NCBI GenBank assembly: GCA_025458245.1
Contig: JALOSW010000005.1
Span: 1 to 37,552 of the forward strand
From: Burkholderiales bacterium
GTDB lineage: Bacteria; Pseudomonadota; Gammaproteobacteria; Burkholderiales; SG8-39
DNA: 37,552 nt
Direction: 5' to 3'
Shown here one piece after another: positions 1 to 37,552 of this stretch. Numbering within the stretch: position 1 is the first letter of the stretch; every line of letters starts with the position of its first letter. A program made the translations under genes and the position numbers. Under the pieces are notes generated by a model. It was not told the DNA's origin. It saw nothing but the letters and a program-made list of their open reading frames with translations, and made no database searches.

Positions 1-139
1 CTGAGCGACACGTAACAGCGTAGCAAATCGAAACACTTCAACGGTGGCCGGTCCGTAAACGCGCAGCCGATAATCGCGTTCAAAGAGACATGCCGGCGAC
101 GCGGACAACGTGCGCAGCCGGCGTTGACGGAGAACCGCG

Positions 140-481
140 ATGAAACCAATCAGAACACTCCTCGCAGTCGGTGCGCTCGCCGCGATTCCCTCGCTCGCGC
201 TCGCCGGCGGCGGCGTCGGCGTCAGCCTGTCGTTCGGCATCCCGGGCGGCGTTGCCGTTGTGTCGGCCCCGGCGTACTACCCCCCGCCCGCGGTCTACTA
301 TGCGCCGCCACCGCCCCCCGTGTACTACGCGCCGCCGAGAGTCGTCTACTACCCGCCCGCGCCGGTCTACCGGCCTTACTACCCGGCCCCGGTGCAGTAC
401 GGGCCGGGCTATTACGGCCCGCCCGGCAAAGCCAAGGGCTGGCACAAGCACCACGGCTACTACGGCCGGTGGGACCGCTAA
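140..481 (+). CDS. Secreted Tyr/Pro-rich low-complexity protein
   Basis: Unrecognised family, 113 aa. Residues 1-22 form a typical Sec signal peptide (basic MKPIR, hydrophobic core, ALA|GGG cleavage site), so the product should be exported. The mature part begins with a short glycine-rich stretch and then becomes a low-complexity tract rich in YYPPP, YYAPP and YRPYYPAP motifs, ending in a basic/His tail (KGWHKHHGYYGRWDR). There are no cysteines and no enzymatic motif. The start ATG has GGAGA 7 nt upstream. A periplasmic or cell-surface structural or binding role is possible, but nothing in the sequence proves it. The gene stands alone, convergent to the MoxR ATPase gene on the other strand. 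Two alternative frames over the same DNA are also open because of the GC bias, but only this frame has a signal peptide. Confidence 0.75.
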   Translation: MKPIRTLLAVGALAAIPSLALAGGGVGVSLSFGIPGGVAVVSAPAYYPPPAVYYAPPPPPVYYAPPRVVYYPPAPVYRPYYPAPVQYGPGYYGPPGKAKGWHKHHGYYGRWDR

Positions 482-507
482 ACGGTCGGCGAGGAAGTTA
501 GCGGTTT

Positions 508-553
508 TGCCTCGCCATGAACACCAGCCGCTCGAACAGATGCACGTCCTGCT
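508..553. repeat. 46-bp direct repeat, copy A (duplicated tail of the MoxR gene)
   Basis: This 46-bp stretch is identical to 642-687, which lies inside the 3' end of the MoxR ATPase gene. Read on the minus strand and extended to 498 it encodes QDVHLFERLVFMARQNR followed by TAA, so it is a detached copy of the gene's last 17 codons. The last codons use different synonymous triplets and a different stop codon (Asn-Arg-TAA against Asn-Arg-TGA). Confidence 0.9.
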
Positions 554-563
554 GCCGGTGGAA

Positions 564-584
564 CAAGGGAGCGGCGCTCCCTTG
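564..584. repeat. Perfect 9-bp inverted repeat with 3-nt loop
   Basis: CAAGGGAGC (564-572) and its exact complement GCTCCCTTG (576-584) are separated by GGC. It lies between the two copies of the MoxR tail and convergent to both neighbouring genes. It lacks an obvious U-tract, so it is not a textbook intrinsic terminator. It may still end transcription or be part of the small segment between the direct repeats. Confidence 0.7.
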
Positions 585-631
585 TAGATCCCTCCATACG
601 GCGCTGCGCGCACCCGAGCAGGACCGGCTCG

Positions 632-1474
632 TCACCGATTCTGCCTCGCCATGAACACCAGCCGCTCGAACAGATGCACGTCCTGCTCGTTCTTGAGCAG
701 CGCCCCGTGCAGCGGCGGGATGATCGACTTCCGGTCCTTCGAGCGAAGCGCCTCCGGCGGCAGGTCTTCCGCGAGCAGCAGCTTGAGCCAGTCGAGCAGC
801 TCCGATGTCGACGGCTTCTTTTTGAGCCCCGGCACGTCGCGCAGCTCGAAGAACACTTCCATCGCCTCGCGCAGGAGCATCTTCTTGATCCCCGGGAAAT
901 GCACGGCGACGATCTTCTCCATCGTCTCCTTGTCCGGGAACCGGATGTAGTGGAAGAAGCAGCGGCGCAGGAAAGCGTCGGGCAGCTCTTTCTCGTTGTT
1001 CGAAGTGATGAAGACGATCGGCCGGTGCTTGGCGCGGATGAGCTCGCGCGTCTCGTAGACGTAGAACTCCATCCGGTCGAGCTCGCGCAGCAGATCGTTC
1101 GGAAACTCGATGTCGGCCTTGTCGACTTCGTCGATCAGCAGGACGACCGGGGTATCGGCGGTGAAGGCGTTCCACAGCGTGCCGCGCACGATGTAGTTGG
1201 CGATGTCCTTGACCCGCGGATCGCCGAGTTGCGAGTCCCGCAGCCGGCTGACAGCGTCGTATTCGTACAGACCCTGCTGCGCCTTGGTGGTCGACTTGAT
1301 GTGCCACTCGAGAAGCGGCAGGCCGAGCGCCGCCGCGACTTCCTCGGCCAGCTTGGTCTTGCCCGTCCCCGGCTCGCCCTTGACGAGCAGCGGGCGCTCC
1401 AGGGTGATGGCGGCGTTGACCGCGAGCATCAGGTCGTCGGTCGCGACGTAGGTCGTTGAGCCCTTGAAGCGCAT
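632..1474 (-). CDS. MoxR-family AAA+ ATPase
   Basis: 280 aa, close to the normal MoxR length. Visible motifs are Walker A GEPGTGKTK near residue 33, Walker B VVLLIDEVDKAD near residue 107, sensor-1 ITSNNEKELPDAFLRRC, and a C-terminal lid. MoxR ATPases usually work as chaperones that insert cofactors or remodel complexes together with a von Willebrand A (CoxE-like) partner encoded just downstream. No such partner is present here: downstream lie only a duplicated fragment of this gene's own tail and an unrelated gene on the other strand. The frame stays open upstream to 1762, but that extension overlaps the divergent cytochrome gene. The chosen ATG at 1474 starts MRFKGSTTYV and sits 31 nt after a TATAAT box, which fits one promoter and one start. 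Function assigned by family; substrate unknown. Confidence 0.9.
   Translation of the reverse strand: MRFKGSTTYVATDDLMLAVNAAITLERPLLVKGEPGTGKTKLAEEVAAALGLPLLEWHIKSTTKAQQGLYEYDAVSRLRDSQLGDPRVKDIANYIVRGTLWNAFTADTPVVLLIDEVDKADIEFPNDLLRELDRMEFYVYETRELIRAKHRPIVFITSNNEKELPDAFLRRCFFHYIRFPDKETMEKIVAVHFPGIKKMLLREAMEVFFELRDVPGLKKKPSTSELLDWLKLLLAEDLPPEALRSKDRKSIIPPLHGALLKNEQDVHLFERLVFMARQNR
642..687. repeat. 46-bp direct repeat, copy B (within MoxR gene 3' end)
   Basis: Second copy of the repeat at 508-553. It forms codons near the C-terminus of the intact ATPase gene. The 88 bp between copies (554-641) hold a perfect hairpin and no gene. Confidence 0.9.
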
Positions 1475-1504
1475 GCTCGATTCCGTATGTATGGGGGTCG
1501 AGCG

Positions 1505-1510
1505 ATTATA
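1505..1510 (-). promoter_or_regulatory. -10 box for the MoxR ATPase gene
   Basis: TATAAT on the minus strand, a perfect consensus -10 in otherwise GC-rich DNA, 31 nt before the ATG at 1474. No good -35 hexamer is visible. It overlaps the region of the divergent cytochrome promoter. Confidence 0.55.
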
Positions 1511-1529
1511 GCCCGCGGTGCTCGGCGCC

Positions 1530-1558
1530 TTTACCGGCGGTAGGGGCTCGGTTACAAT
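1530..1558 (+). promoter_or_regulatory. Promoter for the cytochrome c pair
   Basis: TTTACC (1530-1535), 17-bp spacer, TACAAT (1553-1558), giving a start point near 1565 and a leader of about 43 nt before the ATG at 1608. It is divergent from the MoxR promoter, with the two -10 boxes about 45 bp apart, so the two units may compete for polymerase. Confidence 0.5.
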
Positions 1559-1607
1559 CGCGCGATTTTCCAGGGGCCATCCGCTCCGACACGACCGAGT
1601 GAAAACG

Positions 1608-1943
1608 ATGACAAAGGTTCTCGGACACACCTTGGCGGCCATCGCGATGGTTGGGCTCGCGTGCGCTGCGAACGCCCAGCAGGCGCCGACGGGAAGCGCC
1701 GAGGCGGCGAAGGCGAAGGTATCGATGTGCCAGGGCTGCCACGGCATCGAGACGTACCGCATGGCGTTCCCGGCCGTCTATCACGTGCCGAAGATCGCGG
1801 GTCAGTCGCCCGCATACATCGCCAAGGCGCTCGAGGAGTACAAGACCGGCCAGCGCGCGAGCGCCACGATGCAGGCCATCGCCAAGCAGCTCTCCGAGCA
1901 GGACATGGCCGACCTCGCCGCGTACTACGGCACGGCGAAATAG
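1608..1943 (+). CDS. Periplasmic c-type cytochrome (class I, single haem)
   Basis: 111 aa. An N-terminal signal peptide (residues 1-23, ending ANA|Q) is followed by a single haem c attachment motif C41-Q-G-C44-H45. The mature protein (about 88 residues) has the size and closing helix (SEQDMADLAAYYGTAK) of the cytochrome c553/c4-half family, which carry electrons in the periplasm. A longer frame begins at 1518 but would run through the promoter and place residues ahead of the signal peptide, so the ATG at 1608 is preferred. It is followed after 9 nt by a second cytochrome of the same family. The sixth haem ligand should be a Met in the C-terminal half, but I cannot assign it with certainty. 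Redox partners are not encoded nearby. Confidence 0.9.
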   Translation: MTKVLGHTLAAIAMVGLACAANAQQAPTGSAEAAKAKVSMCQGCHGIETYRMAFPAVYHVPKIAGQSPAYIAKALEEYKTGQRASATMQAIAKQLSEQDMADLAAYYGTAK

Positions 1944-1952
1944 GGAAACGTC

Positions 1953-2279
1953 ATGAAGAAGATCGTCGTCATCGCCGTTCTTTGCCTTGCGACTTCGTCC
2001 GCCTTCGCCAAGGGCAACGCCGCCGCTGGCGAGGCCAAGGCCAAGTCCGTCTGCGCCGCGTGCCACGGCCCGGACGGGAACACGCCCACCAGTGCCGAGT
2101 TCCCGCGCCTCGCGGGCCAGTACTACGACTACCTCGCGCGGGCGCTGAACGAGTACAAGTCCGGCGCGCGCAAGAACGCGGTCATGGCCGGTCAGGCGCA
2201 GCCGCTCACCGCGAAAGAGATCGAGGATCTCGCCGCGTATTACGCCGCCCAGAAGGGATCGCTTTACACGAAGCGCTGA
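1953..2279 (+). CDS. Periplasmic c-type cytochrome (class I, single haem)
   Basis: 108 aa. Signal peptide at residues 1-19 (AFA|K), haem motif C34-A-A-C37-H38 followed by GPDGNTP, and a C-terminal helix EIEDLAAYYAAQK. It belongs to the same family as the cytochrome encoded 9 nt upstream (shared FPRLAGQ/VPKIAGQ and EYK-G-R blocks). The two may therefore form a two-haem pair resembling the halves of cytochrome c4, encoded as separate proteins. The gene ends just before an intrinsic terminator, so the two cytochromes are a complete transcription unit. Confidence 0.9.
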   Translation: MKKIVVIAVLCLATSSAFAKGNAAAGEAKAKSVCAACHGPDGNTPTSAEFPRLAGQYYDYLARALNEYKSGARKNAVMAGQAQPLTAKEIEDLAAYYAAQKGSLYTKR

Positions 2280-2306
2280 GCGCGTTTCGCGCGCGGCAAC
2301 CGCCTG

Positions 2307-2338
2307 AAGGGCCGCCCCAGCGCGGCCCTTCGCCGTTT
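2307..2338 (+). terminator. Rho-independent terminator after the cytochrome pair
   Basis: A perfect 9-bp stem AAGGGCCGC / GCGGCCCTT (2307-2315 and 2322-2330) with a 6-nt loop, followed shortly by a TTTT tract. It lies 27 nt after the stop codon of the second cytochrome gene. Confidence 0.75.
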
Positions 2339-2368
2339 TGGGCATCTGCCCCGCACGCGCCGGGCCAT

Positions 2369-2794
2369 TCACGCCTGCCTACGCAGGCACTCCAGGTACG
2401 CCACGGCATCGGGCGCCGCGCGCTCGCGCTGGGCTCGCCACACCACTTCGCCGAGGCAATCGAGCACGGCATGCAGCGCGGCATGGCGGTCGCCGCGGGA
2501 CGCGAGCACGCGCTCGAACTCGGCGCGAATGCCCGGGGGCTGGTCGATCGACAGCTGCTCTTCGATCGCCATGTGCAGGCTCATGTGCAGGAACGGATTC
2601 ATCGCGCCCTGTTCCGGCGTGTAGTCGGCATCGAGGGAGCGTGCCGGGTCGTCGAGCAGAGGGTGATACTCGGCGTGCAGCAGCGCGATTTCCACCGCCA
2701 CGGTCTCGAGCCCCTCGAGCGGCTGGCGCGCGCGGTACTTCCGCCACGCGTCGAAGAAGAATTGCCGGACCTGCTCGCGCGAGGGGTTGAACAT
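2369..2794 (-). CDS. DUF1841 family protein
   Basis: 141 aa, no signal peptide or membrane segment. The start MFNPSREQVRQFFFDAWRKYRARQPLEGLE and the central DYTPEQGAMNPFLHMSLHMAIEEQLSID-type block (with repeated His) match the DUF1841 family of small proteobacterial proteins, whose function is not known. The conserved His/Glu cluster (HMSLHMAIEE) looks like a helix that might bind metal, but that is inference. The gene is separated from nth upstream by a gap filled with 7-bp repeats. Confidence 0.8.
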   Translation of the reverse strand: MFNPSREQVRQFFFDAWRKYRARQPLEGLETVAVEIALLHAEYHPLLDDPARSLDADYTPEQGAMNPFLHMSLHMAIEEQLSIDQPPGIRAEFERVLASRGDRHAALHAVLDCLGEVVWRAQRERAAPDAVAYLECLRRQA

Positions 2795-2812
2795 GGGAGG
2801 GCGCCGGGTATC

Positions 2813-2898
2813 CAGAGTCCGGGAGTCGGGAGTCGGGGTTCGGAGTTCGGAGTGCGAGGTTCGGGACCTGGCCCTCGATCCTCGAGCCGCGAGCCTGG
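2813..2898. repeat. Degenerate heptamer array with inverted halves (array 1)
   Basis: The whole gap between nth and the DUF1841 gene reads in 7-nt steps. The left part (about 2814-2866) carries GGAGTCG, GGAGTCG, GGGTTCG, GAGTTCG, GAGTGCG and AGGTTCG. The right part (about 2873-2898), read on the minus strand, carries GGCTCGC, GGCTCGA and GGATCGA. The consensus in both is GGnnTCG with opposite orientation, so a transcript could fold back on itself. No spacers or coding sequence are seen. Confidence 0.8.
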
Positions 2899-2902
2899 AT
2901 TT

Positions 2903-3544
2903 TCAACCCCCGGCGTTCGTCTTCGGGCGGTACTCGCACAGATCGCGGATGAGGCACGCCGGACAGTCGGGCCTGCGCGCCTTGCACACGTACCGGCCGT
3001 GCAGGATGAGCCAGTGGTGCGCGTTCCTGCGATAGGGCTCGGGCACCACCTTCTCCAGAGCCGCCTCGACGGCGAGCGGCGTCCTGCCCGGCGCGAGCTT
3101 CGTGCGGTTCGCCACGCGGAAGATGTGCGTGTCGACGGCCATCGTCGACTGCCCGAAAGCGGTGTTGAGAATCACGTTCGCGGTCTTGCGCCCGACGCCG
3201 GGAAGCGCTTCGAGCGCGGCGCGATTCGCCGGGACTTCGCCGCCGTGGCGCTCGAGGAGGAGGCGGCTCGCCTCGACGATGTTCTTTGCCTTGTTTCGCC
3301 ACAGTCCGATGGTTCGGATGTGCGGCTCGAGTCCGGCGGCGCCGAGGGCGACGATCGCCTCGGGCGTACGCGCCACCGCGAAGAGCTTTGCCGTCGCGAG
3401 GTTCACGCTCTTGTCCGTGGCCTGCGCGGACAGCACGACTGCGACCAGCAGTTCGTACGGCGTCGTGTAGGCGAGCTCCGTGGTCGGGTTCGGGTTCGCG
3501 GCCGCCAGCCGCGCGAAGATTTCTGCGCGCTTTTGCGGGTTCAT
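2903..3544 (-). CDS. nth: Endonuclease III (DNA glycosylase/AP lyase)
   Basis: 213 aa, full family length. It removes oxidised pyrimidines from DNA and nicks the abasic site (base excision repair). The helix-hairpin-helix LPGVGRKTA contains the catalytic Lys120, and AVDTH contains Asp138; both have the same numbering as the Escherichia coli enzyme. The [4Fe-4S] loop is C187-x6-C194-x2-C197-x5-C203, also matching. The start codon overlaps the end of the upstream rsxB gene by 4 nt (ATGA), so translation is probably coupled. In enterobacteria nth also lies at the end of the rsx operon. A heptamer repeat array begins immediately after its stop codon. Confidence 0.97.
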
Positions 3545-4260
3545 CCGGCACGCTCCGCGAAGTCTCCCGGCTCGCCGGTGCCCCGAGCGGCGGCTTTGCG
3601 GGCGGCACGCCTTGCGCGCGCTCGCCCGACTGCGGCGCGAACGACGGCCAGGCGATCAGCCGGTGCATCGCCGGTGCTGGCGACGGCGGCGTCGTCGCGG
3701 TGCGAGAGGCGCCGCACCGCTTCCCGGGCAAGGCGGGCGTTTCGCCGCTCGAATCGGCTGCGGCTTGCCTCGCGCTGCGCGGCGGTCCAGTCGCTGTCGG
3801 CGTCGCTCGCGGCGACCAGGTCGATGCAGTCGACGGGGCAGGGCGCCACGCAGAGCTCGCAGCCGGTGCAAAGCGAGGCGATCACGGTGTGCATCTGTTT
3901 CGGGGCACCGACGATCGCATCGACGGGGCACTTCTGGATGCAGATGGTGCAGCCGATGCAGCGTGCCTCGTCGACGACCGCGAGGCGCCTGGGCTGCTCG
4001 ACGCCGCAGGCCGGATCGAGCGGCAGGGGAGGCAGGCCGGTCAGCTCCGCGAGCGCACGGATGCCGGCACTGCCGCCGGGCGGGCAGCGGTTGAGGGCCG
4101 CGTCGCCGCGTGCGATCGCCTGCGCGTAGGGCCGGCACGCCTCGTAGCCGCAACGCGTGCATTGCGTCTGCGGCAGGATCGCGTCGATCGCGTCGGCGAG
4201 CGGTTCCTCGGCCTTCGAAGCGCCGGTCCAGTTCGGCACGATGTCGGCGGCGTTGCGCAT
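3541..4260 (-). CDS. rsxB: RsxB/RnfB-type ferredoxin, soluble form lacking the membrane anchor
   Basis: 239 aa. An N-terminal four-Cys cluster domain C34-x2-C37-x4-C42-x16-C59 is followed by two [4Fe-4S] ferredoxin motifs, C101/104/107-C111 and C131/134/137-C141. This is the RnfB/RsxB architecture, the subunit that passes electrons in the Rnf/Rsx complex. The usual N-terminal transmembrane helix is missing: the pyrD stop codon lies only 9 nt upstream of the start, leaving no room. The C-terminal 80 residues are Arg/Ala-rich and not recognisable. None of rsxA, C, D, G or E is present. The gene overlaps nth by 4 nt. A soluble electron carrier is likely; a link to iron-sulfur maintenance or DNA repair is only suggested by the neighbourhood. 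Confidence 0.9.
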
Positions 4261-4269
4261 CGCGCGCGT

Positions 4270-5331
4270 TCAGGCGCGGGCTTTGCGCCTGCGCGCCCGC
4301 GGCGTTTCCCTGGCGAGCGCAGCGACGATCTCGCGCACGAGGCCCGGGCCGCGGTAGATGAGTCCCGTGTAGACCTGCACGAGGCGCGCGCCTGCGTCGA
4401 GCTTCTCCTGCGCGTCGGCGGCCGACAGGATGCCGCCGACACCGATCACCGGGAGCTTTCCGCCGAGCGCCTTGGCGAGCCGCGAGATCACGGCGGTCGA
4501 TCGCGCGCGCAGCGGGGCGCCGGAGAGCCCGCCTTGCTCGTCGGCGTGCCGGAGTCCGGCGACGCCGTCGCGCGAAAGCGTCGTGTTGGTCGCGATCACC
4601 GCGTCGACCTCGTGCTCGAGGAGCGTTCCCGCGATGGCCGCGATCGCCGCATCGTCGAGGTCCGGCGCGATCTTGACTGCGAGCGGCACGCGCCGCCGGG
4701 TGGCGCGCGCCTGGCGGTCGCGCGCACGCGCGATGCGCGCGAGCAGCGGCCCGAGTTCGTCGCCTCCTTGCAGCGTGCGCAGGTTCTTGGTGTTGGGCGA
4801 CGAGATGTTGACCGTGATGTAGCTCGCCAGCGCATAGACACGGTCGAGGCAGGCGACGTAGTCGTCGGCAGCACGCTCGATCGGGGTGTCGAAATTCTTG
4901 CCGATATTGATGCCGAGCACGCCGTCGAACCGCGCCGCCTTCACGTTCGCGACGAACGCGTCGACGCCGTGGTTGTTGAAGCCCATCCGGTTGACGAGCG
5001 CCTGCGCCTCGGGGATGCGGAAGAGCCGCGGCCGGGGATTGCCGGGCTGGGGACGCGGGGTCACCGTGCCGACTTCGATGAAGCCGAATCCGAACTTCGC
5101 GAGCACGTCGATGAACTCGCCGTTCTTGTCGAGCCCGGCGGCGAGCCCGACCGCGTTGGGGAACGTGAGCCCCATGGCCTCGACGGGCGCGCCGGCGATG
5201 GGTTTGCCCGGTAGCCCGATGAGGGCGCCCGCGCCGAAGCGCCCGAAACGCTTGAAAGCGGGCAGCGCGAGGTCGTGCGCGACCTCCGGATCGAGATGAA
5301 AGAGAAACGGTCGCGCCAGCTCGTAGAACAT
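4270..5331 (-). CDS. pyrD: Dihydroorotate dehydrogenase (quinone), class 2
   Basis: 353 aa. Oxidises dihydroorotate to orotate in pyrimidine synthesis, passing electrons to membrane quinone. The N-terminal helix [21 protein letters not shown] is the class 2 membrane-association/quinone segment. Conserved FMN/substrate blocks follow: [10 protein letters not shown] (about 62-71), [17 protein letters not shown] (86-102), NRMGFNNHG (114-122), VNISSPNT with catalytic Ser178, and IGVGGI plus [10 protein letters not shown] near the C-terminus. The C-terminus carries a short basic tail ([10 protein letters not shown]) not needed for activity. It is transcribed ahead of rsxB and nth on the minus strand, with 9 nt to rsxB. 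Confidence 0.97.
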
Positions 5332-5380
5332 GTCGCGGATTTTATCAGCGGCGGGCGCGCGGCCCGGCGCCGCGACGCCG

Positions 5381-6121
5381 TCAGCCTTCGAGATCGCGCT
5401 CGTCGAGCGGCCGCCAGACGCCGTTCACCAGTCCCTCGATCGGGCGGAACCGCGCCTTGTAGGCCATCTTGCGGCTGTCCTGGATCCAGTAGCCGAGATA
5501 GAGGTAAGGGAGGCCGAGCGCGCGGCAGTGCTCGAGCTGCCAGAGGATGTTGTAGGTGCCGAGGCTCGCGCTCGGGAGGTCGGGATCGAAGAACGTGTAG
5601 ACCGACGACAGGCCGTCGGACAGGAAGTCGACGATGCTCACCATCGTGAGGCGGCCGTCGTCGCGGAACTCCACGAGCCGCGTGTTCACCCGGCTCTGAA
5701 GCAGAAAGTGCGAATACTGGTCGCGGCTGTCCTGATCCATTCCGCCGCCGGCGTGGCGCGCGGCCTGGTAGCGCAGGTACAGCGCGTAGTGTTCGACGCG
5801 GAAGCGCAGCCCGAGCGTCAACGCCTGCAGATGCTCGTGCCGCTTCCACGCGCGGCGCTGGTAGCGCGCCGAGTCGAACTCCGCGACCGGAATGCGCACC
5901 GGTACGCATGCGCGGCAAGCGTCGCAGTATGGCCGGTAGGTGAAGATGCCGCTGCGACGGAAGCCGAGTCGCACCAAATCGCCGTAGAGCTCGTTGCCGA
6001 TGAGGTGGCTCGGCGTTGCGACCTGCGACCGCGCCATCTTGCCCGGCAGGTAGCTGCAGGGGTAAGGGGCCGTGACGTAGAACTGCAGTACTGCGTGCGG
6101 AAGGTCGTTCAGCTGCGACAT
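5381..6121 (-). CDS. bpt: Aspartate/glutamate leucyltransferase (N-degron pathway)
   Basis: 246 aa. Transfers leucine from Leu-tRNA to proteins with N-terminal Asp or Glu, marking them for ClpS/ClpAP. Family signs are the N-terminal PYPCSYLPG, a Cys-rich [18 protein letters not shown] block, [10 protein letters not shown], and the C-terminal acyltransferase fold with [17 protein letters not shown] and [20 protein letters not shown]. It is related to eukaryotic arginyltransferases but carries the bacterial Bpt layout. The start at 6121 overlaps the 3' end of aat by 13 nt, so the two transferases are co-translated. A longer frame upstream is an artefact of overlap with aat. Confidence 0.93.
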
Positions 6122-6816
6122 CGAGACGGCCCGAATGCTCCTTGCCACCTGCCTGGCGGCTCGGGGTAGTCTACCAACTCTGCGACCCGCCGGGCGAAGT
6201 CGGCCCGGGGAATCTCCCGCGCGCCGAGCGATTCGAGGTGCGCCGTGTGCATCTGGCAGTCGACCAGTTCGAACCCCCGGCCGGCGAGAAAGCGGGCGAG
6301 GTGCACGAAGGCGATCTTGGAGGCATCGCGCGCGCGGGAGAACATCGACTCGCCGAAGAACACGCGTCCCACCGCGACTCCGTAGAGCCCGCCCGCGAGA
6401 GCGCCGTCGATCCAGGTTTCCACGGAGTGAGCGTACCCCAGTGCGTGCAGGCGGAAGTAGGCCGCACGCATCTCCGGGGTGATCCAGGTCCCGGCCTGAT
6501 CCGGCCGGGGGGCAGCGCACCCGGAGATCACGGCCGGAAACGCGGTGTCGAGCCGCACCTCGTACTCCCGGTTGCGCAGCGTCTTCGCGAGCGAGCGCGT
6601 CACCCGGACCGCGCTCGGCACGAGCACCATGCGCGGGTCGGGGCTCCACCAGAGAACGGGCTCACCCTCCGAGAACCACGGGAAGATACCGTGCCGGTAG
6701 GCATCGAGCAGGCGTTCCGGGGAGAGATCGCCGCCTGCCGCGAGAAGACCGTTCGGGCGTACGAGCGCCTTCTCGATCGGCGGAAACGGCGCATCCCGGT
6801 CGAGCCAAGGAATCAT
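6109..6816 (-). CDS. aat: Leucyl/phenylalanyl-tRNA--protein transferase
   Basis: 235 aa. Adds Leu or Phe from charged tRNA to N-terminal Lys or Arg of proteins, creating bacterial N-degrons. Family motifs are seen in order: [95 protein letters not shown] and [16 protein letters not shown]. The length is normal. It precedes bpt on the minus strand with a 13-nt overlap, so both branches of acceptor N-degron marking are made from one transcript. Upstream of its ATG lies the second heptamer repeat array. ClpS and ClpA are not in the window. Confidence 0.97.
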
Positions 6817-6979
6817 GGAGCGGATCGGGGATCAAGGATCAGGGACCGCGGAACCGTGCAGGACGGATCGCATCCCGAATCCCGGCGCCCGCATCGCGAA
6901 TCCCGAATCCCGAATCCTGGATCCTGAATCCAGAATCCAGAATCCAGAATCCCGAATCCTGAATCCCGAATCCCGTCCC
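6817..6979. repeat. Degenerate heptamer array with inverted halves (array 2)
   Basis: The whole gap between the Rieske gene and aat is in 7-nt register. The left part holds GGATCGG, GGATCAA, GGATCAG, GGACCGC and GGAACCG. The right part (about 6890-6972) is mostly GAATCCC, GAATCCT and GAATCCA, which on the other strand read GGGATTC, AGGATTC and TGGATTC. This is the same GGnnTC-type family as the array at 2813, again with the halves in opposite orientation, so a long imperfect hairpin is possible. No coding sequence or spacer pattern. Confidence 0.85.
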
Positions 6980-7678
6980 TCAGCACCTCACCTGCTGGCG
7001 GCAATACTGGTCGAGTTCGCGCACCACCGCCTCGCCGCCCACGGCCGTGCGGACGCGCCCGCTGTGTTCCATTGCGAGCTTGAACTCGAACTTCTCGAAG
7101 AAGTCGTTGAACATCTCGCCGCCGAGCGTGCCGACTGCGAAAAGTTCGTCGGAGGCGGGTTCGTACTCGAGGAGGATCGCAGCGAGCGGCTGAGGCGCCG
7201 GACCGGCGAGCACGCGTGCGCCGTTTCCGGCGTCGTACTGGCTGTGCTCCGAGCAGCAGTGGATGACCTGCCTGAACTTCGAGGTCGGGGTCGCCTCGCC
7301 CCGATATGCGATGAAGCTGATGTCCTTCGTGGGATACGTGAGCTTGTGCGCGCAGATCGCCGAGTACGCGACGATCGACTGCGCGGGCCCCGCGCCGCCT
7401 GGCCAGTCGTAGGTTTTCGCGTCGGCGGTCTTGAGGGCCGATGCCGGTCGCGCCGGCTGGCCGAGATTCACGAGAAAGCAGGGCGTCGACGCATACGGAT
7501 AGTGGAAGATGAAGTTCCGGTTCGGCGGGATCGATTTTGCGCTGATCGGCTTTCCGGCAGCGTCGACGAGTCGCGCGCGCGTGTAGCTGCGGGGCGCCGC
7601 GGTCCCCTGTGCGAACGCCGGGACGCTCGCACCCATGCAGGTCAACGCACACGCCTTGATGAACTCCCGACGCTCCAT
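6980..7678 (-). CDS. Tat-exported Rieske-type [2Fe-2S] protein
   Basis: 232 aa. The N-terminus ERREFIKACALTCMGASVPAFA|Q is a short twin-arginine-type signal peptide. The Rieske ligands are C109-A-H111 and C142-S-E-H145, followed by SQYD where Rieske proteins usually have GSxFD. The 30 residues between the two boxes are more than in bc1 Rieske proteins. There is no adjacent cytochrome b, molybdopterin oxidase or oxygenase gene, so the partner is unknown. Because the signal is not a long anchor helix, the protein may be released into the periplasm as a soluble redox carrier. Resemblance to small subunits of arsenite oxidase-type enzymes is possible from size and export, but no large subunit is nearby. 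Confidence 0.8.
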   Translation of the reverse strand: MERREFIKACALTCMGASVPAFAQGTAAPRSYTRARLVDAAGKPISAKSIPPNRNFIFHYPYASTPCFLVNLGQPARPASALKTADAKTYDWPGGAGPAQSIVAYSAICAHKLTYPTKDISFIAYRGEATPTSKFRQVIHCCSEHSQYDAGNGARVLAGPAPQPLAAILLEYEPASDELFAVGTLGGEMFNDFFEKFEFKLAMEHSGRVRTAVGGEAVVRELDQYCRQQVRC

Positions 7679-7708
7679 GCTCCGCTCCGTTTTGCGACGA
7701 CGCGCCAG

Positions 7709-7737
7709 AGGCTAGCCAAGCACCATCAGGCTGTCAA
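7709..7737 (-). promoter_or_regulatory. Promoter for the Rieske gene
   Basis: On the minus strand: TTGACA (7737-7732, perfect -35), 17-bp spacer, TAGCCT (7714-7709, weak -10). The predicted transcript starts near 7702, about 24 nt before the ATG at 7678. Confidence 0.5.
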
Positions 7738-7763
7738 ACGCACCGCCCGGTCGCGGCGCGAGG

Positions 7764-8300
7764 TCAGCGCAACGGCGGGATGTCGCCGGCGTGCAGACGG
7801 AACGTGCCGCCGCGCCGGTCCTCGTAGTAGTGGCGCAGGGTGGCGCTGATGGTGCGGAAGGCGAGTTCCGGCCACGGGATCTCGTCCTCACGGAACAGAC
7901 CGACCTCGAGGCTCTCGGTTCCGGGCGCGAAGTCGAGATCGAGCAGCCGCGCGCGATAGAACATGTGCACCTGGTTCACGTGGCGCACGGAGAGCACCGT
8001 ATAGAGCTCGCCGAGTTCAACGCGCGCGCCCGCCTCCTCCAGCGTCTCGCGCATCGCCGCCTCGGCGGTGGTCTCGCCGTTCTCCATGAAGCCCGCCGGC
8101 AGGGTCCACTTGCCGTGGCGCGGCTCGATCGCGCGGCGGCAGAGCAGGACGCGATCCTCCCACTCGGGGATGCACCCGAGCACCATCTTCGGATTCGAGT
8201 AGTGGATGGTGCTGCAGGCGTCGCAGACGTGCCGCTCGAGGTTGTCGCCGGGGGGCACCTTGAGCGCGACCGGGGCGCCGCAGTTGGAGCAGAACTTCAT
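7764..8300 (-). CDS. Nudix hydrolase with N-terminal zinc ribbon
   Basis: 178 aa. Residues 1-30 form a zinc ribbon (FCSNCG ... CDACS), and the Nudix box GFMENGETTAEAAMRETLEEAGARV follows at about 90-114 with the Glu pair that binds the catalytic metal. The HYSNPK segment between them is typical of NudC-like/ADP-ribose pyrophosphatase-like Nudix proteins, which hydrolyse nucleoside diphosphates linked to another moiety. The substrate cannot be told from sequence; NADH, ADP-ribose or FAD are candidates. It is divergent from the MoxR/VWA operon, with 66 bp between starts. Confidence 0.9.
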   Translation of the reverse strand: MKFCSNCGAPVALKVPPGDNLERHVCDACSTIHYSNPKMVLGCIPEWEDRVLLCRRAIEPRHGKWTLPAGFMENGETTAEAAMRETLEEAGARVELGELYTVLSVRHVNQVHMFYRARLLDLDFAPGTESLEVGLFREDEIPWPELAFRTISATLRHYYEDRRGGTFRLHAGDIPPLR

Positions 8301-8323
8301 CGGGAAGAGGCGGGTAGGGCGAA

Positions 8324-8332
8324 TGCTATGAT
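8324..8332 (+). promoter_or_regulatory. Extended -10 promoter of the MoxR/VWA operon
   Basis: TGcTATGAT is a near-perfect extended -10 (TGnTATnnT), giving a start point around 8339. It overlaps an in-frame ATG at 8328, which therefore could not be in the transcript. This supports the ATG at 8367 as the real start of the ATPase gene. Confidence 0.55.
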
Positions 8333-8366
8333 AACCGAGCCACTCTCACGCGAGCGCGCCGCGCCG

Positions 8367-9413
8367 ATGCGTCCGTCCCAGCTTCAAGCCGTCCTCGAGC
8401 GCGAGTTCGTCGCTGCTGCCGCAGGAAACCACACGCCCGTCATGGTGTGGGGACCTCCGGGCGTCGGCAAGAGCCAGATCGTCGGGGCGATCGCGACCCG
8501 CCACAGGGTGCCGATCGTCGATCTGCGGCTCGCGCAGATGGAACCCACCGATCTGCGGGGAATTCCTTTCCGCGAGGGGCGTCATGTCGTCTGGGCGCCG
8601 CCGGCCCTGTTGCCGGACGCGTCTCGGCACGGGCAGCGCGGAATCCTGTTCCTCGACGAAATCACTTCGGCGGTGCCGACCGTCACCGCCGCCGCCTATC
8701 AGCTGATCCTCGACCGGCGCCTCGGCGAATACCGTGTGCCCGACGGCTGGGCGATTTTCGCGGCCGGCAATCGGCACGGCGATCGCGGCGTGACTTACAC
8801 CATGCCCGCGCCGCTCGCGAACCGGTTCGCGCACTACGAGATCGAGGCCGACCTCGACGACTGGGTAGCCTGGGCGCACGCGCACGGCATCGATCCGCGC
8901 CTGGTCGGTTTCCTGCGCTTCCGGCCCGATCTTCTCTTCGATTTCGACCCGAACCGCTCGGGCCCGGCGTTTCCCTCGCCGCGATCGTGGGAGTTCGCGA
9001 GCCGCGCACTCGGGAAGTTCGGTCATGACAGCGCGCTCCTCGCCGAGAGCCTGAAGGGGTCGGTGGGTACGGCCGCGGGCCTCGCCGCGCGGGCCTACAT
9101 CGACCACGTCGATCGGCTGCCCGACATCGCGGCCGTCGCCGCGGGCCGCGTTGCCGACGTCCCCGCAGGCGTCGAGTTGCAGTACGCGCTGGCCGCCGCG
9201 CTCGTGCGCCACGTGACGCGGCTCCCGCGCCCGGAGCAGGAGACGGCGACGGCGAACGTGCTCGGCTACGCGCGCCGCTTCCGGCAGCGCGAGCTCGGCG
9301 TGATGCTCGTCGCCGACCTCGCGCGGTCGATCGGCCGCCCGCTCTACGACGTGCCGCAGTTTGCCGAGTGGGCCGAAGAGCTCGGCGATCTGCTCTCCTA
9401 CGACCGCGCCTAG
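8367..9413 (+). CDS. MoxR-like AAA+ ATPase, partner of the downstream VWA protein
   Basis: 348 aa. Walker A GPPGVGKS at residues 29-36, Walker B ILFLDEI at 93-99, sensor region FAAGNRHGDRGVTYTMPAPLANRF, and the Arg-finger helix after it. The C-terminal 120 residues form a helical lid. It differs clearly from the MoxR protein encoded at 632-1474, so this is a separate subfamily. It is followed after 13 nt by a VWA/HExxH protein, the usual pairing of MoxR ATPases with VWA partners in complexes that remodel or mature target proteins. The start at 8367 (MRPSQLQAVL) is preferred because an upstream ATG lies inside the extended -10 box. The target is unknown. Confidence 0.92.
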   Translation: MRPSQLQAVLEREFVAAAAGNHTPVMVWGPPGVGKSQIVGAIATRHRVPIVDLRLAQMEPTDLRGIPFREGRHVVWAPPALLPDASRHGQRGILFLDEITSAVPTVTAAAYQLILDRRLGEYRVPDGWAIFAAGNRHGDRGVTYTMPAPLANRFAHYEIEADLDDWVAWAHAHGIDPRLVGFLRFRPDLLFDFDPNRSGPAFPSPRSWEFASRALGKFGHDSALLAESLKGSVGTAAGLAARAYIDHVDRLPDIAAVAAGRVADVPAGVELQYALAAALVRHVTRLPRPEQETATANVLGYARRFRQRELGVMLVADLARSIGRPLYDVPQFAEWAEELGDLLSYDRA

Positions 9414-9426
9414 CGGTCGCCGCCCG

Positions 9427-10614
9427 GTGACGTCCGACCCGGTCACGCGCAAGCTGCACTCGGCGCGCGCCCGGCTCGTGATGGAGCGGCCGTTCGTGGG
9501 CGCGCTGGTGCTCCATCTCGATCTCGTGCCGAGCCGCCGGACGCGCTCCATGGCGACCGATGCCCGTGCGATCTACTTCAACCCCGATTACGTGGCGCGG
9601 CTCGACCTCGCCGAGACCCAGTTCCTGCTCGCCCACGAAGCCCTCCATTGCGCGCTGGGGCATTTCGCGCGCGGCCGCCATCGCATTCGCGAGCGATGGG
9701 ATCTCGCCTGCGATTACTCGGTGAACCAGCTCCTGGTCGACGACGGAATGCGCGCTCCGGCGGATGCGGCGCTCGACGCGCGATTCCGCGGGCTCGCCGC
9801 CGAGGAGGTCTATCCGCTCGTGTCCGACGAGTCGCCCGCGCTGCCGCTCGACGATCACTGGTTCGGCGGGCGTGCCGTCGCGCTCGATCAGCCCGAGGCC
9901 GGACGTACGTCGGGCGCGCAGCTTGCGGACAGCGCATTCCTCGAAGCACATCGCGACGGATTCGACGAGCTCGCAACGCGAGCGCCGACAGCGACACTCG
10001 CCGACGCCTGGAAGGATCGGCTGGCGGCCGCAGCCAACGAGGCGGCCCAGGCTGGGCGCCTGCCCGGCCAATGGCACGAGCTGCTCGGGCGATTCGCGCA
10101 ACCGCGCCTTCCGTGGCGCGCCCTGCTCGAGCGGTTCCTCGTCGCGCTCGCGCGCGAGGACTACAGCTTCGCGAAACCGTCCCGGCGCGAGGGCGAGGCA
10201 GTCCTGCCGGGACTCGCGGGACGCGAGGCGAACCTGGTCGTCGCGCTCGATACCAGCGGATCGATCGACCGCAAGGTCCTCGCCGAGTTTGCCGACGAGG
10301 TCGACGCATTGAAGGGACGGATCCGCGCGCGGGTCGCGCTCCTCTTCTGCGACGCGGCGCTGTCGCGCGAGTCGCCGCTGCGCTTCGAGCCGTGGGAGGC
10401 GATCGCGCTTCCACCGGGTCTCGTCGGCGGCGGCGGGACGCGGTTCACGCCCGTGTTCGACTGGGCCGATCGCGAGCCGGTGCGGCCCGACGCGCTCGTC
10501 TATTTCACCGACGCGCAGGGCGAGTTTCCCGACCGCGAGCCCGACTATCCGGTGCTCTGGATCGTGACCGGAAACGCGCCCGTGCCCTGGGGCACGCGCG
10601 TCCAGCTCAACTGA
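9427..10614 (+). CDS. VWA-like protein with HExxH metallopeptidase-type N-terminal domain
   Basis: 395 aa, GTG start 13 nt after the ATPase stop; the frame is open further upstream but that part overlaps the ATPase gene. The N-terminal domain (about 1-250) contains H70-E71-A-L-H74 with CALGHFARGR after it, a zinc-metallopeptidase-like helix with a third His nearby. The C-terminal domain (about 265-395) is von Willebrand A-like, with the metal-adhesion motif D275-T-S-G-S and a later GGGGTRFTPVF segment. This is the DUF2201 layout. Together with the MoxR ATPase it should form an ATPase/adaptor pair. Whether the HExxH site cleaves protein is not known. No signal peptide is visible, so it is cytoplasmic. 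Confidence 0.9.
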   Translation: MTSDPVTRKLHSARARLVMERPFVGALVLHLDLVPSRRTRSMATDARAIYFNPDYVARLDLAETQFLLAHEALHCALGHFARGRHRIRERWDLACDYSVNQLLVDDGMRAPADAALDARFRGLAAEEVYPLVSDESPALPLDDHWFGGRAVALDQPEAGRTSGAQLADSAFLEAHRDGFDELATRAPTATLADAWKDRLAAAANEAAQAGRLPGQWHELLGRFAQPRLPWRALLERFLVALAREDYSFAKPSRREGEAVLPGLAGREANLVVALDTSGSIDRKVLAEFADEVDALKGRIRARVALLFCDAALSRESPLRFEPWEAIALPPGLVGGGGTRFTPVFDWADREPVRPDALVYFTDAQGEFPDREPDYPVLWIVTGNAPVPWGTRVQLN

Positions 10615-10627
10615 GAGGCGCAGGCCC

Positions 10628-11107
10628 GTGCGCTGCGCCATGGTCGTCGCGTTGATGCTCGCTGCCGGGTGCGCGTCCAGGGCGCCCGTGCCGAAGCCGG
10701 CGCCGCCGTATGGCGAGGCGGGCCGCGTCGTTGGCGGACATCTTGGAACGGTCGTTCTCGCCGAACAGTGCATCGCCATGTTCCCGGAACTCGCCGGCGA
10801 GATCGGGCCCGCCTTGCTCGGCTGGCGGTGGCGCAACGACTCGGTCGCCGCGACGGTCGAGAGTCGCATGTGGGCGGCCGTGGCGGAGCGCGGCGCGACG
10901 CCCGCGGAACTCGCTGCGGCGAAGGTGTCGTTCGACCGGGAACTGCAGTCGATCGGCGCCGGCATGGCGGAATGGTTCGCGGGCTGGCCGGCCGGGAAAC
11001 AGCGCGCGTACTGCGACCGCGTCACGGCGCGCCTCGCGCTCGGCGACGACGATCTCGCGCGGCGGTTCCCCGCGGAAGTCCGGCGCTGGCAGGGCGCGAC
11101 GCGTTGA
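10628..11107 (+). CDS. Putative lipoprotein, unknown function
   Basis: 159 aa from a GTG start (an ATG four codons later is an alternative). The N-terminus is a lipoprotein signal with lipobox LAAGC, so Cys15 should be lipidated and the protein anchored to a membrane. The mature part is mostly helical, has two further cysteines (EQCIAMFPE and RAYCDRV) that may form a disulfide, and no known domain. It lies 13 nt after the VWA gene and its stop overlaps the TTG start of the next gene (TTGA), so it is translated as part of the same operon. It is not recognisable as a named family. Confidence 0.75.
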   Translation: MRCAMVVALMLAAGCASRAPVPKPAPPYGEAGRVVGGHLGTVVLAEQCIAMFPELAGEIGPALLGWRWRNDSVAATVESRMWAAVAERGATPAELAAAKVSFDRELQSIGAGMAEWFAGWPAGKQRAYCDRVTARLALGDDDLARRFPAEVRRWQGATR

Positions 11108-12876
11108 GCGCGCCGCTGTCGGGCACAGGTCGAGCGGGCGCCGCGTCGCGTGTGGCGCTGCTCGCCGCCGGCGCAATGATCACGCTGCCGTTCCTGCTGC
11201 CCGAGCACCGGTTGCCGGTGCGCAGCTTCTACGACGAATGGCTCGCGATCGCGCTCGGTTGCGTCGCGCTCGCGGCGGGCGCCGCGGACATGCGCGGCCG
11301 GGCCACTCGAGTCCCGGAGCTCGCCCTCTGGCTCGCCGCGTTCGCGGCCTGGCTTTGCGTGCAGGCCGCGTTGCGATCGCCCGCGTATTGGCAGCTTCCG
11401 GCGGCGGCCGTCGTGTTTCTGCTCTTCGCGGGGGCGCTCGTGTCGCTCGGGGCGTGGCTTCGCGACACCGCGGGCGCGGAGGGCACAGCCGACGTGCTCG
11501 CCGCCTTCGTTCTCGCCGGCGCGTCGCTCAACGCGCTCATCGGCATCGTTCAGTTCTACGGCGTTCCCGCGGCCCTCGACGGCATCGTCGCGACGCCGTC
11601 GGGGCCCCGCTCCGTCGGCCATGTCGCGCAGGCCAACGTTTTCGCGATGTACCTCGCGCTGGGCGAGGCGTCCCTCGTGTATCTCTTCGCCAGGCGGCGC
11701 CTACACGCCGCCGCGGCGGCGCTCCTCGGGATGCTGCTCGTAATGGGCAGCGCGTACGCGCAGTCGCGCAGCGGGTTGCTCTTTTCGATCTGGCTGCTCG
11801 CAGCCGCCTGGATCACTGGCAGGCGCGACGAGAGCACCGCGCACCGGGTGCGCCGGGCGACGCTTTTCCTCGCCGTAGCGACACTCGGCGCCATGCTTGC
11901 GCTGCCGGTGGTGCACGAGGCCCTCGGGATCTCGGGGCGCTACATGTCCGCGCTCGGCCGGCTCGTCGCCCCGGCCGTGCTCGCCAGCGAGAGCCGGCCT
12001 GCCGCGTGGGCGCTCGCGCTCGGCCTTTTCGCGGGCTCGCCGTGGCTCGGTGTCGGTTGGGGCGAGTTCGCCGGCGCGGCGTTCGAGCGCGGGCTGCCGA
12101 GGGTCATGGCGACGTACGAGGCGATCTGGAGCTCGCCGCACAACGCGATCCTGCACGTTCTCGCCGAGGGCGGCATCGTCGCGGGCGCGATCGCGCTGGC
12201 AGGCGCTGGCCGCTGGTGGTGGGGTGCGCTTCGGGGACTGCGCGGGACCGGCGTCCCTGTCGTCTGGTGGGTGGCTGCAGTCGCGGGCGTCGTCGGCATC
12301 CACGCAATGCTCGAGTACCCGCTCTGGTACGCCCACGTGCTCGCGCTGACGGCGCTCGTGGCGGGGCTCCTGCCGACCGCCACGGCCACCTTGCCGACGA
12401 GGCCGGTGCGGGCCGCGGCGGTGGCCGGCATCACGACGCTCGCAGCTCTGCTTGCCGTGACCCTGAGCGACTACCTGCGGTTCGAGCAGGTATTTCGCAT
12501 CGCGAAGGGCGACACGCTTGCGCCGCCGGGCGAGGTCGTGGCGGCCGCGGACTCGCTCGCGCGCTTGAGCCGCGGGTCGCTCGCGCCATACGCGGAGCCG
12601 TGGCTCCATCGGGCGCGCGCGCCCGGTGAACCCGACATGCCAGCCATGGGGACACGGGTGCTGCGCCGGGCGCCCGATGCCGAGGCCGTCGCACGCCATG
12701 CCGCGGCCCTCGCGATCGCGGGGGAGCGCGACGCCGCCACGCGGCTGACCGATCACGCCCTGGCGACCCTGCCCCGCGCGCGCGCGAGCCTCGAACGGAT
12801 CGTTGCCGAAACGCCGCCGGCGACCACCGAGGCTCTGGCCCCTCTGCGCGAGCGTGTGCGCGCCGCGCCGCCCTAG
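11104..12876 (+). CDS. O-antigen ligase/PglL-type membrane glycosyltransferase
   Basis: 590 aa with a TTG start overlapping the previous stop codon by 4 nt. About a dozen hydrophobic segments fill residues 15-450. A central periplasmic-loop region has the Wzy_C features SVGHVAQANVFAMYLALGEASL, QSRSGLLFSIWL and IWSSPHNAILHVLAEGG, followed by a PglL-like C-terminal domain (residues 450-590) that is soluble and helical. Proteins of this family transfer lipid-linked oligosaccharides to lipid A core (WaaL) or to pilin and other proteins (PglL). The MLEYPLWYAH motif after the last loop is typical of the PglL branch, so protein O-glycosylation is the better guess. No glycan synthesis genes lie nearby. 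Confidence 0.85.
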   Translation: MSAPLSGTGRAGAASRVALLAAGAMITLPFLLPEHRLPVRSFYDEWLAIALGCVALAAGAADMRGRATRVPELALWLAAFAAWLCVQAALRSPAYWQLPAAAVVFLLFAGALVSLGAWLRDTAGAEGTADVLAAFVLAGASLNALIGIVQFYGVPAALDGIVATPSGPRSVGHVAQANVFAMYLALGEASLVYLFARRRLHAAAAALLGMLLVMGSAYAQSRSGLLFSIWLLAAAWITGRRDESTAHRVRRATLFLAVATLGAMLALPVVHEALGISGRYMSALGRLVAPAVLASESRPAAWALALGLFAGSPWLGVGWGEFAGAAFERGLPRVMATYEAIWSSPHNAILHVLAEGGIVAGAIALAGAGRWWWGALRGLRGTGVPVVWWVAAVAGVVGIHAMLEYPLWYAHVLALTALVAGLLPTATATLPTRPVRAAAVAGITTLAALLAVTLSDYLRFEQVFRIAKGDTLAPPGEVVAAADSLARLSRGSLAPYAEPWLHRARAPGEPDMPAMGTRVLRRAPDAEAVARHAAALAIAGERDAATRLTDHALATLPRARASLERIVAETPPATTEALAPLRERVRAAPP

Positions 12877-12897
12877 GCGAGCGCGGAAGTTCGCGGC

Positions 12898-13563
12898 TCA
12901 CTCACCGATCAGATCGGGCAACCGGGCGAGCGAGTCGATGACGTGATCGGGGGCAACCCCGAGCGCGTCGACCGGGGCGCCGGTCCGGTTGATCCAGAAC
13001 ACGGTGAACCCGAACGCCTTGGCCCCGCACGCATCCCAGCCGTTCGACGATACGAATCCGATCGATGACGCCGGCATGGCGAGCCGGTCGACCGCGAGCT
13101 GATACACGATCGGCGAGGGCTTGTACGTCTTCACTGCGTCGACCGAGAGCACGTCGCCGATGCTCGCGTCGAGGCCGGAGTGGGCGACCAGCGGATCGAG
13201 CATGGACGGAGAGCCGTTCGAAAGGATGGCGAGGCGCAGGCCGCGCAGACGCTCGAGCGTCGCGGCGACGTCCGGAAACAGCGCGAGCCGCCGGTACGCC
13301 TCCATGAGTTGCGACACCCGCCCCGCGTCGAGTGCAAGCCCGAGGCTCGCGCACGCGTAGCGCAGCGCGTCTTCGGTGACGCTCGCGAAGTCGGCGTAAC
13401 GGCCCATGAGCGTCCGCAGCCAGGTGTACTCGAGCTGCTTGGTGCGCCAGGCTTGCGACACCGCCGCGCCCTTGCCGGGCCATAGCGCGTCGCAGAGGCG
13501 CACGACCGAATGCACGTCGAAGAGCGTCCCATAGGCATCGAACGCGACTGCGGCGAGACGCAT
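12898..13563 (-). CDS. L-2-haloacid dehalogenase (type II)
   Basis: 221 aa, HAD superfamily. It should hydrolyse L-2-haloacids to D-2-hydroxyacids. All residues known to matter in L-2-haloacid dehalogenases can be found: nucleophile Asp9 in FDAYGTLFD, Arg in WRTKQLEYTWLR, Ser/Asn in SNGSP, Lys and Tyr in VKTYKPSPIVY, and Ser/Asn/Asp in SSNGWDACGAK. This set distinguishes it from phosphatase members of the superfamily. It is convergent with the PglL-type gene and divergent from the sirtuin gene. A longer upstream frame is rejected as it covers the promoter and antisense part of the sirtuin gene. No haloacid transporter is adjacent. Confidence 0.9.
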   Translation of the reverse strand: MRLAAVAFDAYGTLFDVHSVVRLCDALWPGKGAAVSQAWRTKQLEYTWLRTLMGRYADFASVTEDALRYACASLGLALDAGRVSQLMEAYRRLALFPDVAATLERLRGLRLAILSNGSPSMLDPLVAHSGLDASIGDVLSVDAVKTYKPSPIVYQLAVDRLAMPASSIGFVSSNGWDACGAKAFGFTVFWINRTGAPVDALGVAPDHVIDSLARLPDLIGE

Positions 13564-13674
13564 TGCAGCTCCCTCCCGGGTCGAGCACCACCGGACGACA
13601 GGCTCCCCGGTCACTGCGCGCCGCGCCCCGGCGCGAGCGGGCTCGACCGACGCCGAGCTCGAGGAGCCAACCTG

Positions 13675-13680
13675 TAGAAT
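13675..13680 (+). promoter_or_regulatory. -10 box ahead of the sirtuin gene
   Basis: TAGAAT preceded by TG, in an AT-richer stretch, 35 nt before the ATG at 13715. No clear -35 element. Confidence 0.4.
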
Positions 13681-13714
13681 TATTGCACGCGACCTGCGCA
13701 CCGCTCCGCTATCC

Positions 13715-14458
13715 ATGATTCGCGAGTTCGATTCCGCATTGCTCGTCACGCTTCGCAACGCGCGGCACGTGGCCGTCCTCACCGGCGCGGGCGTGTCGGC
13801 CGAAAGCGGGATCCCGACCTTCCGCGACGCGCAGACCGGGCTCTGGTCGCGATTCCGCCCCGAGGAACTCGCCACGTCCGAAGCGTTCGATCGCGACCCG
13901 AAGCTCGTGTGGGAGTGGTACGCATGGCGCCGCGACGTCGTGGCGCGGGCGGCGCCGAACCCGGGGCATGCGGCGATCGCGCGGCTGGCGAGGCTGGTGC
14001 CGCGCCTCACGCTCGTCACCCAGAACGTGGACGGCCTGCACCAGCGGGCGGGCAGTTCCGACGTGATCGAGCTGCACGGCAACATCCACCGCAGCAGGTG
14101 CGTGCGCGAGAACCGGCTCGTCGACGACTGGCAGGACGTCGGCGACGTGCCGCCGCGCTGCCCGCGGTGCGGTGCGTATCTTCGGCCCGACGTGGTGTGG
14201 TTCGGCGAAATGCTGCCCGCGCCTGCGCTCGAGCAGGCCGAGAGAGCGGCGCACGACTGCGACGTGTTCTTCTGCGTCGGCACGTCGGCCGCGGTCTACC
14301 CCGCCGCGCAGCTCCCGCTCACGGCGCGCGACGCCGGCGCGACCGTGATCGAGGTGAACAAGGATCCCACACGCATCTCGGGTGCGGTGACCTACAGCCT
14401 TCGCGGTGCGAGCGGCGACATCCTGCCGCGGCTGTTCGCGGCCGCGTGGCCGACTTGA
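13715..14458 (+). CDS. cobB: NAD-dependent protein deacylase, class III sirtuin
   Basis: 247 aa. Removes acyl groups from lysine using NAD. Motifs: GAGVSAESGIPTFRD (24-38), QNVDGLH (103-109), catalytic His121 in ELHGN, Zn ligands including Cys129, Cys149 and Cys152, and CVGTSAAVYPAAQLP. Tyr69 and Arg72 in WEWYAWRRD are the pair that in SIRT5-like sirtuins bind succinyl and malonyl groups, so desuccinylation is likely beside deacetylation. The next gene, 41 nt downstream, encodes an acyl-CoA synthetase of the type often controlled by reversible lysine acylation, which would give the neighbourhood a regulatory sense, though this is inference. Confidence 0.95.
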   Translation: MIREFDSALLVTLRNARHVAVLTGAGVSAESGIPTFRDAQTGLWSRFRPEELATSEAFDRDPKLVWEWYAWRRDVVARAAPNPGHAAIARLARLVPRLTLVTQNVDGLHQRAGSSDVIELHGNIHRSRCVRENRLVDDWQDVGDVPPRCPRCGAYLRPDVVWFGEMLPAPALEQAERAAHDCDVFFCVGTSAAVYPAAQLPLTARDAGATVIEVNKDPTRISGAVTYSLRGASGDILPRLFAAAWPT

Positions 14459-14499
14459 GCGGCGCGAGCGCAGACGCGAACCGCGACGGGAGAAGGGCG

Positions 14500-16149
14500 A
14501 TGACCGACCGCTACGAGGAGATCTACCGCGCGTTCCGGTGGGAGGTCCCGGAGCGATTCAACATCGCCGCCGCGTGCTGCGGCCGGTGGGCGGCCGAGCG
14601 GCATCGCTTCTGCCTCTACTGGGAAGACGAATCGGGCGCGACAGGGGCATACACCTACTGGGACATCCAGCAGCAGGCGAATCGCCTCGCGAATGCGCTC
14701 GTTGCGCTGGGGGTCGAGCGAGGTGACCGCGTGGCAATCCTGCTCCCGCAGCGTCCCGAGACGGTCGTGGCGCACGTGGCCTGCTATCAGATGGGCGCGG
14801 TGGCGATGCCGCTGTCGATCCTTTTCGGCCCGGACGCGCTCGAGTATCGCCTCGCGAACAGCGATGCCGTGGTGGCGATCGCCGATCCGGCTTCGCTGCC
14901 GAACCTCCTTCCGATCCGCGACCGGCTCCCGGACCTCCAGCACGTCATCGGCGTCGCGGGCGCGCGGGAGTCGGGCGTACTCGAGTGGGACAGCCTGCTC
15001 GCGAAGGCGTCCCGACGCTTCGCCCCGGTCGACACGCTCGCCGAGGATCCGGCGGTCCTGATCTACACGAGCGGCACGACCGGGCCGCCGAAGGGCGCGC
15101 TCGTGCCGCACCGCGCGATGATCGGCAACATGCCGGGGTTCGTCTATTCGCACGACGAGTTCCCGCGGCCGGGCGATCTGTTCTGGTCTCCTGCCGACTG
15201 GGCGTGGACCGGCGGGCTCATGGACGCTCTCCTGCCGACGATGTATTTCGGCTACCCGATCGTCGGCTTCCGGGGACGGTTCGACGCGGAGCGGGCGTTC
15301 GGCCTCATGGAGAAGTACGGCGTACGAAACACGTTCCTTTTCCCGACTGCGCTCAAAATGATGATGAAGGCGGTCGCGAAGCCGCGCACCCGCTACGACC
15401 TCGCGCTGCGCTCGATCATGAGCGCGGGAGAAGCGGTCGGGGAGACGGTTTTCGCGTGGGCGCGCGAGGAACTGGGCGTCGTCGTGAACGAGATGTTCGG
15501 GCAGACGGAGATGAACTACATCGTCGGCAACTCGCAGACGCTTTGGCCTGCCAAGCCGGGTTCGATGGGTCGTCCGTATCCCGGGCATCGCGTCGCCGTC
15601 ATCGACGACGAGGGCGTCGAGCTGCCGGCCGGCGAGATCGGCGAAGTCGCCGTGAACCGCCGCGATCTCCACGGCGACGCCGATGCCGTGTTCTTCACCG
15701 GCTACTGGAAGAACGAGAAGGCGACGCGCGCGAAGTTCACCGGCGACTGGTGCCGGACGGGCGATCTCGCGACGCGCGACGCGGACGGTTACCTCTGGTA
15801 TCAGGGGCGCGCGGACGACGTGTTCAAGGCCGCAGGCTACCGCATCGGGCCCGCGGAGATCGAGAACTGCCTCGTGAAGCATGCCGCGGTCGCGAATGCG
15901 GCGGTCGTGCCGAGCCCGGACCCGGAGCGCGGCGCAGTGGTGAAGGCGTTCATCGTGCTCACGCCGGGCCACGTGCCGAGCACGGCGCTCGAAGACGAGA
16001 TCCGGGCGCATGTGCGCGGCCGCCTCGCGCCATACGAGTATCCGAAGGAGATCGAATTCATCGAGGCGCTGCCGATGACGACCACCGGCAAGGTGCAGCG
16101 CCGCGTGCTGCGGGAGCTGGAAGTCAAGCGCAAGGGAGGCGGACAGTGA
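14500..16149 (+). CDS. Acyl-CoA synthetase (ACSM-like, AMP-forming)
   Basis: 549 aa. Activates a carboxylic acid to its CoA thioester through an acyl-AMP. The P-loop YTSGTTGPPKGA is at about 188-199, NEMFGQTEMNY (A5-type motif) near 334, GRADDVFKAAGYRIGP (hinge and A8) near 436, and the adenylation lysine in TTTGKVQRR near 531. The N-terminal domain (YRAFRWEVPERFNIAAACCGRWA) resembles medium-chain acyl-CoA synthetases (ACSM) rather than acetyl-CoA synthetase. The chain length of the substrate cannot be read. RBS GGGAGAAGGG precedes the ATG. The adjacent class III sirtuin could deacylate the catalytic lysine. Confidence 0.92.
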   Translation: MTDRYEEIYRAFRWEVPERFNIAAACCGRWAAERHRFCLYWEDESGATGAYTYWDIQQQANRLANALVALGVERGDRVAILLPQRPETVVAHVACYQMGAVAMPLSILFGPDALEYRLANSDAVVAIADPASLPNLLPIRDRLPDLQHVIGVAGARESGVLEWDSLLAKASRRFAPVDTLAEDPAVLIYTSGTTGPPKGALVPHRAMIGNMPGFVYSHDEFPRPGDLFWSPADWAWTGGLMDALLPTMYFGYPIVGFRGRFDAERAFGLMEKYGVRNTFLFPTALKMMMKAVAKPRTRYDLALRSIMSAGEAVGETVFAWAREELGVVVNEMFGQTEMNYIVGNSQTLWPAKPGSMGRPYPGHRVAVIDDEGVELPAGEIGEVAVNRRDLHGDADAVFFTGYWKNEKATRAKFTGDWCRTGDLATRDADGYLWYQGRADDVFKAAGYRIGPAEIENCLVKHAAVANAAVVPSPDPERGAVVKAFIVLTPGHVPSTALEDEIRAHVRGRLAPYEYPKEIEFIEALPMTTTGKVQRRVLRELEVKRKGGGQ

Positions 16150-16234
16150 TGGATTGCGCTGCACGCGGAGGGTCGCCGGATCTCCGCGGCAGCATCGGGG
16201 CGGCGGGCCGGGATTTTGCGACGGGAGCAGGCTG

Positions 16235-17527
16235 ATGCGCCTGCCGGAGAATCACGCGGCGCGCTTCGTTCTGACCAACGAAGTGCACGCACGGCCGTAT
16301 GAGGCACTCGAGCCGCCCGAACGAGCGTTCTACCTCGCCGTGATGGTCGAGCCGGACGAGCGTGCGCGCGAGCGCGCGCATGTCCTTGCCCTTTGCGAGC
16401 GTTACGGCGTGGACGCGCCATCGGCGGAGGCGATCCACTTCAGCGTCGATTGCGGTCCGTTCCGTCTGCGCTGGGAGCGGCACAGCGAATTCACCACCTA
16501 CACCGTGTTCGCGTGCGGCGACGCGGGCGAGCCGTTCGCACTGCCCGCGTCGGCGTCGGCGCCATCGGAGTGGCTCGGCGCGATTCCGGGCCGGACGCTC
16601 GTCGCGGCCCACGCCGCCCTGATGTCGCGCGACTGGCCGCTGCCGCCCCCTGCGGGGATCGCCGCGCTGTTCGCGGGCAACACCGTCGTGGGCGCCGAGA
16701 TCGGCGACGGCGCGGGGGTCGCGTTCACTGATTTTCGCGTGCACGCCGACGGGACGAGCCGGTTCCTGGTCGTGGATCGGGGGCTGTCGCGCCGCCAGGC
16801 GGGCCGCATGCTTCAGCGTTTGTTCGAGATCGAGACATATCGCGTGCTGGCGCTGCTTGCGCTGCCGATCTCGCGCGACGCGGGCCCGGAGCTCGCGGCC
16901 CTCGAGCGGCGGCTCGCGGAACTGACGGCGACGCTGGCGGAGCCCGTGGACAGCGACGAGAAGCTGCTCGACGAGCTCACGCGGCTCGCAGCCCGGGGCG
17001 AGCGGCTGATCGCCTCTTCCCGCTATCGCTTCGGCGCGGCGCGTGCCTATTACGACATCGTCGAGCGGCGCATCGCGGAGCTTCGCGAGCGACGCCTGCC
17101 CGGCACGCAGACGATCGAAGAGTTCATGAAGCGCCGGCTTGCGCCCGCCCTGGCGACCATCGAATCGGTCGGCCGCCGCGAGCTCGAACTTTCGGAACGG
17201 GTTGCCCGGGCGAGCCGGCTCCTCTCGACACGCGTCGACGTCGCGCGCGAGCGCCAGAACCAGCAACTGCTTGCCTCGATGGACCGGCGCGCGAAGCTGC
17301 AGCTGCGGCTGCAGGAGACGGTCGAGGGGCTCTCGGTGGCGGCGATCACCTACTACGTGGTCGGCCTGGTGGGATACGGCGCGAAGGCGCTCAAGGCCTG
17401 GGGCATCGCCCTCGACCCGGACATCGCGATGGGTGCCGCGATTCCCGTGGTCGCCGTCATCGCAGCGCTCGGGGTGCGGCATGTCCGTCGCGCGGTCGTG
17501 AAGGCCGAGCGAAGCGACGCGCTGTGA
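16235..17527 (+). CDS. DUF3422 family membrane protein
   Basis: 430 aa. The opening NHAARFVLTNEVHARPYEALEPPERAFYLA is characteristic of the DUF3422 family, of unknown function. A large N-terminal soluble region is followed by a long helical, charged region (about 225-360, likely coiled coil) and two transmembrane helices at about 365-410 (AITYYVVGLVGYGAKAL and AAIPVVAVIAALGV), with a short basic tail. The gene begins 85 nt after the acyl-CoA synthetase, and its last codons overlap the SemiSWEET start by 4 nt (GTGA). The RBS GGGAG supports the ATG at 16235; earlier in-frame starts lack one. Confidence 0.85.
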   Translation: MRLPENHAARFVLTNEVHARPYEALEPPERAFYLAVMVEPDERARERAHVLALCERYGVDAPSAEAIHFSVDCGPFRLRWERHSEFTTYTVFACGDAGEPFALPASASAPSEWLGAIPGRTLVAAHAALMSRDWPLPPPAGIAALFAGNTVVGAEIGDGAGVAFTDFRVHADGTSRFLVVDRGLSRRQAGRMLQRLFEIETYRVLALLALPISRDAGPELAALERRLAELTATLAEPVDSDEKLLDELTRLAARGERLIASSRYRFGAARAYYDIVERRIAELRERRLPGTQTIEEFMKRRLAPALATIESVGRRELELSERVARASRLLSTRVDVARERQNQQLLASMDRRAKLQLRLQETVEGLSVAAITYYVVGLVGYGAKALKAWGIALDPDIAMGAAIPVVAVIAALGVRHVRRAVVKAERSDAL

Positions 17528-17796
17528 ACGCCGCGGACGCCCTCGGGCTCTTCGCGGGTGCGCTCACGACGCTCGCGTTCGTGCCGCAGGTGATCCGGGT
17601 GTGGCGCACCCGGTCCGCCCGCGATCTCTCGCTCGCCTCGTTCGCGATCTTCACGGCGGGCGTCGCGCTGTGGCTCGTCTACGGGCTCCTGATCGGAGCG
17701 CTGCCCGTCATCTTGGCGAACGCCGTCACGCTCGTACTGGCCGGAGCGATCCTCGCGATGAAAGTCCGGTTCGACCGCGCGCGAAAGCGCCGCTGA
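17524..17796 (+). CDS. SemiSWEET-type transporter
   Basis: 90 aa, GTG start overlapping the stop of the DUF3422 gene. Three hydrophobic helices with the PQ motif FVPQVIRVWRTRSARDLS in the first (P21-Q22) and a second-helix FAIFTAGVALWLVYG fit the SemiSWEET family, which form dimers that move sugars or similar small molecules. The basic C-terminal tail (KVRFDRARKRR) puts that end in the cytoplasm. The tight overlap with DUF3422 suggests coupled translation. The substrate is unknown. Confidence 0.88.
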   Translation: MNAADALGLFAGALTTLAFVPQVIRVWRTRSARDLSLASFAIFTAGVALWLVYGLLIGALPVILANAVTLVLAGAILAMKVRFDRARKRR

Positions 17797-17807
17797 GTCT
17801 CGCGGCG

Positions 17808-18242
17808 TCAGAGGTTCTTGACGAGGATCTTGCCGTCTGCTTCGGCGACGACCGTGCCTTCCTGATTGCGGCACACGCCTGTCAGGATCACGAGCCCGCC
17901 GCCGTGCTTGGGCTTGTCCTTGCGGTCGGTGATCGTCCAGGTGGTGGTCAACGTGTCGCCCGGGCGCACCGGCGCCTTGAAGTGGCAGCAGTGCTCCACA
18001 TAGGCGATCGCCGTCGTGTGAAAGAACATGCCCACGGGCGCCGAGACCAGCGCGCTCGTGAACGGCCCGTGCAGGATGCGTCCGCCGAAGCGCGAGCCGC
18101 GCGCATGCTGTTCGTCCACGTGCAGCGGATTGAAATCGCCGAAGAGGCCCGCGGCCATCACCAGGTGCGTCTCGGTGACCGTGAGACCCGACGAGAACGA
18201 ATCGCCGACCTTGACCTCGTTGTAGCCCTTGCCCGGAAACAT
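17808..18242 (-). CDS. MaoC-like hydratase/dehydratase
   Basis: 144 aa hot-dog fold. The catalytic hydratase-2 pair is Asp36 and His41 in GDFNPLHVD, with GRILHGPFTSALVSAPVG after it, as in R-specific enoyl-CoA hydratases. It should add water to a trans-2-enoyl-CoA or a related substrate; which pathway is not clear. The gene is convergent with the SemiSWEET gene, 11 nt between stops. Upstream of the ATG, the Shine-Dalgarno GGAGGAC lies in one arm of a perfect 6-bp hairpin, which may limit translation. Confidence 0.88.
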   Translation of the reverse strand: MFPGKGYNEVKVGDSFSSGLTVTETHLVMAAGLFGDFNPLHVDEQHARGSRFGGRILHGPFTSALVSAPVGMFFHTTAIAYVEHCCHFKAPVRPGDTLTTTWTITDRKDKPKHGGGLVILTGVCRNQEGTVVAEADGKILVKNL

Positions 18243-18249
18243 CGCTGGC

Positions 18250-18266
18250 GTCCTCCGCGAGAGGAC
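18250..18266 (-). promoter_or_regulatory. Hairpin holding the Shine-Dalgarno of the maoC-like gene
   Basis: On the minus strand GTCCTC, loop TCGCG, GAGGAC forms a 6-bp stem, and the right arm contains the ribosome-binding sequence, 7 nt before the ATG at 18242. Folding would hide the SD, so a thermosensor or protein-binding control is possible. Confidence 0.5.
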
Positions 18267-18310
18267 CGCATTCTTTCAGAAGGTCCCGAGGGGAACAAGG
18301 CCGGACGCGA

Positions 18311-18319
18311 TGCTAGACT
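18311..18319 (+). promoter_or_regulatory. Extended -10 promoter of maiA
   Basis: TGcTAGACT is an extended -10 (TGnTAnnnT), 32 nt before the ATG at 18352; predicted start point about 18326. No -35 needed or seen. Confidence 0.5.
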
Positions 18320-18351
18320 CCGCGCCTCCCGAACCGCAGCGGGCGCCCGCC

Positions 18352-18990
18352 ATGAAGCTCTACACCTACTTCCGCTCGTCGGCCTCGTACCGGGTTCGCA
18401 TCGCGCTTGCGCTCAAAGGGCTCGCGCACGAGTCCGTATTCGTGAACCTGCCCAAGGCCGAGCATCAGTCGGACGCCTACCGTGCCGTCAACCCGCAGGC
18501 GCTCGTGCCGAGCCTGGACGACGGCGGACACGTTTTGGTGCAGTCGCTCGCGATCATGGAGTATCTCGACGAGGCCTACCCCGAGCCGCCGATCATGCCG
18601 CCCGCTCCGCTCGATCGGGCGTACGTGCGGGCAGTGGCGCAGATCGTCGCCTGCGAGATCCATCCATTGAACAATCTGCGGACCCTCAAGCACATCCGCG
18701 CCGCCTATCGGCTCGACGACGATGGCGTGAACGCGTGGTACCGGCACTGGATCGCCGCCGGGCTCGGATCGCTCGAGCGCTACCTCGTGGCGGCGGGGCG
18801 CGCGGGGCTCTATGCGTTCGGCGACATGGTGACTCTCGCCGACTGCTGCCTCGTGCCGCAGATCTTCAACGCGAAGCGATTCGAGTGCGATCTTGCATCG
18901 TATCCGACGGTGATGCGCGTCTTCGGCCAGTGCATGAAGCTCGCCGCGTTCGAGAGCACGCAGCCGGCGAAGCAGCCCGACGCCGTCTGA
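18352..18990 (+). CDS. maiA: Maleylacetoacetate isomerase (zeta-class GST)
   Basis: 212 aa. Isomerises maleylacetoacetate to fumarylacetoacetate with glutathione, late in tyrosine/homogentisate or gentisate breakdown. The glutathione site SSASYRVRIALALKG at residues 9-23 is diagnostic, with NPQALVPSL and QSLAIMEYL further on. No homogentisate dioxygenase or hydrolase is beside it, so the enzyme acts here as a stand-alone gene. The ATG at 18352 is chosen because earlier in-frame starts overlap the extended -10 box and the sequence from MKLYTYF is the family's normal N-terminus. Confidence 0.92.
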   Translation: MKLYTYFRSSASYRVRIALALKGLAHESVFVNLPKAEHQSDAYRAVNPQALVPSLDDGGHVLVQSLAIMEYLDEAYPEPPIMPPAPLDRAYVRAVAQIVACEIHPLNNLRTLKHIRAAYRLDDDGVNAWYRHWIAAGLGSLERYLVAAGRAGLYAFGDMVTLADCCLVPQIFNAKRFECDLASYPTVMRVFGQCMKLAAFESTQPAKQPDAV

Positions 18991-19006
18991 TCGGCGGCCG
19001 CGACCT

Positions 19007-19048
19007 TCGATCCAGATCAAGTGCGGCCGGGGCGGGGTCCGCTAGACT
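19007..19048 (+). promoter_or_regulatory. FNR/ANR-like site with a -10 box
   Basis: TCGAT-CCAG-ATCAA (19007-19020) differs by one base from the FNR consensus TTGAT-N4-ATCAA. TAGACT (19043-19048) would set a start point near 19055, putting the site's centre at -41.5, the class II activation position. The promoter points towards the antisense strand of the tRNA and on to the protoporphyrinogen oxidase gene. Confidence 0.45.
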
Positions 19049-19087
19049 CGGGGCCGTTCGGGTGTTCGGCGGGATGGGCCGCGCCGC

Positions 19088-19163
19088 TGGCGCCCCGGAG
19101 ACGAATCGAACGTCCGACCTGCCCCTTAGGAGGGGGCTGCTCTATCCACTGAGCTACCGGGGC
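19088..19163 (-). tRNA. tRNA-Arg (anticodon CCT)
   Basis: Read on the minus strand from 19163: acceptor stem GCCCCGG pairs with CCGGGGC; D arm GCTC/GAGC; anticodon stem GCCCC/GGGGC with loop CTCCTAA, anticodon CCT, which reads AGG; 5-nt variable loop; T arm GGACG/CGTCT with loop TTCGATT. The discriminator base is G, and CCA is encoded at 19090-19088. AGG is a rare codon in such GC-rich genomes. Confidence 0.96.
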
Positions 19164-19175
19164 GCGAGAGCGCGC

Positions 19176-19181
19176 ATTCTA
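19176..19181 (-). promoter_or_regulatory. -10 box of the tRNA-Arg gene
   Basis: TAGAAT on the minus strand, about 13 bp before the mature tRNA 5' end. No clear -35. Confidence 0.4.
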
Positions 19182-19242
19182 CGCGAGTCGTCTGCGGCAA
19201 ACCGCGCGCGGCGCGCGGCGATCGAGGTTGAGTGACGCAAAC

Positions 19243-20634
19243 ATGAACGGAACAGAAAGGCTCGATGCGATCGTCGCGGGCGCCGGCATTTCGGGGCTCA
19301 CCACCGCATGGGAGCTCCACCGCGCCGGCTATCGCGTCCGGGTGTTGGAAGCGGGGTCCCGCCCGGGCGGCGCGATCGGCACGACGCGGGAGGCGGGTGC
19401 ACTGGTCGAGGCCGGGCCCAATTCGATGCTCGAAACCTCGCCGTTGATCGCCAGGCTCGTCGGCGAAGTGGGGCTCGGCGGCGAGCGCGTCGAGGCCAAC
19501 GCGGCGGCCAAGAAGCGCTTCATCCTGCGCGGCGGCCGGCTCGTCCCGGTGCCGACATCCCCCGGCGCGTTCTTCTCGACGCCGCTTTTCTCGGCGGGGA
19601 CGAAGCTCGCGCTCCTGCGCGAGCCGTTCGTGGCGCGCTACGCCGGTGACGCCGAGGAGACGGTTGCAAGCTTCGTCCGCCGGCGCCTCGGACCGGAATT
19701 CCTCGACTACGCGATCAACCCGTTCGTGGCTGGCGTGTACGCGGGCGACCCCGAGCGCCTGAGCGTGAAGGCGGCCTTTCCCCGGCTCGCCGACCTCGAA
19801 GCGAACTACGGGAGCCTGATCCGCGGCGCGATCCTCGGCGCGCGCGAGCGAAAGCGCAACCCGGAGAAGTCGAAGCAGACGGCTGCGATGATGTCGTTTC
19901 GCGAAGGCATGCAGAGTCTGACCGACGCCATCGCCCGGCGCCTGCCTGCGGTCGACACGGGCTCCCGCGTCGTTGCGTATCGCCGCGAGACGGATGGAAC
20001 GTTCGTCGTCTCGGTCGAAGGCGGCGGCGGTGCGGCGGAGGTCCGGTCGCGCGCGCTCGTGCTGTCGATGCCCGCCGATCCGACCGCCTCCCTGATCGCG
20101 CCGCACTCGCAGGACGCCGCGGACGCGCTGCGCGCGATCCCGTACCCGCCGGTCGCATCGGTGGTGATCGTGTTCGACCGCGCCCGCGTGGCGCATCCGC
20201 TGGACGGATTCGGGTTTCTCGTGCCCGAGAAGGAGAAGCGCCGCATCCTGGGAACGATTTTCTCGAGCACGCTGTTCGCAAACCGCGCGCCCGAGGATCG
20301 CGTCGTGCTCACGACGTTCGTCGGCGGCACGCGCCAGCCCGAGATGGCGCTGCAGGACGACGCGGCCCTTGTCGCGACCGTGAAGGACGAGCTGGCACAG
20401 CTGGTCGGCGCGAAGGGCGACCCCATGGCGGTGCGTGTAAGCCGCTGGGCGCGCGCGATCCCGCAGTACAACCTCGGACATCTCGACCGCGTCGCGCGCG
20501 TCGAGCGGCTCTCGGAGACGCAGACGGGGCTCTTCTTCTGTGCCAACTGGCGCGGCGGCATTTCCGTCGGCGACTGCATCAAGTCGGCATACGGCAGCGC
20601 GGAGCGGGTTGCGCGCTATCTCGGCGCGCGCTGA
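19243..20634 (+). CDS. hemG: Protoporphyrinogen oxidase, oxygen-dependent (HemY type)
   Basis: 463 aa. Oxidises protoporphyrinogen IX to protoporphyrin IX, the next-to-last step of haem synthesis. The N-terminal FAD-binding fold is clear (AIVAGAGISGLTTAWELHRAG, then EAGSRPGGAIGT), followed by EAGPNSMLET, the substrate domain with FVAGVYAGDPERLSVKAAFPRL, and a C-terminal FCANWRGGISVGDCIKSAYGSAERVA. It belongs to the eukaryotic-like HemY/PPOX class, not the flavodoxin-like HemG of E. coli. ATG at 19243 is used; a TTG at 19228 would add five residues but has no usable ribosome site. The stop codon is 1 nt from the convergent GIDE-like gene. Confidence 0.92.
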   Translation: MNGTERLDAIVAGAGISGLTTAWELHRAGYRVRVLEAGSRPGGAIGTTREAGALVEAGPNSMLETSPLIARLVGEVGLGGERVEANAAAKKRFILRGGRLVPVPTSPGAFFSTPLFSAGTKLALLREPFVARYAGDAEETVASFVRRRLGPEFLDYAINPFVAGVYAGDPERLSVKAAFPRLADLEANYGSLIRGAILGARERKRNPEKSKQTAAMMSFREGMQSLTDAIARRLPAVDTGSRVVAYRRETDGTFVVSVEGGGGAAEVRSRALVLSMPADPTASLIAPHSQDAADALRAIPYPPVASVVIVFDRARVAHPLDGFGFLVPEKEKRRILGTIFSSTLFANRAPEDRVVLTTFVGGTRQPEMALQDDAALVATVKDELAQLVGAKGDPMAVRVSRWARAIPQYNLGHLDRVARVERLSETQTGLFFCANWRGGISVGDCIKSAYGSAERVARYLGAR

Positions 20635-20635
20635 G

Positions 20636-21535
20636 TCAGTCGATTCCGAGAGCGACGAGCGCGCCGATCATCGCGCCGAAGAAGACGGCGAGGTGGATCC
20701 ACGCCCACCCGTAGTACTTGCGGTTCAGCTTGTCGGGATCCAGGTTGGAAAGCAGGAAAAGGCGGCCGTCGGCCGGCCTGCGGAGGCAGTCGACGCCAGG
20801 CAGGGCGCGCTCTTCGGCATGGGTCCGGTCGATCTCGCGCTTCGCCTGCGCGCGCGCGAGCGCCCACTCCCTGAACGACAGTTCGCCGTCGCGGTCGAGA
20901 TCGAACCGCGCAAGGAGCTGCGGCCGGTCGTGCTTCCAGTCGGCGAGCAGCGCGCCGACATCGCGTCCGCGGTCGAGCGCCGCGCCCGCTCCGCCTAGCG
21001 TTGCGAACTCTCCGAGCGCGTACAGCGGATCGCCCTCGCGCACGAGCCATTCGGTGTAGCGGCGATCTCCCCGGGTCCAGGTGTCGTATGCGGCCGGCAG
21101 CACCTCGGCGCCTTCCGGATCCACCACGCAGGCGCCGGTCTCGTCGCGCAGGACGAAGGGCTCCTCGCTCTCGCCTTCCTCGATGGTGGTCCAGCCCTTG
21201 CGGTCGCTGCGCCGTTCTTGCACGCGGTATCGATACCAGCAGCAGGGCAGGGTCGACAGGCGCGCCAGCACGCGGATGCCCGGCCGGTTCTCCGCGCGAC
21301 CCGCGAGTTCCGCGTATCCCTGCGCGGCCGATGCGATCTGCGAGGTCGGCGTGTCCGCGATCGCACGCCAGCGGCGATAGGCGCCGATCCAGGCGGCGAA
21401 GCTGAGCGCTGCCACGGCGGCGAAGATGAAGGCCCAGGCCGCGGGCTCGCCGAGATGCAACCCGACGACGAGGAGCGCGAGCTGCGTGCCAGAGGTCAGG
21501 AGGGCGGCGTACCGGCGCCGCAGCTGCACCACCAT
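20636..21535 (-). CDS. GIDE-like membrane protein with EF-hand
   Basis: 299 aa. Two N-terminal membrane helices (about 9-28 and 32-52) and two near the C-terminus (about 275-298) frame a cytoplasmic part. The central segment YRYRVQERRSDRKGWTTIEEGESEEPFVLRDETGACVVDPEGAEV matches the BAM/GIDE domain found in bacterial homologues of the eukaryotic MULAN/GIDE ubiquitin ligase; the RING finger is absent, so a ligase role is not implied. Residues 212-223 (DLDRDGELSFRE) are a canonical EF-hand calcium loop inserted in this version. It lies 19 nt downstream of lemA; the two are often neighbours and may act together at the membrane. Confidence 0.82.
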   Translation of the reverse strand: MVVQLRRRYAALLTSGTQLALLVVGLHLGEPAAWAFIFAAVAALSFAAWIGAYRRWRAIADTPTSQIASAAQGYAELAGRAENRPGIRVLARLSTLPCCWYRYRVQERRSDRKGWTTIEEGESEEPFVLRDETGACVVDPEGAEVLPAAYDTWTRGDRRYTEWLVREGDPLYALGEFATLGGAGAALDRGRDVGALLADWKHDRPQLLARFDLDRDGELSFREWALARAQAKREIDRTHAEERALPGVDCLRRPADGRLFLLSNLDPDKLNRKYYGWAWIHLAVFFGAMIGALVALGID

Positions 21536-21554
21536 CCGCGGCAGGCGCCGGCCG

Positions 21555-22127
21555 CTATCGGCCGAACAGCGCCTTCACGTCGACGTCTGTCTTTTCGACG
21601 GCGTCGAACTCGAGGAGCTTCGCCGGCCCGAAGCCGAACATGCGCGCGACGATCGCATCCGGGAACTGCTCGACGCGCACGTTGTTGACGTTCACCGCCT
21701 CGTTGTAGAGCTCGCGGCGGTCGGCGATCGCGTTCTCGAGCTGGCTGATGCGGTTCTGCAACTGCATGAAGCTCTCGTTCGCTTTCAGCTCGGGGTAGGA
21801 TTCCGCGACGGCGAACAGCGCGCCGAGACTCGTGCGGAGCATCGACTCCGCGGGGCCGAGCGCGCCGATGTCCTGTTTCTCCCTCGCGGCCTGCACCAGG
21901 CCGCGTGCGCGCACGACCTTCTCGAGCGTCTCCTGCTCGAACTGCTTGTACTGCTTTGCCGTCTCGACGAGCTTGGGGATCTCGTCGTGGCGCTGCTTGA
22001 GCAGCACGTCGATGTTCGACCACGCGCGCGCTACCGCGTGCTTCACGCCGACGAGGCCGTTGTAGACCATGATGCCGTAGACGGCGACGACGGCAAGGGT
22101 GGCGACGAGGATCACGAGCGCGGCCAT
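21555..22127 (-). CDS. lemA: LemA family protein
   Basis: 190 aa. One N-terminal membrane helix (about 2-24), followed by a long helical bundle with the family blocks YNGLVGVKHAVARAWSNIDVLLKQRHDEIPKLV, TLEKVVRAR and YNEAVNVNNVRVEQFPDAIVARMFGF. The LemA family is common in bacteria, and the helices probably face the periplasm. Function not established. The SD GGAGG lies 7 nt before the ATG at 22127 and within a small hairpin CCCTC-CCG-GAGGG (22144-22132). A longer upstream frame lacks family similarity. It precedes the GIDE-like gene. Confidence 0.93.
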   Translation of the reverse strand: MAALVILVATLAVVAVYGIMVYNGLVGVKHAVARAWSNIDVLLKQRHDEIPKLVETAKQYKQFEQETLEKVVRARGLVQAAREKQDIGALGPAESMLRTSLGALFAVAESYPELKANESFMQLQNRISQLENAIADRRELYNEAVNVNNVRVEQFPDAIVARMFGFGPAKLLEFDAVEKTDVDVKALFGR

Positions 22128-22131
22128 GCGG

Positions 22132-22144
22132 CCCTCCGGGAGGG
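22132..22144 (-). promoter_or_regulatory. Hairpin containing the lemA Shine-Dalgarno
   Basis: CCCTC, loop CCG, GAGGG on the minus strand; the right arm is the ribosome-binding site, 4 nt before the ATG. The stem is only 5 bp, so any effect is likely modest. Confidence 0.35.
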
Positions 22145-22202
22145 GATTCGATGCGCGCGGGATTATGGGATAGGTCCCGCGCCGCCACCGAGGTGATTCC
22201 GC

Positions 22203-22208
22203 TAAAAT
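22203..22208 (+). promoter_or_regulatory. -10 box ahead of the 63-aa membrane peptide gene
   Basis: TAAAAT in GC-rich surroundings, 23 nt before the GTG at 22232. No clear -35. Confidence 0.35.
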
Positions 22209-22231
22209 CGGGGCATTCTCGAGGCAAGCAG

Positions 22232-22423
22232 GTGCGAGCCGTGAACTATTCCGCGCCGGCGGCCGGACCCGCCGCTGAACCGATCCGCAGGCCGGCACGA
22301 CGCCGCGCGATCGCCAAGGCGATCGGCGTGGCCGTTCTGGCGGCGGTCGTGCTGGCGGGGTTCATGGCCTATCTCAACCCCTCGATGCTCCTCTCGCTCG
22401 AGAACCTGCGCCTCTGCTTCTGA
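22232..22423 (+). CDS. Small single-span membrane protein
   Basis: 63 aa from a GTG start with GAGG 7 nt upstream. A basic, Ala/Pro-rich N-terminus (residues 1-28) is followed by a hydrophobic helix (IGVAVLAAVVLAGFMAYLNP, about 30-50) and a short end MLLSLENLRLCF that finishes in Cys-Phe. The positive-inside rule puts the N-terminus in the cytoplasm. No function can be given. It precedes the DUF938 gene by 11 nt, so may be cotranscribed with it. The longer frame from 22151 lacks a ribosome site and overlaps the promoter, so the shorter form is preferred. Confidence 0.65.
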   Translation: MRAVNYSAPAAGPAAEPIRRPARRRAIAKAIGVAVLAAVVLAGFMAYLNPSMLLSLENLRLCF

Positions 22424-22434
22424 AGGGCGCCGCG

Positions 22435-23082
22435 ATGCCGGCGTCCCTGCGTCCAAAGCCGTTTTCCGAGGCGTGCGAGCGCAATCGCGAGCCCATCCTC
22501 GCCGTCCTCGCGCGCGTATTCGCAGACCGACGGCGCGTTCTGGAGATCGGGAGCGGAACGGGCCAGCACGCCGTGGCGTTCGGCGCACGCATGCCCTGGC
22601 TCGTCTGGCAGCCGAGCGACGTCCCGGCCCATCTCGACGGGATTCGGGCGTGGGTGGCGGACGCTGCGTGCGCGAACGTCCGCGACCCCATCGCCCTCGA
22701 CGTGAACGCCGACCCGTGGCCGGTCGCCGAGTTCGACGCCGCGTTCTCGGCGAACACGGCGCACATCATGAGCGCGCCCGAGGTCGAGAGGATGTTCGCG
22801 CGCGTCGCCCGCGCCCTCGCAGCCGGAGGCGATCTAGCGCTCTACGGGCCCTTCAACTACGCGGGGCGCTACACTTCCGAATCGAACGAGCGGTTCGATG
22901 CGTCGCTGCGCTCTCGCGACGCGGCGAGCGGCATACGCGACTTCGAGTGGGTCGACTCGGTTGCGGCCGGCGAGGGCTTTGCGCTTGCCGAGGACAACGC
23001 GATGCCCGCGAACAATCGGCTGCTGGTGTGGCGGCTCGCTCGAGCGCGCCGTCCGATGCGACCCGGAGGAACGGCACCATGA
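22435..23082 (+). CDS. DUF938 family SAM-dependent methyltransferase-like protein
   Basis: 215 aa. Glycine-rich motif I VLEIGSGTGQHAVAF at 35-49 is typical of class I methyltransferases; PWLVWQPSDV, DVNADPWP and FSANTAHIM follow, and GGDLALYGPFNYAGRYTSESNERFD matches the DUF938 family. Substrate unknown. The gene starts 11 nt after the small membrane peptide and its stop overlaps the ATG of the aldehyde dehydrogenase gene by 4 nt (ATGA), indicating one transcript. Confidence 0.9.
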   Translation: MPASLRPKPFSEACERNREPILAVLARVFADRRRVLEIGSGTGQHAVAFGARMPWLVWQPSDVPAHLDGIRAWVADAACANVRDPIALDVNADPWPVAEFDAAFSANTAHIMSAPEVERMFARVARALAAGGDLALYGPFNYAGRYTSESNERFDASLRSRDAASGIRDFEWVDSVAAGEGFALAEDNAMPANNRLLVWRLARARRPMRPGGTAP

Positions 23083-24650
23083 CGACCGGATTCAAGCTCA
23101 CCTATTCCACGATGTTCAACCCGCCGGAGGCGCTGCACGCGAGCTTCGAGGCGGCGCTGGCGCGCGTGAAGGCCTCGCTCGGGCGCGATCAGCCGATGTG
23201 GGTCGGCGGCCGGGCACGCGCCGCGCGGGAGGCGTTCGAGGTGCGAAGCCCGATCGATCGCGGCTGGCTCCTCGGACGATTTCCGAGCGCGTCGACGGAG
23301 GACGTCGCCGACGCAGTGGCGGCAGCGCAGGCGGCGTTCCCCGACTGGTCGCGGATGCCCTGGCGCGAGCGCGTCGCCCTGTTGCGCCGCGCGGCGAGGA
23401 CGATCGAGGAGCGCGTGTACGACATCAGCGCCGCAGTCGCCCTGGAGGTCGGCAAGAACCGGATGGAGTCGCTCGGCGAGGTCCAGGAGACCGCCGATCT
23501 CGTGTACTGGTATTGCGACCAGATGGAGGCGAACGACGGGTACGCCAAGACGCTTCCCGACGATCCGCTCGAAGGGTTCGTGAGTCGAAATCGCACGGTG
23601 CTCAAGCCCTACGGGGTGTGGGCCGTGATCGCCCCGTTCAATTTCCCCTTCGCTCTGGCGGGCGGCCCGATCGGCGCTGCGCTCGTGGCGGGCAACACGG
23701 TGGTCTTCAAGGTCGCGAGCGACACCTCGTGGAGCGGTGCGCTGCTGATGGACGCGTTCCGCGACGCCGGACTTCCGGACGGGGTGCTGAACTACGTCAC
23801 GGGGAGCGGCGCGGTCGCGGGCAATGCGCTCGTGCGGCATCCCGGGGTGGCCGGCGCGACGTTTACGGGCTCCTACGAGGTCGGGATGGACATCTACCGT
23901 ACGTTCGCGCAGGGCCCATGGCCGCGGCCGTGCATCGCGGAGATGGGGGGCAAGAACGCCGCGGTCGTCACTCGCAAGGCGGACCTCGATCGCGCGGCGA
24001 CCGGGATCGTACGATCGGCGTTCGGGCTGCAGGGCCAGAAATGCTCGGCCTGCTCGCGCGTCTACGTCGAGCGGCAGGTCGCGGCGGCGCTGCGCGAGAA
24101 GCTCGCGGCGCTCACGCGGGCGATCAAGGTGGGTGATCCATCCGCGCGGCCGAACTGGATGGGCCCCGTGATCAACGCGGCGGCCTATGCGCGCTACGAA
24201 AAGTGCGTGGCGAACCTGCGCGAGCACGGCGAGATCCTCGCCGGCGGCGAGCAGCTCAAGGCTGGTGCGCTCGCGAACGGCTACTTCGTGGCGCCGACCG
24301 TGGGCACCGCGCCTCTCGACTACCGCCTTTGGCGGGAGGAGAAGTTCGTTCCGCTGGTGCTCGTCGGCGAGGTCGACTCGATGGACGAGGCGCTGGGCCT
24401 CGTGAACGCATCCGAGTACGGTCTTACGGCGGGCTTCTACGGCGGCACGGACGAGATCGAGCCGTTTCTCGCGCGCGTCGAGGCCGGGGTGACCTACGTC
24501 AACCGCCCGCAGGGCGCGACCACCGGCGCGTGGCCCGGCTATCAGCCGTTCGGCGGCTGGAAGGGCTCGGGCACGACCGGCAAGGCGATCGGCTCGTTCT
24601 GGTACCTGCCGCAGTACCTGCGCGAGCAGTCTCAGACGATCGTCGAGTGA
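23079..24650 (+). CDS. Aldehyde dehydrogenase (P5C dehydrogenase-like)
   Basis: 523 aa, NAD-dependent aldehyde dehydrogenase. Motifs: PFNFPFALAGGPIGAALVAGNTVVFK (about 185-210), TFTGSYEVGMDIYRTF, general base Glu in EMGGKNAAVV, catalytic Cys in GLQGQKCSACSR, and GGWKGSGTTGKAIG near the C-terminus. The QGQKCSACSR form is that of L-glutamate gamma-semialdehyde (pyrroline-5-carboxylate) dehydrogenases, so a role in proline or arginine breakdown is the best reading, but related aldehydes are possible. It lacks the proline dehydrogenase domain of PutA. Start overlaps the DUF938 gene; the stop overlaps the next gene's ATG. Confidence 0.9.
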   Translation: MTTGFKLTYSTMFNPPEALHASFEAALARVKASLGRDQPMWVGGRARAAREAFEVRSPIDRGWLLGRFPSASTEDVADAVAAAQAAFPDWSRMPWRERVALLRRAARTIEERVYDISAAVALEVGKNRMESLGEVQETADLVYWYCDQMEANDGYAKTLPDDPLEGFVSRNRTVLKPYGVWAVIAPFNFPFALAGGPIGAALVAGNTVVFKVASDTSWSGALLMDAFRDAGLPDGVLNYVTGSGAVAGNALVRHPGVAGATFTGSYEVGMDIYRTFAQGPWPRPCIAEMGGKNAAVVTRKADLDRAATGIVRSAFGLQGQKCSACSRVYVERQVAAALREKLAALTRAIKVGDPSARPNWMGPVINAAAYARYEKCVANLREHGEILAGGEQLKAGALANGYFVAPTVGTAPLDYRLWREEKFVPLVLVGEVDSMDEALGLVNASEYGLTAGFYGGTDEIEPFLARVEAGVTYVNRPQGATTGAWPGYQPFGGWKGSGTTGKAIGSFWYLPQYLREQSQTIVE

Positions 24651-25225
24651 TGGCTTCGTTCGCCACGATCCTCGCCTTCTGGTTCGGAGCGCCGGGAAGT
24701 GCGGAGTTCGGCAGACCGCGGCGTTGCTGGTTCGCGAAATCCGACGCGTTCGATGCGGAGATCCGGGCCCGGTTCGGCGGGCTGCTCGAGCAGGCGAACG
24801 CGGGGGCGGTCGACGCGTGGATGCGAACGCCCCTCGCGGCGCTCGCGCTCGTCGTCGTGCTCGATCAGTTTCCGAGGAACATCCATCGCGGCACGCCCGC
24901 GGCATTCGCGTCCGACCACCGGGCGCTCGCGGCCGCGCGCACCCTCGTCGCGGGCGGCGGCGACCGCCTGCTGCTTCCCGTACAGCGCTGGTTCGCGTAT
25001 CTGCCGTTCGAGCACGCGGAGGACCTGGCCGCGCAGCGGCGCTCGATGGCGCTGTTCTCCGAGCTGCGCCACGACCCGGACAGCGCGAGCCCGATCGACT
25101 ACGCGCGCCGCCACTACGAGGTGATTGCGCGGTTCGGCCGCTTTCCTCACCGGAACGCGATACTCGGCCGAGCCGCGACGTCCGAGGAGACCGAGTTCCT
25201 CAAGCAGCCCGGCGCGTCGTTCTAG
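24650..25225 (+). CDS. DUF924 family protein
   Basis: 191 aa. The sequence shows DUF924 features: FWFGAPG at the start, RPRRCWF, VVVLDQFPRNIHRGTPAAFASDHRALAAAR, and YLPFEHAEDLAAQRRSMALF, then RFGRFPHRNAILGR. The repeated helix-turn-helix pairs are typical of TPR-like folds. Function unknown. The ATG at 24650 shares the stop of the ALDH gene (TGATG), so it is the third gene of a coupled set DUF938-ALDH-DUF924. Confidence 0.9.
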   Translation: MASFATILAFWFGAPGSAEFGRPRRCWFAKSDAFDAEIRARFGGLLEQANAGAVDAWMRTPLAALALVVVLDQFPRNIHRGTPAAFASDHRALAAARTLVAGGGDRLLLPVQRWFAYLPFEHAEDLAAQRRSMALFSELRHDPDSASPIDYARRHYEVIARFGRFPHRNAILGRAATSEETEFLKQPGASF

Positions 25226-25235
25226 TCTCGCTCTT

Positions 25236-26453
25236 TCAATCGGCGAGCCGGGTGGGAATGCTGATCTCCGACTCGAGCGTGCGATGCACCGGGCACCGGT
25301 TCGCGATTTCGAGCAGCCGGTGCCGGGTCGGGGCGTCCAGAGCTCCCTCCAGGCGGATGACGCGCTCGATGCGATCGATCCGGCCCTCTTTCGTCTCGCA
25401 ATCGGCGCAATCGGCCGCGTGGATCTTCTCGTGCTTCAGTTCCACGGTCACTCGGTCGAGCGGCAGGGCTTTGGCGTCTGAGTACATGCGCAGGGTCATC
25501 GCAGTACACGCGCCGAGGCCCGCGAGCACCAGATCGTAAGGTGTCGGTCCGCTGTCCAGGCCGCCCACGGCAGCGGGCTCGTCGGCGCGCAGGACGTGGG
25601 CGCCCGCGACGATGAGCTGCGTGAATCGGCCCTCGCCGGTCTCGCGCACGACGACCTTGCCTGCGACGGCCTGTGGCGCTGCTGCCGGAGGGGCGTCCGC
25701 ATATCGCTCCGCCCATGCGGACAGGACGTGACCGGCGTAGCGCGCGTCCGCGGGTTGCGTGAGCAGGTGATCTGCCGGGTCCAGCGACACGAAGCTCTTC
25801 GGGTGGCGCGCCGCCCCGAAGATCCGGGTGGCGTTCTCGATATCGACGATCGTGTCGCGTGGGGAGTGCATCACGAGCAGGGCGCGCCGCAGGCTGGCAG
25901 CGAGGTCGCCGAGCTTGCTGCCGGCGAGATCGTCGATGAACGACTTTCCGATGCGGAACGTCCGGCCGGCGATCTCCACCTCGGCCGAGCCGGTGCGTGC
26001 GATCTCGTCCTGCCCCGGAATGTGCTTGAGCACGTGGGCCGGATCGAAGGGCGCACCGATCGTCGCGACGGCGCGGCACTCCGCGATGCTCGGCGCCGCC
26101 GCCAGGACGGCCGCTCCGCCGAGGCTGTGACCGACGAGCAGCGCCGGCGCGCGGTAACGGTGGCGCAGGAAGTCCGCGGCCGCGACCAGATCCGCGACGT
26201 TCGACGAGAAGCCCGTATTGCCGAACTCGCCCTCGCTGCCGCCGAGGCCGGTGAAGTCGAAGCGCAATACTGCGTAGCCGCGTTCCGCGAGCGCCGCGGA
26301 CACGTGCACCGCGGCGCGCGTGTCCTTGGAGCAGGTGAAGCAATGAGCGAAGAGCGCATACGCGACCGGCGGCGCGACGGGGAGGTCGAGACGCGCCGCG
26401 AGCATGGCGCCGCTCGCGCCCGGGAAAGAGATCTTCTGGGTCGATTTGAGCAT
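25236..26453 (-). CDS. Alpha/beta hydrolase-OsmC fusion protein
   Basis: 405 aa with two domains. Residues about 1-250 are an alpha/beta hydrolase: FAHCFTCSKDTRAAVHVSAALAERGYAVLRFDF, nucleophile in GHSLGGAA, and a late HLLTQPADARY with the likely catalytic His. Residues about 270-405 are an OsmC-like domain: FTQLIVAGAHVLRADEP, PYDLVLAGLGACTAMTLRMY with one reactive Cys, and NRCPVHRTL with the other. OsmC proteins reduce organic hydroperoxides with such a Cys pair. The fusion is known in several proteobacteria and suggests that the hydrolase releases a product that the OsmC half detoxifies. Stop codon is 10 nt from the convergent DUF924 gene. Confidence 0.9.
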   Translation of the reverse strand: MLKSTQKISFPGASGAMLAARLDLPVAPPVAYALFAHCFTCSKDTRAAVHVSAALAERGYAVLRFDFTGLGGSEGEFGNTGFSSNVADLVAAADFLRHRYRAPALLVGHSLGGAAVLAAAPSIAECRAVATIGAPFDPAHVLKHIPGQDEIARTGSAEVEIAGRTFRIGKSFIDDLAGSKLGDLAASLRRALLVMHSPRDTIVDIENATRIFGAARHPKSFVSLDPADHLLTQPADARYAGHVLSAWAERYADAPPAAAPQAVAGKVVVRETGEGRFTQLIVAGAHVLRADEPAAVGGLDSGPTPYDLVLAGLGACTAMTLRMYSDAKALPLDRVTVELKHEKIHAADCADCETKEGRIDRIERVIRLEGALDAPTRHRLLEIANRCPVHRTLESEISIPTRLAD

Positions 26454-26512
26454 CGCGTTCTCGTTTCATCTCTCTCACTGCGTCGCGAGTGCGGCGCGGC
26501 GGCCTGCCGGCG

Positions 26513-26518
26513 TAGAAT
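26513..26518 (+). promoter_or_regulatory. -10 box ahead of the methyltransferase gene
   Basis: TAGAAT, 13 nt before the proposed GTG start at 26532. The leader would be only about 7 nt, so translation may be nearly leaderless or begin at the GTG at 26550. Confidence 0.35.
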
Positions 26519-26531
26519 ACGCCCGCCGGTC

Positions 26532-27098
26532 GTGACGCATCCGCTTGTCGTGAACATCCACCATGGTCTTGAGGCCCCATCGGCATGGGTGAGCCGATGG
26601 GTGTCGCTCGCGCCCACGTCGGGTACGGCGCTCGACGTGGCCTCGGGGGCCGGACGCCATGCGCGACTGCTCGCGGCGAGGGGCTTGGACGTGACCGCCG
26701 TCGATCGCGACGCCGGGGCGCTTGCGCTGCTTGACGACGTCGGCCGGGTCACGACGCATGTCGCGGATCTCGAAGGCACGCCCTGGCCGTTCGCGCCGGG
26801 CTCGTTCGACGTCGTGGTGGTGACGAACTATCTGCACCGGCCGCTGTTTCCCTCGCTCGCCGCGGCACTGCGAGCGGGCGGGCTTCTCGTCTACGAGACG
26901 TTCATGCAGGGGAACGAACGCTACGGCCGGCCCTCCAACCCGGAGTTCCTGCTGCGGCAGGACGAGCTCTTTCGGGCGTTCTCGCCCGTGCTCACGGTGC
27001 TCGGCTTCGAGCAAGGGACGGTGAGGACGCCCAAACCCGGGGTCGTGCAGCGGCTCGCAGCCGTGCACGGCGCACCGGGCTCCATCGCCCCGCCCTGA
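26532..27098 (+). CDS. Class I SAM-dependent methyltransferase
   Basis: 188 aa from a GTG (26532; another GTG at 26550). Motif I TALDVASGAGRHARLLAARG, acidic end of strand 2 (VTAVDRD), and FDVVVVTNYLHRPLFPSLAAALRAGGLLVYETF define a class I methyltransferase, with a TehB-like arrangement. The substrate is not evident. It is divergent from the hydrolase-OsmC gene and lies just upstream of dapA, but with its own and dapA's -10 boxes between them, so it seems a separate unit. Confidence 0.82.
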   Translation: MTHPLVVNIHHGLEAPSAWVSRWVSLAPTSGTALDVASGAGRHARLLAARGLDVTAVDRDAGALALLDDVGRVTTHVADLEGTPWPFAPGSFDVVVVTNYLHRPLFPSLAAALRAGGLLVYETFMQGNERYGRPSNPEFLLRQDELFRAFSPVLTVLGFEQGTVRTPKPGVVQRLAAVHGAPGSIAPP

Positions 27099-27123
27099 GG
27101 CGCACGTCGCTGGCGGGGTGGGA

Positions 27124-27129
27124 TAAAAT
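27124..27129 (+). promoter_or_regulatory. -10 box of the dapA operon
   Basis: TAAAAT, 27 nt before the dapA ATG at 27157. No convincing -35. Confidence 0.4.
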
Positions 27130-27156
27130 GGTGAATTCTCTTCAGCGGGCGCCCCG

Positions 27157-28064
<908 letters not shown>

Positions 28065-28068
<4 letters not shown>

Positions 28069-29195
28069 GGCGCGCGCTGGTTCCCATCGCGTTGGCTGCA
28101 GCGGCGCTCGCGGGCTGCACCAGCTTCGACGACATGTTCCGCAGCTCGAAGCAGATCGAGTACAAGTCGGCGACCAAGACCTCGCCGCTCGAGGTGCCGC
28201 CGGATCTCACCCGCCCGGGCCGCGACGAGCGCTACACCGTTCCGGACGTGAATCCGAGCAGCAGCGCCACGCTCTCGACCTACAACGCCGAGCGCGCGAC
28301 GCAGCCGAAGTCCGGGAGTGTCGTGCTGCCCGACTCCGGCAAGGTGCGCATGGAGCGGTCGGGCAACCACCGATGGCTGGTCGTGCCTGATGCCGCCGAG
28401 AAGGTCTGGCCCGTCGTCCGCGAGTTCTGGCAGGACTCGGGGTTCGTGATCGTCCTGGAGAACACCGACACGGGGATCATGGAAACCGACTGGGCCGAGA
28501 ACCGCGCGAAGCTGCCGCAGGACGCCATCCGCAACACGCTCGGCAAGGTGCTCGACTCGCTGTACTCGACCGGCGAGCGCGACAAGTTCCGCACGCGACT
28601 CGAGCGCGGTCCGGACGGCTCCACCGAGATCTACATCACGCACCGGGGCATGGTCGAGGTCCTGACGGGAACGACGTCGAGCGCCGACACGCGCTGGCAG
28701 CCGCGGCCGCCGGATCCGGAACTGGAGGCCGAGTTCCTGCAGCGCCTGATGGTCCGCATCGGCGTCGAGGAGAACCGCGCGAAGACGCTCGTGGCGCAAC
28801 CGTCCGCGAAGGAAGACCGCGCGAAGCTCGTGCCGGGCGCGGGCGGCACCAGCACGCTGCAGGTGCAGGAGCCCTTCGACCGCGCCTGGCGCCGCGTCGG
28901 CGTCGCGCTCGACCGCGTCGGCTTCACGGTCGAGGATCGCGACCGCGCCAACGGCACGTACTTCGTGCGCTATGCCGACCCCGGCAACACGCAGCCGAAG
29001 GGGCAGGAGGGCTTCTTCTCGAAGCTCGCCTTCTGGCGTTCGACCGACACCGGCAAGCAGACGGAGCAGTATCGCGTCGCCGTGAAGGGCTCCGGGGACA
29101 CGACCGAAATCGTGATCCTGAACAAGAACGGCGCGGTCGACACGTCGGATACATCCCGTCGCATCCTCGCGCTTCTCTACGATCAGCTGAAATAG
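28065..29195 (+). CDS. bamC: Outer membrane assembly lipoprotein BamC
   Basis: 376 aa. Signal peptide with lipobox LAGC (Cys18) anchors it to the outer membrane. After an unstructured segment ([14 protein letters not shown] ... [11 protein letters not shown], which in E. coli binds BamD) come two related helix-grip domains, at about 105-235 ([24 protein letters not shown]) and 265-375 ([23 protein letters not shown]), ending [12 protein letters not shown]. It is part of the BAM complex that inserts outer membrane proteins. Start overlaps dapA; the MBL gene follows 13 nt downstream. Confidence 0.95.
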
Positions 29196-29208
29196 CGGGC
29201 ACCGGCGC

Positions 29209-29979
29209 GTGGCGCTGCGGTTCGCGTCGCTCGGCAGCGGCAGCCGGGGCAACGGCCTCGTCGTCGAGGTCGGCGCGTCGCGCATACTGCTCGACTGCGG
29301 GTTCACGCCGCGCGACTGCGAGCGTCGCCTGGCGCGGCTCGGGCTGGTTCCTGCGGATCTCGCCGGCATCGTCGTGACGCACGAGCACGACGATCACGTG
29401 GGCGATGCGCTCCCGTTCGCCGGTCGCCACGGGCTGCGCGTCTGGATGACTCACGGCACCTGGCGCGCGGTGGCGTCGGACACGCCGCCGCCCGAACACG
29501 TCTCGCTGATCGGCAGCCACGACGCCTTCGCGGTGGGAGACCTACACGTGTTGCCGTTTCCCGTGCCGCACGACGCGCGCGAACCGGTGCAGTTCGTGTT
29601 CTCGGACGGGGCTTCGCGGGTGGGCGTGCTCACCGACATCGGCGCACCCACACGTCACGTCGCGGAGACGCTCGCGTGCTGCGACGCGCTCGTGCTCGAG
29701 TGCAATCACGACCGCGAGATGCTGGCGCGCGGTCCGTACCCATCGTGGCTGAAGCAGCGGATCGGCGGTCCGTTCGGCCACCTTGCCAACGATGCTGCCG
29801 CGGCGCTGCTCGGGATGCTCGACACACGCCGCCTGCGGCACGTCGTTGCCGCTCATCTTTCCGACTCGAACAACACGCCCGACCTCGCTCGCGGCGCACT
29901 GGCCGAGGCCTTGGGTTGCGCCGACGAGTGGATCGGCGTCGCGTCGCAGGAAGCCGGCTTCGACTGGCGTTCGCTATAG
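29209..29979 (+). CDS. Metallo-beta-lactamase fold hydrolase (YycJ/WalJ-like)
   Basis: 256 aa from a GTG start 13 nt after bamC. The metal motif T57-HEHDDH63 and GSGSRGNGLVVEVG near the N-terminus place it in the YycJ/WalJ-like MBL group, which includes nucleases and phosphodiesterases. Further ligands are PVPHDAREP (about 120), LTDIG, LECNHDREM and AHLSDSNN. In several bacteria such proteins act in DNA or RNA processing, but the substrate here is unknown. Third gene of the dapA operon. Confidence 0.85.
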   Translation: MALRFASLGSGSRGNGLVVEVGASRILLDCGFTPRDCERRLARLGLVPADLAGIVVTHEHDDHVGDALPFAGRHGLRVWMTHGTWRAVASDTPPPEHVSLIGSHDAFAVGDLHVLPFPVPHDAREPVQFVFSDGASRVGVLTDIGAPTRHVAETLACCDALVLECNHDREMLARGPYPSWLKQRIGGPFGHLANDAAAALLGMLDTRRLRHVVAAHLSDSNNTPDLARGALAEALGCADEWIGVASQEAGFDWRSL

Positions 29980-29995
29980 CGGGCGACGCAGGGCG

Positions 29996-30022
29996 AAAAA
30001 AAGCCGGCCCGCGGGCCGGCTT
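29996..30022 (-). terminator. Rho-independent terminator after the small lipoprotein gene
   Basis: Read on the minus strand, a perfect stem of 10 bp (AAGCCGGCCC / GGGCCGGCTT, 30022-30001) with a 2-nt loop is followed by TTTTTTT (30002-29996). It is placed 25 nt after the stop codon at 30047, ending the minus-strand lipoprotein transcript. On the plus strand it has no T-run. Confidence 0.85.
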
Positions 30023-30046
30023 CGTCGGCACGAGAGACTCGGCGAG

Positions 30047-30286
30047 CTACTTCTTCGCGGCGTCGGCCGCTTCCTTCGCCTTGTCGGCCGCAGCGTCTTT
30101 CGCGGCGTCGGCCGCCGCCTTCGATACATCGGCTGCGGCCGGAGCCGGCGCCGGGGCGGGCGCGGCCGGCGGTGCAGCCGGAGGCTGGGCCGCCGGAGCC
30201 GGCGCTGCTGCGGGCTTGGCCTCTTCCTTGCCGCAGCCCGCGAGCGCGAGGCTCATCAGCACGGCGGCGAATAGAGCGCGTTTCAT
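30047..30286 (-). CDS. Small Ala/Pro/Lys-rich lipoprotein (paralogue 1)
   Basis: 79 aa. Signal peptide with lipobox LALAGC (Cys18), followed by GKEEAKP, a Pro/Ala-rich tract (about 22-50) and a charged helix DVSKAAADAAKDAAADKAKEAADAAKK. It shares the MKR-L start, the AGCGKEE box and the Ala/Lys end with the next gene upstream (30373-30744), so the two are paralogues. The Pro/Ala spacer may lift the helix off the membrane. Function unknown; a structural or stress role is possible. Confidence 0.85.
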   Translation of the reverse strand: MKRALFAAVLMSLALAGCGKEEAKPAAAPAPAAQPPAAPPAAPAPAPAPAAADVSKAAADAAKDAAADKAKEAADAAKK

Positions 30287-30372
30287 CGGGAACTCCCTTC
30301 AGCTTTCCAGGTTCGGCAATCTCGGCCGGCCTGCGGCCCGTCGGCGGGGCCTCCGCCGGTGGTCGACTGCGA

Positions 30373-30744
30373 CTACTTCTTCGCCGCCTCTTCCACTTTC
30401 TTGGCGGACTCTTCGACTTTTTTCGCCGTCTCGCCGACCGCCTTAGCGGTGTCGGCAGTGGCTTCCTTCGCGGCCTTGGCCGCTGCATCCGCTGCCTCCT
30501 TCGTCGCGTCGGCAGCGGCGCCGGCGGCGTCCTTGGTCGCCTTGGCCGCGTCGCTCGCCGCTTCCTTGGTCGCGTCGACCGCCGCGCCGGCGGCTTCCTT
30601 GGTGGCCTTGGCCGCGTCGCCGGCGGCTTCCTTCACGGCCTGCGTGGCTTCCTTGGCCTTGTCGGCCGCAGCCTTCTGTTCTTCCTTGCCGCAGCCGGCA
30701 AGCGCGAGCGCGACCAGCGCGACAGCGAGTAGGGTGCGTTTCAT
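30373..30744 (-). CDS. Lipoprotein with eight 11-residue repeats (paralogue 2)
   Basis: 123 aa. Signal peptide and lipobox LALAGC (Cys18), then GKEEQ, then eight consecutive 11-residue units filling residues 36-123 to the C-terminus: AVKEAAGDAAK, ATKEAAGAAVD, ATKEAASDAAK, ATKDAAGAAAD, ATKEAADAAAK, AAKEATADTAK, AVGETAKKVEE, SAKKVEEAAKK. The period and A-x-K-E-A pattern resemble group 3 LEA and apolipoprotein-like amphipathic helices that lie on membranes or protect them from drying. The preceding residues (25-35) may be a ninth degraded unit. No enzymatic domain. Its TATAAT box at 30824 is the likely promoter for both lipoproteins, though there may also be one between them. Confidence 0.88.
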   Translation of the reverse strand: MKRTLLAVALVALALAGCGKEEQKAAADKAKEATQAVKEAAGDAAKATKEAAGAAVDATKEAASDAAKATKDAAGAAADATKEAADAAAKAAKEATADTAKAVGETAKKVEESAKKVEEAAKK

Positions 30745-30821
30745 GGGTTCGGTCCTTTTGGGAATGGGGGATGGGAGAGGAGTCGGCGCGAGCATCGACG
30801 CGCGCGCATCGTGCCGAAACT

Positions 30822-30836
30822 CAATTATAGCAATTG
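30822..30836 (-). promoter_or_regulatory. -10 box inside a 15-nt inverted repeat (lipoprotein promoter)
   Basis: TATAAT on the minus strand (30829-30824) sits within CAATT-atagc-AATTG, a perfect 5-bp inverted repeat that could be a protein-binding operator. It lies about 80 nt before the start at 30744. Confidence 0.5.
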
Positions 30837-30859
30837 CCGCGGTGCAGCAAACCGTGCCG

Positions 30860-31363
30860 TCAAAGCCCGAGCGTCGTCGGCGGACTGGTCGGCTCCGAGC
30901 TTTCCCAGATCTGGTCGAAGCGCTCCCGCATCAACGCGCTCTCGTGCGGGTCGTCGCGCACGAAGACGCCGCGTGGATGTGCGGCCACGGCACGCCGGAC
31001 GACGTGCGCTGCGTCGGCGAGGACGAAGCAGTCCTGCGCACGCGCCGCCTCGCCGGTTGTCCGGTGCACGGCGAAGTCGGTGCTGAACGCAGCGACGAGC
31101 TGCGCGAGCCGCGGCGAGTGCCGCTCCAGGTGGCCGGGCTCGTGTACCGCGACGAACAATCGGTTGCCCCGCGTCGCGCGCAGAAACCCCTCCAACCGAG
31201 CGATGCGCCCAGGGTCGTCGAGGCCGAGTTGCACGAGGTCCGGGTCGAAGATGCGAAGCTCGCGTCGCGCGAGGCCGAGAAGCGCGTCGAAGGCGTCCCG
31301 ATACTCGCGGCGCGTGCCGATGAGCACGCGCGTGACGGCGGGCGGCGAGCCGGATTCGGTCAT
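30860..31363 (-). CDS. DUF7931-like protein (phospholipase D-like fold)
   Basis: 167 aa, no signal peptide. TRREYRDAFDALLGLARRELRIFDPDL at the start and HSPRLAQLVAAF, CFVLADAAHVVRR and HPRGVFVRDDPHESALMRERFDQIWE later are the shape of small DUF7931 proteins with half of a phospholipase D-like fold; the catalytic HKD motif is not seen. Function unknown. The start overlaps the stop of the RoxA-type gene by 4 nt, so it is translated with it. Confidence 0.7.
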   Translation of the reverse strand: MTESGSPPAVTRVLIGTRREYRDAFDALLGLARRELRIFDPDLVQLGLDDPGRIARLEGFLRATRGNRLFVAVHEPGHLERHSPRLAQLVAAFSTDFAVHRTTGEAARAQDCFVLADAAHVVRRAVAAHPRGVFVRDDPHESALMRERFDQIWESSEPTSPPTTLGL

Positions 31364-32493
31364 GGCGGCGGACCGGCATGAAGATACCCGGCACGGTACC
31401 ACGAGTACAGCAGCGGCAGCCCGGCCGCGACCGATGCGCTTGCGGCCTCGAGCCGTCTGCGGTCGCAGAGCGCGACGAGCGCGGAGCGCGCGGCGCGTGG
31501 CATCGCGTGGCGCTCGCCGTTCGCATAGATCCACGGGCCGCGAAAGAGGAGAAGCGTCCGCGCATCGAGCGTCAAGCCGTGACGCCTCACCGCGGCGGCG
31601 AAGCGACCGGGACCGAGCGGCCGCCGCGGCGGGTCGAAGACGACGCGCGCCTTCGGCTCGGAAAGATACTCGCCGACGAAGCGCTCGATGTCCGTGCGGC
31701 GCCAGGCAATGCGATCGAGCATCGCGGCGATGCGATCGATCATGGTGTCGTCGATCGCGGCCGGGTGGCGAGGCGGCGCGAGTCCGGGATCCGCGTACGT
31801 CCCGGAAAGCTCGATGCGATCGGCCAGGAAGTTGAGGAACTCACGTGCGAGTTCGGTCGCGTCCGCCGCGCGGAATCCGATCGACCAGGTGGTGCACTCG
31901 TCGAGCGCCACGCCGTCGTGCGCGTAGCCGGGCGGCAGATAGAGCATGTCGCCCGGCTCCAGCACCCACTCGGCCTCCGGCCGAAAGTGAGTCAGGATGC
32001 GCAGCGGCGCGCGCGCATCGAAGCGCCGGTCCGTCTGCGCGCTCACACGCCAGCGGCGGCGGCCGAAGCCCTGCAGCAGAAACACGTCGTAGGAATCGAA
32101 GTGCGGCCCCACCCCGCCGCCGGGCACGGCATAGCTCGCCATGACGTCGTCGAGGCGGGCGTAGGGCACGAAGGCGAAGCGGCGCATGAGCGCGTCCGCT
32201 TCCGGGATGAACTCGTTGACGCCCTGCACGAGCAGGGTCCAGTCGCGTCGCGGCATCGCGGCGAGGTCTCGTCGCTCGAACGGGCCGTGGCGAAGCGACC
32301 AGCGTCCGCGCTTGCGCGCGACCAGGCGCGACTCGACATCGTCGCGCTGCGAAAGCGAGAAGAGCGCGTGCCGGCTTGCCGCGCCGCGAAAGCCGCGAAC
32401 CGCGCCGCGCACGAGCAGCGGCTGCTTCTGCCAGTAGCGCGCGAGGAACGCGCGCGGCGTGAGTCCGCCGAGCAGGTCGAGCTTCATATCCAT
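31360..32493 (-). CDS. roxA: Ribosomal protein L16 arginine hydroxylase-like cupin oxygenase
   Basis: 377 aa. Iron(II)/2-oxoglutarate oxygenase of the RoxA/YcfD type, which hydroxylates an arginine of ribosomal protein L16. The metal ligands are H131-x-D133 in GPHFDSYDVFLLQ and H192 in LPPGYAHDGV. The N-terminal FLARYWQKQPLLVRGA is the family's signature. C-terminal winged-helix-like part also present. The start may be ATG 32493 or the ATG two codons in. It is divergent from bcp, whose -35/-10 region lies next to its own TATAAT box at 32585-32580. Confidence 0.87.
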   Translation of the reverse strand: MDMKLDLLGGLTPRAFLARYWQKQPLLVRGAVRGFRGAASRHALFSLSQRDDVESRLVARKRGRWSLRHGPFERRDLAAMPRRDWTLLVQGVNEFIPEADALMRRFAFVPYARLDDVMASYAVPGGGVGPHFDSYDVFLLQGFGRRRWRVSAQTDRRFDARAPLRILTHFRPEAEWVLEPGDMLYLPPGYAHDGVALDECTTWSIGFRAADATELAREFLNFLADRIELSGTYADPGLAPPRHPAAIDDTMIDRIAAMLDRIAWRRTDIERFVGEYLSEPKARVVFDPPRRPLGPGRFAAAVRRHGLTLDARTLLLFRGPWIYANGERHAMPRAARSALVALCDRRRLEAASASVAAGLPLLYSWYRAGYLHAGPPP

Positions 32494-32579
32494 CCGTTCG
32501 CTTCGCTTCGATCCGCGCGCCGTCGCGGCCGCAACGGCGCGGCGCCCGCAGCGCCGAGCACGCAAGCGCGTGTGTTTCG

Positions 32580-32585
32580 ATTATA
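32580..32585 (-). promoter_or_regulatory. -10 box of the roxA/DUF7931 unit
   Basis: TATAAT on the minus strand in an AT-rich spot, about 87 nt before the start codon at 32493. No obvious -35. Confidence 0.4.
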
Positions 32586-32608
32586 TGAAACGGGCCGCGA
32601 GCGATCGA

Positions 32609-32640
32609 TTGACACGAGGCGAAAAGACTTGGTTTAGAAT
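32609..32640 (+). promoter_or_regulatory. bcp promoter with long spacer
   Basis: Perfect TTGACA (32609-32614) and TAGAAT (32635-32640) are separated by 20 bp, three more than optimal, which may need an activator. The ATG lies 24 nt further on. Confidence 0.5.
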
Positions 32641-32663
32641 CGCCGCGACCTCGCGATCATCCC

Positions 32664-33131
32664 ATGCTCCAAGTCGGCCAGCTCGCCCCCAGCTTCTCCC
32701 TGCCCGATGCGGACATGGAGACGGTGAGCCTCGCGCAGTTCAAGGGCCGGCACAACGTGGTGCTCTATTTCTATCCGCGCGACGGCACGCCGGGCTGCAC
32801 GCTGCAGGCCATCGACTTCAGCGATCACGAAAGCGATTTCCTGCGGCACGACACGGTCGTGCTCGGCGTCTCGCCCGACGATTGTCTCCGCCACGCCGAG
32901 TTCCGCGACCAGAATGGTCTTTCGGTGCGCCTGCTCGCCGACCCCGACGTCGAGGTATGCGGCAAGTACGGCGTGCTCGAGGAGAAAGACCACGAGGGCG
33001 TGAAGAAGCGCTGCATCCAGCGTGCGACCTACATCATCGACAAGCGCGGCAAGGTGCGTCACGCGCTCGTCAACGTCAACCCGAAGGGCCACGCTGCAGA
33101 GGTGCTGGCCCTGATCAAAGGCCTGGGATAG
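32664..33131 (+). CDS. bcp: Thioredoxin-dependent thiol peroxidase (Bcp/PrxQ)
   Basis: 155 aa. Reduces hydroperoxides. The peroxidatic Cys45 in YPRDGTPGCTLQA and Arg120 (CIQRATYIID) are present. The usual resolving Cys five residues later is Ile50 here. Other cysteines are 74, 99 (conserved in E. coli Bcp) and 117, so one of these may resolve, or the enzyme may use a 1-Cys mechanism. Promoter TTGACA-N20-TAGAAT directly upstream. The SlyD-like gene follows after 46 nt. Confidence 0.93.
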   Translation: MLQVGQLAPSFSLPDADMETVSLAQFKGRHNVVLYFYPRDGTPGCTLQAIDFSDHESDFLRHDTVVLGVSPDDCLRHAEFRDQNGLSVRLLADPDVEVCGKYGVLEEKDHEGVKKRCIQRATYIIDKRGKVRHALVNVNPKGHAAEVLALIKGLG

Positions 33132-33177
33132 GCTGCCGCCCCGCGCGGCCGCCCGGCTCGGGCAGGCACGGAATCGG

Positions 33178-33690
33178 TTGAACATCGGCCCGAACACGGT
33201 CGTGGCGCTCGACATCGAGCTGCAGGATCTCTGGGGGAACGTGCTCCAGAAGACCGACGAGCCGCTCCTCTACCTGCATGGCGGCGACGGGATTCTGCCG
33301 GCGCTGGAGCGTGCTCTCGCCGGCAAGACCGAGGGCGAGCGTCTCGAGGTGCGGCTCGAACCCGAGGATGCGTTCGGCGACTACGACGAGCGGCTGCTCC
33401 GCGTCGAGCCGCGCAGCCGCTTCCCCGAGTCGGTTGAGCCGGGCATGCAGTTCGAGGGGATTCCGGGAGACGCTCCCGCCGAGACGCGGGGAGAGCGGCC
33501 CGACGACACGATCTACACCGTCACTGACGTGGCGGGGGACGCCGTCGTGCTCGACGGCAACCATCCGCTCGCGGGCATGGCGCTCAAGTTTCTCATTCGC
33601 GTCGACACCGTGCGTCCGGCGACGCGCGATGAGATCGAGCGCGGCTCGGCAGCCGACGCCGCTTCGTTACTGCTGCGCGTGGTGCCTTGA
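33178..33690 (+). CDS. FKBP-type peptidyl-prolyl isomerase, SlyD-like
   Basis: 170 aa from a TTG start, since no ATG or GTG fits. Contains the SlyD/SlpA layout: LYLHGGDGILPALERALAGKTEGERLEVRLEPEDAFGDYDERLLRVEPRSRF, an insert-in-flap chaperone domain, and DGNHPLAGMALKFLIRVDTVRPAT. The His/Cys-rich metal tail of E. coli SlyD is absent. Acts as a folding helper. Ends ahead of a 24-nt palindrome, facing the ABC transporter gene. Confidence 0.88.
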   Translation: MNIGPNTVVALDIELQDLWGNVLQKTDEPLLYLHGGDGILPALERALAGKTEGERLEVRLEPEDAFGDYDERLLRVEPRSRFPESVEPGMQFEGIPGDAPAETRGERPDDTIYTVTDVAGDAVVLDGNHPLAGMALKFLIRVDTVRPATRDEIERGSAADAASLLLRVVP

Positions 33691-33693
33691 CCG

Positions 33694-33717
33694 GCCGCGC
33701 GCGCCGGCGCGCGCGGC
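33694..33717. terminator. 24-nt perfect palindrome between convergent genes
   Basis: The two halves (33694-33705 and 33706-33717) are exact complements, made of GC steps, between the SlyD-like stop and the ABC transporter stop. It would form a strong hairpin in either transcript but has no T-run, so it may act as a bidirectional end point. Confidence 0.5.
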
Positions 33718-33741
33718 GGCACTCGGCGGGGACCGCTGCGG

Positions 33742-35481
33742 CTAGCCGAGCGAGAGCTGCATGCGTTCGTCGCCCGCGGTGAAGGCGATCTCGCGTCCGT
33801 GGAAGCCGGCGGCGCCCGCGCGGTGCGCGATGCTGACGACGGCCGTGCCGGGCAGCTTCGAATGCAGCACCTCGTAGGCATGTCGCTCCGACGTGTCGTC
33901 CATGGCCGAGGTCGCCTCGTCCAGGAAGAGCCAGTCGGGCCGCCCCAGCAGCGCCCGCACGAGCGCGAGCTTCTGCTGCTCGCCGCCAGAGAGCCGCATG
34001 CTCCAGTTCTGCACCTCGTCGAGACGGGCGACCAAGGGCGCGAGCCCGACGGCTTCGAGCGCATCGCGGATCGCGTCGTCGCCGAACGTCCCGGAGACCG
34101 AGGGGAAGGACACCGCATCGCGCAGGCTCGCGATCGGGATGTAGGGCTTCTGCGGCAGGAAGAGGAGCCGGGCGCCTGCGGGGACCGCGACAGTGCCGCG
34201 CCCGAACGGCCAGATTCCCGCGAGGGCGCGGAACAGAGTGCTCTTGCCGCTGCCCGAGGGGCCGGACACCAGCACGCGCTCGCCGCGCGCAAACGCGAAC
34301 GACTCGTTCGCGAGCACGAGCCTTCCGGTCGGAAGGGCGAGATCCAGCGCGTCCACGCGCACCGCGTCGTCCGCCGCGATTTCGCGCCGGATGCCGCGCT
34401 GTTCGCGCACTTCGGCGTGGCTCTCCTGCAGCGCCTGGTGAAACGTGAGCAGGCGATCGACGCTCGCCTTCCAGTTCGCGAGCTGCCCGTAGCTGTCGAC
34501 GAACCATGAGAGCGAGCTCTGCACCTGGCCGAACGCGTTCGCGATCTGGGTCAGTTCGCCGAGCTTGATCGCACCGGCGAAGTATCGCGGCCCGGCGACG
34601 AAGTAGGGGAAGATGACGGCGATCTGGTTGTAGCCGATGGTGAGTGCGCCGAGCCGTTTCGTGTAGAGCATCAGCGCCCACCAGTTCTCCCGCACGCGCT
34701 CGAGTTTCGCAAGCAGCGAGCGCTGCTCCGCGGCCTCGCCGCGATACAGCGCGACGCCTTCGGCGTGCTCGCGCAGCCGGACGAGGCCGAAGCGGAAGTC
34801 GGCCTCGAGCCGCTCCTGCTGGAAGTTGAGGCCGATGAGCGGGCGGCCGACCCAATGCGTCACGAAGCTCCCGACGATCGCGTACGCGAGCGCCGCCCAG
34901 ACCATGTAGCCCGGAATCACGACTGCGCTGCCGGCGAGCGCGAACGACAGCGGCCCCGAGACGTTCCAGAGAATGACGACGAACGACACGAGCGTCACGG
35001 CCTCGCGCAGCAGTCCGAGCCCCAGCGACAGCGTGTTCGACGTGAAATGCCGCAGGTCCTCCGAAATCCGCTGGTCCGGGTTGTCGGTGCCGCGTCCCGT
35101 GAGCTCCAATCGGTAGAACACCTGCTCGCCGAGCCAGTCGCCGAGATACTGCTTCGAGAGCCAGATGCGCCAGCGCATCTCGAGCATCTGCTGCAGGTAG
35201 GTGCGGTAGATGGACGCGACGATGAATACCGCGGCGAGGAAGCTGAAGTAGAGGAGCAGGGCGAAGAAGTCCTCGGACTGCTTCTCCTGGATCGCGTTGA
35301 AGAAATCGCGTTGCCAGTCGTTCAGCAGCACGAGCATGTAGACGAGGCCGAGGGAGATCGCGACGATGGCGCCGAGAAGACCCCACGCCGTCAATTTCTC
35401 CTCGGAACGCCAGTACGGGACCGCGAGATTCCACACCTTGCCGAGGAACGAGCGTGCGCGGATGAAGACGTTGGTATCCAT
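33742..35481 (-). CDS. ABC transporter, membrane and ATPase fused (SbmA/BacA/YddA-like)
   Basis: 579 aa. N-terminal membrane domain (about residues 30-330) with six likely helices and the ABC_membrane_2 signs (LNDWQRDFFNAIQ, RTYLQQMLEMRWRIWLSKQYLGDWL, NPDQRISEDLRHFT). The C-terminal ATPase has Walker A GPSGSGKS (about 406-413), the signature LSGGEQQKLAL and Walker B WLFLDEATSA (about 515-524). Such fused proteins (YddA type) resemble SbmA/BacA peptide importers and the vitamin B12 transporter BacA/Rv1819c, but the direction and cargo are uncertain. It is transcribed after the NAD(P)HX enzyme gene across a 191-bp gap. Confidence 0.9.
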   Translation of the reverse strand: MDTNVFIRARSFLGKVWNLAVPYWRSEEKLTAWGLLGAIVAISLGLVYMLVLLNDWQRDFFNAIQEKQSEDFFALLLYFSFLAAVFIVASIYRTYLQQMLEMRWRIWLSKQYLGDWLGEQVFYRLELTGRGTDNPDQRISEDLRHFTSNTLSLGLGLLREAVTLVSFVVILWNVSGPLSFALAGSAVVIPGYMVWAALAYAIVGSFVTHWVGRPLIGLNFQQERLEADFRFGLVRLREHAEGVALYRGEAAEQRSLLAKLERVRENWWALMLYTKRLGALTIGYNQIAVIFPYFVAGPRYFAGAIKLGELTQIANAFGQVQSSLSWFVDSYGQLANWKASVDRLLTFHQALQESHAEVREQRGIRREIAADDAVRVDALDLALPTGRLVLANESFAFARGERVLVSGPSGSGKSTLFRALAGIWPFGRGTVAVPAGARLLFLPQKPYIPIASLRDAVSFPSVSGTFGDDAIRDALEAVGLAPLVARLDEVQNWSMRLSGGEQQKLALVRALLGRPDWLFLDEATSAMDDTSERHAYEVLHSKLPGTAVVSIAHRAGAAGFHGREIAFTAGDERMQLSLG

Positions 35482-35672
35482 GGAGGTGGGCTTTCTCGAG
35501 GCCGAAGGTGCGAAGTTCTACGGCGATCTACGGCTCGGGCGCGGGGCCGCGAGTTGTCGGCTCGCCCAGGGCAGCCGTCGCTGGCAGCGACACACCCGCT
35601 TCGACGCGCGATGCGTCGGCCGGAACCGGCGCAACGCTCTCGGCGACCGCGCGTTGAAGGCGACGGGCCGCG
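35482..35672. other. 191-bp intergenic gap, no clear content
   Basis: Between the ABC transporter start and the NAD(P)HX repair gene stop. Short open frames cross it on both strands, but all are shadow frames from GC bias. I see no terminator, promoter of note or RNA gene. Confidence 0.5.
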
Positions 35673-37166
35673 CTATGGCGGCGACCGGTTGATGAGCGTG
35701 CGGGCCGCGTCGACGAGTTCTCCCGCGGCGAGGCCGTTCGGGCCGACGCCGCGTCCCGCGAGCGCGTCCGCAGCGGCCCCGTGCAACCAGACGCCGGCAA
35801 GCAGCGCATCCAGGGGGTCGGCCCCCTGGCCAGCGAGGCTCGCGACGATGCCGGTGAGGACGTCGCCCGAGCCCGCGCTCGCGAGCCCCGGGTTGCCGGA
35901 TCCGTTGATCCACCAGCGGCCGTCGCGCGCGGCGATCACCGTGCCGTTGCCCTTGAGCGCGACAGTGCAGTTGAACCGGGCCGCGAGAGCACGCGCAGCG
36001 GCGAGGCGATCGGACTGGACGCGGCCCGTGTCGCCGCCGAGAAGGCGCGCCGCCTCGGCGGGATGCGGCGTCAGAAGCGTGGACGCCCTGCGCGCCGCAA
36101 GCGCGTTCTGCAACACCGTGTAACTCGCGACCAGGTTGAGCCCGTCCGCGTCGAGCACGACGACGTGATCGCTGCGCAGGGCCTGGCCGAGCAATCGCTG
36201 GGCGGCGGCGTCCTGCCCGAGGCCCGGACCGACCGCGTAGACGTCGACCGGTACGTCGGCGAACAGCGCTTCCGGCTTGCGGATCATCAGCTCGGGTTGA
36301 CCCCAGTCCACCGCTGGGGCATCGCCCGCGAGCATCCCGACGAAGACCTTGCCGGCGCCCGTCTTGAGCGCGGCGCGGCCCGCGAGCAGCGCGGCGCCGA
36401 CCATGCCCGACGCACCGCCCACGATGGCTACGGTGCCGGCATCGCCCTTGTGGAAGTTGCGCGGCCGCGCGAGCGGCAGAGCGGCGAGGACGCCGGCGTC
36501 GAGGAGTCCTCCCGAAGCGGGTGCGAGCGCTCGGACATCGAGCCCGATCGGATCGACGCGCACCTCGCCCGCGAGATCCGGGCCGTCGAGCGTCAGCAAA
36601 CCGGGCTTGAGCGCGATGAAGGTCAGCGTGTGCGCGGCGCGGATCGCCGCGCCCGGCGCGACACCGGTGTCGGCGTCCAAGCCGCTCGGCACGTCGATGG
36701 CGAGGATCGGCGCGCCGAGCCCGTTGGCAGCCTCGACGAGGCTTGCGTATCGGCCTTCGGGTGCACGCTTGAGCCCGATGCCGAAGAGTCCGTCGACCGC
36801 GAGGTCGAACCGGTGATACGGCGGGATCTCGGCGAGCAGTTCGCCGCCCGCGCGGCGCCACTTGTCGAGGGCCGCGGCGGCATCGCCCGAAAGTTTCGCG
36901 GCGTCTCCCGCGAAGACGACGCTCACGCGGTAGAACCAGCGACGCAGGTGCACGGCGGCTTCGAAGGCATCGCCGCCGTTGTTGCCGGGGCCCGCGAGCA
37001 CCAGCACGCTGCGGCCGCCCTCGCCGAGGAGTGCGCGCGCGCGCTCGGCCACAGCGAGTCCGGCGCGCTCCATGAGGGGCGGAGCGGGTGTTTGCGCGAA
37101 CGCTGCTGACTCCACCGCGCGGATGCCCGCGACGTCGCAGACCGGCGTGAACGCGCGTCTGGTCAT
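35673..37166 (-). CDS. nnr: Bifunctional NAD(P)HX epimerase/dehydratase
   Basis: 497 aa. Repairs hydrated NADH and NADPH. The N-terminal epimerase half (YjeF_N, about 1-215) shows VLAGPGNNGGDAFEAA and AIDVPSGLDADTG; the C-terminal dehydratase half (about 225-497) shows GTVAIVGGASGMVGAALLAGRAALKTGAGKV, LTPHPAEAARLLGG, VALKGNGTVIAA and GNPGLASAGSGDVLTGI. Same layout as E. coli Nnr. ADP or ATP drives the dehydration. The start lies 10 nt after the TRAP permease stop, so they may share a transcript. Confidence 0.95.
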   Translation of the reverse strand: MTRRAFTPVCDVAGIRAVESAAFAQTPAPPLMERAGLAVAERARALLGEGGRSVLVLAGPGNNGGDAFEAAVHLRRWFYRVSVVFAGDAAKLSGDAAAALDKWRRAGGELLAEIPPYHRFDLAVDGLFGIGLKRAPEGRYASLVEAANGLGAPILAIDVPSGLDADTGVAPGAAIRAAHTLTFIALKPGLLTLDGPDLAGEVRVDPIGLDVRALAPASGGLLDAGVLAALPLARPRNFHKGDAGTVAIVGGASGMVGAALLAGRAALKTGAGKVFVGMLAGDAPAVDWGQPELMIRKPEALFADVPVDVYAVGPGLGQDAAAQRLLGQALRSDHVVVLDADGLNLVASYTVLQNALAARRASTLLTPHPAEAARLLGGDTGRVQSDRLAAARALAARFNCTVALKGNGTVIAARDGRWWINGSGNPGLASAGSGDVLTGIVASLAGQGADPLDALLAGVWLHGAAADALAGRGVGPNGLAAGELVDAARTLINRSPP

Positions 37167-37176
37167 GCGCGCCGTA

Positions 37177-37551
37177 CTAACCGACCTTCATCTGCTTCGG
37201 CAGCCAGGTGACGATCTCGGGAAAGAACCAGATCGCGAGCACCGCACCGATCATGAGGACGAACATCGGCACGGTGTGCTTCGCGATCCAGGTGATCTGC
37301 TTCCCGGTCATGCCCTGCAGCACGAAGAGATTGAAGCCCACGGGCGGCGTGATCTGCGCCATCTCGACGACCAGCACGACGTAGATGCCGAACCAGATCA
37401 GGTCGATGCCTGCTTTGGTGACGGTCGGAAGGATCACGCTCATGGTGAGCACGACCATCGAAATGCCGTCGAGGAACATCCCGAGGACGATGTAGAACAC
37501 CATGAGCGCGACGATCAGCGCGAGCGGCGGAAGGCCGAGGCCGCCGATCCA
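37177..37551 (-). CDS. TRAP transporter large permease, C-terminal part
   Basis: Partial: the gene runs off the right edge, 124 C-terminal residues are seen. Two to three hydrophobic segments with FLDGISMVVLTMSVILPTV, then EMAQITPPVGFNLFVLQGMTG and IAKHTVPMFVLMIGAVLAIWFFPEIVTWLP, match the end of DctM-type TRAP permeases, which import carboxylates with a periplasmic binding protein. The small subunit and binding protein would lie beyond the window. Stop codon 10 nt before the NAD(P)HX gene. Confidence 0.9.
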   Translation of the reverse strand, partial: WIGGLGLPPLALIVALMVFYIVLGMFLDGISMVVLTMSVILPTVTKAGIDLIWFGIYVVLVVEMAQITPPVGFNLFVLQGMTGKQITWIAKHTVPMFVLMIGAVLAIWFFPEIVTWLPKQMKVG

Positions 37552-37552
37552 T

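Follow-up and report, generated by a model that had tools for sequence, protein, structure and literature searches.

Facing arrays of GGATTC-type heptamers behind genes of a Burkholderiales bacterium: a candidate hairpin spacer between cistrons

The heptamer element before aat

The window (the whole stretch of DNA analyzed, 37,552 nt) contains, between aat and the gene upstream of it, a gap of 163 nt (6817-6979) that extends from the aat start (6816) to the stop of the upstream gene (6980) and is filled by two facing arms of heptamers. The features considered are summarized in Table 1. From its two cysteine-histidine motifs, the upstream gene presumably codes for something akin to a Rieske-type protein.

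Table 1. Coordinates of the features discussed (positions are those of the window unless a locus is named)
Feature	Position	Strand	Remarks
Left arm	6822..6856	+	five GGATCnn/GGAnCCn units; arm scoring
Spacer between window arms	6857..6868	.	12 nt; register 5 mod 7
Right arm	6869..6973	-	fifteen GGATTCn-type units; arm scoring
aat, leucyl/phenylalanyl-tRNA-protein transferase	6109..6816	-	immediately downstream of the window element; Pfam PF03588 (1.1e-77)
Upstream gene	6980..7678	-	no Pfam match at 1e-3; CAHK and CCSEH motifs
Array 1	2808..2909	.	+ arm 2808-2870, - arm 2868-2909; units GGAGTCG / GGnTTCG
Cobalamin riboswitch, G000	L100:2257-2590	-	RF00174, 66.7 bits
Cobalamin riboswitch, G001 ortholog	L254:4205-4528	-	RF00174, 59.1 bits

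The sequence of the gap parses in steps of 7 nt. The earlier note on this DNA had counted about 23 consecutive units; heptamers do fill the whole gap, but only some 20 of them are clear units. The opposition of left and right units that it described was confirmed, the five on the + strand being of the GGATCnn type and the fifteen on the - strand of the GGATTCn type. The left arm (in order, GGATCGG, GGATCAA, GGATCAG, GGACCGC and GGAACCG) lies on the other strand than aat and begins 5 nt away from that gene's start codon. The right arm ends 6 nt from the stop codon of the upstream gene; 11 of its 15 units are GGATTC plus one base, and two are strongly degenerate. The program TRF reported this repeat at 6872-6975, with period 7 and score 124. 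The register of the spacer places the window element outside the common 4 mod 7 class described below. By eye, array sequence precedes the aat start codon (window:6817-6836) and no Shine-Dalgarno site is visible there.

On the strand that is sense for aat, the window element folded with a z of -3.2, to which pairing inside the long arm contributes part. The search of window positions 6500-7300 against Rfam gave nothing above the gathering score, with four matches far below it (E 0.22-0.89). A role as terminator, proposed in the earlier note, was not upheld, since 0 terminator-like sites (a GC stem with a T run behind it) were found at 6700-7100 on either strand, and an intrinsic terminator at the window element was thereby rejected. 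Array 1 of the window, in a gap (2795-2902) flanked by two - strand genes, has the same facing layout; its sense strand folded no better than shuffles (z +0.9).

The array family in the genome: orientation and placement

The window's own genome (G000) is a draft of 2.98 Mb in 267 contigs, 77 percent complete. The two-unit pattern GGATTCNGGATTC had 121 matches in it, versus 0 when the genome was read backwards, and a four-unit pattern had 57, also versus 0; three-unit runs of the GGATC type had 19 matches, yet 5 in the control. From 100 of the 121 GGATTCNGGATTC matches, plus the four-unit and GGATC-type matches listed, 38 loci amounting to 233 kb were fetched; these loci were chosen by the unit itself, and their gene calls, made with our own gene caller, are approximate. 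A cluster had to contain an arm of score 25 or more, and a score of 18 sufficed for its partner arm, as a threshold of 12 gave shuffle-level counts. This yielded 47 arm clusters, of which two were inside predicted genes and were dropped, leaving 45 elements. In order-2 Markov copies of the 233 kb, arms scoring at least 25 numbered 2 in one copy and 0-1 in six others, so that the arrays greatly exceed what chance would give.

The orientation of the 47 clusters was inward in 23, outward in 0 and restricted to one strand in 24, the latter comprising 21 single arms and three clusters with two same-strand arms (element 36 was kept in this scored class, although it appears inward-facing by eye). The search patterns were neutral as to arm order. 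A scan of the same loci that made no use of the unit gave 18 inverted clusters at period 7, all 18 with the G-rich arm on the left, versus 0-6 for every other period from 5 to 12. The inversion on which the earlier note had staked the idea of one family with a conserved layout thus recurs in 23 of the 47 clusters, the remainder being one-stranded, and array 1 faces in the same way.

Among the 569 units scored, G1 and G2 were each conserved to about 90 percent, A3 to 83 and T4 to 77 percent, while positions 5-7 were variable, with A as the seventh base in 367. The commonest units were GGATTCA (122), GGATTCG (62) and GGATTGA (48), most units conforming to GGAT[TC][CG][AG]. In the facing elements, the spacer between the arms showed a preferred register, 4 mod 7 in 15 of 23, with the arms abutting in 14 (binomial probability about 2e-7). 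The only core shared among them was a cap, GGATYSAGNNCTSRATCC, matched by 9 of the 23; a central hairpin near the arms was seen only in G063 (see below). Of 199 genomes, 8 contained the cap: G000 had 13 copies and the related genome G001 three, and none of the remaining 197 had more than one. Both arms were present at all six G000 cap loci inspected, three of which (L274, L282 and L283, the last two being variants of one locus) are outside the set chosen by the unit. One of the three G001 caps had both arms scored, one had one arm and one had none, and 0 of six outgroup caps carried arms.

Concerning the genes on both sides, the array gaps were of the types (- -) in 25 cases, (+ -) in 10, (+ +) in eight and (- +) in one. 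So, divergent gaps accounted for 1/44 of the array gaps, compared to 28/101 of the other gaps of at least 40 nt (P 2e-4) and to 29/165 of all other gaps (P 0.007). This avoidance places almost all elements downstream of a stop codon, and it is thus likely that the elements sit in DNA transcribed behind at least one gene. Single arms were nearer to the gene on their 5' side in 12 of the 13 scorable cases, i.e., with the G-strand running away from that gene end (the exception was L088); this was scored where the two distances differed by more than 20 nt, leaving out five near-ties, one contig end and the two clusters inside predicted genes.

Two side observations belong here. By eye, a terminator-like hairpin seems to stand between the facing arms in some gaps (elements 27 and 41; loci L087:6204-6261 and L099:1721-1762), and the G001 gap corresponding to the L087 case likewise holds one; in such gaps a hairpin other than that of the arms may be the one at work. 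A 6S RNA (RF00013; L100:3796-3977, + strand) contains in its 3' part GGGTTCAGGATTCA, conserved in G001, which is possibly a natural source of the heptamer unit, or a coincidence.

Counterparts in other genomes and RNA structure

One comparison was with G001, a species of the same genus known from a draft 89 percent complete, whose aat is 80 percent identical to that of G000. Its aat gap also contains two facing arms, the stronger of which is the one on the opposite side. Both neighbours were matched side by side for 36 of the 45 elements, and 35 gaps were retained after dropping element 6 (41 and 32 percent identity). Arms scoring at least 25 were found in 21 of the 35 orthologous gaps, compared to 3 of 97 other gaps of at least 40 nt in the same loci; the reversed sequences gave 8/35 at the same score, and part of the signal in G001 is thus due to composition. 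At score 20, the 35 gaps contained seven inward pairs, 16 single arms, one (+ +) and one (- + -) arrangement, and 10 were armless. The unit-free scan of the G001 loci gave five inverted clusters at period 7, four with a G-rich and 0 with a C-rich left arm; periods 9 and 12 gave 16 and 19 clusters, respectively. By eye, runs of GGACAGA/TCTGTCC and of GGCAGTC were seen in the G001 gaps of elements 8, 9, 10, 25 and 34 (L249, L243, L241, L252 and L251), where they stand beside or replace GGATTC arms at places at which G000 has GGATTC arrays.

The orthologous gaps of 10 of the 45 elements were readable in G009, an array-poor relative without any match to the three-unit pattern. Seven of them were of 22 nt or less, three of these with apparently overlapping stop and start codons; since this is the majority of the readable gaps, most arrays look like additions to tight junctions. 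The three other gaps were those of element 17 (49 nt, armless), element 43 (318 nt, armless) and element 12, which has facing arms also in G009. The latter indicates that the array type either predates the genus of G000 and G001 or arose twice. Within G000, the contigs C86 and C94 represent one locus and differ, over 349 aligned columns, by three substitutions and exactly one heptamer, which points to a recent change by a whole unit.

The heptamer unit of G000 is patchy in its distribution: of 398 genomes from the phylum, nine contained the four-unit pattern, and of 199, seven contained the three-unit pattern, G000 included in both counts; backward-control matches of the former appeared in four genomes (G374, G418, G424 and G482), and of the latter in none. 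Arrays of other units were looked for in 80 named aat loci (508 kb), most of them with betaproteobacterial names, the nearest aat being 73 percent identical, which suggests that G000 is betaproteobacterial too. Autocorrelation gave one intergenic period-7 array with strict and two with relaxed settings (L174 and L184), and the inverted scan gave one cluster at period 7 (L184), eight at period 6, three at 9, two at 10 and three at 12. By these tests, other-unit arrays are therefore rare at aat. In the part that precedes aat (up to about position 3001), L166, L184 and L202 contain facing arrays of other heptamers, namely GTTTAGT-like, GTGAACC/GTTCACC and GTGAACG/CGTTCAC (in L166 and L202 by eye only), and L174 has about seven direct repeats of GGCGTGA.

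In G063, which belongs to another genus of the family, arms were facing in 5 of 11 array loci and outward in 0. A REP-like hairpin of the type GCCGCGC-nnn-GCGCGGC lies between or beside the arms in four of the 11 (L303:1858, L307:2065, L309:1976 and L312:2050), and another long palindrome, with a centre of the TTGCAAGCAACTG type, was seen by eye in L303, L306 and L310. Two loci were fetched from G347, a carrier of GGGAATC: L316 contains a facing pair and L315 a single - arm. The genome G473 contains about 112 CGATTCC units (GGGAATC type) at L317:2090-2878 (contig C8) and about 98 at G473:C1:326879-327563; the former run stops 25 nt short of a gene which we take to be queC-like. The small genome G260 has GGATTCn runs apparently inside reading frames (L320:2004-2036 and L322:1981-2014), presumably YggS-like and ThiC-like, respectively.

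The element L100:2437-2518 occupies the variable insert of a stem-loop in a cobalamin riboswitch, and its G001 ortholog does likewise. Both inserts, as cut, were predicted to fold as a single hairpin, with the arms paired in short runs separated by 2-nt internal loops (z -4.5 and -3.1). By permutation, the two arms of an element resembled each other no better than arms taken from separate elements did (P 0.90 and 0.94), nor was their RNA duplex energy any different in this respect (P 0.97). So, there was no sign of compensatory co-evolution, which speaks against a hairpin maintained by selection.

Interpretation and comparison with known systems

The arrays, their layout and position, the turnover by whole units, the absence from the tight gaps of a relative and the fit of the predicted hairpin in the riboswitch are established. 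The explanation that we prefer, at a probability of about 0.42, is that the inverted heptamer array would be a slippage-driven hairpin spacer between cistrons. Heptamers would arise by slippage of units combined with fold-back (inverted) copying, an origin that would account for the inward facing and for the fixed register. The array would be either tolerated or favoured in places where transcription reaches it downstream of one gene or more. Once transcribed, the arms could fold as a ladder hairpin in which each unit contributes about 5 bp and leaves 2 nt unpaired, and this hairpin would separate the neighbouring reading frames and might protect or partition the upstream message, in the manner of REP/BIME elements without being one. 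A role as RNA stabiliser, which the earlier note had raised, is possible and close to this reading.

Nearly as likely is a neutral or selfish expansion of heptamers, by slippage and inverted copying wherever it does no harm, meaning away from reading frames and promoters, with the layout as a by-product. The single heptamer by which C86 and C94 differ, the shift of the stronger arm to the other side in the aat gap of G001, the lack of co-evolution between arms, the absence of arrays where G009 gaps are tight and the other heptamers (GGACAGA and GGCAGTC, by eye) in some G001 gaps are all consistent with it. However, the position was kept in 21 of 35 orthologous gaps, the exceptionless inward facing (among G000 clusters with two arms on opposite strands) together with the preferred register needs a specific origin or selection, and the element fits inside the riboswitch stem in two species. 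It is improbable, though less so than the two readings considered next, that the arms are tandem sites for a protein recognizing the heptamer, which would bind the opposed arms in opposite orientation. Such sites would agree with the conservation of G1, G2, A3 and T4 over the 569 units and with positions conserved between two species, whereas the variation of positions 5-7 and the different heptamers seen by eye in some orthologous gaps argue against them, and we know of no candidate protein.

A G-quadruplex element, in which the G-rich strand would form the quadruplex and modulate transcription or translation, appears very improbable. Placement and layout do match those of Xanthomonas arrays that form quadruplexes in vitro (according to the available part of Rehm et al. 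2015, PMC4692102), and G2 motifs are present in 44 of the 45 elements, but a G3 motif was found in an arm of just two. With A as the seventh base of 367 of the 569 units, the G-tracts are mostly GG, and the published quadruplex idea carries over poorly, though the layout does. Hardly to be expected, and the least probable of all, is a mobile palindrome of the REP/BIME type moved by a REP-associated transposase. The elements are dispersed and palindromic and lie behind genes, and the GCCGCGC hairpin accompanies 4 of 11 G063 loci. Against this, no copy of that type of hairpin lay within 60 nt of an arm, either in G000 (0/8 in 233 kb) or in the G001 loci (0/11 in 241 kb). The REP-like transposase that the earlier note had proposed as a partner was likewise not supported: among 14 genomes searched (G009 and G582 being apparently one genome listed twice), Y1_Tnp had no match in four, namely the drafts G000 and G001 as well as G007 and G010, while it had matches in the other 10, including the array-poor G003, G005, G009, G015 and G021.

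The hairpin spacer can be generalized, although we regard this as doubtful, to a class of self-growing spacers independent of sequence. Facing heptamer arrays would be born at stop/start junctions with units that differ by lineage, such as GGATTCA in G000, GGGAATC in Xanthomonas and GTGAACG-, GGACAGA- or GTTTAGT-like units in other Betaproteobacteria. What would be kept is the inward facing and the 7-nt ladder (5 bp plus 2 unpaired nt), and it would be RNA structure, not quadruplexes, that makes separate cistrons of overlapping genes. If the hairpin reading is true, it describes one way in which bacterial operons gain spacers. As genes are tightly spaced or overlap at the matching places of an array-poor relative, the effect of adding an array is directly testable.

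Concerning known systems, REP/BIME elements have a short conserved core palindrome with a fixed tetranucleotide, and their hairpins protect or partition the upstream message, with a possible effect on mRNA ends. The G000 arrays resemble REP/BIME elements and REPINs as dispersed palindromes behind genes, and differ from them in being tandem heptamers and in the lack of a REP-associated transposase match in G000 and G001; beyond the cap, no shared core palindrome was seen. With respect to Rfam, the variable insert of the cobalamin riboswitch (RF00174) is occupied by one element in two species; the window element (searched over 6500-7300) matches no family. Another heptamer system is that of the TAACTGA repeats of Beggiatoaceae, with many intergenic arrays per genome next to genes (MacGregor 2015, PMC4679880); in the available part of that report they are direct repeats, with one indirect case reported, and their unit is AT-rich.

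The nearest relatives in print are the GGGAATC arrays of Xanthomonas, and the likeness to them that the earlier note had suggested is borne out by layout and placement. According to the available part of Rehm et al. 2015 (PMC4692102), these repeats, defined for working purposes by the presence of GGGAATC at least once, are dispersed and mostly intergenic, form 70 (Xcc) and 75 (Xac) inward-facing pairs, have their nearest gene on the 5' side irrespective of strand, are under-represented between divergent genes and share their context between two species in 83 percent of cases. The same part of the paper leaves the function open with a focus on G-quadruplexes, which oligonucleotides form in vitro, gives 56 and 42 percent of repeats with at least four units and intact G-tracts, compared to the G3-quadruplex motif in 2 of the 45 G000 elements, and extends the placement rule to the GGGGA(C/T)T heptameric repeats of Nostoc. 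The earlier description of the element as poorly described is only partly right, since the layout and the placement have been published for Xanthomonas, and the placement for Nostoc too (PMC4692102). None of the GGATTC arrays, the cap register or the riboswitch insertion was met in the literature listings searched. The 4 mod 7 register, the tight gaps of the relative and the riboswitch insertion are features of the G000 arrays that do not appear in the available part of Rehm et al. (PMC4692102). GGGAATC itself does not occur in the window element, and one of the 45 elements (number 26) contains it. Since the G000 arrays thus fall outside the GGGAATC definition and lack the G-tract feature, we call them a variant, and not a member, of the Xanthomonas repeats, as these are known from the part of PMC4692102 available. 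What both have in common (PMC4692102, same part) is dispersed, G-rich tandem units of 7 nt, inward pairs, the gene-end rule and the avoidance of divergent gaps, and the G000 lineage, in which this Xanthomonas-like layout goes with hardly any G3 tracts, uncouples the layout from the G-quadruplex.
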